35,605 bases of DNA from a virus: IMG/VR virus record IMGVR_UViG_3300036045_000041, positions 1 through 35,605 of that record; one strand, 5' to 3'. A program made the position numbers and the translations under genes. The notes below the pieces were generated by a model that saw only the letters and a program-made list of their open reading frames with translations, made no database searches and was not told the origin of the DNA. Below are positions 1-35,605 of this stretch, in pieces (within the stretch, counting starts at the first letter, position 1; each line of letters starts with the position of its first letter).

Positions 1-108
1 ATTATATACAGAAACCGGAGGATCATTTATTTTTAACATGATATAGATATGGCTGATCCCTATACAACACTATTAGCTATTGAGAGGTCTGGTCAATTAA
101 ATCCAGCA
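1..108. repeat. Terminal redundancy, left copy (circular genome junction)
   Basis: These 108 bases are identical to 35498-35605. The repeat covers the last codons of the 226-aa LamG-like gene and the first codons of the 205-aa gene, so it lies in coding sequence. The simplest reading is that the sequence is a closed circle, or a circularly permuted headful-packaged genome, whose assembly ends overlap. A true short direct terminal repeat is possible but less likely inside genes. Confidence 0.95.
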
Positions 109-666
109 CAAAGAACAGAACTACAAAATTATAGGTCTGGTGCTATACCAATGCCAGAATTAACCGATTTTAACTTTGACTTTGCTGGTGAAGCTGAAAA
201 GGCTTACGGTGAACTCGGTGTATATTACGACCGCTTATTAAGAGAGTCGGAGGGTGACTTAAATAAGGTCTTAGCAAGAATGGCTACAGACTATGAAACA
301 GGTGTAAGGCGTAGGCGCGAGGACTTAGCAACGGGACAAGAAAGGGTGCAACAATCAGTAATGGATAACGCCCTTGCTCGTGGCATATATCAAAAATCAG
401 CTTATGGGCCAGGTGGTTATGGTGTGGCTGATAAATTAAAAGAGGAAACAGAAAAGCCACTATTTTCAGCATTTAACAGGGCTGAAGAAGATGCAACCAC
501 GGCATTAGAACGAAGCAAAATAGATATACCAGAACAGCAAAAAAGGTATGTTTATGATTTAGAACAACAAAGGCGAAGGGAGTCATCAGACTTAGCAAAT
601 ACAAGAGGACAAAGGGCTTATGCGGATTGGTCACGCAAAAATGCGTTCAATCCAAGTATGACTTAA
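49..666 (+). CDS. Hypothetical helical virion-associated protein (205 aa)
   Basis: I do not recognise this family. The protein is highly charged and predicted almost entirely helical, with an Arg-rich stretch (VRRRRED, about residue 86) and long Glu/Arg/Gln helices from 130 to 190. The start ATG lies three bases after the TAG of the LamG-like gene when the circle is closed, with no clear Shine-Dalgarno site. It sits between tail-fibre genes and a 781-aa candidate ejection protein. That position and composition fit an internal virion or tail-associated protein; this is inference. The 3' end is followed two bases later by the next ATG, so the genes are probably translationally coupled. Confidence 0.75.
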   Translation: MADPYTTLLAIERSGQLNPAQRTELQNYRSGAIPMPELTDFNFDFAGEAEKAYGELGVYYDRLLRESEGDLNKVLARMATDYETGVRRRREDLATGQERVQQSVMDNALARGIYQKSAYGPGGYGVADKLKEETEKPLFSAFNRAEEDATTALERSKIDIPEQQKRYVYDLEQQRRRESSDLANTRGQRAYADWSRKNAFNPSMT

Positions 667-668
667 TT

Positions 669-1265
669 ATGGCAACAGGAATTTCACTAGAGGATTTAAT
701 GGGAACAATGCAGAAGGCTGGTATACCGATAAATACCTTATTGGCAGAACCCACCTATAAAAAACATTCGGAAAGAATGATGGCCTCAAGGGGTCAAATA
801 CCAAGTGCCTTTGCAATGCCCAACGCTGATAAGTACCGACAAGATTACATTGGCAAGATTGCTAAGATTGCAGAAATGGATCAGAAACTAGCGGGAGTAT
901 ATGGAGACCCAAATAGTAAGTTATTTATAGAACATGCAGGACAGCGCGAAAATGCTATATATGGTGCAAGGCCAGTCATGGAGGCTCAAGTACAAGGGCC
1001 AATAGACGCATATAATCAGGCGCTTGCGGAGCGTGAGCAAAAAATATCAGAGGCTGAAAAATACTATGACGCCTTGATTGAAGCTCAACAGGTTGGGGAA
1101 AAACAGAAGGTGGGTTTGGCAACAAGCGCTAACCTATCCTCTGAAATTGACAGATTACTCGGAAATGATACAAGTGAAGATAATGACCTATCTAAATTTG
1201 TAGAGGATGATGGGGAGGATTTATCTAAATTTATTGAGGCCGATAATTTACCCTTTACTTTATAA
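669..1265 (+). CDS. Hypothetical virion-associated protein with duplicated acidic C-terminal motif
   Basis: I chose the ATG at 669, two bases after the preceding TAA. An in-frame ATG at 627 would overlap the upstream gene by 40 bases and add 14 unlikely residues. The 198-aa product is helical (about 95-150 looks coiled-coil). It ends in two copies of an acidic motif, DLSKFVEDD and DLSKFIEAD, just before the C-terminus. Such short acidic tail repeats occur in phage internal or assembly proteins that bind a partner, but the family is not identified. It is the second of three tightly packed genes leading to the 781-aa candidate ejection protein. Confidence 0.75.
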   Translation: MATGISLEDLMGTMQKAGIPINTLLAEPTYKKHSERMMASRGQIPSAFAMPNADKYRQDYIGKIAKIAEMDQKLAGVYGDPNSKLFIEHAGQRENAIYGARPVMEAQVQGPIDAYNQALAEREQKISEAEKYYDALIEAQQVGEKQKVGLATSANLSSEIDRLLGNDTSEDNDLSKFVEDDGEDLSKFIEADNLPFTL

Positions 1266-1268
1266 TAT

Positions 1269-3614
1269 ATGCCCACATTTAACTACCAAAAAGCAATAGA
1301 CGCCGGATATACACCAGAACAAATTGACGCGTTTGTTAAAAAAAACAATCTAACTGTTAGAAAAATACAGAGTCCTGTTACTGGTAGCGATATGCAACAG
1401 GCACAGGCTCCGACACCTCAGCCACAGATTCAACCACCACAAAGCGTCAAACAGCCAACATTTAATGAGCGGGTTGGTCAAGGCATACGGGATATAGGTA
1501 AAAACATATTATCACCATTTGTGAGGACTGGAAGAAATATAGCCGGTGGATTAGTACAAGCTCCACTTGCTATTCGCGCTGGTGATTTAGCTAATGTCGT
1601 AAACAATCCCAACGCAAGTGATGAAGAAAAAGACAAGGCATTAAAAGAACTTCGCAGGGTTAATCAACTAAATAGGTTGATGGCGCCTTTTGCAGAAACA
1701 GGAAAAGCTACTGACGCATATAAACAAGACGCCGGACAAGTATTATCAGACCCTAGAATAACTAAACAAGCCAGAGACTCGATTAACATTGCCTCATACG
1801 GTGTACCATTTGGAAAGGGTTCGGGTATATTAACGAAGGCTATATTGCCGGGCGCTGCTGTTGGAGCTATGCAGGAGGCGTCACAAGATGACGCAACATT
1901 AACAAGTACGTTGGGCGGAGCAGCTACGGGCGGTTTGTTATCTGGTGCTACATATGCTGCAACTAAAATACCATCCTTGTTAAAGTCTTTTGGTAAAGGC
2001 ACACAACAAGTGGGTGATAAGCTGGTACAGTCACAACTTAATGTACCAAGGAGTACAGCAACAAACTTAAAGTTGCCAGAAACCATATCTGCTCTTAATA
2101 GGTATGGATATTCTAAGGTAGATAAAATTGCTGGTGGCGCAGATGATGTTATTAAAACCATTGATGGCACAATACAAAGCACAGTGTCTAAATCAAAACC
2201 AGTTAAAATGGATGGTTTTGGTGAAGTTGTTAAGGATATAGTTGGAGACCCATCTTTGGCAGTTGGAAAAGATGAAAAGATACTAAAGTTTATTGACAAG
2301 ATGGTGCAAAAATTAACGGGTGGTGGCAAGGGGTCACAAATTAGATATGAGGCGGACCCAAACACCACCCTTGAAGTTATTAGAACACTACAAAAAAAGG
2401 CTGCCGACGTTGCTAAGGGCAAGTTGCCGGCTGCGATTACAGACGAAGAGCGCGCGCTTAAACAGGCATATAGGTTAATAGCTGATGAGCTTGAAATGAG
2501 ACTGTATGAAGGTGCTGGTGCTGACAAGTTGGTGGTGGGTGAGTTGCCTAAATTAGTTGGATTGCTTGAGAAGTTTTCCCCAGAATTAGCAAAAGACGCG
2601 TCTAAGGTAACAACTATAGGGGAGTTAAGATCGCTTATGGCTCCGTTTGTTAGGGGTAAGATTGCAGCAGAAACAACAGAGTTGGGACGTAATTTGGCAA
2701 CCGAGACAATGGGTGGAGCTATAAGGGGCGTGGGTAAATTAGTACAAAACCCACTAAATATATTGGCTATGCCACTTGGTAGCGATCTTGTGAACTCTGG
2801 AACTGGAAATATAATAGGCAAGACTGGTAGAGTACTTCAGGCTTCTCCACAACTACCTCAACAAATTAGCAATGTTTCAGCTAACGTAGCGTCAAGATTT
2901 CCCAGCATTGTAAATCCAAATGATACCGTAAATAATCCAGCACAAGACTCCCAGACAAATAATGCCTATCCAACACAAGAACAAGAAGGCGGCGATGTTC
3001 AAGGCCAAGTTGATCATACTATTGGTAATATAAACCAGATGGCAACAGATATCAATACTAACCCTAAGGATATAAAGGGTTCAAGCGGATATTCATACAA
3101 TGAATTAACTAGGGCTTTTGCCAAGGCCATGATGGAGGGTGACACAAAACTTGCCAATAGAATTAAACCACTAATTGAGATTGAAAAAGACGCCTTAGCA
3201 GACACGAAAAAAACCAATTCATTGTCGTCAACACAAAAAACAAGAATTTCAGAGGCCAGTATAGGTGAAAAGTTGCTTGATGATCTTACCAGTGAATTAA
3301 ATAAAAAGAAGTCTAAGATAGGCCCCATAAGAGGCAAAATAAGCTCTGTAAATGTCTATGATACGGACGCGCAGGTGTTTCAGTCTCAAATTAAAGCGGC
3401 GGCCCAGGTAATTGGCAGAGCAATGGAGGGTGGTGTATTGAGAAAAGAGGACATACCAAAATATGAGGCTATATTGCCCAAAATAGATGATACTCTAGAA
3501 GTTTCTTTGGGCAAAATTGAGAAGGTTAAAAAAATGTTGAAGTATCAAAAGTTGTTTCTTATGAATAGTGAAGAAAACACACCACAGCCAGAAAACGCAT
3601 TAACGTATGAATAA
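1269..3614 (+). CDS. Large internal virion / DNA-ejection protein candidate (781 aa)
   Basis: It begins with AIDAGYTPEQIDAFV (9-23), a short helical motif frequently seen at the N-terminus of large podovirus internal proteins. A Gln/Pro-rich linker follows (about 43-62), then a Gly/Ala-rich hydrophobic stretch at about 175-232 that could insert in a membrane, and long helical regions to the C-terminus (about 580-781). No enzymatic motif is visible. In short-tailed phages large helical proteins with hydrophobic stretches, encoded downstream of the tail genes, are often ejected with the DNA to build a conduit. That role fits here but is inferred from architecture and position. It is the largest protein of the genome. 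Confidence 0.7.
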   Translation: MPTFNYQKAIDAGYTPEQIDAFVKKNNLTVRKIQSPVTGSDMQQAQAPTPQPQIQPPQSVKQPTFNERVGQGIRDIGKNILSPFVRTGRNIAGGLVQAPLAIRAGDLANVVNNPNASDEEKDKALKELRRVNQLNRLMAPFAETGKATDAYKQDAGQVLSDPRITKQARDSINIASYGVPFGKGSGILTKAILPGAAVGAMQEASQDDATLTSTLGGAATGGLLSGATYAATKIPSLLKSFGKGTQQVGDKLVQSQLNVPRSTATNLKLPETISALNRYGYSKVDKIAGGADDVIKTIDGTIQSTVSKSKPVKMDGFGEVVKDIVGDPSLAVGKDEKILKFIDKMVQKLTGGGKGSQIRYEADPNTTLEVIRTLQKKAADVAKGKLPAAITDEERALKQAYRLIADELEMRLYEGAGADKLVVGELPKLVGLLEKFSPELAKDASKVTTIGELRSLMAPFVRGKIAAETTELGRNLATETMGGAIRGVGKLVQNPLNILAMPLGSDLVNSGTGNIIGKTGRVLQASPQLPQQISNVSANVASRFPSIVNPNDTVNNPAQDSQTNNAYPTQEQEGGDVQGQVDHTIGNINQMATDINTNPKDIKGSSGYSYNELTRAFAKAMMEGDTKLANRIKPLIEIEKDALADTKKTNSLSSTQKTRISEASIGEKLLDDLTSELNKKKSKIGPIRGKISSVNVYDTDAQVFQSQIKAAAQVIGRAMEGGVLRKEDIPKYEAILPKIDDTLEVSLGKIEKVKKMLKYQKLFLMNSEENTPQPENALTYE

Positions 3615-3625
3615 ATTTATTTTTT

Positions 3626-4072
3626 ATGAACAAACTTCAACAGGTCATAGACGGATATAGAAAAATGTATAGTGCCATGTTTGGTACTCTTCCCGTTTCG
3701 CCAGTTCCAGAGGGCATTGCAATAGATACAGCCCACAACTTTGGCAATGAGTTAAGAAAGGTACCTAGTGACATAATAGACGGTTTGGGTGGAGCCATTG
3801 AGTTAACACCACCAGCACAAGTTTTAAAGCAGGTGGTTGCCACCAGAGCTTATGAGCCATACATAACAGGTGTAAGAATATATCCAGAAAAAGAGTCAAG
3901 AAGGATACAAATGGATAACTTTAAAAACCTAGAAAGAGCAAAAAAGCTAATAATGTATGGATCACTTTTAAGACCCTTTATGCGTAATCCAATGGATAAA
4001 CAAAGCTATAAGTTAATAAGACAAAACGGAAACAGGTGGATAGAAGTACCACAAGACACGGTATCTATGTAA
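3626..4072 (+). CDS. Hypothetical protein (148 aa)
   Basis: No family recognised. The protein is mixed alpha/beta and basic at the C-terminal half (RRIQMDNFKNLERAKKLI). No signal peptide or membrane segment is seen. It follows the 781-aa protein after an 11-bp gap and precedes a membrane protein of the lysis region, so it belongs to the late transcript. The start ATG has a poly-T/A upstream region and no Shine-Dalgarno site. A minor virion role is possible but not supported by any motif. Confidence 0.7.
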   Translation: MNKLQQVIDGYRKMYSAMFGTLPVSPVPEGIAIDTAHNFGNELRKVPSDIIDGLGGAIELTPPAQVLKQVVATRAYEPYITGVRIYPEKESRRIQMDNFKNLERAKKLIMYGSLLRPFMRNPMDKQSYKLIRQNGNRWIEVPQDTVSM

Positions 4073-4077
4073 TCAAT

Positions 4078-4293
4078 ATGACAAAAGATGACCACGTAAC
4101 CAACTTGCAATTATACCAAGAGATTATGAAGCTCCACGAAAAGATGGATACTATTACTACAACTAGGATTGCTCCACTTGAGAGAGCTGTTGATCGAATA
4201 CTTGTATACGCTGGTATAATAGGGGTTGGAGTAAGTGCGGTTATAACCGTAACTATAGCATATATAAAAGACAAGATAAGCAAACTTATATGA
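4078..4293 (+). CDS. Small coiled-coil/transmembrane protein, XhlA-like lysis accessory
   Basis: The ATG at 4078 is preferred over the in-frame ATG at 4036, which lies inside the preceding gene. The 71-aa product has an N-terminal helical part (LYQEIMKLHEKMDTI) and one hydrophobic segment at about 42-64, followed by KDKISK. This layout matches haemolysin XhlA-type proteins, which help holins or endolysins at the membrane. It overlaps the C39-like endolysin gene by four bases (ATGA-type coupling) and a holin-like gene follows, so a lysis function is a reasonable inference. Confidence 0.6.
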   Translation: MTKDDHVTNLQLYQEIMKLHEKMDTITTTRIAPLERAVDRILVYAGIIGVGVSAVITVTIAYIKDKISKLI

Positions 4294-5231
4294 CACTGCT
4301 TTCACAAAGAGATAAACGGTGGAAAGATATAAAGCTTGGAACCTCAAATACAACTTTGGGAGAGTATGGGTGTACCATTACATGTATTTCCATGATTATA
4401 GGAACTACCCCCGATGTGGCAAATGAAAGACTAAAATCTGTTAATGGTTTTGCTGAGGGTAATTTAGTTATTTGGTCAAAACTAGAAGAAGCATTTCCTG
4501 GTATTAAAATTAAAAGAGTTTGGACATATGATAACGATGATGTTTTAAAAAATGTCCCCAATGTATTGGTTGAAGTAGACGGAAAACCAATTGGTGGGTA
4601 TAGACATTGGGTTGTATATATAGGAAATAAACGCTTGGTTGACCCTTGGACGGGAATGGAGGGGTCAACTAGTCAATACCCCTCCCCCCTTTCTTACTGC
4701 GTGATTTTGGGTAAATGGAATAAACCCTCTCCTGTAACCGATGATCAAAAAATAATTGATGAGTTGCGTTTAGAACGTGACAAAAATTGGCAATCCTATC
4801 AAGCTGAAATTAAAAAACGAGAGGAAGCTGAAAAACAAGCCCAACAAGCAAACATAGAACTAAATGGTACTTCTGCAGAATTGCAGGCTTTTAGGGGCAC
4901 TATACGGTCCTACGCAACCCTTCTAGGAGTCAAAGAGACGGAAACAGAAAAGATGGTGGGCGAGATTAAACGCCTAATTGAAATTGAAACTATTTATGAG
5001 TCAAGCCAATCAACCATCAGGGACCTTCAAAGAAATGGTGAATTTTTAGCAGAAGAGAATGAAAAGTTTGAAAGAGAACTTATAAAAGCTGCCAATGAAA
5101 AAAAAGATCTTTTCTCAGATCTTGAAAAGTGTAAAGCAGAAAAAGTTAACAATGGTTTGGCATACTATTCTTGGTTTACGAGAGCTTGGTCATTGTTTAG
5201 AATATTTTTTTTGAGAAAGAGAGGTGAATGA
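4290..5231 (+). CDS. Peptidase C39-like endolysin with C-terminal coiled coil
   Basis: The N-terminal ~140 residues carry a papain-fold C39-like signature: SQRDKRW at 5-11, the catalytic-type Cys28 in YGCTIT, His106 in YRHWVVY and Asp118 in VDPWTG. This family cleaves peptide bonds, and in phages such domains act on peptidoglycan cross-bridges. Residues about 150-285 are a long Glu/Lys/Gln coiled coil, and the C-terminus (YYSWFTRAWSLFRIFFLRKR) is aromatic and basic, probably membrane-binding. It lies between two small membrane proteins, the expected place of an endolysin. The coiled-coil fusion is unusual for an endolysin; a virion-associated hydrolase is an alternative. Confidence 0.7.
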   Translation: MTLLSQRDKRWKDIKLGTSNTTLGEYGCTITCISMIIGTTPDVANERLKSVNGFAEGNLVIWSKLEEAFPGIKIKRVWTYDNDDVLKNVPNVLVEVDGKPIGGYRHWVVYIGNKRLVDPWTGMEGSTSQYPSPLSYCVILGKWNKPSPVTDDQKIIDELRLERDKNWQSYQAEIKKREEAEKQAQQANIELNGTSAELQAFRGTIRSYATLLGVKETETEKMVGEIKRLIEIETIYESSQSTIRDLQRNGEFLAEENEKFERELIKAANEKKDLFSDLEKCKAEKVNNGLAYYSWFTRAWSLFRIFFLRKRGE

Positions 5232-5232
5232 T

Positions 5233-5460
5233 ATGAAGGAAGCAGCATTAAAGTTGGCTTTTATTCGTTTTTTAAGGACTGTGATTCCTCAAATTCCTGC
5301 AATGGTTGCTTTTGTTCAATCAACAATTGATCCCACAACCGTTCCTGGATTTGTACCGCCAACCCTAGTTCTTCTTGGTGCAATTGCAACAGCCGTTGAT
5401 AAGTTTGCCAGAGAACTGGGATTATATACTGAGATAAAAAATGTTTTTACAGGAAAATGA
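5233..5460 (+). CDS. Holin-like small membrane protein
   Basis: I prefer the ATG at 5233, spaced properly from GAGAGGTGA at 5219-5227; a GTG at 5224 is in frame but overlaps this ribosome-binding site. The 75-aa product has two moderately hydrophobic stretches (about 8-27 and 43-58) separated by a Pro-rich turn, and short charged ends. This resembles small phage holins, though the hydrophobicity is modest. It directly follows the C39-like endolysin and overlaps the next gene by four bases. Assignment rests on size, hydrophobicity and neighbours. Confidence 0.6.
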   Translation: MKEAALKLAFIRFLRTVIPQIPAMVAFVQSTIDPTTVPGFVPPTLVLLGAIATAVDKFARELGLYTEIKNVFTGK

Positions 5461-5747
5461 AAAGGGAATTAATAACACTATTAGGATTATCAACCGCGGT
5501 TTTTACAGCCGGAATTACTAGAGAATCTGATTGTATAGGACCAACAAAGAATTATGACAATGTAATCACCTGTCCGTCAAAAGATGGTCAGGTGATTTAT
5601 ACAAGAGATGGGGCTGAAATACAAACTAATCATGATGAAATATATATAACCAATACACATAATCAGGTTATATATGGATATACAAGAGAACATAGAGATT
5701 GGGGAAACCCAGAATTTTTTATGGTTGATTATGGAGAGGATACATGA
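5457..5747 (+). CDS. Hypothetical protein with N-terminal hydrophobic segment
   Basis: This 96-aa product starts in an ATGA overlap with the holin-like gene. Residues about 4-20 (ELITLLGLSTAVFTAGI) are hydrophobic after MKR, so it may be exported or membrane-anchored. The rest is beta-rich with many Thr, Tyr and Asp. Two cysteines (about 26 and 39) could form a disulphide outside the membrane. Following a holin and endolysin, a spanin-like or cell-envelope role is conceivable, but no spanin motif or lipobox is clear, so the function remains unknown. Confidence 0.6.
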   Translation: MKRELITLLGLSTAVFTAGITRESDCIGPTKNYDNVITCPSKDGQVIYTRDGAEIQTNHDEIYITNTHNQVIYGYTREHRDWGNPEFFMVDYGEDT

Positions 5748-5985
5748 TGCTGCCAATCAAGTTGTTGACGAGTTTGTTGTAAAAAACTTACTCGAAGCGT
5801 CAAATTCAGCAAAACGAGCAAATTTACCTGAATTTCAGGTAACAAGAATAAGAAAAAATGAAATAGTTAGCGAATTAAATAGTTGGATATGGTTTACAAC
5901 AAGAGGCAACACAGAATTATATGATACATATAAAGCAGAAATTATTGAAGGAGAAATATGTGTTAGGGGGATACCCATGAAATAG
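5731..5985 (+). CDS. Hypothetical protein (84 aa)
   Basis: The frame is open from 5674, but the ATG at 5731 limits the overlap with the upstream gene to 17 bases and is preferred. The protein is helical in its first half (HDAANQVVDEFVVKNLLEAS) and mixed afterwards, with a Trp-containing SWIWF near the middle. No family is recognised. It is part of a run of small unknown genes between the lysis genes and the metallophosphoesterase. Confidence 0.55.
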   Translation: MERIHDAANQVVDEFVVKNLLEASNSAKRANLPEFQVTRIRKNEIVSELNSWIWFTTRGNTELYDTYKAEIIEGEICVRGIPMK

Positions 5986-5986
5986 T

Positions 5987-6241
5987 ATGAAACAAGATAC
6001 TCGCCTCGGTATCATCTACAGTAATGAACGCTTACAAATAAGCGAGGACGAATACCCCTTAAACAGTGTCTTCTTCAAAAAAGGAAAAGAAATACAAATT
6101 ACCCCCGACGTTTGGCAAATAGGTTATTGTACCCCAAGCTCTCAAAGAGATGAATCTCCTCCAGTAATTATTAAAGATTCACAGGGGGTTATTTTTATTA
6201 GCCAGGAAAGACTTAAAAAAATTAGAAAGGAAAAAGAATAA
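5987..6241 (+). CDS. Hypothetical protein (84 aa)
   Basis: The ATG lies one base after the preceding stop codon and the stop overlaps the next ATG (TAATG), indicating coupled translation. The product is mostly beta, with a very basic C-terminus (RLKKIRKEKE). It may be a small nucleic-acid or protein-binding factor, but no motif identifies it. Confidence 0.6.
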   Translation: MKQDTRLGIIYSNERLQISEDEYPLNSVFFKKGKEIQITPDVWQIGYCTPSSQRDESPPVIIKDSQGVIFISQERLKKIRKEKE

Positions 6242-7158
6242 TGAAAGAAAATAAAGAAGGGAGGGACATGAAAAACTATCTGCCTGTTTTTCCAGACAAG
6301 AAAAAATCAGTAGTTTTATATGACCGCATAACACAACACATTGAGGAAGCTCAAAAAATTCGTGGGGAGATGGACGTGGGTCAAGAGAGAGCAACATGGA
6401 TAGTTGATGGTGATTATAAAGATCTACCTGTAATGCTAGTCTATATGACTGATGTTCACTATGGTTCAATAGGTGTTGATTATCAAATACTCAATAGGCA
6501 CTTTAATATTGTAGAGAATACACCTAACACCTATTTAGTTATGGGGGGTGACACCATAGATAACTTTGCAATTAAACATGCACACGCAGGGATCATGGGT
6601 GATGCAGTTCCACCCCAGGTGCAAGCACAGGCCTTTATGGAAAAGCTTTTGGACTTTGATAGAAAGAGTAAGCTTGGGGCTATATGCTATGGAAATCATG
6701 AGGATTGGGTTGATATAGCGGGGCTTGATTATTATCAAACCTTTATGAATGATATATCAGCGCCAATATTTACTAAGGGGGGAATGCTTCATGCGTTGGT
6801 GCAAAACCAAGAATATAGAATTGGCATAACCCATAAGTTTTGGGGAGTATCAAAATTAAATATAACCAACGCTCCCAAAAGAGCACTCGAGTTTGGTTTC
6901 CCCGAAGCTGAAATAATGCTGGTTGGGGATGATCATCAATCAAGTGCTGAGATATTTGATCGGGGTGGAAAACGAATGTTGGTGGTTGATGGGGGGACCT
7001 ATAAAACCATGGATGGAACGGGTAAAAAGTGGGGTCTGGGACACGCAGGAAGAAGTGGTTACGCAATCCTTCTTTGGCCTAACCAACACAAGTTTGAAGT
7101 TTTTGCAGATATTGAGTCTGGAAAACAGATAATGGACTCATTAATAGTGTTGAAATAA
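6241..7158 (+). CDS. Calcineurin-like metallophosphoesterase
   Basis: The 305-aa protein has metallophosphoesterase signatures in order: TDVHYGS (Asp71 and His73), GGDTID (102-107), GNHED (151-155), GITHKFWG near 194 and GDDHQ near 228. These residues bind a two-metal centre that hydrolyses phosphomono- or diesters. The substrate cannot be told; phage relatives are usually unassigned. The start at 6241 has AAAGGA upstream; an ATG at 6268 preceded by AAGGGAGGG is also in frame and may be the main start. It is the last gene of the late region, immediately before a leader with two terminators. Confidence 0.85.
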   Translation: MKENKEGRDMKNYLPVFPDKKKSVVLYDRITQHIEEAQKIRGEMDVGQERATWIVDGDYKDLPVMLVYMTDVHYGSIGVDYQILNRHFNIVENTPNTYLVMGGDTIDNFAIKHAHAGIMGDAVPPQVQAQAFMEKLLDFDRKSKLGAICYGNHEDWVDIAGLDYYQTFMNDISAPIFTKGGMLHALVQNQEYRIGITHKFWGVSKLNITNAPKRALEFGFPEAEIMLVGDDHQSSAEIFDRGGKRMLVVDGGTYKTMDGTGKKWGLGHAGRSGYAILLWPNQHKFEVFADIESGKQIMDSLIVLK

Positions 7159-7186
7159 CTTTACAATTAATTGATAAAATGAGGTG

Positions 7187-7216
7187 TTGACAAATATAAA
7201 TAAGTGTGCTTAAGTT
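7187..7216 (+). promoter_or_regulatory. Promoter-like -35 box upstream of the replication block
   Basis: TTGACA at 7187-7192 is followed, after 17-18 bp, by a poor -10 (TTAAGT or TAAGTT). Its start would be near 7222, upstream of two terminator-like hairpins and 174 bp before the replication gene. The -35 matches the other TTGACA boxes in this genome, but the -10 is weak, so an activator may be needed. Confidence 0.4.
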
Positions 7217-7232
7217 GATATTACATTGATAA

Positions 7233-7269
7233 GATCCATGAGCTTCGGGGAACTGGGATCATTTTTTAT
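7233..7269 (+). terminator. Terminator-like hairpin 1 in the early leader
   Basis: GATCC at 7233-7237 pairs with GGATC at 7256-7260. Inside, AG(c)TTC at 7241-7246 pairs with GAACT at 7250-7254 around a GGG loop. The tract ATTTTTTAT follows. This fits a rho-independent terminator for the late transcript ending at 7158, or an attenuator of the early transcript. Confidence 0.6.
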
Positions 7270-7299
7270 AGGGATTTTGTGAGGTGGGGTACCCGAAGT

Positions 7300-7328
7300 A
7301 CTCTGTCTCACAGAGTTCCTATTTTTTT
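7300..7328 (+). terminator. Terminator-like hairpin 2 in the early leader
   Basis: ACTCTGT at 7300-7306 and ACAGAGT at 7310-7316 form a perfect 7-bp stem with a CTC loop, followed by a short gap and a run of seven T (ending near 7328). It lies 33 bp upstream of the replication gene start. Together with hairpin 1 it suggests a block between late and early transcription. Confidence 0.65.
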
Positions 7329-7360
7329 ATGGAAAATATAACAAAAGGTAAAATAAACAT

Positions 7361-8077
7361 ATGGATGATTATCAAAAATTAGGTTGGGTTAGGGTATACA
7401 GAAAGACCTTATTTAGTTCTGTATGGAAAAATCCTATAACTTGGATGGTGTGGTCGTGGATTTTGTTAAAAGCTAATCACGGAGAAACAGTGTTTCCTTT
7501 TGGTGGGAAGGATATAATTTTGAAAAGAGGACAATTTATAACAGGAAGGGAAACTGCATTAAGAGAGATCCCGACTTTGACCGCTCAAAAATACAAAACT
7601 GCGATAAAGTATCTAAAATCAACCAACAGAATAACCATCAAAACAACTAACAAATTCAGCGTTATAACAATCAATAGCTGGGATGACCACCAAGAAAGTA
7701 ACCAACAAAACAAACAACCAGTAACCAACAAACAACCAACAAATAACCAACAAATAACCACAAACAATAATGATAAGAATGATAAGAATGATAAGAATAA
7801 TATAGTTATAGAAAAAAAAGACTTACAAGAAATAGCGGACAAATATGGTGTTTCCTTAGAAGAAGTTTTTAAAACTTACGAAAACATGCTCGCGTGGTTT
7901 GAAGAAGTTCCCGCACGAAGAAAGGGTAGGGATTATAGGGCAACATTGAAAAATTGGGTGAGAAAAAATAAAACCGCAGTAAAACAGACTACAGAACAAA
8001 GGATTTTTATAGGAATAGATGGAGTAAGACAATACAAATATATTTTAGTTAATGGTCAAAGGAAGGAAATAATATGA
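7361..8077 (+). CDS. Phage replication protein (replisome-organiser / DnaD-like)
   Basis: The 238-aa protein has an N-terminal ~105-residue domain beginning GWVRVYRKTLFSS and containing RGQFITGRETA and ALREIPTLTAQKYKTAIKYL. This is typical of winged-helix replisome organisers or DnaD-like proteins that recognise a phage origin. A low-complexity Asn/Gln/Lys linker (about 107-147) follows, then a basic C-terminal domain (RGKGRDYRATLKNW-like, about 150-215). The next gene, overlapping by ATGA, is the helicase, supporting an initiator/loader role. The linker-coding DNA carries tandem 11-bp repeats, as in phages where the origin is inside the initiator gene. Confidence 0.75.
   Translation: MDDYQKLGWVRVYRKTLFSSVWKNPITWMVWSWILLKANHGETVFPFGGKDIILKRGQFITGRETALREIPTLTAQKYKTAIKYLKSTNRITIKTTNKFSVITINSWDDHQESNQQNKQPVTNKQPTNNQQITTNNNDKNDKNDKNNIVIEKKDLQEIADKYGVSLEEVFKTYENMLAWFEEVPARRKGRDYRATLKNWVRKNKTAVKQTTEQRIFIGIDGVRQYKYILVNGQRKEII
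7621..7797. repeat. Iteron array, candidate replication origin
   Basis: Copies of AACCAACAAA or one-base variants lie at 7621, 7633, 7645, 7700, 7723, 7734, 7745 and 7756. The last four are spaced exactly 11 bp apart, one DNA helical turn and not a multiple of three, so the spacing is not imposed by the codons. Three copies of TGATAAGAA follow at 7771-7797, giving an AT-rich flank. This is the classical layout of an initiator-binding origin inside the initiator gene. Confidence 0.6.
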
Positions 8078-8868
8078 AAAAAAATCTGTCCGAAATTTAT
8101 CAATCAATTGAAAACAATAAAAAGAATTTAGAATTTATTAAAACTGGATTTTCAACTATAGATTTTATTTTAGAGGGTGGATTTTTAAGAAAAGAGTTGG
8201 TGGTTGTAGGAGCACAAACAGGTATAGGCAAGTCAATCTTTGGTAGTCATTTTTTTTATCAAGCTTCTAAACAGGGATTTAAAAGCGCTTATTTTTCTCT
8301 TGAAATTTCAAATGAGCTTATTGTTTCAAGATTGTTAGCCAGAGAAGCGGGATTAAGCCCAACACTTTTGATGACCGGTCAATTATTGGGCGATGTGTTA
8401 GAAAAAAAAATTGATGCAAAAGTAGAGGTGGAAAGTTATGAGTCTTTTATGAGTTTTTATGATGACACGTACGTACTTGAAGAAATAATTAAAGAGATAG
8501 AAGACAATAATTATGATTTTGTTGTAATAGATTTTGTTCAAAATGTTATATCAACCGGTGAAAGAGAATATGATAAATTGTCTAGGGTTTCTTTAGAATT
8601 ACAAAAAGCAGCGAAAAAGTATAATTGTTGCATATTAATTCTTTCACAACTGTCAAACTTTGCTTCAAAGAATGGATTAGATAGTGGTAATTTGGAATAT
8701 AAGGGAACTGGAAACATCGCTACGGTTTGTGATTTAGGACTTATTATTGAGAGGTCAAAAGAAACAAAAGATATGAATATAATTCATTTACGTAAAAACA
8801 GGCGAGGTAGATCAGGTGAATACGTGGTTATATTTTATGAACATCCTGGAGGTGATTTACATGAATAG
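8074..8868 (+). CDS. DnaB/RecA-type replicative helicase ATPase
   Basis: This is the C-terminal helicase domain alone, 264 aa. Walker A is GAQTGIGKS (46-54), Walker B is DFVVID (148-153), and ILSQLSN near 190 and KGTGNIATVCD near 213 match DnaB motifs. HLRKNRRGRSG near the end fits the arginine-finger/DNA-contact region. The N-terminal DnaB domain is missing, as in several phage helicases. It would form a hexamer that unwinds DNA, loaded by the overlapping upstream gene product. The TAG at 8866-8868 is a true stop, because a gene with a perfect Shine-Dalgarno site starts at 8861. Confidence 0.85.
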   Translation: MKKNLSEIYQSIENNKKNLEFIKTGFSTIDFILEGGFLRKELVVVGAQTGIGKSIFGSHFFYQASKQGFKSAYFSLEISNELIVSRLLAREAGLSPTLLMTGQLLGDVLEKKIDAKVEVESYESFMSFYDDTYVLEEIIKEIEDNNYDFVVIDFVQNVISTGEREYDKLSRVSLELQKAAKKYNCCILILSQLSNFASKNGLDSGNLEYKGTGNIATVCDLGLIIERSKETKDMNIIHLRKNRRGRSGEYVVIFYEHPGGDLHE

Positions 8869-9121
8869 AACAGCAATAAGTAGATTGGCCTTCGCAGAAA
8901 AACTGGTGGAAAGATTAAGGGAAAAAGAAAAAATATTTTTACAAGAAAGGAATTTATGCAAACAAATAATTCAAAATTTAAAGGAAACAAAGATCGAAAA
9001 TTCAAAAGCTATTCAGGGTTTGTGTCAGAAGATTATAAATTTAGACAAGCCAAAAGATTTGCAGAGAAATTTGGAAATACGTTTCGAGGCCAACCAGATA
9101 ACAATTTTCGAGAATGGCTAG
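8861..9121 (+). CDS. Hypothetical coiled-coil protein (86 aa)
   Basis: The start ATG at 8861 has an ideal ribosome-binding site, GGAGGTGA, five to six bases upstream and within the helicase gene. The N-terminal half (LAFAEKLVERLREKEKIFLQ) is a clear charged helix. The C-terminal half is less natural and overlaps another open frame starting at 8956. No family is recognised. It probably belongs to the replication operon. Confidence 0.6.
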   Translation: MNRTAISRLAFAEKLVERLREKEKIFLQERNLCKQIIQNLKETKIENSKAIQGLCQKIINLDKPKDLQRNLEIRFEANQITIFENG

Positions 9122-9129
9122 AAAAGTAA
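8956..9129 (+). CDS. Possible overlapping small basic protein (57 aa)
   Basis: This frame lies -1 relative to the 86-aa gene and overlaps it almost to the end. Its start has AAGAAAGG upstream. The sequence is basic and looks protein-like, with KFRQAKRFAEKFGNTFRGQ near the middle and a FREWLEK C-terminus, more natural than the overlapping C-terminus in the other frame. Either both are made, or the 86-aa frame shifts into this one. Too short for a confident call. Confidence 0.45.
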   Translation: MQTNNSKFKGNKDRKFKSYSGFVSEDYKFRQAKRFAEKFGNTFRGQPDNNFREWLEK

Positions 9130-9136
9130 TTACCCC

Positions 9137-9165
9137 TTGACATATGTTGTCAACCATGATAATTT
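9137..9165 (+). promoter_or_regulatory. Early promoter with embedded TTGAC-N7-GTCAA operator (copy 1)
   Basis: TTGACA at 9137-9142, a 17-bp spacer and TAATTT at 9160-9165 form a good sigma70-type promoter. The -35 is the left arm of an inverted repeat, TTGACATATGTTGTCAA at 9137-9153. The same 22 bases (TTGACA to CATG) recur at 11350. The transcript would start near 9172, just before AAAGGAG at 9174-9180 and the ATG at 9188. Confidence 0.7.
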
Positions 9166-9187
9166 TTAATTATAAAGGAGAAAGAAT

Positions 9188-9436
9188 ATGAATGAACAAA
9201 CAATTTACGATGATTTTTTATCAGTTAGAAATTTTGTAAAGACTTGTTTTTTACAAGGATTAATTGATGAACAAGAGTTTGATAAAAAATATAAAGCAAC
9301 TTTAGAAAAGTACGCTAAAGAATTAGTTGATGATGGTTGGTTAGATTTTGTAAACGCTGAGATTTCCCTTCTTGAATACGAGAAAAACGATAACAAGGCA
9401 ATGGAGGAAAATATGTATCAGGGGAGATCGCTATGA
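9188..9436 (+). CDS. Hypothetical acidic helical protein (82 aa)
   Basis: The start is set by AAAGGAG at 9174-9180. The protein is acidic and helical (EQEFDKKYKATLEKYAKELVDDGW) with no recognised domain. It is the first gene after a strong operator-bearing promoter and overlaps the annealing-protein gene by four bases (ATGA), so it is probably co-expressed with the recombination function. Its role is unknown. Confidence 0.7.
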   Translation: MNEQTIYDDFLSVRNFVKTCFLQGLIDEQEFDKKYKATLEKYAKELVDDGWLDFVNAEISLLEYEKNDNKAMEENMYQGRSL

Positions 9437-9921
9437 TTACCATACATGGTAAGCAGTATATTACCGTAGCTGAGAGGATAGTTGCAGCTCATGAAGCTCT
9501 AAAGAGTATTTCAATAACCACCGAGGTTTTATTTCAAAACCCCGTAGTTATTAAAGCAACGGTTACCACATCCAAGGGCGTATTTACTGGGATATCCGCT
9601 GCCAATCCAAACAAAACCATCGAGAAGATGTCTCCGTATGAGGTTGCAGAAACCTCAGCAGTAGGCAGAGCATTAGGCTTCGCAGGATATGGAGTCGTAG
9701 AAGGCGTTGCAACAGCCGATGAAATGATAAAGGCCTCTACCATCGGAAATGACAATCAAATCGTTTCTAGCGATACTACAGGGGCTAATTTACCCAAGAT
9801 TTATGGCGATACGGTAACTATATCTGAAGAAGATTTAGGGGTTTGTAGTAAATGTGGATCACCAAACGCTTTAAGCAAAGTTGGCAACAAATACTGCTCT
9901 GCTAAGTGTTGGATGAACTAA
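9433..9921 (+). CDS. Single-strand annealing protein (Erf/Rad52-like) with C-terminal zinc ribbon
   Basis: The 162-aa protein has the pattern of short phage annealing proteins: an N-terminal strand/helix region beginning YITVAERIVAAHEAL, and the signature IEKMSPYEVAETSAVGRALG with a following Gly-rich turn. These proteins pair complementary single strands during phage recombination and replication. The C-terminus adds a CxxC...CxxxC zinc ribbon (CSKCGS at about 137 and KYCSAKCW at the end), as in several Erf-like or ssDNA-binding relatives. A RusA-like resolvase is encoded nearby, supporting a recombination module. The exact superfamily is uncertain. Confidence 0.7.
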   Translation: MITIHGKQYITVAERIVAAHEALKSISITTEVLFQNPVVIKATVTTSKGVFTGISAANPNKTIEKMSPYEVAETSAVGRALGFAGYGVVEGVATADEMIKASTIGNDNQIVSSDTTGANLPKIYGDTVTISEEDLGVCSKCGSPNALSKVGNKYCSAKCWMN

Positions 9922-9922
9922 T

Positions 9923-10102
9923 ATGATAGAAAACTATTGTGATGAATGTAAAAAAATAATAACGTGGGGAGAGTACAGGTACTCAATTACTCATTTTAAA
10001 AGATGCAGAGAGACTGATAATGGACTTTGTGTTGAACATCAAAGAAAACAACGGGATATTGAATATCCAAAAAAATTAGCAGAGATCATTAACAAATTGT
10101 GA
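9923..10102 (+). CDS. Small zinc-finger-like protein (59 aa)
   Basis: An ATG one base after the annealing-protein stop opens a 59-codon frame ending in TGA at 10100-10102. It contains CDECKK (6-11) and later CRETDNGLCVEH, giving four cysteines and a histidine suitable for a zinc knuckle. The C-terminal half is a charged helix (RKQRDIEYPKKLAEIINK). The tight junction with the previous gene and the metal-ligand pattern support a real gene. It may bind nucleic acid alongside the annealing protein. Confidence 0.65.
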   Translation: MIENYCDECKKIITWGEYRYSITHFKRCRETDNGLCVEHQRKQRDIEYPKKLAEIINKL

Positions 10103-10109
10103 ATGAGTA

Positions 10110-10270
10110 TTGAAGGGTTCTGTTGAATTAAATAAAACAGGCTTATACCCCACAGGGGGTGTGACTGGAAGTTAAGCCCTTCAATCCTCATACCTGGATA
10201 GAGTCTATGGACAACTTAGTCAACTGAAGTAACTAAGGAGGAAATTTCGCTCTATCCAAGTGTGAGGAGG
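10110..10270 (+). ncRNA. Candidate structured RNA / cis-regulatory leader
   Basis: Domain 1 (10110-10184) is closed by TTGAAGGG/CCCTTCAA, a perfect 8-bp stem. It holds hairpins CTGTT/AACAG (10120/10136), GCTTA/TAAGC (10141/10173) and, inside the last, ACCCC/GGGGT (10147/10156). Domain 2 (10186-10267) is a long stem: CCTCATAC/GTGTGAGG (8 bp, one GU), a 2x2 internal loop, then GGATAGAG/CTCTATCC (8 bp). It is capped by CTTAGT/ACTAAG. The closing strand covers part of the ribosome-binding site GAGGAGG of the gene at 10279. It matches no RNA family I know. A translational switch, a stable phage RNA or an origin structure are possible. Confidence 0.65.
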
Positions 10271-10278
10271 TAAAACAC

Positions 10279-10452
10279 ATGAACAGATCAATGAAAGCTG
10301 TATTGTTTTTACAGAAGGCAGACGAAAAAACACTGAACATGTATCAGTTAAATCGTTTATTAAAAACAAACTGGTCACCCCGAGCCATTAGTGAAGCCAG
10401 AAGAGACGGGATAAAAATAATTGGAAATAACCCATATACGTTAGAAGGATAA
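10279..10452 (+). CDS. Small winged-helix/HTH-like DNA-binding protein (57 aa)
   Basis: The ATG follows GAGGAGG (10264-10270) by eight bases. The sequence LNMYQLNRLLKTNWSPRAISEARRDGIKIIG followed by NPYTLEG resembles compact winged helices of phage regulators, in which a helix pair is followed by an [RK]ISE[LA]R..G-I-I wing. It could be a transcription or replication regulator. The Shine-Dalgarno site lies partly in the long stem of the structured RNA just upstream, so its translation may be controlled by folding. Confidence 0.6.
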   Translation: MNRSMKAVLFLQKADEKTLNMYQLNRLLKTNWSPRAISEARRDGIKIIGNNPYTLEG

Positions 10453-10454
10453 TC

Positions 10455-10802
10455 ATGAAAACAATCCAGCATAACGCGATAATAACGAGTATACGTTCAC
10501 GTAAAGATAGATCAATATCATATTCAGTAGAAACCCCCGAATTAAGTCATCAGGAAAAAGCACTATTTTTTGAATTACAAAATTTAAATGTAGTAATCTC
10601 TATTTTACCCAAAGATGAGCTGGAAGCGCCAGAGTATAAAGTTGAGAAGGATATAGATCAAAAAAGCCCATCATCCAGAATGAGAAATGTAATTTATATT
10701 TTATACAAACAATCCGGAGATAACCGTGATTTTGAATTATACTATAAAAACACTATGGAGGTTTTAATTCAGAAACTGAAAGAAAAAATAGAGAATGTAT
10801 GA
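10455..10802 (+). CDS. Conserved phage hypothetical protein upstream of RusA (115 aa)
   Basis: The protein starts with strands (NAIITSIRSRKDRSISYSVETPEL) and contains HQEKALFFELQNLNVV. This pattern is common for small phage proteins beside recombination genes. The C-terminal half (about 70-115) is a long helix after a charged linker. It overlaps the RusA-like gene by four bases (ATGA), so both are translated from one message. No catalytic motif is visible; a DNA-binding or recombination-accessory role is a guess. Confidence 0.7.
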   Translation: MKTIQHNAIITSIRSRKDRSISYSVETPELSHQEKALFFELQNLNVVISILPKDELEAPEYKVEKDIDQKSPSSRMRNVIYILYKQSGDNRDFELYYKNTMEVLIQKLKEKIENV

Positions 10803-11140
10803 AGTTTGTATTTCCAATCTGTCCCACCACTAACCATATGTATGGTCATAGTGGTCATAGAACTTATAAAACCAAAGATTCAATTGAGTGGGAACATGAA
10901 GCGCAAGCTGTGATCTTATCAACTAAAGGCAGAAAAAAATTAACAGGCGATGTATATGTAGGGGTAGAGTTTTTTTTGAAACGTGATCGGGATTTAGATA
11001 ATAACAAGCTGTTGTATGATGCTTTACAGGATAACGGAATTATTGAAAACGACAGACAAATAATACATTTAAATGTAAAAAAATATATAGATAAGAAAAA
11101 CCCAAGAATAGAATTGCAGATAGAACAAATTGACAAATAG
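10799..11140 (+). CDS. rusA: RusA-like Holliday junction resolvase
   Basis: The 113-aa length and layout match RusA endonucleases. The N-terminus carries the nucleotide-contacting loop PTTNHMYGHSGHRTYKTKD, and the catalytic acidic residues appear as Asp65 and Asp67 in KRDRDLDN, then KLLYDALQ and Asp85 in IIENDRQI. RusA dimers cut four-way junctions formed by recombination and clear branches before packaging. It closes an operon with the upstream hypothetical protein and lies near the annealing protein. Confidence 0.9.
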   Translation: MKFVFPICPTTNHMYGHSGHRTYKTKDSIEWEHEAQAVILSTKGRKKLTGDVYVGVEFFLKRDRDLDNNKLLYDALQDNGIIENDRQIIHLNVKKYIDKKNPRIELQIEQIDK

Positions 11141-11159
11141 CGTCAACATATAGTATAAG
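11130..11159 (+). promoter_or_regulatory. Leaderless-type promoter with TTGAC-N7-GTCAA operator (copy 2)
   Basis: TTGACA at 11130-11135, an 18-bp spacer and TATAAG at 11154-11159 form a promoter overlapping the end of rusA. The -35 begins an inverted repeat TTGACAAATAGCGTCAA (11130-11146), same arms and spacing as at 9137. Transcription should begin at about 11166, within two bases of the ATG at 11168. Confidence 0.65.
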
Positions 11160-11167
11160 TGAACAAT

Positions 11168-11353
11168 ATGGAGCAATTAAATGAAGATCAAGTTAGGAAA
11201 ATGAGAAGGGCTCGCCGAATGGAAATTTACAAAAAAAACCAAGAGGATCACATATCTTATTCTAGGCTGGCTGTAGAATATGGGATTACCGCTTCTCGTG
11301 TTTCAAGGATTATTGCCAAAGTTAGAAAAGAATTAAATAAATTGGCATATTGA
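11168..11353 (+). CDS. Small helix-turn-helix regulator (sigma region 4-like, 61 aa)
   Basis: I chose the ATG at 11168; a GTG at 11159 is in frame but lies inside the -10 box. The protein has a basic N-terminal helix (RKMRRARRMEIYKKNQ) and an HTH at about 30-55: ISYSRLAVEYGITASRVSRI, in the style of sigma region 4 or Hin-type HTHs. Both its own promoter and the next one carry the TTGAC-N7-GTCAA repeat, so it is a candidate for binding that site and for autoregulation. That link is inferred from position only. Confidence 0.7.
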   Translation: MEQLNEDQVRKMRRARRMEIYKKNQEDHISYSRLAVEYGITASRVSRIIAKVRKELNKLAY

Positions 11354-11378
11354 CATATGTTGTCAACCATGGTATATA
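11350..11378 (+). promoter_or_regulatory. Leaderless-type promoter with TTGAC-N7-GTCAA operator (copy 3)
   Basis: TTGACA at 11350-11355, a 17-bp spacer and TATATA at 11373-11378. The inverted repeat at 11350-11366 is identical to that at 9137-9153. The start codon of the next gene at 11387 is 37 bp from the first base of TTGACA, so the predicted transcript begins within about two bases of the ATG and has no ribosome-binding site. Confidence 0.75.
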
Positions 11379-11386
11379 TTTAATAT

Positions 11387-11935
11387 ATGAAACAAAAAGC
11401 CATAGGTTCTAATCAACACCAAACAATCTATAAAAGAACTAAGTTTAGTCACTTTGGTAAAGTTTTAGGATTACTTCTTTTTCTCTATATAATGTTTTTA
11501 GCAATTAACTTCACGAGATCTTACGCCACTGGTCTTGCAACTGATCACTGGCTAAATTCATTTGAATATGGGACCCAGCCATCAGTAAATTTTCAAGTTG
11601 AGTTAGCCTCAACGTCTGGACTATTAAACGAAGAAGAAATGGAAGCCACAAAAGAAAATATAGTTTGGTACATTATGAAAATTTTTGGTAAACACGGCAC
11701 AGATGTAGCAGTAAAAGCTATAAGTTGTTTTTATAGTGAATCAGGACTCAGAACCGATGCATATAATTTCAATAGAAATGGAACTGAAGACAGAGGGGTA
11801 GCACAAATAAACTCTATACACGGATTAACCCCTAATGATGCCCATAATTATAGAAAAAATATAGATATGGCAGAGAAAGTATATTTAAGAGCCGGAAAGA
11901 GTTTTAATCCATGGTATGGAAAGATGTGTAAATAA
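11387..11935 (+). CDS. Membrane-anchored lytic transglycosylase (SLT-like)
   Basis: Residues about 25-42 (KVLGLLLFLYIMFLAINF) form an N-terminal membrane anchor. The C-terminal ~100 residues resemble a lysozyme-like SLT fold: catalytic-type Glu in CFYSESGLRTDAYN, followed by NGTEDRGVAQINSIHG and AEKVYLRAGKSFNPW. Such enzymes cleave the glycan strands of peptidoglycan. It lies in the early region under its own promoter, away from the late lysis cassette, so timing or purpose may differ (cell-wall remodelling, exclusion of other phages, or lysis). It probably has an outward-facing catalytic domain. Confidence 0.75.
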   Translation: MKQKAIGSNQHQTIYKRTKFSHFGKVLGLLLFLYIMFLAINFTRSYATGLATDHWLNSFEYGTQPSVNFQVELASTSGLLNEEEMEATKENIVWYIMKIFGKHGTDVAVKAISCFYSESGLRTDAYNFNRNGTEDRGVAQINSIHGLTPNDAHNYRKNIDMAEKVYLRAGKSFNPWYGKMCK

Positions 11936-11936
11936 T

Positions 11937-12122
11937 ATGATACAAGATTTTAATTACGCTGTAGATTTATACGCAGTTGTAATCATGACTCTTGCAATCT
12001 TATCAATTTTAGTTGCTTTTTTTACAAAAGTGGCGCAATTAACGATTAAAGTTGGTTTTTGGTTGGCAATTATTTTGCCACTAATCATGTTGAGTTTTGG
12101 ATTTATTTTACTGATGTTTTAA
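11937..12122 (+). CDS. Small two-segment membrane protein (holin-like, 61 aa)
   Basis: The ATG at 11937 follows the transglycosylase stop by one base; an earlier in-frame ATG at 11916 lies within that gene. Two hydrophobic segments (about 10-33 and 40-61) are joined by a short Lys-containing turn. Composition and size fit a small holin or membrane adaptor. Its tight coupling to the transglycosylase suggests a joint action at the membrane, but it has no recognisable family. Confidence 0.65.
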   Translation: MIQDFNYAVDLYAVVIMTLAILSILVAFFTKVAQLTIKVGFWLAIILPLIMLSFGFILLMF

Positions 12123-12135
12123 AAAAGATATTTTT

Positions 12136-13209
12136 ATGGAAAATAAAATAATAACTAAATTAACAAAAACACAGGAAAAACAAATTCCTAAATTTATTGA
12201 AAAATATGTTGATATGGCTAAGCAGCCAACAGATAAAAAAAAAGCTACAAGAGCTATTCAAAATTTATATAAATATGCTGGCTTTGATAAACCAATAGTT
12301 ATTTACGCCGAATCTCCGTTTGCTGCTGTTGTTATGGCAGCTGTGACAAGAATTTTAGTTGAGAATAAATTGCTTAGCAACACTTCCAAACTCGGTTCCC
12401 AACTCCATTCCAAACTCGGTTCCCAACTCCATTCCCAACTCTATTCCCAACTCTATTCCCAACTCCATTCCCAACTCGATTCCAAACTCTATTCCCAACT
12501 CCATTCCCAACTCTATTCCCAACTCGATTCCCAACTCGATTCCAAACTCGATTCCAAACTCTATTCCCAACTTTCAAAAATTAATAATGATTGGTGGTTA
12601 ATAATATGGTGGTTAATTTGGGCTGGATGGTATGAATTTGCTAAATATATTGGAGTTAAATTTGATAACAAAATTTTCAAAATATTCATGGACTTTGTAA
12701 CTAATGTGTCATTTATTATTCCCTATGAAGGAATAGCATTTGTATCTGAAACACCTAAAACCATTAGTTGGGATAATAAAAGATTAAGTAATAAAAATGC
12801 TCCAGCCGTTGAATATAAAGATGGATATGCTTTATATTGTATTGATGGAGTTGATGTTTCAGAAAAAATAGTAATGCATCCAGAAACATTAACTAAAAAA
12901 GATTGGATTGAAGAAGAAAACACTGAAGTAAGACGAATAATTCAAGATCAAATGAAAGAGCGATTTGTAACAGAGGTCGGGGGTAAATTAATAGCAAAAC
13001 ATAAAAATAATAAAATAGGTGAGATTATAGAGATAGATATTTCACCAGATCCAGAAAAATTTGCGCGATATATTCACGCTCAAGACTGGTCAACAAATAG
13101 AATGTATTTTGTCAGAATACCACCTACAATTAGTGACCCAATAGAGGCGCAAAAGTGGGTCTATGACTGGCCAGAAAATACAGATTTTAAGGTTAGATAT
13201 AGAACCTAG
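12136..13209 (+). CDS. DUF6745-like protein with 16 tetrapeptide repeats
   Basis: The N-terminus (about 1-80) ends in IVIYAESPFAAVVMAAVTR. Residues 84-147 are S-[QK]-L-[HYDG] tetrapeptides, 16 in a row. After a Trp-rich link (NDWWLIIWWLIWAGWYEF) the C-terminal half contains APAVEYKDGYALYCIDGVDV, EENTEVRRIIQDQMKERF and MYFVRIPPTI. This order, including an x-Q-[LV]-x tetrapeptide zone in the middle, matches from memory a widespread bacterial family of unknown function (DUF6745). The following gene is its usual small neighbour. No biochemical activity is established. The repeat zone probably forms an amphipathic, regularly turning structure. Confidence 0.7.
   Translation: MENKIITKLTKTQEKQIPKFIEKYVDMAKQPTDKKKATRAIQNLYKYAGFDKPIVIYAESPFAAVVMAAVTRILVENKLLSNTSKLGSQLHSKLGSQLHSQLYSQLYSQLHSQLDSKLYSQLHSQLYSQLDSQLDSKLDSKLYSQLSKINNDWWLIIWWLIWAGWYEFAKYIGVKFDNKIFKIFMDFVTNVSFIIPYEGIAFVSETPKTISWDNKRLSNKNAPAVEYKDGYALYCIDGVDVSEKIVMHPETLTKKDWIEEENTEVRRIIQDQMKERFVTEVGGKLIAKHKNNKIGEIIEIDISPDPEKFARYIHAQDWSTNRMYFVRIPPTISDPIEAQKWVYDWPENTDFKVRYRT
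12385..12576 (+). repeat. Sixteen tandem 12-bp units inside the DUF6745-like gene
   Basis: Each unit is TCC-[C/A]AA-CTC-NNT, starting at 12385 and repeating every 12 bp through 12576. Among the first 15 units, bases differ only at the first position of codon 2 (Gln/Lys) and at codon 4 (mostly His/Tyr/Asp by first-base change, Gly twice). Third positions are invariant. The array is long, nearly perfect and in frame, so it can change length by slippage without frameshift. Confidence 0.95.
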
Positions 13210-13221
13210 AAAGGATAAATT

Positions 13222-13527
13222 ATGAAACCATATGCAATTCAAGGAGACATTTTATTTAAACAAATAAACTTAATACCAAAAGGAGCTAAAAAGAAAAATG
13301 GAAAAACAGTGGCTTATGGAGAAGCTACGGGGCATCACCACTCATTTAGATTTACTGATGATGTTCAGTTGTATGAGTTGGGAGATAGACTGTTTGCCCA
13401 TATTGGAACCCCAGCCATCATAGAACATGAAGAGCACAATGATATTCCGTTTGAAACAGGAGATTATGAGATTAAAAGACAACGAGAATATGTGAGTAGA
13501 GATATGGTTAGAGTTGTGATTGATTAA
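13222..13527 (+). CDS. Small partner of the DUF6745-like protein (TGHHH-type, 101 aa)
   Basis: The protein has the pattern GDILFKQ at 9-15, then GEATGHHHSF near 34-43, VQLYELGDRLFAHI, IIEHEEHNDIPFETGDY and KRQREYV. I know this arrangement from small bacterial proteins encoded next to DUF6745 proteins: a beta-barrel-like fold with conserved His residues (TGHxH and HEEH) that could bind a metal. The function is not established. The start has AGAAAGGA upstream. The two genes are 12 bp apart and likely cotranslated. Confidence 0.7.
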   Translation: MKPYAIQGDILFKQINLIPKGAKKKNGKTVAYGEATGHHHSFRFTDDVQLYELGDRLFAHIGTPAIIEHEEHNDIPFETGDYEIKRQREYVSRDMVRVVID

Positions 13528-13530
13528 TTA

Positions 13531-13582
13531 TGACAACTAATGTGACAACTTATAAAAATAACACGACAACTTAACCGGTTAA
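13531..13582. promoter_or_regulatory. Repeated box and palindrome upstream of tRNA-Tyr
   Basis: Three near-identical boxes, TGACAACTAA (13531), TGACAACTTA (13543) and CGACAACTTA (13564), are followed by the perfect 12-bp palindrome TTAACCGGTTAA (13571-13582). A TATAAA lies at 13551-13556 but its -35 is poor. These may be operator sites controlling the tRNA and following genes, or residues of an attachment or recombination site. Confidence 0.4.
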
Positions 13583-13604
13583 TTAGTTTTCAATCACATT
13601 GAAA

Positions 13605-13689
13605 GCCACCGTATACGGATAAAGACACCGCCCAGACTGTAAATCTGGTGCTCAGTAGAGCTGGCTAGGTGCAATTCCTAGGGGTGGCA
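13605..13689 (+). tRNA. tRNA-Tyr (GUA)
   Basis: The fold is class II. Acceptor GCCACCG (13605-13611) pairs with GGGTGGC (13682-13688), except the innermost G-G. The D stem is CGG/CCG. The anticodon arm is CCAGA-CTGTAAA-TCTGG with GTA at 13639-13641. The variable arm is GCTC-AGTA-GAGC (13650-13661) and the T arm CTAGG-TGCAATT-CCTAG, whose loop has G where T is usual. The discriminator is A13689, and CCA is not encoded. The long variable arm and GTA anticodon fit bacterial tyrosine tRNA. Confidence 0.85.
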
Positions 13690-13701
13690 CAAAGATATTA
13701 T

Positions 13702-13890
13702 ATGAATAAAAAAAAATTAACTATAAACGATTTTGTACACATTGTTCCTTGGCAACATATAGAAAATACCATGGGTAAAAGGATGTTTAAAAAATTTGAA
13801 AAATATATGAATGGTCAAACCGTTACAGAGGGAGGGGTTTATCCACACGATTTAGAGAGATTTTTACAAGGATTACCTGTTCTTGATTAA
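13702..13890 (+). CDS. Hypothetical protein following the tRNA (62 aa)
   Basis: An in-frame ATG at 13669 lies inside the tRNA, so I place the start at 13702. The basic N-terminus (MNKKKLTINDFVHIV) is followed by WQHIENTMGKRMFKKFEKYMNGQ, a helical segment, and a C-terminal YPHDLERFLQGLPVLD. No family is recognised. It may be a small regulator. Confidence 0.6.
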   Translation: MNKKKLTINDFVHIVPWQHIENTMGKRMFKKFEKYMNGQTVTEGGVYPHDLERFLQGLPVLD

Positions 13891-13908
13891 TCTAAAAGGA
13901 AAAATAAT

Positions 13909-14061
13909 ATGATATTACATTTTGATCAAATAATTATTAAAGACAATAATGATCAAACATTTACCTTGATTTTTAAAACAGAACAAGGATTATTAAATCA
14001 GGAGTATGATAATGTGGATACTTTGTGGAGGTTTGTAGGAGGTTTATTAAAGGATAAATAA
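13909..14061 (+). CDS. Small hypothetical protein (50 aa)
   Basis: An ATG at 13909 with AAAAGGA upstream (13894-13900) opens 50 codons ending in TAA. The protein is mixed beta/alpha (beta-rich first half, then NQEYDNVDTLWRFVGGLLKDK). The clear ribosome-binding site and the two-base gap to the next gene support it. No family recognised. Confidence 0.55.
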   Translation: MILHFDQIIIKDNNDQTFTLIFKTEQGLLNQEYDNVDTLWRFVGGLLKDK

Positions 14062-14063
14062 TT

Positions 14064-14282
14064 ATGCTTACCGGTATAACCTGTAGACACATAATAAACG
14101 TAACAAGATTGGGTAGTTTGGTTTTGATTCGTAAGGGTAACTTTAAAAAAGTTGAGTGTGGTAAGTTGATGATTAAAATTGGTTATTGTAGATACCAATG
14201 TACGTCTGGACACATTAGAATATATCCAACAGAACAATATGACGGTCAGGCTATTTTAGGAAAAATCAATGGGGATGAATAG
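14064..14282 (+). CDS. Small hypothetical Cys-containing protein (72 aa)
   Basis: This begins two bases after the previous stop and encodes a basic, beta-rich 72-aa protein with cysteines at about 8, 32, 42 and 46 (GYCRYQC), suggesting a metal-binding or disulphide core. Its 3' end overlaps the convergent glycosyltransferase gene by 37 bp. The family is not recognised. Confidence 0.5.
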   Translation: MLTGITCRHIINVTRLGSLVLIRKGNFKKVECGKLMIKIGYCRYQCTSGHIRIYPTEQYDGQAILGKINGDE

Positions 14283-14923
14283 GTTGGTGTTTTATATGGT
14301 TTATCCATTGTTCCAGATAAATAAACACTTTTCCCTATACCAAATCCGCGATTGTGAACAAGATCGGGAACAGTAATAACAAGATCTCCGTGTTGTTTAA
14401 GTGTTTGGTGATACCCGTCATCATCACCACTATATGGATAGGCATTTAATGACTTACGAGTAAATCCATACACAGAAGAAACAAAATCGTTAACAACACC
14501 AACCGTTGAGGTTAACATTTTTTCAATAATAAATCGGTTATCATTGGGATCATAGTTTTTGTAGTCAAATAATCCCACGGCCCCTACAGGATAATTTTTT
14601 AGAATAAAAACAGATTTAGATAGCCAACCCTCTTTAAAAATTAAATCTGTATCAATTTTGAATATATAATTACCTTCACACAAACTAATACAATTTAAAA
14701 ATGATCTACCAACTCCTCTGTTTTTTCCGTTAGAAACTATTAATTTTGATATTTTATCTTGAGATAAATATTGGTTGGATAGATTGTAACAATCCCTATC
14801 TCCACCGTCACAATTTACAATTATTTCACATGGATAGTCTATAGTTTTGATAATTGAGTCTAAACACTCATTTAACCACTCAGGCCTTTTATAAGCAAGG
14901 ATACATAAACTTGCAATTTCCAT
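14246..14923 (-). CDS. GT2-family glycosyltransferase (only minus-strand gene)
   Basis: The 225-aa protein starts with a typical GT-A segment, MEIASLCILAYKRPEWLNEC, and has the nucleotide/metal motif DTD at 91-93 in FKIDTDLIF. A C-terminal HNRGFG motif follows. It lacks a membrane segment. Such enzymes transfer a sugar from a nucleotide-sugar donor. It is the only gene on this strand and faces away from the rest of the carbohydrate cluster, with a possible shared promoter region at 14940-14990. Its 3' end overlaps a small + strand gene. Confidence 0.8.
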   Translation of the reverse strand: MEIASLCILAYKRPEWLNECLDSIIKTIDYPCEIIVNCDGGDRDCYNLSNQYLSQDKISKLIVSNGKNRGVGRSFLNCISLCEGNYIFKIDTDLIFKEGWLSKSVFILKNYPVGAVGLFDYKNYDPNDNRFIIEKMLTSTVGVVNDFVSSVYGFTRKSLNAYPYSGDDDGYHQTLKQHGDLVITVPDLVHNRGFGIGKSVYLSGTMDKPYKTPTYSSPLIFPKIA

Positions 14924-14939
14924 AAGTTAAATTTATTTA

Positions 14940-14968
14940 TTTGTAATAATGTGTATAAATGTTGACAA
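14940..14968 (-). promoter_or_regulatory. Possible minus-strand promoter sharing its -35 region
   Basis: On the minus strand TTGTCA (complement of 14963-14968) is followed after 17 bp by TACAAA (complement of 14940-14945), nine or so bases before the probable transcript start and the glycosyltransferase ATG at 14923. The -35 overlaps the TTGACA of the plus-strand promoter, so the two would compete. Confidence 0.4.
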
Positions 14969-14990
14969 TATATAAACTTTAACATATAAA
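14962..14990 (+). promoter_or_regulatory. Leaderless-type promoter of the carbohydrate cluster
   Basis: TTGACA at 14962-14967, an exact 17-bp spacer and TATAAA at 14985-14990. The start codon (GTG at 14998) is 36 bp from the first base of the -35, so the transcript should start at or next to the codon. No Shine-Dalgarno sequence is possible on such an RNA. Confidence 0.7.
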
Positions 14991-14997
14991 TATATAT

Positions 14998-15327
14998 GTG
15001 GCAAACCCAAATAATCCAGCGATATCTTTTCTTGTTCCTTACAGATGGTTTAATGAAGATAAGGAATTTTTAGGTGAAAACTTAAACAGAATGATCTTGC
15101 GCGAGGTGGGCAAAGATAGCCTATCAATTTTAGAGGGCATACTTACCTACAAGGTGGTTATATCCTATTACTACAAAGAGCCGGTAGACCTAAACACCTC
15201 CAAAACAGCATTGCAACGCTTGCTAAAGAGTTCATTCCCTAACGCTAAGTGTTTATCAGCTAGCGTAATGTTTAAGCAAAACTTCTCATACCAAATACCA
15301 ACTTGTGATTTTCAAATTTATCTCTAA
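14998..15327 (+). CDS. Hypothetical protein starting the carbohydrate cluster (109 aa)
   Basis: A GTG start is used, located where the upstream promoter predicts the RNA 5' end; the ATG two bases earlier is in another frame. The protein is mixed, with ISFLVPYRWFNEDKEF at the start and repeated hydrophobic stretches, but no motif I recognise. It is followed three bases later by a glycosyltransferase. It may be an accessory to glycan synthesis or an unrelated cargo gene. Confidence 0.55.
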   Translation: MANPNNPAISFLVPYRWFNEDKEFLGENLNRMILREVGKDSLSILEGILTYKVVISYYYKEPVDLNTSKTALQRLLKSSFPNAKCLSASVMFKQNFSYQIPTCDFQIYL

Positions 15328-15330
15328 CTT

Positions 15331-16086
15331 ATGATATCTGTCCTGATACCAACTACAGACGGGGGTTTAAAGTACCTCGTTAAACTAATCCCACAACTTA
15401 AAAAACAAGTAGCCGATATAAGCGGAGAGGTAATAGTAGCATGCAACGGTTGCAACGACGGATCGGAGAACTACCTTGCCAATAACGGTATTAAATATAT
15501 GGTGCTACCACGCAACACCACCTTCTCCCATGCTAACAACTTAATGTTTTTACAATCAAACCATAACCCACTTTTATTAAACAACGATATTGAAATCCCG
15601 GAGGGGTTTATAAAAACCATGTACGACACCATGGCTAGTAAAAATGATTACTCTATCTTTGGATGTGCAATATTCCGCATGCAAGATAAACGCATACACC
15701 ATGCAGGGGTTTACTTTACTCAAGACGGTTTACCTTATGAGTTAGGGTTACCAGTTGGAGATATTAACGGAATAGCCAATACCGATCCAAGAGTCAAGGA
15801 GTCACGTGAGGTTCCAAGTGTAACGGGTGCTTGTATGCTAATAAGACGACAGCTATACAGCGATCTAGGCGGACTTGATGAACATTACCGTACAGGTTGG
15901 GAAGATACCGACTTTGTTCTTAGGGCAAGAGAACGCGGGTTTAAAGTTTGGTATACAGGCGAAACGCAAATATATCATCACCACTTTGGATCAAGGGACA
16001 GAGGACGGTTGCAGTATGAGTTAGATAATAGAAGATTTTATGATATGGTATGGGTAACAACAGGGAGGGCAAAGAAAATAATATGA
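15331..16086 (+). CDS. GT2-family glycosyltransferase (rhamnosyltransferase-like)
   Basis: The GT-A fold is shown by MISVLIPTTDGG, a GEVIVACNGCND strand and the metal-site motif NNDIEIP (84-90). VTGACMLIRR and the GGLDEHY..GWEDTDF motif (180-195) are typical of rhamnosyl- and related GT2 enzymes. The product would transfer a deoxyhexose or similar sugar. It overlaps the next glycosyltransferase by four bases (ATGA), so both are translated together. Confidence 0.85.
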   Translation: MISVLIPTTDGGLKYLVKLIPQLKKQVADISGEVIVACNGCNDGSENYLANNGIKYMVLPRNTTFSHANNLMFLQSNHNPLLLNNDIEIPEGFIKTMYDTMASKNDYSIFGCAIFRMQDKRIHHAGVYFTQDGLPYELGLPVGDINGIANTDPRVKESREVPSVTGACMLIRRQLYSDLGGLDEHYRTGWEDTDFVLRARERGFKVWYTGETQIYHHHFGSRDRGRLQYELDNRRFYDMVWVTTGRAKKII

Positions 16087-16955
16087 AAATATCAGTAATA
16101 GTACCAGTTTGGAATAGAGTACAAAACATTAGAGAAACACTATATTGTTTAAAGGAGCAGGATATTTATGGAACCGAACATGAAGTTGAGTTTATCTTGG
16201 TTGATGATTGCTCAAATGACGGTACATCAGAGTTACTAGACGCAGCTGAATTACCACACAAGAGGGTTATACATAGAACCACAAGAGAGAGGTGGAACGC
16301 TTCAATACCACGCAATATGGCTGCTAAAGCCTCAAGTGTAGATAGCGATATGCTCTACTTTTTAGATAGCGATATCTTGTTGCCACCGGATAGATTAAGA
16401 AGGTTGGTAGATGTTTGGCATGAGGACAACGACGACGATCAAAATAGGGTAATAATAGGACAGTACCACTACATGAGAAGATGGTTAGACGCACGCAATA
16501 GGCCCGACTGGTATGTGGGAATTGAGGACTATGATGGTGATATACGCAGTCAGTCTTTTATAGATCATCCATACACTCATAAAAACAGAGGGTTAGGGTT
16601 TGCGCTTGCTTGCTTTGGTGGATCACTTGGAGTACCGCGCAAGTTGTTTTTTAAAGCAGGTGGTTTTGATGAGACCATGCTTTCAGGTGTTGAAGATGGG
16701 GACTTTGGTTTAACCCTATGGGAAACGGGCGCAGTATTTAGTTTAGATAGTGGTTTATTGGGGTGGCACAACCCACACCCCATTCACCCACAACGCACAC
16801 AGTTTATTAGGGAGTGTGTAGATAGGTTAAACGCTAAGCACAATATTGATATAGTTAAGACTACGGGTGAGGTGTATAGAACTTGGGGTGTTGATTGGGA
16901 ACCACCCAAGGCTTGGCTTGATGATGGAGGTTATAGTAAAGAGGATTTAAAATGA
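16083..16955 (+). CDS. GT2-family glycosyltransferase (290 aa)
   Basis: The ATG at 16083 is preferred over an in-frame ATG at 16050 inside the previous gene. The sequence shows MKISVIVPVWNR, FILVDDCSNDGT (38-49), the DSD motif at 95-97 and GGFDETMLSGVEDGDFGLTL in the acceptor half. This is a canonical GT2 transferase. The neighbours indicate a coordinated oligosaccharide pathway. It overlaps the epimerase gene by four bases. Confidence 0.85.
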   Translation: MKISVIVPVWNRVQNIRETLYCLKEQDIYGTEHEVEFILVDDCSNDGTSELLDAAELPHKRVIHRTTRERWNASIPRNMAAKASSVDSDMLYFLDSDILLPPDRLRRLVDVWHEDNDDDQNRVIIGQYHYMRRWLDARNRPDWYVGIEDYDGDIRSQSFIDHPYTHKNRGLGFALACFGGSLGVPRKLFFKAGGFDETMLSGVEDGDFGLTLWETGAVFSLDSGLLGWHNPHPIHPQRTQFIRECVDRLNAKHNIDIVKTTGEVYRTWGVDWEPPKAWLDDGGYSKEDLK

Positions 16956-17953
16956 AAATTTTGATATTTGGGGGGTCTGGATTTATCGGTACGAATATAG
17001 TAATTGAAGCTAAAAATAAAAGACATCAGGTTGTGGTGTTTGATTCCTTTATTAGAAAGGGAACTGAAAATAATATTCAAGCCGGAGTAGAATATATACG
17101 GGGAGATATACGTAGTCAGCAGGATTTTGAACGGATACCTAAGGGTATAGACGGAATTATAAACCTAGCCGGAAACCCAGGAGTCCCGTGGTCTATGTCG
17201 TGGCCGTTATATGACTTTTCTGTCAATGCTTTGGGCGCACTTCATGTACTTGAGTTTGCACGCAACAATGGCAATATACCAGTTATATTTGCCTCAACTA
17301 ACAAGGTATACCACGACGGAATAAACGAAATACGAATGTACCAAACAGAAACGCGCTATAAGTGGAACGACTATTCAGGTGTAACAGAAACGTTTAGCAT
17401 TGACTCACAAGGCAAACACCCAAAATCACCTTATGGCGTATCTAAAACTGCTGCCGACTTGTATCACCAAGAGTATTGGCACATGTATAAACTACCAACG
17501 GTTGTAAACCGCATGTCTTGTGTCTACGGGCTATACCAGCAGGGGGTTGAGGATCAAGGTTGGATATCACACTTTATTAAACAAATAGTTAAGGGTGACG
17601 GGAAGATCAATATTTATGGCAACGGTAAACAAGTGCGGGATATGTTATGGGGTGATGATGTAGCAAGTTTATACATAGACCAATTAGAAAACATAGAAAA
17701 GTACCAAGGTGGTGTGTATAACGTGGGTGGTGGCATAGACAACACATTCTCAATTATTGAGGCCATCGACGAGATAGAGAAACAAACTAATAAGAAAGCG
17801 GAACTATCTTACTTCGACGAGAGACCAGCAGACCAGCGCATATACATAAGCGACATAACAAAGGTGTGCAAAGTAAACGACTGGAATCCTACAGTACAAC
17901 CAAAGGAGGGAGTACGTAGGATGATCTATGAATGTCTCAATACTAATATCTAG
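16952..17953 (+). CDS. NAD-dependent sugar epimerase, CDP-paratose 2-epimerase-like SDR
   Basis: An extended SDR of 333 aa. It has the dinucleotide motif GGSGFIG (7-13), STNKVY at 115-120, the catalytic YGVSK (161-165), then CVYGLYQQGVEDQGWIS and IYGNGKQVRDMLWGDD, the pattern of CDP-paratose 2-epimerases (RfbE-like). These interconvert CDP-paratose and CDP-tyvelose. The SDR family is secure; the exact sugar is inferred from these motifs. It would supply a donor for the glycosyltransferases on each side. Confidence 0.8.
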   Translation: MKILIFGGSGFIGTNIVIEAKNKRHQVVVFDSFIRKGTENNIQAGVEYIRGDIRSQQDFERIPKGIDGIINLAGNPGVPWSMSWPLYDFSVNALGALHVLEFARNNGNIPVIFASTNKVYHDGINEIRMYQTETRYKWNDYSGVTETFSIDSQGKHPKSPYGVSKTAADLYHQEYWHMYKLPTVVNRMSCVYGLYQQGVEDQGWISHFIKQIVKGDGKINIYGNGKQVRDMLWGDDVASLYIDQLENIEKYQGGVYNVGGGIDNTFSIIEAIDEIEKQTNKKAELSYFDERPADQRIYISDITKVCKVNDWNPTVQPKEGVRRMIYECLNTNI

Positions 17954-18635
17954 CTTTAACAGATTAAGGTATTTTCTAAGTACATGGCCGACAATTAAGG
18001 ATCAATTAATAGACGGTGATGAGCTGGTTGTGGTTGAGGACGGTATTGAGAAGAACTGGAATAGCTACTTGTTAACCATAGGGGTTAGGTATCAGTTAAT
18101 AGAAACCCACAACGAGGTTTATAGATCGGGTGTTATCTCAAAAAACATAGGGTTAAAAACAGCCAGAAACCCAATCATCATCATAAATGATCCGGAGGTC
18201 ATGCATATCTCAAAGTGTATTACCGTCATGCGCGACTTTTTAAAAGAGAGACGGGCTTTTGTTGTTCCCGGAACGTTATATAGCGGTAGACATGAGGGGC
18301 AGGGCATAGAAGGATCGACTAAAATAGAAAATTCACAAGCCCCGTTTGTTGGCGGTTGTTATAGATCAGATCTAATTGATGTTGGCGGTTGGGATGAACG
18401 ATTTAAGTATTGGGGAAATGATGATAACGACCTAATGTACCGCCTAGGATTAAATCATGTAAGACATATAGTAGTACCAGAGCTTGAGATATTTCATCAG
18501 TGGCATCCTAGGCCACCAAAGCAAGCAATGGGTGATTATAACGAGTCACTACTTTATGAAAAGGACAAACCAGTTATAGCCAATATAGGCAAAAGATGGG
18601 GAGAAATAGTGGGGTCATATTATGAAAACGGTTAA
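17928..18635 (+). CDS. GT2-family glycosyltransferase (235 aa)
   Basis: This gene overlaps the end of the epimerase by 26 bp. The N-terminus MNVSILISSFNRLRYF is a GT2 start, with LVVVEDGIEKN and a variant metal site in IIINDPEV. GGCYRSDLIDVGGWDERFKYWGND is the acceptor-side motif. It ends with FHQWHPRP, which resembles a His-containing GT2 tail. It is the last glycosyltransferase of the plus-strand cluster. Confidence 0.8.
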   Translation: MNVSILISSFNRLRYFLSTWPTIKDQLIDGDELVVVEDGIEKNWNSYLLTIGVRYQLIETHNEVYRSGVISKNIGLKTARNPIIIINDPEVMHISKCITVMRDFLKERRAFVVPGTLYSGRHEGQGIEGSTKIENSQAPFVGGCYRSDLIDVGGWDERFKYWGNDDNDLMYRLGLNHVRHIVVPELEIFHQWHPRPPKQAMGDYNESLLYEKDKPVIANIGKRWGEIVGSYYENG

Positions 18636-19119
18636 ACTAGATTTAGGTTGTGGAATGAAAAAAGTACCCGACTCAATAGGGATAGACGTAAGGCCATTCC
18701 CCGGAGTTGATATCGTCATGAAGTTGGGTTATGACCCTATACCGCTTGATGATAATTCGGTTGATGAGATATACGCTATTCACCTCTTTGAACACTTCTA
18801 CCCAGAGGAGTTATTTCAATGTGTTGACGAGTGTTTTAGAATTTTAAAACCACAAGGCTTTCTTCATATTGAAGTACCAAAGGCCGGAACCCCAGCTTAC
18901 TACATACACCCCGACCACAAAATACAATTTATGGAAGATACATTTGGTTTTTTTCAAGTACCCAGTGAGGGCAAAGATCCACATGGTTATTTAAACGGAT
19001 TTTGGAATGTATCAATTGTTAAGCAGGAATATAATGAGCATATACATGTAAATATGTACCCAAATAAAGAGGGGGGAAAATATGAATATAAAAAAATCAT
19101 ACAATCAAATATAGGTTGA
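18622..19119 (+). CDS. Class I SAM-dependent methyltransferase (165 aa)
   Basis: The glycine motif KLDLGCGMKKVPD (residues 5-17) and the acidic IGIDVRPF following it form the S-adenosylmethionine site. SVDEIYAIHLFEHF and RILKPQGFLHIEVP match motifs of small class I methyltransferases. It probably methylates a sugar or amino sugar made by the neighbouring enzymes; the substrate is inferred. It overlaps the previous gene by 14 bp. Confidence 0.8.
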   Translation: MKTVKLDLGCGMKKVPDSIGIDVRPFPGVDIVMKLGYDPIPLDDNSVDEIYAIHLFEHFYPEELFQCVDECFRILKPQGFLHIEVPKAGTPAYYIHPDHKIQFMEDTFGFFQVPSEGKDPHGYLNGFWNVSIVKQEYNEHIHVNMYPNKEGGKYEYKKIIQSNIG

Positions 19120-19210
19120 AGAAGCCTCAACGTGGTTAATCAAAAATGAGAAAGCTAGAAATGAAAAAGCACAACGTGAGGTAATTCGTTACAAGTGGAT
19201 ATTAAAATGT
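19082..19210 (+). pseudogene. Interrupted 5' part of the second methyltransferase gene
   Basis: An ATG at 19082, preceded by the strong ribosome-binding site GAGGGGGG, is in frame with the methyltransferase at 19211. Ten codons later there is TAG at 19112-19114; then the frame is open and protein-like (EEASTWLIKNEKARNEK and onward) to the end at 19711. No ATG, GTG or TTG in frame lies between TAG and 19211. The segment therefore looks like the true N-terminus, broken by one amber codon. Confidence 0.7.
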
Positions 19211-19711
19211 ATGAATTTGTGGGGAAAAGGATCGTTAGATACAAAAGAAATGAAGATTGCAGATGTGGGATGTGGTCCTTTGGGTGGTGTGTCAACACTC
19301 CTAGAAGGTTGTTCGATTGAAAGATTTGATCCTTTGATGAATGAATATAAAAAATATTTTTACATAGAAAATGGTTCAAATGAACAGGCTGAGTTTATAA
19401 ATTATAGAAGGTTTAATTTAATAATAGCTACAAATTGTATAGATCATTTTGAGTCTCCTACTTTGTTTTTAAATCAAATTAATAAAACTTCTGTTTACGG
19501 ATGTTATTTTGCACATTTTCATGCTATAAATAACGCAATAACACATCCTCATAAAGCCCATGTTTATAATATAAATCAGGAGAAAATAAAAGAGATTTTA
19601 GATGAAAAATGGGAACTGATTTGGCAGATGGATTATAATATAGATAAGTTAGTCTATGGTTGGAAAAAGCAACCAGCGTTTAGTCAGTTATGGAGAAAAA
19701 TAAAAAAATAA
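19211..19711 (+). CDS. Class I SAM-dependent methyltransferase (uninterrupted part)
   Basis: The 166-aa part from the first ATG after the amber codon keeps the S-adenosylmethionine motif MKIADVGCGPLGG (14-26), an acidic FDPLMNEY strand end and LIIATNCIDHFESP. It lacks about 32 upstream residues that are still encoded in frame after the TAG. If translation begins here, there is no clear ribosome-binding site. It could be an active truncated enzyme, a readthrough product or a decaying gene. Substrate probably as for the methyltransferase before it. Confidence 0.65.
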   Translation: MNLWGKGSLDTKEMKIADVGCGPLGGVSTLLEGCSIERFDPLMNEYKKYFYIENGSNEQAEFINYRRFNLIIATNCIDHFESPTLFLNQINKTSVYGCYFAHFHAINNAITHPHKAHVYNINQEKIKEILDEKWELIWQMDYNIDKLVYGWKKQPAFSQLWRKIKK

Positions 19712-19784
19712 TCAATTTAAAATCTGAGTTAGGAATTTATATTAATAATTCTAAAAGAACATTTTTTAATTTTAGGAAGTATTT

Positions 19785-20150
19785 ATGGATGATATAGTAG
19801 ATAAACAAGTAAAACTAGAGGATAACAAGCGTCTACCAACGGTGGGTTTTCATACTAATCCAGAATGGATAAATAGAAATGGTAGACCAAAAAAGGGTAC
19901 GGCCTTAACTGAAGTAATGCGAGAAATGTTGGAGAGTACACCAGAACTTAAAAAGTTAATTATCGATAAACTTTTAAAGGGAGCTGCAGGAGGTGACCTT
20001 GCTTTTATTAGAGAGGTTTTAGATAGAATTGATGGCAAACCCAATGTAACAGCGGATATACATAATACAGGAGAAGTAGTTGTTGTTCCTAATGAGGTAT
20101 ATCAAAAATATGGAGTTGACAATACATCAGAAGTATTATCTGAAAAATAA
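19785..20150 (+). CDS. terS: Terminase small subunit-like protein (DUF5681-type)
   Basis: The N-terminal part has NPEWINRNGRPKKGTALTEV, the motif of DUF5681/small terminase proteins (NPxxxxxxGRPKG), followed by helices (EVMREMLESTPELKKLI and GDLAFIREVLDRIDGKP). Small terminases recognise phage DNA and guide the motor. It lies directly upstream of the HNH and large terminase genes. DUF5681 proteins are not always experimentally shown to be terminases, so the role rests on family and position. Confidence 0.75.
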   Translation: MDDIVDKQVKLEDNKRLPTVGFHTNPEWINRNGRPKKGTALTEVMREMLESTPELKKLIIDKLLKGAAGGDLAFIREVLDRIDGKPNVTADIHNTGEVVVVPNEVYQKYGVDNTSEVLSEK

Positions 20151-20544
20151 AAGCAGGGTTCGCAAGTGGCAGAAAAAATATTATGACAAAAATCGTAAAA
20201 TGTATTTGGATAAGGCTAAAAGGCAAAAGCTAAAGAACCCAGAAAAATATAAAGAATACCACAAAAGTTATAGAACATCTAACAACGGAAGGCTACGATT
20301 AAATATAGCTAGGGAAAAAAGAAGAGCTAGGATTTTTAATACTGATGATGGAACCATAACACATAGTGCAATAATAAACATATTTATTTCCCAAGATTAT
20401 ATGTGTGCGTATTGTAAAAAAAATGTAAGAAACAAATACCACATAGACCACATAAAATTTTTATCCAATGGTGGACAACATACAATAACCAATATTCAAA
20501 TTTTGTGTCCAACTTGCAATTTAAGAAAACCAAGGAGTATTTAA
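20110..20544 (+). CDS. HNH endonuclease
   Basis: The ATG at 20110 is preferred; the frame is open from 20080. The N-terminal half is very basic (KKYYDKNRKMYLDKAKRQK). The C-terminal nuclease core shows CAYCKK, then HIDHIKFLSNGG and NIQILCPTCNLRK, a full HNH motif with zinc-binding cysteine pairs. HNH proteins encoded next to terminases often help cut DNA during packaging; a free-standing homing enzyme is the alternative. It overlaps the small terminase gene by 41 bp. Confidence 0.85.
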   Translation: MELTIHQKYYLKNKSRVRKWQKKYYDKNRKMYLDKAKRQKLKNPEKYKEYHKSYRTSNNGRLRLNIAREKRRARIFNTDDGTITHSAIINIFISQDYMCAYCKKNVRNKYHIDHIKFLSNGGQHTITNIQILCPTCNLRKPRSI

Positions 20545-21884
20545 TGGAATTCCACAAAACACAGCAAACAGTAGCGATGAGTAAAGCTAGATATCGGGTG
20601 GTTAATTGTGGTAGACAGTGGGGAAAAACATTTTTATCAGTTTGGGAAATGTTTGGTAGAGCTTATTATAAAGATAATCAGAATATTACATATTTTGCAA
20701 CAACTAGAGATCAGGCTCGTAATATTGCATGGGAGCAACTCAAAGATATAAGTCGTGCATTGTGGACAAAAAAACCTAACGAAACACTTCTTGAATTGTA
20801 TATTAATAATCAATATGGTGGTCTTTCAACTATAAATCTTCGTGGTTTTGAAAATGTGGAAACAGCACGGGGACAACAGTTTGATCTTATTGTTTTGGAT
20901 GAGGTAGCCTCAATGTCAAAATTTAAGTACGCATGGGAAGCAATTTTACAAGCAACACTTTTGTTTAGAAAAGGAGAGGGTTTATTTATTTCTACACCAA
21001 GAGGATTTAATCATTTTAACGAACTTTATCTTAAAGAAAAACAAAGCAAGGATTGGCAATCATTTACTTTTACAACTTATGACAACCCCTATATTAATGG
21101 TCAAGAGGTGGAAAATATTAGACAACAAGTTACAACTGATTATTTTAATCAGGAATACCTGGCAAAATTCACAAGATTTACAGGGCTTATCTATAAAGAG
21201 TTTGATCCTGCTATACACATTGATTATTTTGATCATGATTTTAATTCTCATGCAGAATATATATTTGGCCTAGATTTTGCAGTTAGGGGATATACAGCTT
21301 GTGGTTGTGGAAAAATATTGTCTAACGGAAATATATATATTTTGGATGTTTATAAAGAGGATAATGATACAGCACAAAACCATTGTCAAAAAATAAAAGA
21401 AATGTTACTTAAATATGCTGATATGGAAAAATGGGTAGGATATGCTGATCCGGCAGGATGGATGAAAAATCAACAGAAAAATGGAATGGTTTGGTCTATA
21501 GCCGATGAGTATATAGAGATGGGATTACCAATTTGTCAGGCTAATAATGAGGTGGTTGCAAGTATTAACTATGGTAGACAATTGTTTCAAGCAAAGAAAA
21601 TACATATTCACCCAAGATGTACCAAGTTGGTTGATGAACTCATTCAATATCAATGGAAAGATCAATCAGATAAACAAGTTGGGATTAAAAATGCTCCAGA
21701 GGAGGTTAGAAAGGTTAACGATCATTTAATAGATGCAACCATGCGTTATATGCTGTATTCAAAAACAACACCTCCTCAAGATATTAAACCCTATAATCCG
21801 GGAATGCCTTTAGTGTTTCAATTAAAGTTTGAACAGAAAGAAAAGGAAAAAGAATTTTCAATATTTGATACTAACCTTTATTGA
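20544..21884 (+). CDS. terL: Terminase large subunit
   Basis: The start is the ATG overlapping the HNH stop (TAATG), with AAGGAG at 20532-20537. In the ATPase domain Walker A is CGRQWGKT (22-29), Walker B LIVLDE (115-120) and coupling motif STPRGF (150-155). The nuclease domain has FGLDFAVRGYTACG, YADPAGW and the final NDHLIDATMRY, providing acidic metal ligands. The 446-aa protein powers packaging and cuts DNA. It is the best marker for classifying this phage. Confidence 0.95.
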   Translation: MEFHKTQQTVAMSKARYRVVNCGRQWGKTFLSVWEMFGRAYYKDNQNITYFATTRDQARNIAWEQLKDISRALWTKKPNETLLELYINNQYGGLSTINLRGFENVETARGQQFDLIVLDEVASMSKFKYAWEAILQATLLFRKGEGLFISTPRGFNHFNELYLKEKQSKDWQSFTFTTYDNPYINGQEVENIRQQVTTDYFNQEYLAKFTRFTGLIYKEFDPAIHIDYFDHDFNSHAEYIFGLDFAVRGYTACGCGKILSNGNIYILDVYKEDNDTAQNHCQKIKEMLLKYADMEKWVGYADPAGWMKNQQKNGMVWSIADEYIEMGLPICQANNEVVASINYGRQLFQAKKIHIHPRCTKLVDELIQYQWKDQSDKQVGIKNAPEEVRKVNDHLIDATMRYMLYSKTTPPQDIKPYNPGMPLVFQLKFEQKEKEKEFSIFDTNLY

Positions 21885-21912
21885 TTGACATAATAATAAA
21901 TAACTATACGAT
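21885..21912 (+). promoter_or_regulatory. Leaderless-type promoter after terL
   Basis: TTGACA at 21885-21890 is followed by 16 bp and TACGAT at 21907-21912 (4 of 6 to the -10 consensus); GATAAA at 21910 is an alternative with 19-bp spacing. The ATG at 21919 is 34 bp from the first base. The RNA would start at the codon. Confidence 0.5.
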
Positions 21913-21918
21913 AAAATC

Positions 21919-22152
21919 ATGGACATGGTAGCCGTTACTATTTCATTATTTTCTTTGGGCTTATCAATTGTAACATTTGTAATGTGTGCTACATTTATTA
22001 CTCAACAAAAAACAGGAGCAACAATTACTGAAATATTAAAAAAGCCCATAGAAACTCCTAACCAAATAAATATCAAAGAAGAGGTAGAAACAACCGAACT
22101 TGAGAATTTTACTCCAAATTTTACAAAACCAATCAATATTAAATATCTATGA
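21919..22152 (+). CDS. Small membrane protein (77 aa)
   Basis: One hydrophobic segment (about 4-28, AVTISLFSLGLSIVTFVMC) is followed by a polar, Thr/Glu-rich tail. It sits between large terminase and portal and overlaps the portal gene by four bases. No family recognised. An internal membrane-associated role (for example in ejection or procapsid assembly at a membrane) is speculative. Confidence 0.65.
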   Translation: MDMVAVTISLFSLGLSIVTFVMCATFITQQKTGATITEILKKPIETPNQINIKEEVETTELENFTPNFTKPINIKYL

Positions 22153-23870
22153 AAACAGACGTAGAGATATCAACATTAAATGCCTGGTTTAATTCAGCTA
22201 AAGAATCCTCAAGAAAAAAACACTGGGAGTGGTTTGTTATAGATCAAATGTTAAGAGGAAATCAAGACATTAGAGGAAATTATCAAGACAATACAGTTGA
22301 GATTAAGAGAAAAAGTGATAAAATTTCATTTCCTATTAATAAAATGTATGCTACGTTTAGGGCGGTGAGGGGATTTGTAACGCGCCACAAACCGATGGTT
22401 GTTGTTGAGGCTAAGAATAATTCAGAAGAAGCCAAACAGTATGCAAGGCGCGCTAATAAAATACTTGAGCGTGATAACCAGTTAAACAACTATAGAAAAA
22501 TCAACAAAGAGTGGGTTTATTATGGTGTTAAGTATGGCTTGGGTTATAGGCAAGTGGGTTACGATCCCAAAAACCAAGTATCAATCAGGTGGTCAGTTGA
22601 CCCCATGGATTTATGGAGCGGCAACAAGGAAGATGAGATTGAAGACGCACCATTTATTATTAAAACCGTCAAGCGGACAATGGGTTATTTAAAAGAACGC
22701 TACGGCAAAGAAGCAGAGGGCGTTTCACCAGATAACGAATTAGCAGCAGACGAGTATAAAGCCCTAGGTATTAGGATAAACTTCGAGCAGGAAAGCACCA
22801 ATACGGGCATAAGGATAGACGATCAAACTGTAATCATTAAAGAGTGCTGGTATAGGGTATATAAGCCTAATAAGTTTGGTGGGTTTATCAACAAATGTGT
22901 ATTTGTGGATAACAAGATATTAAACCATGAGGAGACACCATTTGATGAGTATCCCTTTATATCTTACAAGTCAGACATAGTACCAAACGAGGCAACGGGC
23001 GAGGGTCACTTAAAGCACATTGTTGCACCACAACGCATGCTAAACATGCTTAATATGCAACTGCTTGAGTATAACCACTTAGTAAACAACGGTAGGTATT
23101 TAGTAGATAAGGGATCTGGATTGTCTATTATCATAAACCAAATGGGTCAAATTATAGAAAAGAACCAGGGCAAGAACGTCACTCCGTTGCCACCGCCACC
23201 AATATCACCAACACTAGAAACACAACTTAGGCTTGCTAACGAGTTTATCGAAGTAATCGGTGGACAATCAGATGCCTCACTGGGTAGAGTGCCAACCGGC
23301 ATTACCTCTGGTAAGGGTATTGAGGCGCTTCAATATGGCGACTCAAATAACATTGCAGACCTTCGTGACAACTTTGAGGACGCATTAGCAATGGAGGCAC
23401 AATGGATATTAAAGATGTACTCACTGTTTGAAAAAGATGGCATTATGCTAACTAACCGCGTTAAAGATGAGGAAGAAGATACCTTTATGGTGCTAGGTAG
23501 CGGAGCTTATAAGGCTATGGGCAAAGATGTTCCAGCACAACAGCTAACAGACAACGGTGATTATTGTGGTACATGTGCTATTTTAACCGACAATCAGGTT
23601 AAGGTGTCAGTAACAAGCCAGCTAGGCGAAACACGCGAGGCAAGACTGGACTTGCTGTTTAAGTTACTAGACGCCGGCATACCACTTAAAGTGGTACTTG
23701 AGAACTTAGAATTTCCAAACACAAACGATATATTAGAGCGTATAGCCTCGGAGTCCTTAGCTGATATAGCAATGGAGCAAATGAAGCAACCACCACAGCA
23801 AATTCCACCCATACCACAAGATCAGGAATTAATGGGTATTAAACAACAAGCCCAAGAATTATTAGGATAA
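22149..23870 (+). CDS. Portal protein
   Basis: The 573-aa protein lies directly after the terminase genes. It is rich in mixed helices with many Asn, Arg and Gln, and carries portal-like segments: an N-terminal [12 protein letters not shown]-like zone, [52 protein letters not shown], then [13 protein letters not shown] before a long helix. It resembles podovirus P22-type portals in size and pattern. Portals form the dodecameric DNA entrance vertex. The start is an ATGA overlap with the previous gene. Confidence 0.8.
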
Positions 23871-23871
23871 T

Positions 23872-26007
23872 ATGGATAAAAAACAGGAACTTTCGAGCCT
23901 TGTTAATAGGATAGACAATTATTTTGCAAAAAAATATCCCGCTCCTTCTCAAAAAGATTATGAAGATATTAAAAAACTTCTTCAAAATTTAGTTAATCTA
24001 TTTGGGAATTTTAAAGTAAATATACCCAAAGAGATAACAGCTAAATTGGATAAGCCTGTGATAAATATATCTCCACCTCAAGTTAAAGTTGAGTCTCCAA
24101 TTGTTAAGGTCGATCCAGTTAAACCAATTGTTAATGTTGTTGAGAATGATTATAGCGAATCAATAAATAAGGAGTTGAGGAAAGTACAAAAACTTCTCGA
24201 GTCGGTAAAAGTATATTCGAATGTTAAAAATCCATTGGCTGTTAGATTATCTGATGGTGAAAAGTTCATAGAACAATTAACTCAAATTGTAACCCAGGCC
24301 GTTGGTGGTGGCAATGGAACCCCAACAGTTTCTACAACAGTAAGTGGAATAAGGGGAGTTCCCGTTGTTAATCCAGACGGATCAAGTATATCTTTTGGGG
24401 GGGCTGGATCTGCAGCTTATTCAGATTCGGGTAATGTAGACAAAAAGGGGCTAGTAGATGCTGATAGGCATGTACAAGTTGATGTTTTAACAGTTCCTAC
24501 TACCACTGTAACCGGAACCATTGAAGTAACTCAGTCTGGGGTTTGGGATGAAGTTGGTATTAATGACTCGGGTAACTCAATTACAGTAGATGGAACTGTA
24601 TCGGTTACAGGAGTGTCTACATCCGCTTTACAAACAACTGGAAATACATCTTTAGGAACAATTGCTGGAGCTGTAAGTGGTACAGAAATGCAGGTCGATG
24701 TTGTGTCTATGCCGACAACTACAGTACAAGCTACTAATCTTGATATTAGAGATTTAACATCAACAGATGTGGTTACGGTTACAGGGGGAGCAGGACAGAC
24801 GGCAGATGTGAAAGTGACACTCGATGGAGAATCAGTACCAGTAACTGGAACGTTTTGGCAAGCAACACAACCTGTATCAGGAACAGTAACAGCTAATATA
24901 GGAGCTGGAAGTAAAGTTAGACTAACAGATGGAACAACAGATGCTGAAGTTATACCTTTGGCAGGTTATAATGCTCAGGCGGTGGGAATTGTAGATGGTT
25001 CGGGTAATCAAATAACTTCATTTAGTGGAGGAACTCAATATACAGAAGGTGATATAGACTCAACTATTACTGGAACAGCAATAGTATATGAAATTAATCC
25101 AACCACCCATGAGATTGCTACAGTAAATCAGGATCAGCCTCTACCAATTCAAATATATGGTCCAGAAACAAATACATTAGCCAATATAGAAAATAACACT
25201 GCCACACTATTTGTCATACAAGGCGATACAACCAGTCTGAGTAGTGGAATGAACACAGATAATAATCCTACTGGAGTCCAAGGGATGTTAGTTATGGGAC
25301 AAGATGGAATAAATGCACAATCCTTAAAAACAGATTCAGATGGGGAATTACAAATTGACGTATTATCAGTTCCCGCACCTCTTAATGTAATCGGTGGTGG
25401 AACTGAAGCTACAGCCTTACGAGTAACTATTGCAAATAATTCTACAGGTGTTTTAAGTGTTGATGATAATGGAACAGCACTTTCTGTTGATTGGAATGGA
25501 ACAACTCCAGTAACCGGTTCAGGAACAGCTACAGGAGCTTTAAGAGTTGAGCTTCCCACTAATGGAACTGGTGTAGTTGGACTTAATGCTGGATCAAACA
25601 TAGTGGGTAGAGTTGGTATAGATCAAACTACACCCGGAACCACTAATTTTGTTCAAAATAAAGAAATGCCAGATGCAACCAGTACATTTTCCCCTACTAA
25701 CGCAACTAGTAGTGCATATGAAGCGAGCAGGGTGGTTAAGGCTAGTGCAGGAACTTTATATTCAGTAAATGGATATAATTCCCGATCTTCTGCTCAGTTT
25801 ATACAAGTTCACAATACAACGTCAGTTCCTTCTGATACTTCTGTACCGGTAGTTATATTTACAGTTCCTGCTAGTTCTAACTTCTCTTACTCAGCTGATA
25901 AATTTGGTAGGTTTTTTTCTACAGGTATTACGGTCTGTAATTCATCAACCGGACCTACTAAAACTATAGGGAGTGCGGACGTATGGTTTGACGTTCAATA
26001 TTTATGA
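23872..26007 (+). CDS. Large fibre/decoration protein with beta-repeats (711 aa)
   Basis: The N-terminal ~135 residues form a helical anchor ([20 protein letters not shown], then [14 protein letters not shown]). The rest is Thr/Gly/Val-rich with recurring strand-and-turn units such as [16 protein letters not shown] and [13 protein letters not shown], typical of phage fibres or head decoration proteins. The C-terminal tip ([17 protein letters not shown]) follows a Ser/Thr-rich part. It begins one base after the portal stop, an odd place for a tail fibre, so a capsid-surface fibre is also likely. Confidence 0.65.
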
Positions 26008-26441
26008 AAATTAACATATCTGGTCAATCATCATCAGGTGGAACAATAACGACTCAAGATGAGGGTGGTACATTAAGTACTACAGTTACAACTCTTAATT
26101 TTGTGGGATCAGGTGTGGTGGCTTCGGGAGCTGGAGATACGACAACTGTTACTATTTCAGGTGGAGCCGGAACATTTGCCGTGAGTGAGGCAGAGATAGA
26201 TTTCGGTTCAACCCCTCAATGGGATAAGACATTTACTGTTTCAGATGCCTCTATTAACTCGTCCCATAAAATAATGGTTACCCCAAGTGGAAATGTTGCT
26301 ACATCAAGAGTTGGTGATGATTGGGCATGGGATGGAATCACCTTTGCAGCACTTGCCGGTACAGGTCAGTTTACTTTATATGCTAAACCGTCACCAGGTC
26401 CAGTTGTAGGAAGAAGAAAAATATTTTATACGTACAGTTGA
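26004..26441 (+). CDS. Beta-rich virion surface protein (145 aa)
   Basis: This overlaps the large fibre gene by four bases. Gly/Ser/Thr-rich strands, the motif [17 protein letters not shown] and the C-terminal [20 protein letters not shown] are typical of small fibre tips and decoration proteins. No signal peptide. Most likely it works with its neighbour on the virion surface. Confidence 0.6.
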
Positions 26442-26502
26442 CTATTTAAAAATAAAGACTATATATGGTAATAGAGCAAATTATTAAGAGGAGGGTATCA
26501 CT

Positions 26503-28011
26503 ATGGCAGTAATTGACTCGGGTTCTTCTACTTCAGGAAAAGCTAACGTAGATAGTAACTATAATCTACAGGTTAATCTTCCAACCACAGCAACCCAATC
26601 TGGATATGTTCAGAGGTCTTATTCTCCTACAGCCTCGGTTAGTAAAATCAATAGAATTAATGAGGATGGAGAAGTATATGTAGGAGAGGCAAGACAAATA
26701 TTTCATGGGGATTTTAATGCAGTAACTACAGTTCAATCCATCAGGTGGGGGACTAACGCAACTACAATGACTAAGGCTGTTCAAACCAATGGTTTTATGC
26801 GTTTGAATGCTTCTGCAATAACCACAACAACTACGGGAATTTCCCTTTATTCAAATAGGGTTATCTCTATTGAAAATGGATATGATTATAAAATTAAGTT
26901 TCAAATGCGACATAATAATGGTGCTGCAACCAATAAACAGGTAGATATAGGTTTGGGATATTATCTTTTTGCAGCAGGTCAAGCAAACGCAATGAATGAA
27001 TTTATTGGTTTTAGATGGACAACTTCTGGTGGATTTCTAGCTGTAGTTGAAACCTCAGAGGGTGGGGCTGCTGGAGTTCAAACCACCAACCTAAATTCAG
27101 GAACTCCATTTTCAGATAACGTAGCTCGTGAATTTGAGATAATTTTGTCAGAGTTATATGCAGAATTTTGGATAGAAGGTGTTTATCAAACGAGAATTGC
27201 TAAACCAATAACTACATACGGAATGATTAAAGGTGCCTCACTACCTTTTATAACTCGTGTATTTAACTCCGGAACAGCTTCTGCTGCTACAACTGTAGAT
27301 ATAGCTCAGATTTCAATTATTAAGGTTGGGTGTAGTGATGAACAATCTCACCCAAGTAGAATGGCTGCCATGGATAAACTTAGTTATTATCAGCAACCGG
27401 ATATTCAAACTACAGCAACACTAACACATAATTTACCAGCATCTGCTACAGCTCCAACTACAGCAGTGGGATCTAATACAGCATCGGTACTTAATACTAC
27501 AGCTCAAATGGGGGGATTTTATCAGATGACAGGAACCACAATTACGGCTACGGTTCAATCTAATTTTTTAGTAGTTGGTTATCAAAATCCTGCTACACCA
27601 ACTGCTGTCGGCGTAGCAACCAACTCAAGAAACTTTTACGTAACAAGCATTCATATTTCCCCTACCGTAGTTGGTACGGTACTAGTTGGAGGAGGGTATG
27701 TTGCTAATTGGTTTGCAACAATAGGAAATACCGCTCTTTCAATGGCAACAACAGATGCTGATGGTACTACGGCAGTAGCGCAGAAAGCTCCTCGTCTTGT
27801 TCCTTTAACAACGATGGATGCTATGGGTGCAGCAGCAGCTGTAGGAACTGTGGCTACAAGAACAGGAGACTCTACAACTATTTTTTCTACACCCCTAGTT
27901 ATACATCCTGGTGAATTTTTAAACATAGGTATTCGTACAATGCAAGTAACAGCAGCGGTAACATCTGGAAACATGGTGGGATCAATAGGTGTTAATGGTT
28001 ATTGGGATTAA
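26503..28011 (+). CDS. Beta-rich virion surface protein (502 aa)
   Basis: The ribosome-binding site GAGGAGGG upstream of ATG 26503 is strong. The protein opens MAVIDSGSSTSGKANVDSNYN, has a central beta-sandwich-like part (about 70-270, with IEIILSELYAEFWIEGVYQ-like strands typical of carbohydrate-binding lectin folds) and an Ala/Thr/Gly-rich C-terminal region ending GSIGVNGYWD. This fits a major fibre, appendage or capsid decoration protein. It precedes scaffold and coat genes, so high expression is plausible. Confidence 0.6.
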   Translation: MAVIDSGSSTSGKANVDSNYNLQVNLPTTATQSGYVQRSYSPTASVSKINRINEDGEVYVGEARQIFHGDFNAVTTVQSIRWGTNATTMTKAVQTNGFMRLNASAITTTTTGISLYSNRVISIENGYDYKIKFQMRHNNGAATNKQVDIGLGYYLFAAGQANAMNEFIGFRWTTSGGFLAVVETSEGGAAGVQTTNLNSGTPFSDNVAREFEIILSELYAEFWIEGVYQTRIAKPITTYGMIKGASLPFITRVFNSGTASAATTVDIAQISIIKVGCSDEQSHPSRMAAMDKLSYYQQPDIQTTATLTHNLPASATAPTTAVGSNTASVLNTTAQMGGFYQMTGTTITATVQSNFLVVGYQNPATPTAVGVATNSRNFYVTSIHISPTVVGTVLVGGGYVANWFATIGNTALSMATTDADGTTAVAQKAPRLVPLTTMDAMGAAAAVGTVATRTGDSTTIFSTPLVIHPGEFLNIGIRTMQVTAAVTSGNMVGSIGVNGYWD

Positions 28012-28019
28012 AAAAGATC

Positions 28020-28121
28020 TTGACACAATAACAAAAAATGTTTAACTATAAATATAACTCATATACCTTTTACCGCGCGGGTCACACCCGTCAATAGTGT
28101 AAAACGTAGGAAAGGAAACAC
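28020..28121 (+). promoter_or_regulatory. Promoter-like site and leader of the scaffold/coat genes
   Basis: TTGACA at 28020-28025 is followed by AT-rich DNA with a weak -10 (TAACTA, 17 bp; a better TATAAA is 21 bp away). Downstream a GC-rich hairpin, CGGGT-CAC-ACCCG at 28078-28090, lies in the predicted 5' leader, followed by AGGAAAGGAAACAC before the ATG at 28122. The hairpin lacks a T-run, so it is more likely to stabilise the RNA or affect translation than to terminate it. Confidence 0.4.
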
Positions 28122-28778
28122 ATGAGCGATGAACAAGTTAATACTGCTGAGGAGCAGAAAAACGAGGCTAAAAGTGATCCATCAGACAATCTGACACCAG
28201 ATCACCCCAGATTTAAAGAGGTTTATTCAGAACTGAAGGAGGCGAGAGCTAAACTCGAAAAAATGCCAGAGCTGGAAAAACAACTTCAAGACTTACAGGA
28301 AAAAATATCTGTACGTCAAGAAAAAACAGGGGATGATGATTTCACAGACGAAGAATTACGAGCTTTAGAACGCATTGAAAAGGGACTTGCCAGGCGAGGA
28401 TTTGTAAGAAGTGCAGATTTGCAAAATGAATCTTTTCAATTACGATTAGAGCGCGAATTTCAACGAATGAATGAAAAATATGATGGATCAAATGGTTTAC
28501 CTAAGTTTATCGCAGATGAGGTGTTTGCTTTTGCCAAAAGAAATGGCATGGAAAAAAATTTGGAAGGCGCTTATAGACTAATGCACTATGACACAATAGT
28601 GGATATAGATGCTAAAAAGCGTATACAAACGGCACAACCACCTACAAGCGAGAAACCTAAAACAGGAGATAGAGGCGGATCAAACACTGAAATATCACTA
28701 ACTGATATATCTGAAATGACAGATATAGAGTGGGAACAAAAGCGAGAAAAGATCTTACAAAGCCTCAAAGGTAAATAG
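28122..28778 (+). CDS. Scaffolding protein candidate (218 aa)
   Basis: The protein is acidic at the N-terminus and rich in Glu, Lys and Gln, with a coiled coil at about 35-70 (RAKLEKMPELEKQLQDLQE). A helical middle follows, with a polar Gly/Pro/Thr linker (about 172-190) before a C-terminal helix (EWEQKREKILQSLKGK). Such basic C-terminal helices bind coat protein in P22-type scaffolds. Its position immediately before the coat gene is characteristic. There is no sequence identity I can name. Confidence 0.75.
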   Translation: MSDEQVNTAEEQKNEAKSDPSDNLTPDHPRFKEVYSELKEARAKLEKMPELEKQLQDLQEKISVRQEKTGDDDFTDEELRALERIEKGLARRGFVRSADLQNESFQLRLEREFQRMNEKYDGSNGLPKFIADEVFAFAKRNGMEKNLEGAYRLMHYDTIVDIDAKKRIQTAQPPTSEKPKTGDRGGSNTEISLTDISEMTDIEWEQKREKILQSLKGK

Positions 28779-28831
28779 GCTCGATTTTCACCTCAGAAGC
28801 AGTATTATTTATTGAAGGGAGGTGAAAAAAA

Positions 28832-29740
28832 ATGGGACTAGGAACAAATCAAATGACTGTTACAACGGGAGATGTTTTTTTGCCGGAGGTATGGTCAAAA
28901 GAAACATTGCGAGCTACACAAGCATCCCTCGTATTGGCAAATCTTGTTAAACGTTTTGACTCAGATGTAGCAGATGCTGGTGATAAATTGCATGTACCTA
29001 AAGTATCTAACTTAAGTGCATATGCTAAATCCGCCAATACTCAGGTTACATTAAACTCTCCAACCGAGACAGAATTCACAATGGACATTAATCGCCATTT
29101 TGAATCATCTTATTTGGTTGAAGATAGGCTGAAAGCACAAGCAAAGTATAATATATTAGAAGAATATACTTCTAAAGCTGGCTATGCTATTGGTCAAAAA
29201 ATAGACGCTGATTTGGCTGGGCTTTACTCATCTTTAACTCAAAATGTTGGTAATTCAACAACTGATATTACTGATGCAAATATCGTTCGTTCGATTCAAC
29301 ATCTTGATGATGCTGATGCACCTCAAACAGACCGCTTTTTTGTTATTAAACCGGCAGGTCTTGCACATATTCGTTTAATTGATAAATTTTCACGCTTTGA
29401 TTCACTAGGAATTCAACCATCTGTGGTTGTTAACGGTGGTTTAGCAACGGGAAGTGGATCAGTAATTAAAAGAATAGGGCCAAATGGTTTAGTTGGAACT
29501 ATCTACAACTTGGAAGTTTATATGACTACAAATCTTGTAGAGGAGGCTGGTACAAGTGATGTGGTACACAATTTAGTGTTTCATAAAGAGGCTTTCGCAT
29601 TAGGTATACAATTAAAACCGAGAACACAATTTCAATATAAACAAGAGTACCTCGGTAATCTTGCAACTACTGATTCATTGTGGGGTTTTGGGTTGTATAG
29701 ATCAACTTTTGCAGTTGACTTTAGATCTGATGATGATTAA
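28832..29740 (+). CDS. Major capsid protein (HK97 fold)
   Basis: The ATG follows an excellent ribosome-binding site (GGGAGGTGA). The 302-aa protein begins MTVTTGDVFLPEVWSKETL and contains HVPKVSNLSAYAKS, INRHFESSYLVEDRLKAQA and FVIKPAGLAHIRL, then LATTDSLWGFGLYRSTFAV near the end. These are typical of P22/N4-gp56-like HK97-fold coats. It probably self-assembles into the capsid with the preceding scaffold. A terminator follows immediately. Confidence 0.85.
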   Translation: MGLGTNQMTVTTGDVFLPEVWSKETLRATQASLVLANLVKRFDSDVADAGDKLHVPKVSNLSAYAKSANTQVTLNSPTETEFTMDINRHFESSYLVEDRLKAQAKYNILEEYTSKAGYAIGQKIDADLAGLYSSLTQNVGNSTTDITDANIVRSIQHLDDADAPQTDRFFVIKPAGLAHIRLIDKFSRFDSLGIQPSVVVNGGLATGSGSVIKRIGPNGLVGTIYNLEVYMTTNLVEEAGTSDVVHNLVFHKEAFALGIQLKPRTQFQYKQEYLGNLATTDSLWGFGLYRSTFAVDFRSDDD

Positions 29741-29749
29741 AATCATCAT
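29730..29749 (+). other. Inverted repeat at the coat-gene stop codon
   Basis: ATGATGATT at 29730-29738 pairs with AATCATCAT at 29741-29749, spanning the stop codon. It may protect the 3' end of the coat RNA or assist termination with the downstream hairpin. Confidence 0.5.
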
Positions 29750-29770
29750 TGGCAGTAAAGAAGATAGGAG

Positions 29771-29797
29771 AGCCACCCCTTTGGGGTGGTTTTCTTG
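29771..29797 (+). terminator. Rho-independent terminator after the coat gene
   Basis: CCACCCC at 29773-29779 and GGGGTGG at 29783-29789 form a 7-bp GC-rich stem with a TTT loop, then TTTTCTTG. This is a clear intrinsic terminator for the scaffold/coat transcript. The gene at 29825 would then need readthrough or its own promoter. Confidence 0.9.
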
Positions 29798-29824
29798 TGT
29801 TAATATGTAAACTGTGTTAATAAT

Positions 29825-30115
29825 ATGGGTATGAACTGCGTGCACAGTAGGCAGATATATACTGAAGGAAAGTGGTATTGTTATTATTGTGGTTCTGTGA
29901 TTGTTGCTACACCCAAAAGTATTGAAAGATATAAGGTAAAGAGAAAAATTGGGAAAGCTCTTACAGAGCTTGAAAGGATGAAACTTTCTTGGTATAGAGA
30001 TGAAAAAAAATGGATAGAAAATATAAAGAATCGTAGGATTGTTAAAAATAACGGAAAAAAAATAGTTGTGTTAACGGATCATAAAGGAAATATAAGAGGG
30101 GAGATGCCAAGATGA
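29825..30115 (+). CDS. Zinc-ribbon protein (96 aa)
   Basis: The N-terminus contains a metal-binding pattern C5..H7 (NCVHSRQIYTEGKWYCYYCG) with CYYC at about 20-23, a one-zinc ribbon of the Cys/His class. The rest is a basic helix (RYKVKRKIGKALTELERMKL) and a C-terminal beta segment. An in-frame ATG at 29831 is the alternative start, seven or so bases from a -10-like TAATAA. It overlaps the glycosyltransferase gene by four bases. Function unknown. Confidence 0.6.
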   Translation: MGMNCVHSRQIYTEGKWYCYYCGSVIVATPKSIERYKVKRKIGKALTELERMKLSWYRDEKKWIENIKNRRIVKNNGKKIVVLTDHKGNIRGEMPR

Positions 30116-30762
30116 ATATAGGCATAATCACGCCTTCAAGAGGACTTATACATTCACGTACGGTAGAAAGTATAACAGAGGGTATATATAGTTTAAGTAA
30201 TCTGTATAAATTTAGGTTTTTTACCACTCATGATAAACCTATACCAGAAGCACAAAATGATTGTTTAGAACGTGCTTTTGCCTGGGGCTCAGAGATTATA
30301 TTATCAATCGAAGAAGATAATGTAATAGACACCGCAGCATTTAAAGCCCTTCTTACTTGTGATGAGTCAATAGCTATACTTCAGTATAATGATCGCAACG
30401 GTTCACCCCACGGAATAATACATAAAAATGAAGTTGGAGAAATAATGTGGTCGGGCATAGGTGCGCTTAAGGTTGATAGACAGGTATTTGAAACCATAGG
30501 TAAGCCATATTTTAGAACTGATGTGCGTTACTCAATCAAGCGCAAACCACAAGGTGATGGATCTGTCATAACTCATTTTGAAGAAGTATCATCACGTGGC
30601 CCACACCAATATGGTGGATTAGATGTAGATTTTTATACAAGGGCTAGGGCAAAAGGCTATAAGGTTTATCAAATACAGGGTCATATAGCACATCACATGA
30701 AACTAAACAAACTGGGTGAGCCATATATAAATAATGGTTGTCACGATATACAAACAGCATGA
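30112..30762 (+). CDS. GT-A glycosyltransferase-like protein near the coat gene
   Basis: The protein starts MNIGIITPSRGLIHSRTVES and has the acidic motif LSIEEDNVID near 65-74, then SGIGALKVDRQVFETIG and QYGGLDVDFYTRARAKGYKVYQ followed by GHIAHH. This is the GT-A pattern of nucleotide-sugar transferases. It lies among structural genes instead of the carbohydrate cluster, suggesting it acts on virion proteins. It overlaps the preceding zinc-ribbon gene by ATGA. Confidence 0.75.
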   Translation: MNIGIITPSRGLIHSRTVESITEGIYSLSNLYKFRFFTTHDKPIPEAQNDCLERAFAWGSEIILSIEEDNVIDTAAFKALLTCDESIAILQYNDRNGSPHGIIHKNEVGEIMWSGIGALKVDRQVFETIGKPYFRTDVRYSIKRKPQGDGSVITHFEEVSSRGPHQYGGLDVDFYTRARAKGYKVYQIQGHIAHHMKLNKLGEPYINNGCHDIQTA

Positions 30763-30765
30763 CTA

Positions 30766-30793
30766 TTGACATATTAATTCAATACAATAAAGT
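30766..30793 (+). promoter_or_regulatory. Leaderless-type promoter before 98-aa gene
   Basis: TTGACA at 30766-30771, 16 bp, TAAAGT at 30788-30793. The ATG at 30802 is 36 bp from the first base, so the RNA probably starts at the codon. Confidence 0.55.
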
Positions 30794-30801
30794 AATAATA
30801 T

Positions 30802-31098
30802 ATGGCAACAATAACAACATCGGGAGCAGAAGTATTGGTTAAAAATATATCAAATGTTACAACAAATTTAATTAGAATGACTGTTGATTATGCAGTTAAT
30901 TCAATAATTATTAAAGCAAGAACCTCAACAACTGTTCTTCGTTATTATGCGCTTGATGAGCAAAATGAATATTTTACGATTCCAGCAAATCAATCTCTTA
31001 CTTTAAATATAACTGGATTTGAAAGTAGTGGTAGAGAGATTGGTTGGATAAGAACAGAATCGGGAACAGATGTTGTAGAAATAATTGGAATCTACTAA
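30802..31098 (+). CDS. Small beta-rich virion protein (98 aa)
   Basis: The protein is beta-rich with Thr, Ser and Ile, no cysteines and no signal peptide (for example AEVLVKNISNVTTNLIRM and YFTIPANQSLTLNI). Size and context suggest a small head completion or decoration protein. Its start depends on the leaderless promoter; no Shine-Dalgarno site is present. The LamG-like gene follows three bases after the stop. Confidence 0.6.
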   Translation: MATITTSGAEVLVKNISNVTTNLIRMTVDYAVNSIIIKARTSTTVLRYYALDEQNEYFTIPANQSLTLNITGFESSGREIGWIRTESGTDVVEIIGIY

Positions 31099-31100
31099 AT

Positions 31101-31847
31101 ATGCCTCTCAATCAAATGAGCCCAACAACGAGATTTTTTGAATCTCGACTCAACAATTATTCATCAAATGTATTTAGTCCCGGGGATATTTCTGGTCTTA
31201 TTGTTTGGTTAAAAGCAGATGCTTTAGTTCTTAGTGATAATGACGCTATTACAACTTGGACTGATTCATCTGGACAGAGCAACAATGCAACACAAGGAAC
31301 GGGCGCAGCGAAACCAACATATAAAACAAATATACAAAATGGAAAACCAGTTGCAAGATTTGATGGGGGGGATTTTCTTGATATTACTACGACAGGATTT
31401 GCAAACTCAGCATTTACTGTGTTTGTAGCAATGAGTTATTCGTCGGGATCTTTTCCAGCATTTTTTGCTGAAATAAGCGGAGGCAGTAATGGATATGTTG
31501 CACTTGGTGGTGATAATGCAAATCAAATGGCCATTAGTAAAACAGGAATTGCTACAAGTTCAAGTAATTTATCGATAGGTTCTTTTGCTCAATTTTGTTA
31601 TAAAAGTGCTGGTATTTCAGGTGGAAATATAACTGTTACTCCATATAAGAATGGAACACAGGGATCAGGTGATTTATCTCTCACCTCAGTTGCAACAAAT
31701 ACAAATACGGAGATAGGAGCAAGTAAAGGTGGGTCTGCGGATTTTTTAGTTGGAGATATAGCAGAAATTATATATTATAATTCTCAATTAAGTGATGTAA
31801 ATAGACAAAGTGTAGAAAGTTATTTAACTACAAAATACGGATTGTAA
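31101..31847 (+). CDS. LamG/ConA-like virion surface protein (248 aa)
   Basis: The ATG at 31101 is preferred to the in-frame ATG at 31044 inside the previous gene. The protein contains ISGLIVWLKADALVLSDNDA, ITTWTDSSGQSNNATQ and a C-terminal DIAEIIYYNSQLSD motif, typical of concanavalin-like LamG domains that bind sugars. Such domains occur in phage fibres and decoration proteins. It probably interacts with carbohydrate on the host surface. Another LamG-like protein is encoded at 34863. Confidence 0.65.
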   Translation: MPLNQMSPTTRFFESRLNNYSSNVFSPGDISGLIVWLKADALVLSDNDAITTWTDSSGQSNNATQGTGAAKPTYKTNIQNGKPVARFDGGDFLDITTTGFANSAFTVFVAMSYSSGSFPAFFAEISGGSNGYVALGGDNANQMAISKTGIATSSSNLSIGSFAQFCYKSAGISGGNITVTPYKNGTQGSGDLSLTSVATNTNTEIGASKGGSADFLVGDIAEIIYYNSQLSDVNRQSVESYLTTKYGL

Positions 31848-31857
31848 AAATAAATAT

Positions 31858-31885
31858 TTGACATAATAGATAATAATTATAGCAT
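31858..31885 (+). promoter_or_regulatory. Leaderless-type promoter before the adaptor gene
   Basis: TTGACA at 31858-31863, 16 bp, TAGCAT at 31880-31885 (4 of 6). The ATG at 31895 is 37 bp from the first base. Same geometry as the other leaderless-type promoters of this genome. Confidence 0.5.
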
Positions 31886-31894
31886 TAATATTGT

Positions 31895-32611
31895 ATGGCA
31901 AACAATAATCCGGACATAACAGCTTCAGATATAATTATAGACGTTGAAACACGTTTGATGACCCCAGCAATATCTTCAAATAAGTATTTGCCTTGGATAT
32001 CATACGCCTATGGTCGAGTGTTTCTAACTTTGCTTAGGGCTAGGAGGGAAATTGCAGAACAACTATTTTCTGATAACTACCTACTAACCCTAAATACTAA
32101 TAACCCTAATGAATACATACTAACCGATTATATACCTCGCTTTGGTGGTATATTAAAAGTTGAGATTAAATACGGTGATGCCAACGACCAGTGGATTAAT
32201 ATTACACAGTTACCATCAATTACAACTTACGACATACTTCAAAATAACACCACAGCATATAGAGGAAAAGCCAGCGCAGTGTATTATTTGGTTGGTGGTA
32301 AAATTGGATTTATACCCGTACCACCAGAAAGCGGTGCAACAGCACGTATTTACTATATTAAACGTCCATATCAAATAGATTCGGTTGATGATGTAATAGA
32401 TATACCATATAGATATCAGTATCCAATAGTCGATTATGTACAGGCCAAGGCGATACAAACTGCAAATCAAGACTATTCAACAAGCCAAGTATTAGAGGAT
32501 AGATTTAGACAACAATTAGAGGAGATTGCTATATCGGCCGATAGTGAGATTATCGGGTCTACTAATATACTTTATCAGGGCTCGGCTTTATATGACAATC
32601 CGCTTTCATGA
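31895..32611 (+). CDS. Head-tail adaptor-like protein (238 aa)
   Basis: The N-terminus (ITASDIIIDVETRLMTPAIS) and DLRARRE-type helices, then YLVGGKIGFIPVPPESGATARIYY and YPIVDYVQAKAIQ, resemble the adaptor or tail-connector proteins encoded before the stabilisation protein in P22-like and related podoviruses. It would lie between portal and tail. The assignment is based on layout and pattern rather than a named motif. Confidence 0.65.
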   Translation: MANNNPDITASDIIIDVETRLMTPAISSNKYLPWISYAYGRVFLTLLRARREIAEQLFSDNYLLTLNTNNPNEYILTDYIPRFGGILKVEIKYGDANDQWINITQLPSITTYDILQNNTTAYRGKASAVYYLVGGKIGFIPVPPESGATARIYYIKRPYQIDSVDDVIDIPYRYQYPIVDYVQAKAIQTANQDYSTSQVLEDRFRQQLEEIAISADSEIIGSTNILYQGSALYDNPLS

Positions 32612-32778
32612 CACGCATACAAATACAGGCGCAACTAGATGTAATTAAATATATGCCCACATATGATGGGTCTGTATCTTTTGTCACCTCTCAACTATCC
32701 ACATGGTTAACCGATCAAAGCGTATCCGATAATGACAGGGATAAAATTTTAAACGACATACTATCATATGCTTACTAA
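32608..32778 (+). CDS. Small hypothetical protein (56 aa)
   Basis: An ATG overlapping the adaptor stop (ATGA) opens 56 codons, ending in TAA at 32776-32778, with an 11-bp overlap with the next gene. The protein has two short helices (MTRIQIQAQLDVIKYM, DNDRDKILNDILSYAY). It belongs to the head-tail junction gene block; function unknown. Tight packing and composition support it. Confidence 0.6.
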   Translation: MTRIQIQAQLDVIKYMPTYDGSVSFVTSQLSTWLTDQSVSDNDRDKILNDILSYAY

Positions 32779-34291
32779 TCAGCTACGCAACTTTGACCAT
32801 AAATACTACTACTCAATAATTGACCGCGATGACGGGCAATCTATACCCGACTATTACGCTACAAATATAGAGAACTTTATTATCCGCGACAGAGGTGAAA
32901 TAGAAATGCGTGATGGTTTAACTGCTAGGGGTTCAAGCCCTAGTGCTACTAATTTAGGCGAGGGGTTACTAAAAACCCCTACATATAATCGTCTTGTCAG
33001 GGTTGTAAACGGTGCTGCTAACACCTCAAAGTTCCAGTATTCAGACGATGGTACTACTTGGTCTGATATATCGGGTGGCGGTTCAAAAACAACTAACGCC
33101 AAGTGGGTGATGGCGCAAGGGAACAACAACCTATATGCGGTAAACGGTGTTGATACACCGGTTAAGTATGACGGGTCTACCATGTCTACGGTAGCAGCCA
33201 TACCGCAAAGCATTGCTATAGTTTGGTGGAAGAACTTTATGTGGGTATTTGGTAATCCAACTTATAAAGACAGGCTTTACTTTTCTAACGTTAATGATCC
33301 AGAAACATGGGGCGGTAGTGATTATTTGAATATCAACTTAGGCGACTCAAGTGCTGGTCTAGGTTTGTGTGGTACAGCAGGTCTTACTGGTAGGCTTTAT
33401 TGTGGCAAAGAACGCTCGGTTTGGTTTGTAACGGGAACTTCAGGTTCAAATTGGGCGATACAACCATTGACTTTTGAGCATGGTGTAGTCTCGCATGAAA
33501 GCATGGTCGAAGTTAAAAACGACGTATGGTGTGTGGATTTAGAGGGAAATATACGGGGATTATATAGAACCACGGAAGACAACCCCTTTACTGCTTTAAG
33601 AAGTGAAGATATACAGCAGACAATAGCTTACTTAAATAAATCATCAATTAGAGGTGCTAGTGCAAAGTGGTTTAATAACTTCGTGATGTTTTTCTTGCCT
33701 AACGGGGTTGACTCATATAATTCTATAGTTTTAGTGTACGACACTTTATGCAATGAAAAAAAAGGTGGTTGGGTGAAATTTACGGGGTGGCGCATTGCTA
33801 GGGCAACAGTATTTCAAGAGTCAAACGTACAGAAGTTATACTTGCATGACGCTAGATCGGGAAATGGGCAAACGTATGAGTGGACTGGTACAAGCGATAA
33901 CGGTACAGCAATAATTTGTAAGTATGAAAGTAAAATCTATGATTTTGGTATGCCAAACCAACTAAAGAGATATTTCTTTTCTTACCAGTACGCTAACCCA
34001 ATCGGGAACTATGCGACAAGATTTTATACTTCAATAGATAGGTTCTATTATGCTTTAATTGCCAACCCGTCGCTACTTGGTACTGGAAATAAGTTGCTTG
34101 GTCTTACATGGACTTTGGGTGTAGATAAATTAGGATCGGGCGGTATTGTAAAAGTAAAGATACCGTTTACCGATAATGGTGGTTCAAACTATGGATATAC
34201 TTGTCAGGTGAAACTAGAGTGTGAGTCGTCAAGTGTAAAGATGAAGCTAAGAAACTTCACTATACACTTAATGCCACATGGCTTGCGTTAA
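32768..34291 (+). CDS. Packaged-DNA stabilisation / tail nozzle protein, P22 gp10-like (507 aa)
   Basis: The protein is beta-propeller-like: repeated hydrophobic strands with Trp and Gly (NFMWVFGNPTYKDRLYFSN, GRLYCGKERSVWFVTG, DVWCVDLEGNIRGLY) and a C-terminal domain with SSSVKMKLRNFTIHLMPHG. Length and pattern fit the gp10/nozzle proteins of short-tailed phages that close the portal channel after packaging and connect to the tail needle or fibres. This is the strongest pointer to a podovirus-like virion. Confidence 0.75.
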   Translation: MLTNQLRNFDHKYYYSIIDRDDGQSIPDYYATNIENFIIRDRGEIEMRDGLTARGSSPSATNLGEGLLKTPTYNRLVRVVNGAANTSKFQYSDDGTTWSDISGGGSKTTNAKWVMAQGNNNLYAVNGVDTPVKYDGSTMSTVAAIPQSIAIVWWKNFMWVFGNPTYKDRLYFSNVNDPETWGGSDYLNINLGDSSAGLGLCGTAGLTGRLYCGKERSVWFVTGTSGSNWAIQPLTFEHGVVSHESMVEVKNDVWCVDLEGNIRGLYRTTEDNPFTALRSEDIQQTIAYLNKSSIRGASAKWFNNFVMFFLPNGVDSYNSIVLVYDTLCNEKKGGWVKFTGWRIARATVFQESNVQKLYLHDARSGNGQTYEWTGTSDNGTAIICKYESKIYDFGMPNQLKRYFFSYQYANPIGNYATRFYTSIDRFYYALIANPSLLGTGNKLLGLTWTLGVDKLGSGGIVKVKIPFTDNGGSNYGYTCQVKLECESSSVKMKLRNFTIHLMPHGLR

Positions 34292-34310
34292 TAGAAAAGA
34301 TTGATATAAC
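34283..34310 (+). promoter_or_regulatory. Weak leaderless-type promoter before a fibre gene
   Basis: A degenerate -35 (TTGCGT, 34283-34288), 16 bp and a good TATAAC at 34305-34310. The ATG at 34317 is 34 bp from the first base. Shares the geometry of the stronger sites. Confidence 0.3.
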
Positions 34311-34316
34311 TATATT

Positions 34317-34859
34317 ATGAGCATAATAAATTTACCAACAACATTTGTAGATAATACCGTTCCAACAGCCGCACAGTTCAACGGTGATTTTAACGCTATT
34401 GTAAATGATTACAATGGAAGTATAACTAACGCAAACATATCTGGATCGGCCAACATAGACACGTCTAAGATATCGGGTACGGCTGTAAATTTATCTAGTG
34501 TACAAACACTAACCGGAAAAAAAACAGTAGCTGGAACAGTACAAACGATAACAACTCTTGCGCCATCACCTGCGGCAACTGCTACTTGTAATCTAGATTT
34601 GGGGAATTTATTTTTTATCACAATGCCGGCAGGAAACATAACCATAGCTCTTTCTAATGACTCGGTGGGTCAAGCGTTTGTTATCCGTATACTTCAGGAC
34701 GGTGGAGGATCAAGAACTGTGACCTGGTTTTCTACTATTAAGTGGCCAGGGGCAACTACACCAACGTTAACAACTACTGCTTCTAAAGCCGACATGTTTG
34801 GATTTATTTGTACAGGATCAGGAACTTACGACGGATTTATAGTTGGACAAAATTTATAA
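34317..34859 (+). CDS. Tail fibre-like protein (180 aa)
   Basis: The opening LPTTFVDNTVPTAAQFNGDF and NYNGSITNANIS-type sequence are typical of tail-fibre or appendage proteins, with an N-terminal attachment segment, a Thr/Ser-rich stretch and a C-terminal beta domain (VIRILQDGGGSRTVTWFSTIKW, GFICTGSGTYDGFIVGQNL). It probably attaches to the tail and helps bind the host. The next gene, a LamG-like protein, may form the receptor-binding part. Confidence 0.7.
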   Translation: MSIINLPTTFVDNTVPTAAQFNGDFNAIVNDYNGSITNANISGSANIDTSKISGTAVNLSSVQTLTGKKTVAGTVQTITTLAPSPAATATCNLDLGNLFFITMPAGNITIALSNDSVGQAFVIRILQDGGGSRTVTWFSTIKWPGATTPTLTTTASKADMFGFICTGSGTYDGFIVGQNL

Positions 34860-34862
34860 TAT

Positions 34863-35543
34863 ATGGCAGAAGGTATAAATACACCCCTGTTTGCAGATTC
34901 GGCTTTGAGATGTTACTACCGTTTTAATTCGGGATTTTTAACAACCGATAGTAAAAACTCATTAACATTAACATCAAATGGTTCCCCTGTTAATGTTAAT
35001 GGAAAATTTGGGAATGGTGTATCTTTAGACACGTCATCTTATTTTAGTAGAAACACACAATTAACAACTACAAATCCCTTTACGTTTAGTATAAATGTTT
35101 GGATTAAAGATTATACAGCTGGGTGTATTTTTTCTGCTAAAGCCGGTTCATATGAGTGGTATTTTGGAACAAATACAACGCATTTATTTGTTCATGCACA
35201 CTGGACAGATGATAGTGATAAAGATATATCAGCAACATTACCGGTTGGATATGATAGTACAAGGTGGAACATGATTACTATAACAGCGGATCAACCGGCA
35301 AGCGATGCAATAATTAAGGGTTATGTAAATAAAACGTTAGTAATAAATGACACCACATCAAGTAAAAATGTTGGAGTAGTAGAGGCCCCATATTATTTAT
35401 CTTATTTTCATATAGAGGGTAAAAATACTTCTGCTGGTAAAATAGATGATTTTATGTTTTTTGAAAATAAAATTTTAACTACAACAGAAATAGATCAATT
35501 ATATACAGAAACCGGAGGATCATTTATTTTTAACATGATATAG
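34863..35543 (+). CDS. LamG/concanavalin-like receptor-binding candidate (226 aa)
   Basis: The sequence LRCYYRFNSGFLTTDSKNSL at the start and FGNGVSLDTSSYFSRN, NPFTFSINVWIKDYTAGCIF and KIDDFMFFENKILTTTEIDQ match the LamG/ConA-like pattern of beta-sandwich lectins. It is encoded after a tail-fibre-like protein and runs to the circle junction. A role in binding a carbohydrate receptor is likely but inferred. Its last codons are also present at 1-43. Confidence 0.75.
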   Translation: MAEGINTPLFADSALRCYYRFNSGFLTTDSKNSLTLTSNGSPVNVNGKFGNGVSLDTSSYFSRNTQLTTTNPFTFSINVWIKDYTAGCIFSAKAGSYEWYFGTNTTHLFVHAHWTDDSDKDISATLPVGYDSTRWNMITITADQPASDAIIKGYVNKTLVINDTTSSKNVGVVEAPYYLSYFHIEGKNTSAGKIDDFMFFENKILTTTEIDQLYTETGGSFIFNMI

Positions 35544-35605
35544 ATATGGCTGATCCCTATACAACACTATTAGCTATTGAGAGGTCTGGTCAATTAAATC
35601 CAGCA
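35498..35605. repeat. Terminal redundancy, right copy
   Basis: Exact repeat of 1-108, see left copy. The two together give a circular unit of 35,497 bp. Confidence 0.95.
35546..35605 (+). CDS. Partial second copy of the 205-aa helical protein start
   Basis: Identical to 49-108, cut by the end of the window. This is the same gene as the one at 49, not a paralogue. Confidence 0.9.
   Translation, partial: MADPYTTLLAIERSGQLNPA

Follow-up and report, generated by a model that had tools for sequence, protein, structure and literature searches.

A predicted two-domain intercistronic RNA fold that takes in the Shine-Dalgarno sequence of a small winged-helix gene in a phage recombination operon

RNase III matures the polycistronic message between the early genes of phage T7. 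In phage T4, the genes e, soc, 49 and I-TevI carry mRNA hairpins that occlude the Shine-Dalgarno (SD) sequence, and the late transcripts of e, soc and I-TevI, which lack the 5' arm of the hairpin, are translated (PMC3014915, PMC2988022). A glutamine riboswitch has been described as phage-encoded in phage Melnitz (PMC9004378). The element described here occupies a 176-nt gap between two open reading frames (ORFs 9923-10102 and 10279-10452; genes are named by their first position) of the window, that is, the complete virus record of 35,605 bp, and the SD-occluding leader of T4 gene e appears to be its closest known kind. As in the T4 leaders, it would belong to a phage mRNA, and the downstream SD is predicted to lie in a stable helix, on what may be a polycistronic message made by read-through; as for T4 e, the neighbouring genes in relatives of this phage include peptidoglycan hydrolases. 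Unlike the T4 hairpins, the element has two domains and no internal late promoter was found in it, its target is a small HTH gene, and the phage and its probable host are unrelated to T4 and E. coli. Since an internal promoter was not found, we do not file the element as a member of the exact T4 system.

Likenesses to other described systems are also apparent. One strand of the helix that closes the junction domain also belongs to the anti-SD helix, and the computed folds change partner sharply once the SD has been transcribed, as in translational ON riboswitches, whereas the element has no known aptamer according to Rfam and no homologues, its alternative pairing does not exceed chance and its target is non-metabolic. 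Like the RNase III sites of T7 early mRNA, its predicted stem lies between cistrons, consists of two parts and spans about two helical turns, but the element differs from them in holding an SD inside the stem and in having an extra three-way junction. With the Melnitz riboswitch it would share the character of a structured regulatory RNA, here a predicted one, in a phage of small-genome bacteria, while, in contrast to phage-encoded riboswitches of known Rfam families, it matches none of these. We regard the sequence of the element as new and unclassified, and its mode of action as most likely of a known kind.

The two ends of the window carry an identical 108-nt repeat (1-108 and 35498-35605), so the phage genome is probably complete, and profile matches to a P22-like portal, a capsid and a terminase suggest a short-tailed phage. 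Nearly all genes lie on the + strand. The nearest cellular ERF genes were found in Patescibacteria genomes (L195 Levyibacteriota, L196 Paceibacterota and L200), which suggests, without proof, a patescibacterial host. Apart from the element, the DUF6745-domain protein encoded at 12136-13209 contains about 14 tandem 12-nt repeats specifying four-residue (H/Y/D)SQL-like units, with other reading frames open as well in the repeats, and a cluster of glycosyltransferase-, epimerase- and methyltransferase-like genes (14246-18635, judged from translations only) lies between the replication and packaging modules.

The gap at 10103-10278 has a minimum free energy (MFE) of -63.2 kcal/mol, compared with -40.8 +/- 4.0 kcal/mol for 1000 dinucleotide shuffles, none of which was as low (z -5.59 on the + strand, -4.37 on the - strand). 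The refuting condition named in the initial annotation, a fold no better than shuffled sequence, was thereby clearly surpassed, and the structured element as observed is confirmed as a computed property. Domain 1 alone reaches z -3.41 on the + strand and only -1.55 on the - strand, because its G-U pairs are lost on complementation, whereas domain 2 folds almost equally well on both (-5.47 and -5.14); this bias of domain 1 speaks for RNA transcribed from the + strand rather than for a structure of DNA alone. No + strand ORF of at least 40 aa is present inside the gap. When 160-nt windows were slid across the whole genome, the sole stronger + strand fold surrounded the terminator that follows the capsid gene, and the terminator region near 7272-7318 also ranked high. 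In contrast to the latter, the element has neither a terminator call nor a U tract, and an intrinsic terminator (a GC stem followed by a U tract) was rejected. That the gap stands out in its genome holds for its unusual length, but it is not unique in this respect, as the gaps at 7159-7360 (202 nt, containing a terminator) and 13528-13668 (141 nt) show.

The features of the element and of its surroundings are compiled in Table 1. Both adjacent domains fold at the positions initially proposed, and the perfect 8-bp stem of domain 1 with its nested hairpins was recovered as UUGAAGGG/CCCUUCAA, which extends to ten pairs including one U-G in the MFE fold and encloses the hairpins 10120-10140 and 10143-10164. 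The stem of domain 2 has the single interruption ascribed to it, but it is longer than the claimed 16 bp, with about 18 pairs around the C10194-A10259 mismatch. The assertion that only one G-U pair occurs did not hold, since two are found in the 10143-10164 hairpin, one in P1 and one in the domain 2 stem. Both the lower and the upper part of P4 pair with a probability of about 1 in the complete transcript. Simple SD occlusion neither needs nor explains domain 1.

Table 1. Coordinates of the folded element, its helices and the neighbouring operon features in the window.
Feature	Position	Strand	Remark
Probable promoter and palindromic operator TTGACATATGTTGTCAA, operon start	9137..9174	+	Repeat; exact copy at 11350
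ERF-like recombinase gene, zinc-binding tail	9433..9921	+	Same operon, upstream of element
59-aa cysteine-containing (zinc-ribbon-like) ORF	9923..10102	+	L282 homologue, 47% identity, E 2e-17, pairwise BLASTP
Whole structured intercistronic element	10103..10278	+	z -5.59 vs 1000 dinucleotide shuffles
Strand A, AUGAGUA	10103..10109	+	Right after ORF 9923 stop; can lengthen P1 by pairing with strand B
Domain 1, three-way junction	10110..10184	+	Fold; z -3.41 on +
P1	10110-10119/10175-10184	+	Domain 1
P2	10120-10124/10136-10140	+	Domain 1
P3	10143-10151/10156-10164	+	Domain 1
Unpaired segment, ten bases before P1 closure	10165-10174	+	Domain 1
Domain 2, long stem	10185..10268	+	Fold; z -5.47
Strand B, anti-SD UCCUCAU	10185..10191	+	Pairs with 10262-10268, p ~1, full transcript
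P4 lower, nine pairs	10185-10193/10260-10268	+	Domain 2
P4 mismatch	C10194-A10259	+	Domain 2
P4 upper, 9-10 pairs	10195-10204/10249-10258	+	Domain 2
Inner hairpin, small	10215-10237	+	Domain 2
SD GAGGAGG of gene 10279	10264..10270	+	5/7 bases inside P4
57-aa winged-helix (HTH_39-like) protein gene	10279..10452	+	HMM shared with L284/L280/L285 homologues
115-aa gene, probably coupled	10455..10802	+	2 nt after 10279; homologues in L010, L192
RusA Holliday-junction resolvase gene	10799..11140	+	PF05866, E 2.3e-16; overlaps end of 10455-10802

The element is absent from Rfam, as had been surmised: no match was obtained at gathering scores, relaxed settings returned only noise (E at least 1.5), and ARAGORN reported no tRNA or tmRNA; the element is not assigned to a known Rfam family or to either of these RNA types. 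No DNA similarity to it was detected in phage and plasmid collections. Viral contigs scanned for exact 15-mers contained 98 matches, a number close to chance, and these loci were rejected as relatives because their flanks share no similarity beyond the 15-mer. A covariance model of the single sequence found no credible match in ERF-related loci, in the records of 14 related phages or in 380 genomes from a single related phylum, a patescibacterial one, the 15-mer loci lying outside this search; its self-match on the minus strand is merely the reverse of domain 2 and was discarded. A model built from one sequence has limited reach, so this absence is weak evidence. Without a homologue of the RNA no covariation is shown, and a conserved RNA family, for which the initial annotation had itself called for homologues with covariation, is not supported. 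Searches with the single proteins 10279, 10455 and terminase were likewise unable to recover relatives, as these proteins are too divergent; the ERF gene was used as a guide instead and led to a clade of distant relatives.

Within the window, the genes around the element probably form one operon in the order 9188, ERF, 9923, element, 10279, 10455 and RusA, with the stop codon of ORF 9923 (10100-10102) bordering the element directly. A 38-nt repeat, in which TTGACATATGTTGTCAACCATG precedes an AT-rich stretch resembling a -10 element, lies at 9137 and recurs as an exact copy at 11350-11387 (chance mean 0.25), flanking the operon on both sides, and a version of its palindrome with one mismatch is located at 11130-11146. 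The two repeats resemble promoters whose -35 box is overlapped by an operator. The HTH/sigma-like protein encoded between two operator copies (11159-11353) could regulate that operator. Homologues of 10279 in L284, L280 and L285 match or approach PF14090, and since the protein groups with winged-helix HTH_39 proteins, its initial description as a small DNA-binding protein is plausible. Between 9777 and 10455, a sigma-70-like scan, which an unusual phage promoter would escape, revealed no + strand promoter scoring at least 9/12, so that neither a separate RNA nor a T4-like internal start gains support from the sequence; no U tract or terminator was seen in this interval either. The operon layout and the 9137 promoter repeat suggest that upstream transcripts may continue into 10279.

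The ATG of this gene is at 10279, and the 3' strand of P4 ends within GAGGAGG, which agrees with the earlier remark that the last stem takes in part of the ribosome-binding site; as in T4 gene e, the downstream SD is predicted to be paired in a stable helix. For 51 genes of the window, we calculated what it costs in free energy to unfold positions -16 to -5. The median is 2.9 kcal/mol, and the highest value, 15.6 kcal/mol, belongs to gene 10279, whose SD duplex is also the strongest of the 51 (-13.5 kcal/mol). The opening cost depends on the upstream length folded, being 14.8-15.5 kcal/mol with 100-150 nt and 9.3 kcal/mol with 200 nt, while it drops to 3.1 kcal/mol with 80 nt because the anti-SD strand is then cut off. 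The second most buried start among the 51 belongs to the major capsid gene 28832, whose strong SD (GGGAGGTG) is enclosed by a hairpin of ten perfect base pairs, UUUUCACCUC/GAGGUGAAAA, at 28784-28831. A parallel is offered by the related locus L282 (record G005, 35,538 bp), where the ERF gene is followed by a short ORF homologous to 9923 (47%) and then by a 70-nt hairpin (z -6.8), the 3' strand of which includes AGAGGAGG, the SD of the next gene. The latter is glucosaminidase-like, with a Pfam match under the curated cut-off. The SD is buried at the same position as in the window, in unrelated sequence and with a moderate opening cost of 4-12 kcal/mol, according to the length folded.

We therefore consider it fairly probable that the element acts in cis, as an mRNA structure between cistrons, and by default keeps gene 10279 poorly translated. 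The fold, the location and unusual burial of the SD, the operon context, the lack of a terminator and the likeness to L282 are all computed results. The mRNA would probably start at the operator-controlled 9137 promoter and run through 9188, ERF, 9923, the element, 10279 and 10455 to RusA; domain 2 would then pair UCCUCAU (10185-10191) with the SD strand (10262-10268) and block the 30S subunit. As the SD is strong but paired, initiation should stay low until the helix opens. Translation of 10455 and RusA is probably tied to that of 10279 by coupling, and as these genes abut or overlap it, they should be damped along with it. One operon could in this way yield much ERF and little HTH protein and RusA until the helix is opened, whether through a cut by RNase III, by a protein or ligand, or through an internal transcript start that escaped recognition. 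Beyond the computed results, we infer that the RNA adopts this fold in the cell, that translation is lowered, that the genes are coupled and that something opens the helix. Default repression is favoured by a fold far below the shuffles, by an SD that is both the strongest and the least accessible of 51, by the promoter repeats on both sides of the operon, by the L282 parallel, by the enrichment of strong folds 3' of ERF described below, by the similarly hidden capsid SD of this phage and by the proven SD-occluding leaders of T4; the missing RNA homologue, the structured gaps of the clade that bury no SD, the length-dependent opening cost, a domain 1 that occlusion does not require and the post hoc nature of the enrichment test weigh against it. 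If true, protein ratios within a recombination operon would be set through RNA structure by a phage whose bacterial lineage has hardly been cultivated.

A two-state switch, riboswitch-like or protein-responsive and with domain 1 as its sensor, is an unlikely explanation. Here a stabilised, extended P1 (10103-10117 with 10177-10191) would take the anti-SD strand and free the SD, which otherwise remains in the anti-SD:SD helix. A 15-nt inverted repeat (14 pairs) indeed includes the anti-SD strand, and in the computed folds of growing transcripts strands A and B pair with p ~0.99 until 10262, after which B pairs with strand C (10262-10268) with p ~1 by 10270, the A:B alternative being about 6 kcal/mol weaker than the B:C state. 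That A matches B in register would arise by chance with a probability of 0.003-0.01, the register having been picked after inspection. L282 possesses a perfect equivalent of 10 bp where its homologous ORF ends, and the upstream coupling there was matched by only one of 600 shuffles. In the window, however, a shuffled upstream segment captured the anti-SD equally well in 49 of 600 cases and reached the same strength of coupling in 127 of 600 (p 0.08-0.21), and by a looser measure at least five of the seven positions were captured in 141 of 400: mutually exclusive helices linking domain 1 and the SD are present in the folds, but not beyond these controls. Moreover, no ligand or protein is indicated for this single sequence, Rfam is silent, and the viral, genome, phage and plasmid searches yielded no conserved aptamer with covariation. 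As shuffling the upstream segment often reproduces the capture of strand B, the three-strand switch was demoted from main explanation and kept as a rival. Somewhat less likely still is an RNase III processing site, in which a cut in P4 would mature the polycistronic message and free the SD. Its position between genes of one operon fits, and the length of P4 (~18 pairs) and its mismatch are suitable as judged by T7 sites, yet sequence features do not single out such sites and domain 1 is left unexplained; cleavage of this kind would be compatible with default repression and not exclusive of it.

It is quite doubtful that the element sets timing in the manner of T4 gene e, with an early read-through mRNA silenced by the helix and a later promoter within the 5' arm giving an armless, translated mRNA. 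Although exactly this mechanism has been described for T4 e and I-TevI, no -10 element lies at the proper distance here and the promoter scan was empty. The sequence 10208-10223 weakly resembles the phage operator, with two mismatches, but sites this good arise by chance about ten times per window, and an operator hidden in the apical loop (10208) was rejected as not above chance. We hold it to be improbable that a free-standing small phage RNA merely adjoins 10279: two stable domains would suit it, and the relatives L275, L291 and L012 have structured noncoding units with duplicated promoter-like sequence, but the element has no promoter repeat upstream and no terminator, and the 3' end of its fold is the SD itself. 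More improbable again is a DNA element, be it an origin, a primosome site or a recombination site, whose hairpins would work in single-stranded DNA. Domain 2 folds on both strands and the neighbours are recombination and replication genes, which would be in keeping with it, whereas domain 1 folds clearly better on the + strand, iterons are missing and the cumulative GC skew climbs smoothly through 10 kb without any change. Among the roles left open at the outset, a regulatory leader, a separate RNA or an origin structure, the cis-acting leader is thus the best supported, the separate RNA lacking a terminator and a convincing promoter, and the origin lacking iterons and a GC-skew change and leaving the strand bias of domain 1 unaccounted for.

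Gaps of at least 60 nt were surveyed in 17 non-redundant members of the clade, counting as near those within 1.5 kb downstream of ERF. Strong folds (z < -3) were found in 9 of 22 gaps near ERF, and of the 72 gaps elsewhere 8 reached this level (Fisher p 0.003, Mann-Whitney p 5e-5). This enrichment of strong folds in gaps just 3' of the ERF-like recombinase gene is suggestive, as the test was designed after several examples had been seen. L291, L280 and L275 have structured gaps without a buried SD, and a hidden SD is therefore not what the gaps of this hot spot have in common. BLAST detected no sequence common to the structured gaps of the clade, and the idea of a shared sequence was rejected. 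If true, unclassified structured RNAs would accumulate at one position of related phage genomes (also in L285 and L012), and the position 3' of ERF is a concrete place to seek new RNA classes, given denser sampling and alignable relatives. A joint reading, which we find rather unlikely, would be that the phages of this group, probably of Patescibacteria, keep a regulatory-RNA slot just 3' of the ERF-like gene, in which fast-evolving, sequence-unrelated leaders exchange anti-SD partners and so act as translational switches for HTH, RusA or lysis genes, some via a ligand, a protein or a ribosome terminating on the zinc-ribbon gene; the window element would then be a new two-state class.

Several further structured regions were encountered in these relatives. 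L012 contains a noncoding element of about 350 nt (5370-5760, -118.6 kcal/mol) with a tRNA-like end, GCAGGG...CCCUGCCCCA, upstream of a lysozyme-like gene; it has no Rfam or ARAGORN match, and its flanking repeats recur elsewhere in the locus. In L285, a 208-nt leader of an HTH_39 gene (4966-5173; -92.3 kcal/mol for the 225 nt of 4966-5190) and a 332-nt gap (5480-5811, -120.6 kcal/mol) are both without an Rfam family, and the 141-nt gap at 6983-7123, 2 kb downstream of ERF, is the most structured of the clade survey (z -8.4). In L275 (5320-5356 versus 4305-4341) and L291 (5292-5338 versus 4075-4121), the structured gap is preceded by a second copy of the sequence upstream of ERF, and this duplicated sequence is possibly the structured gap's own promoter.
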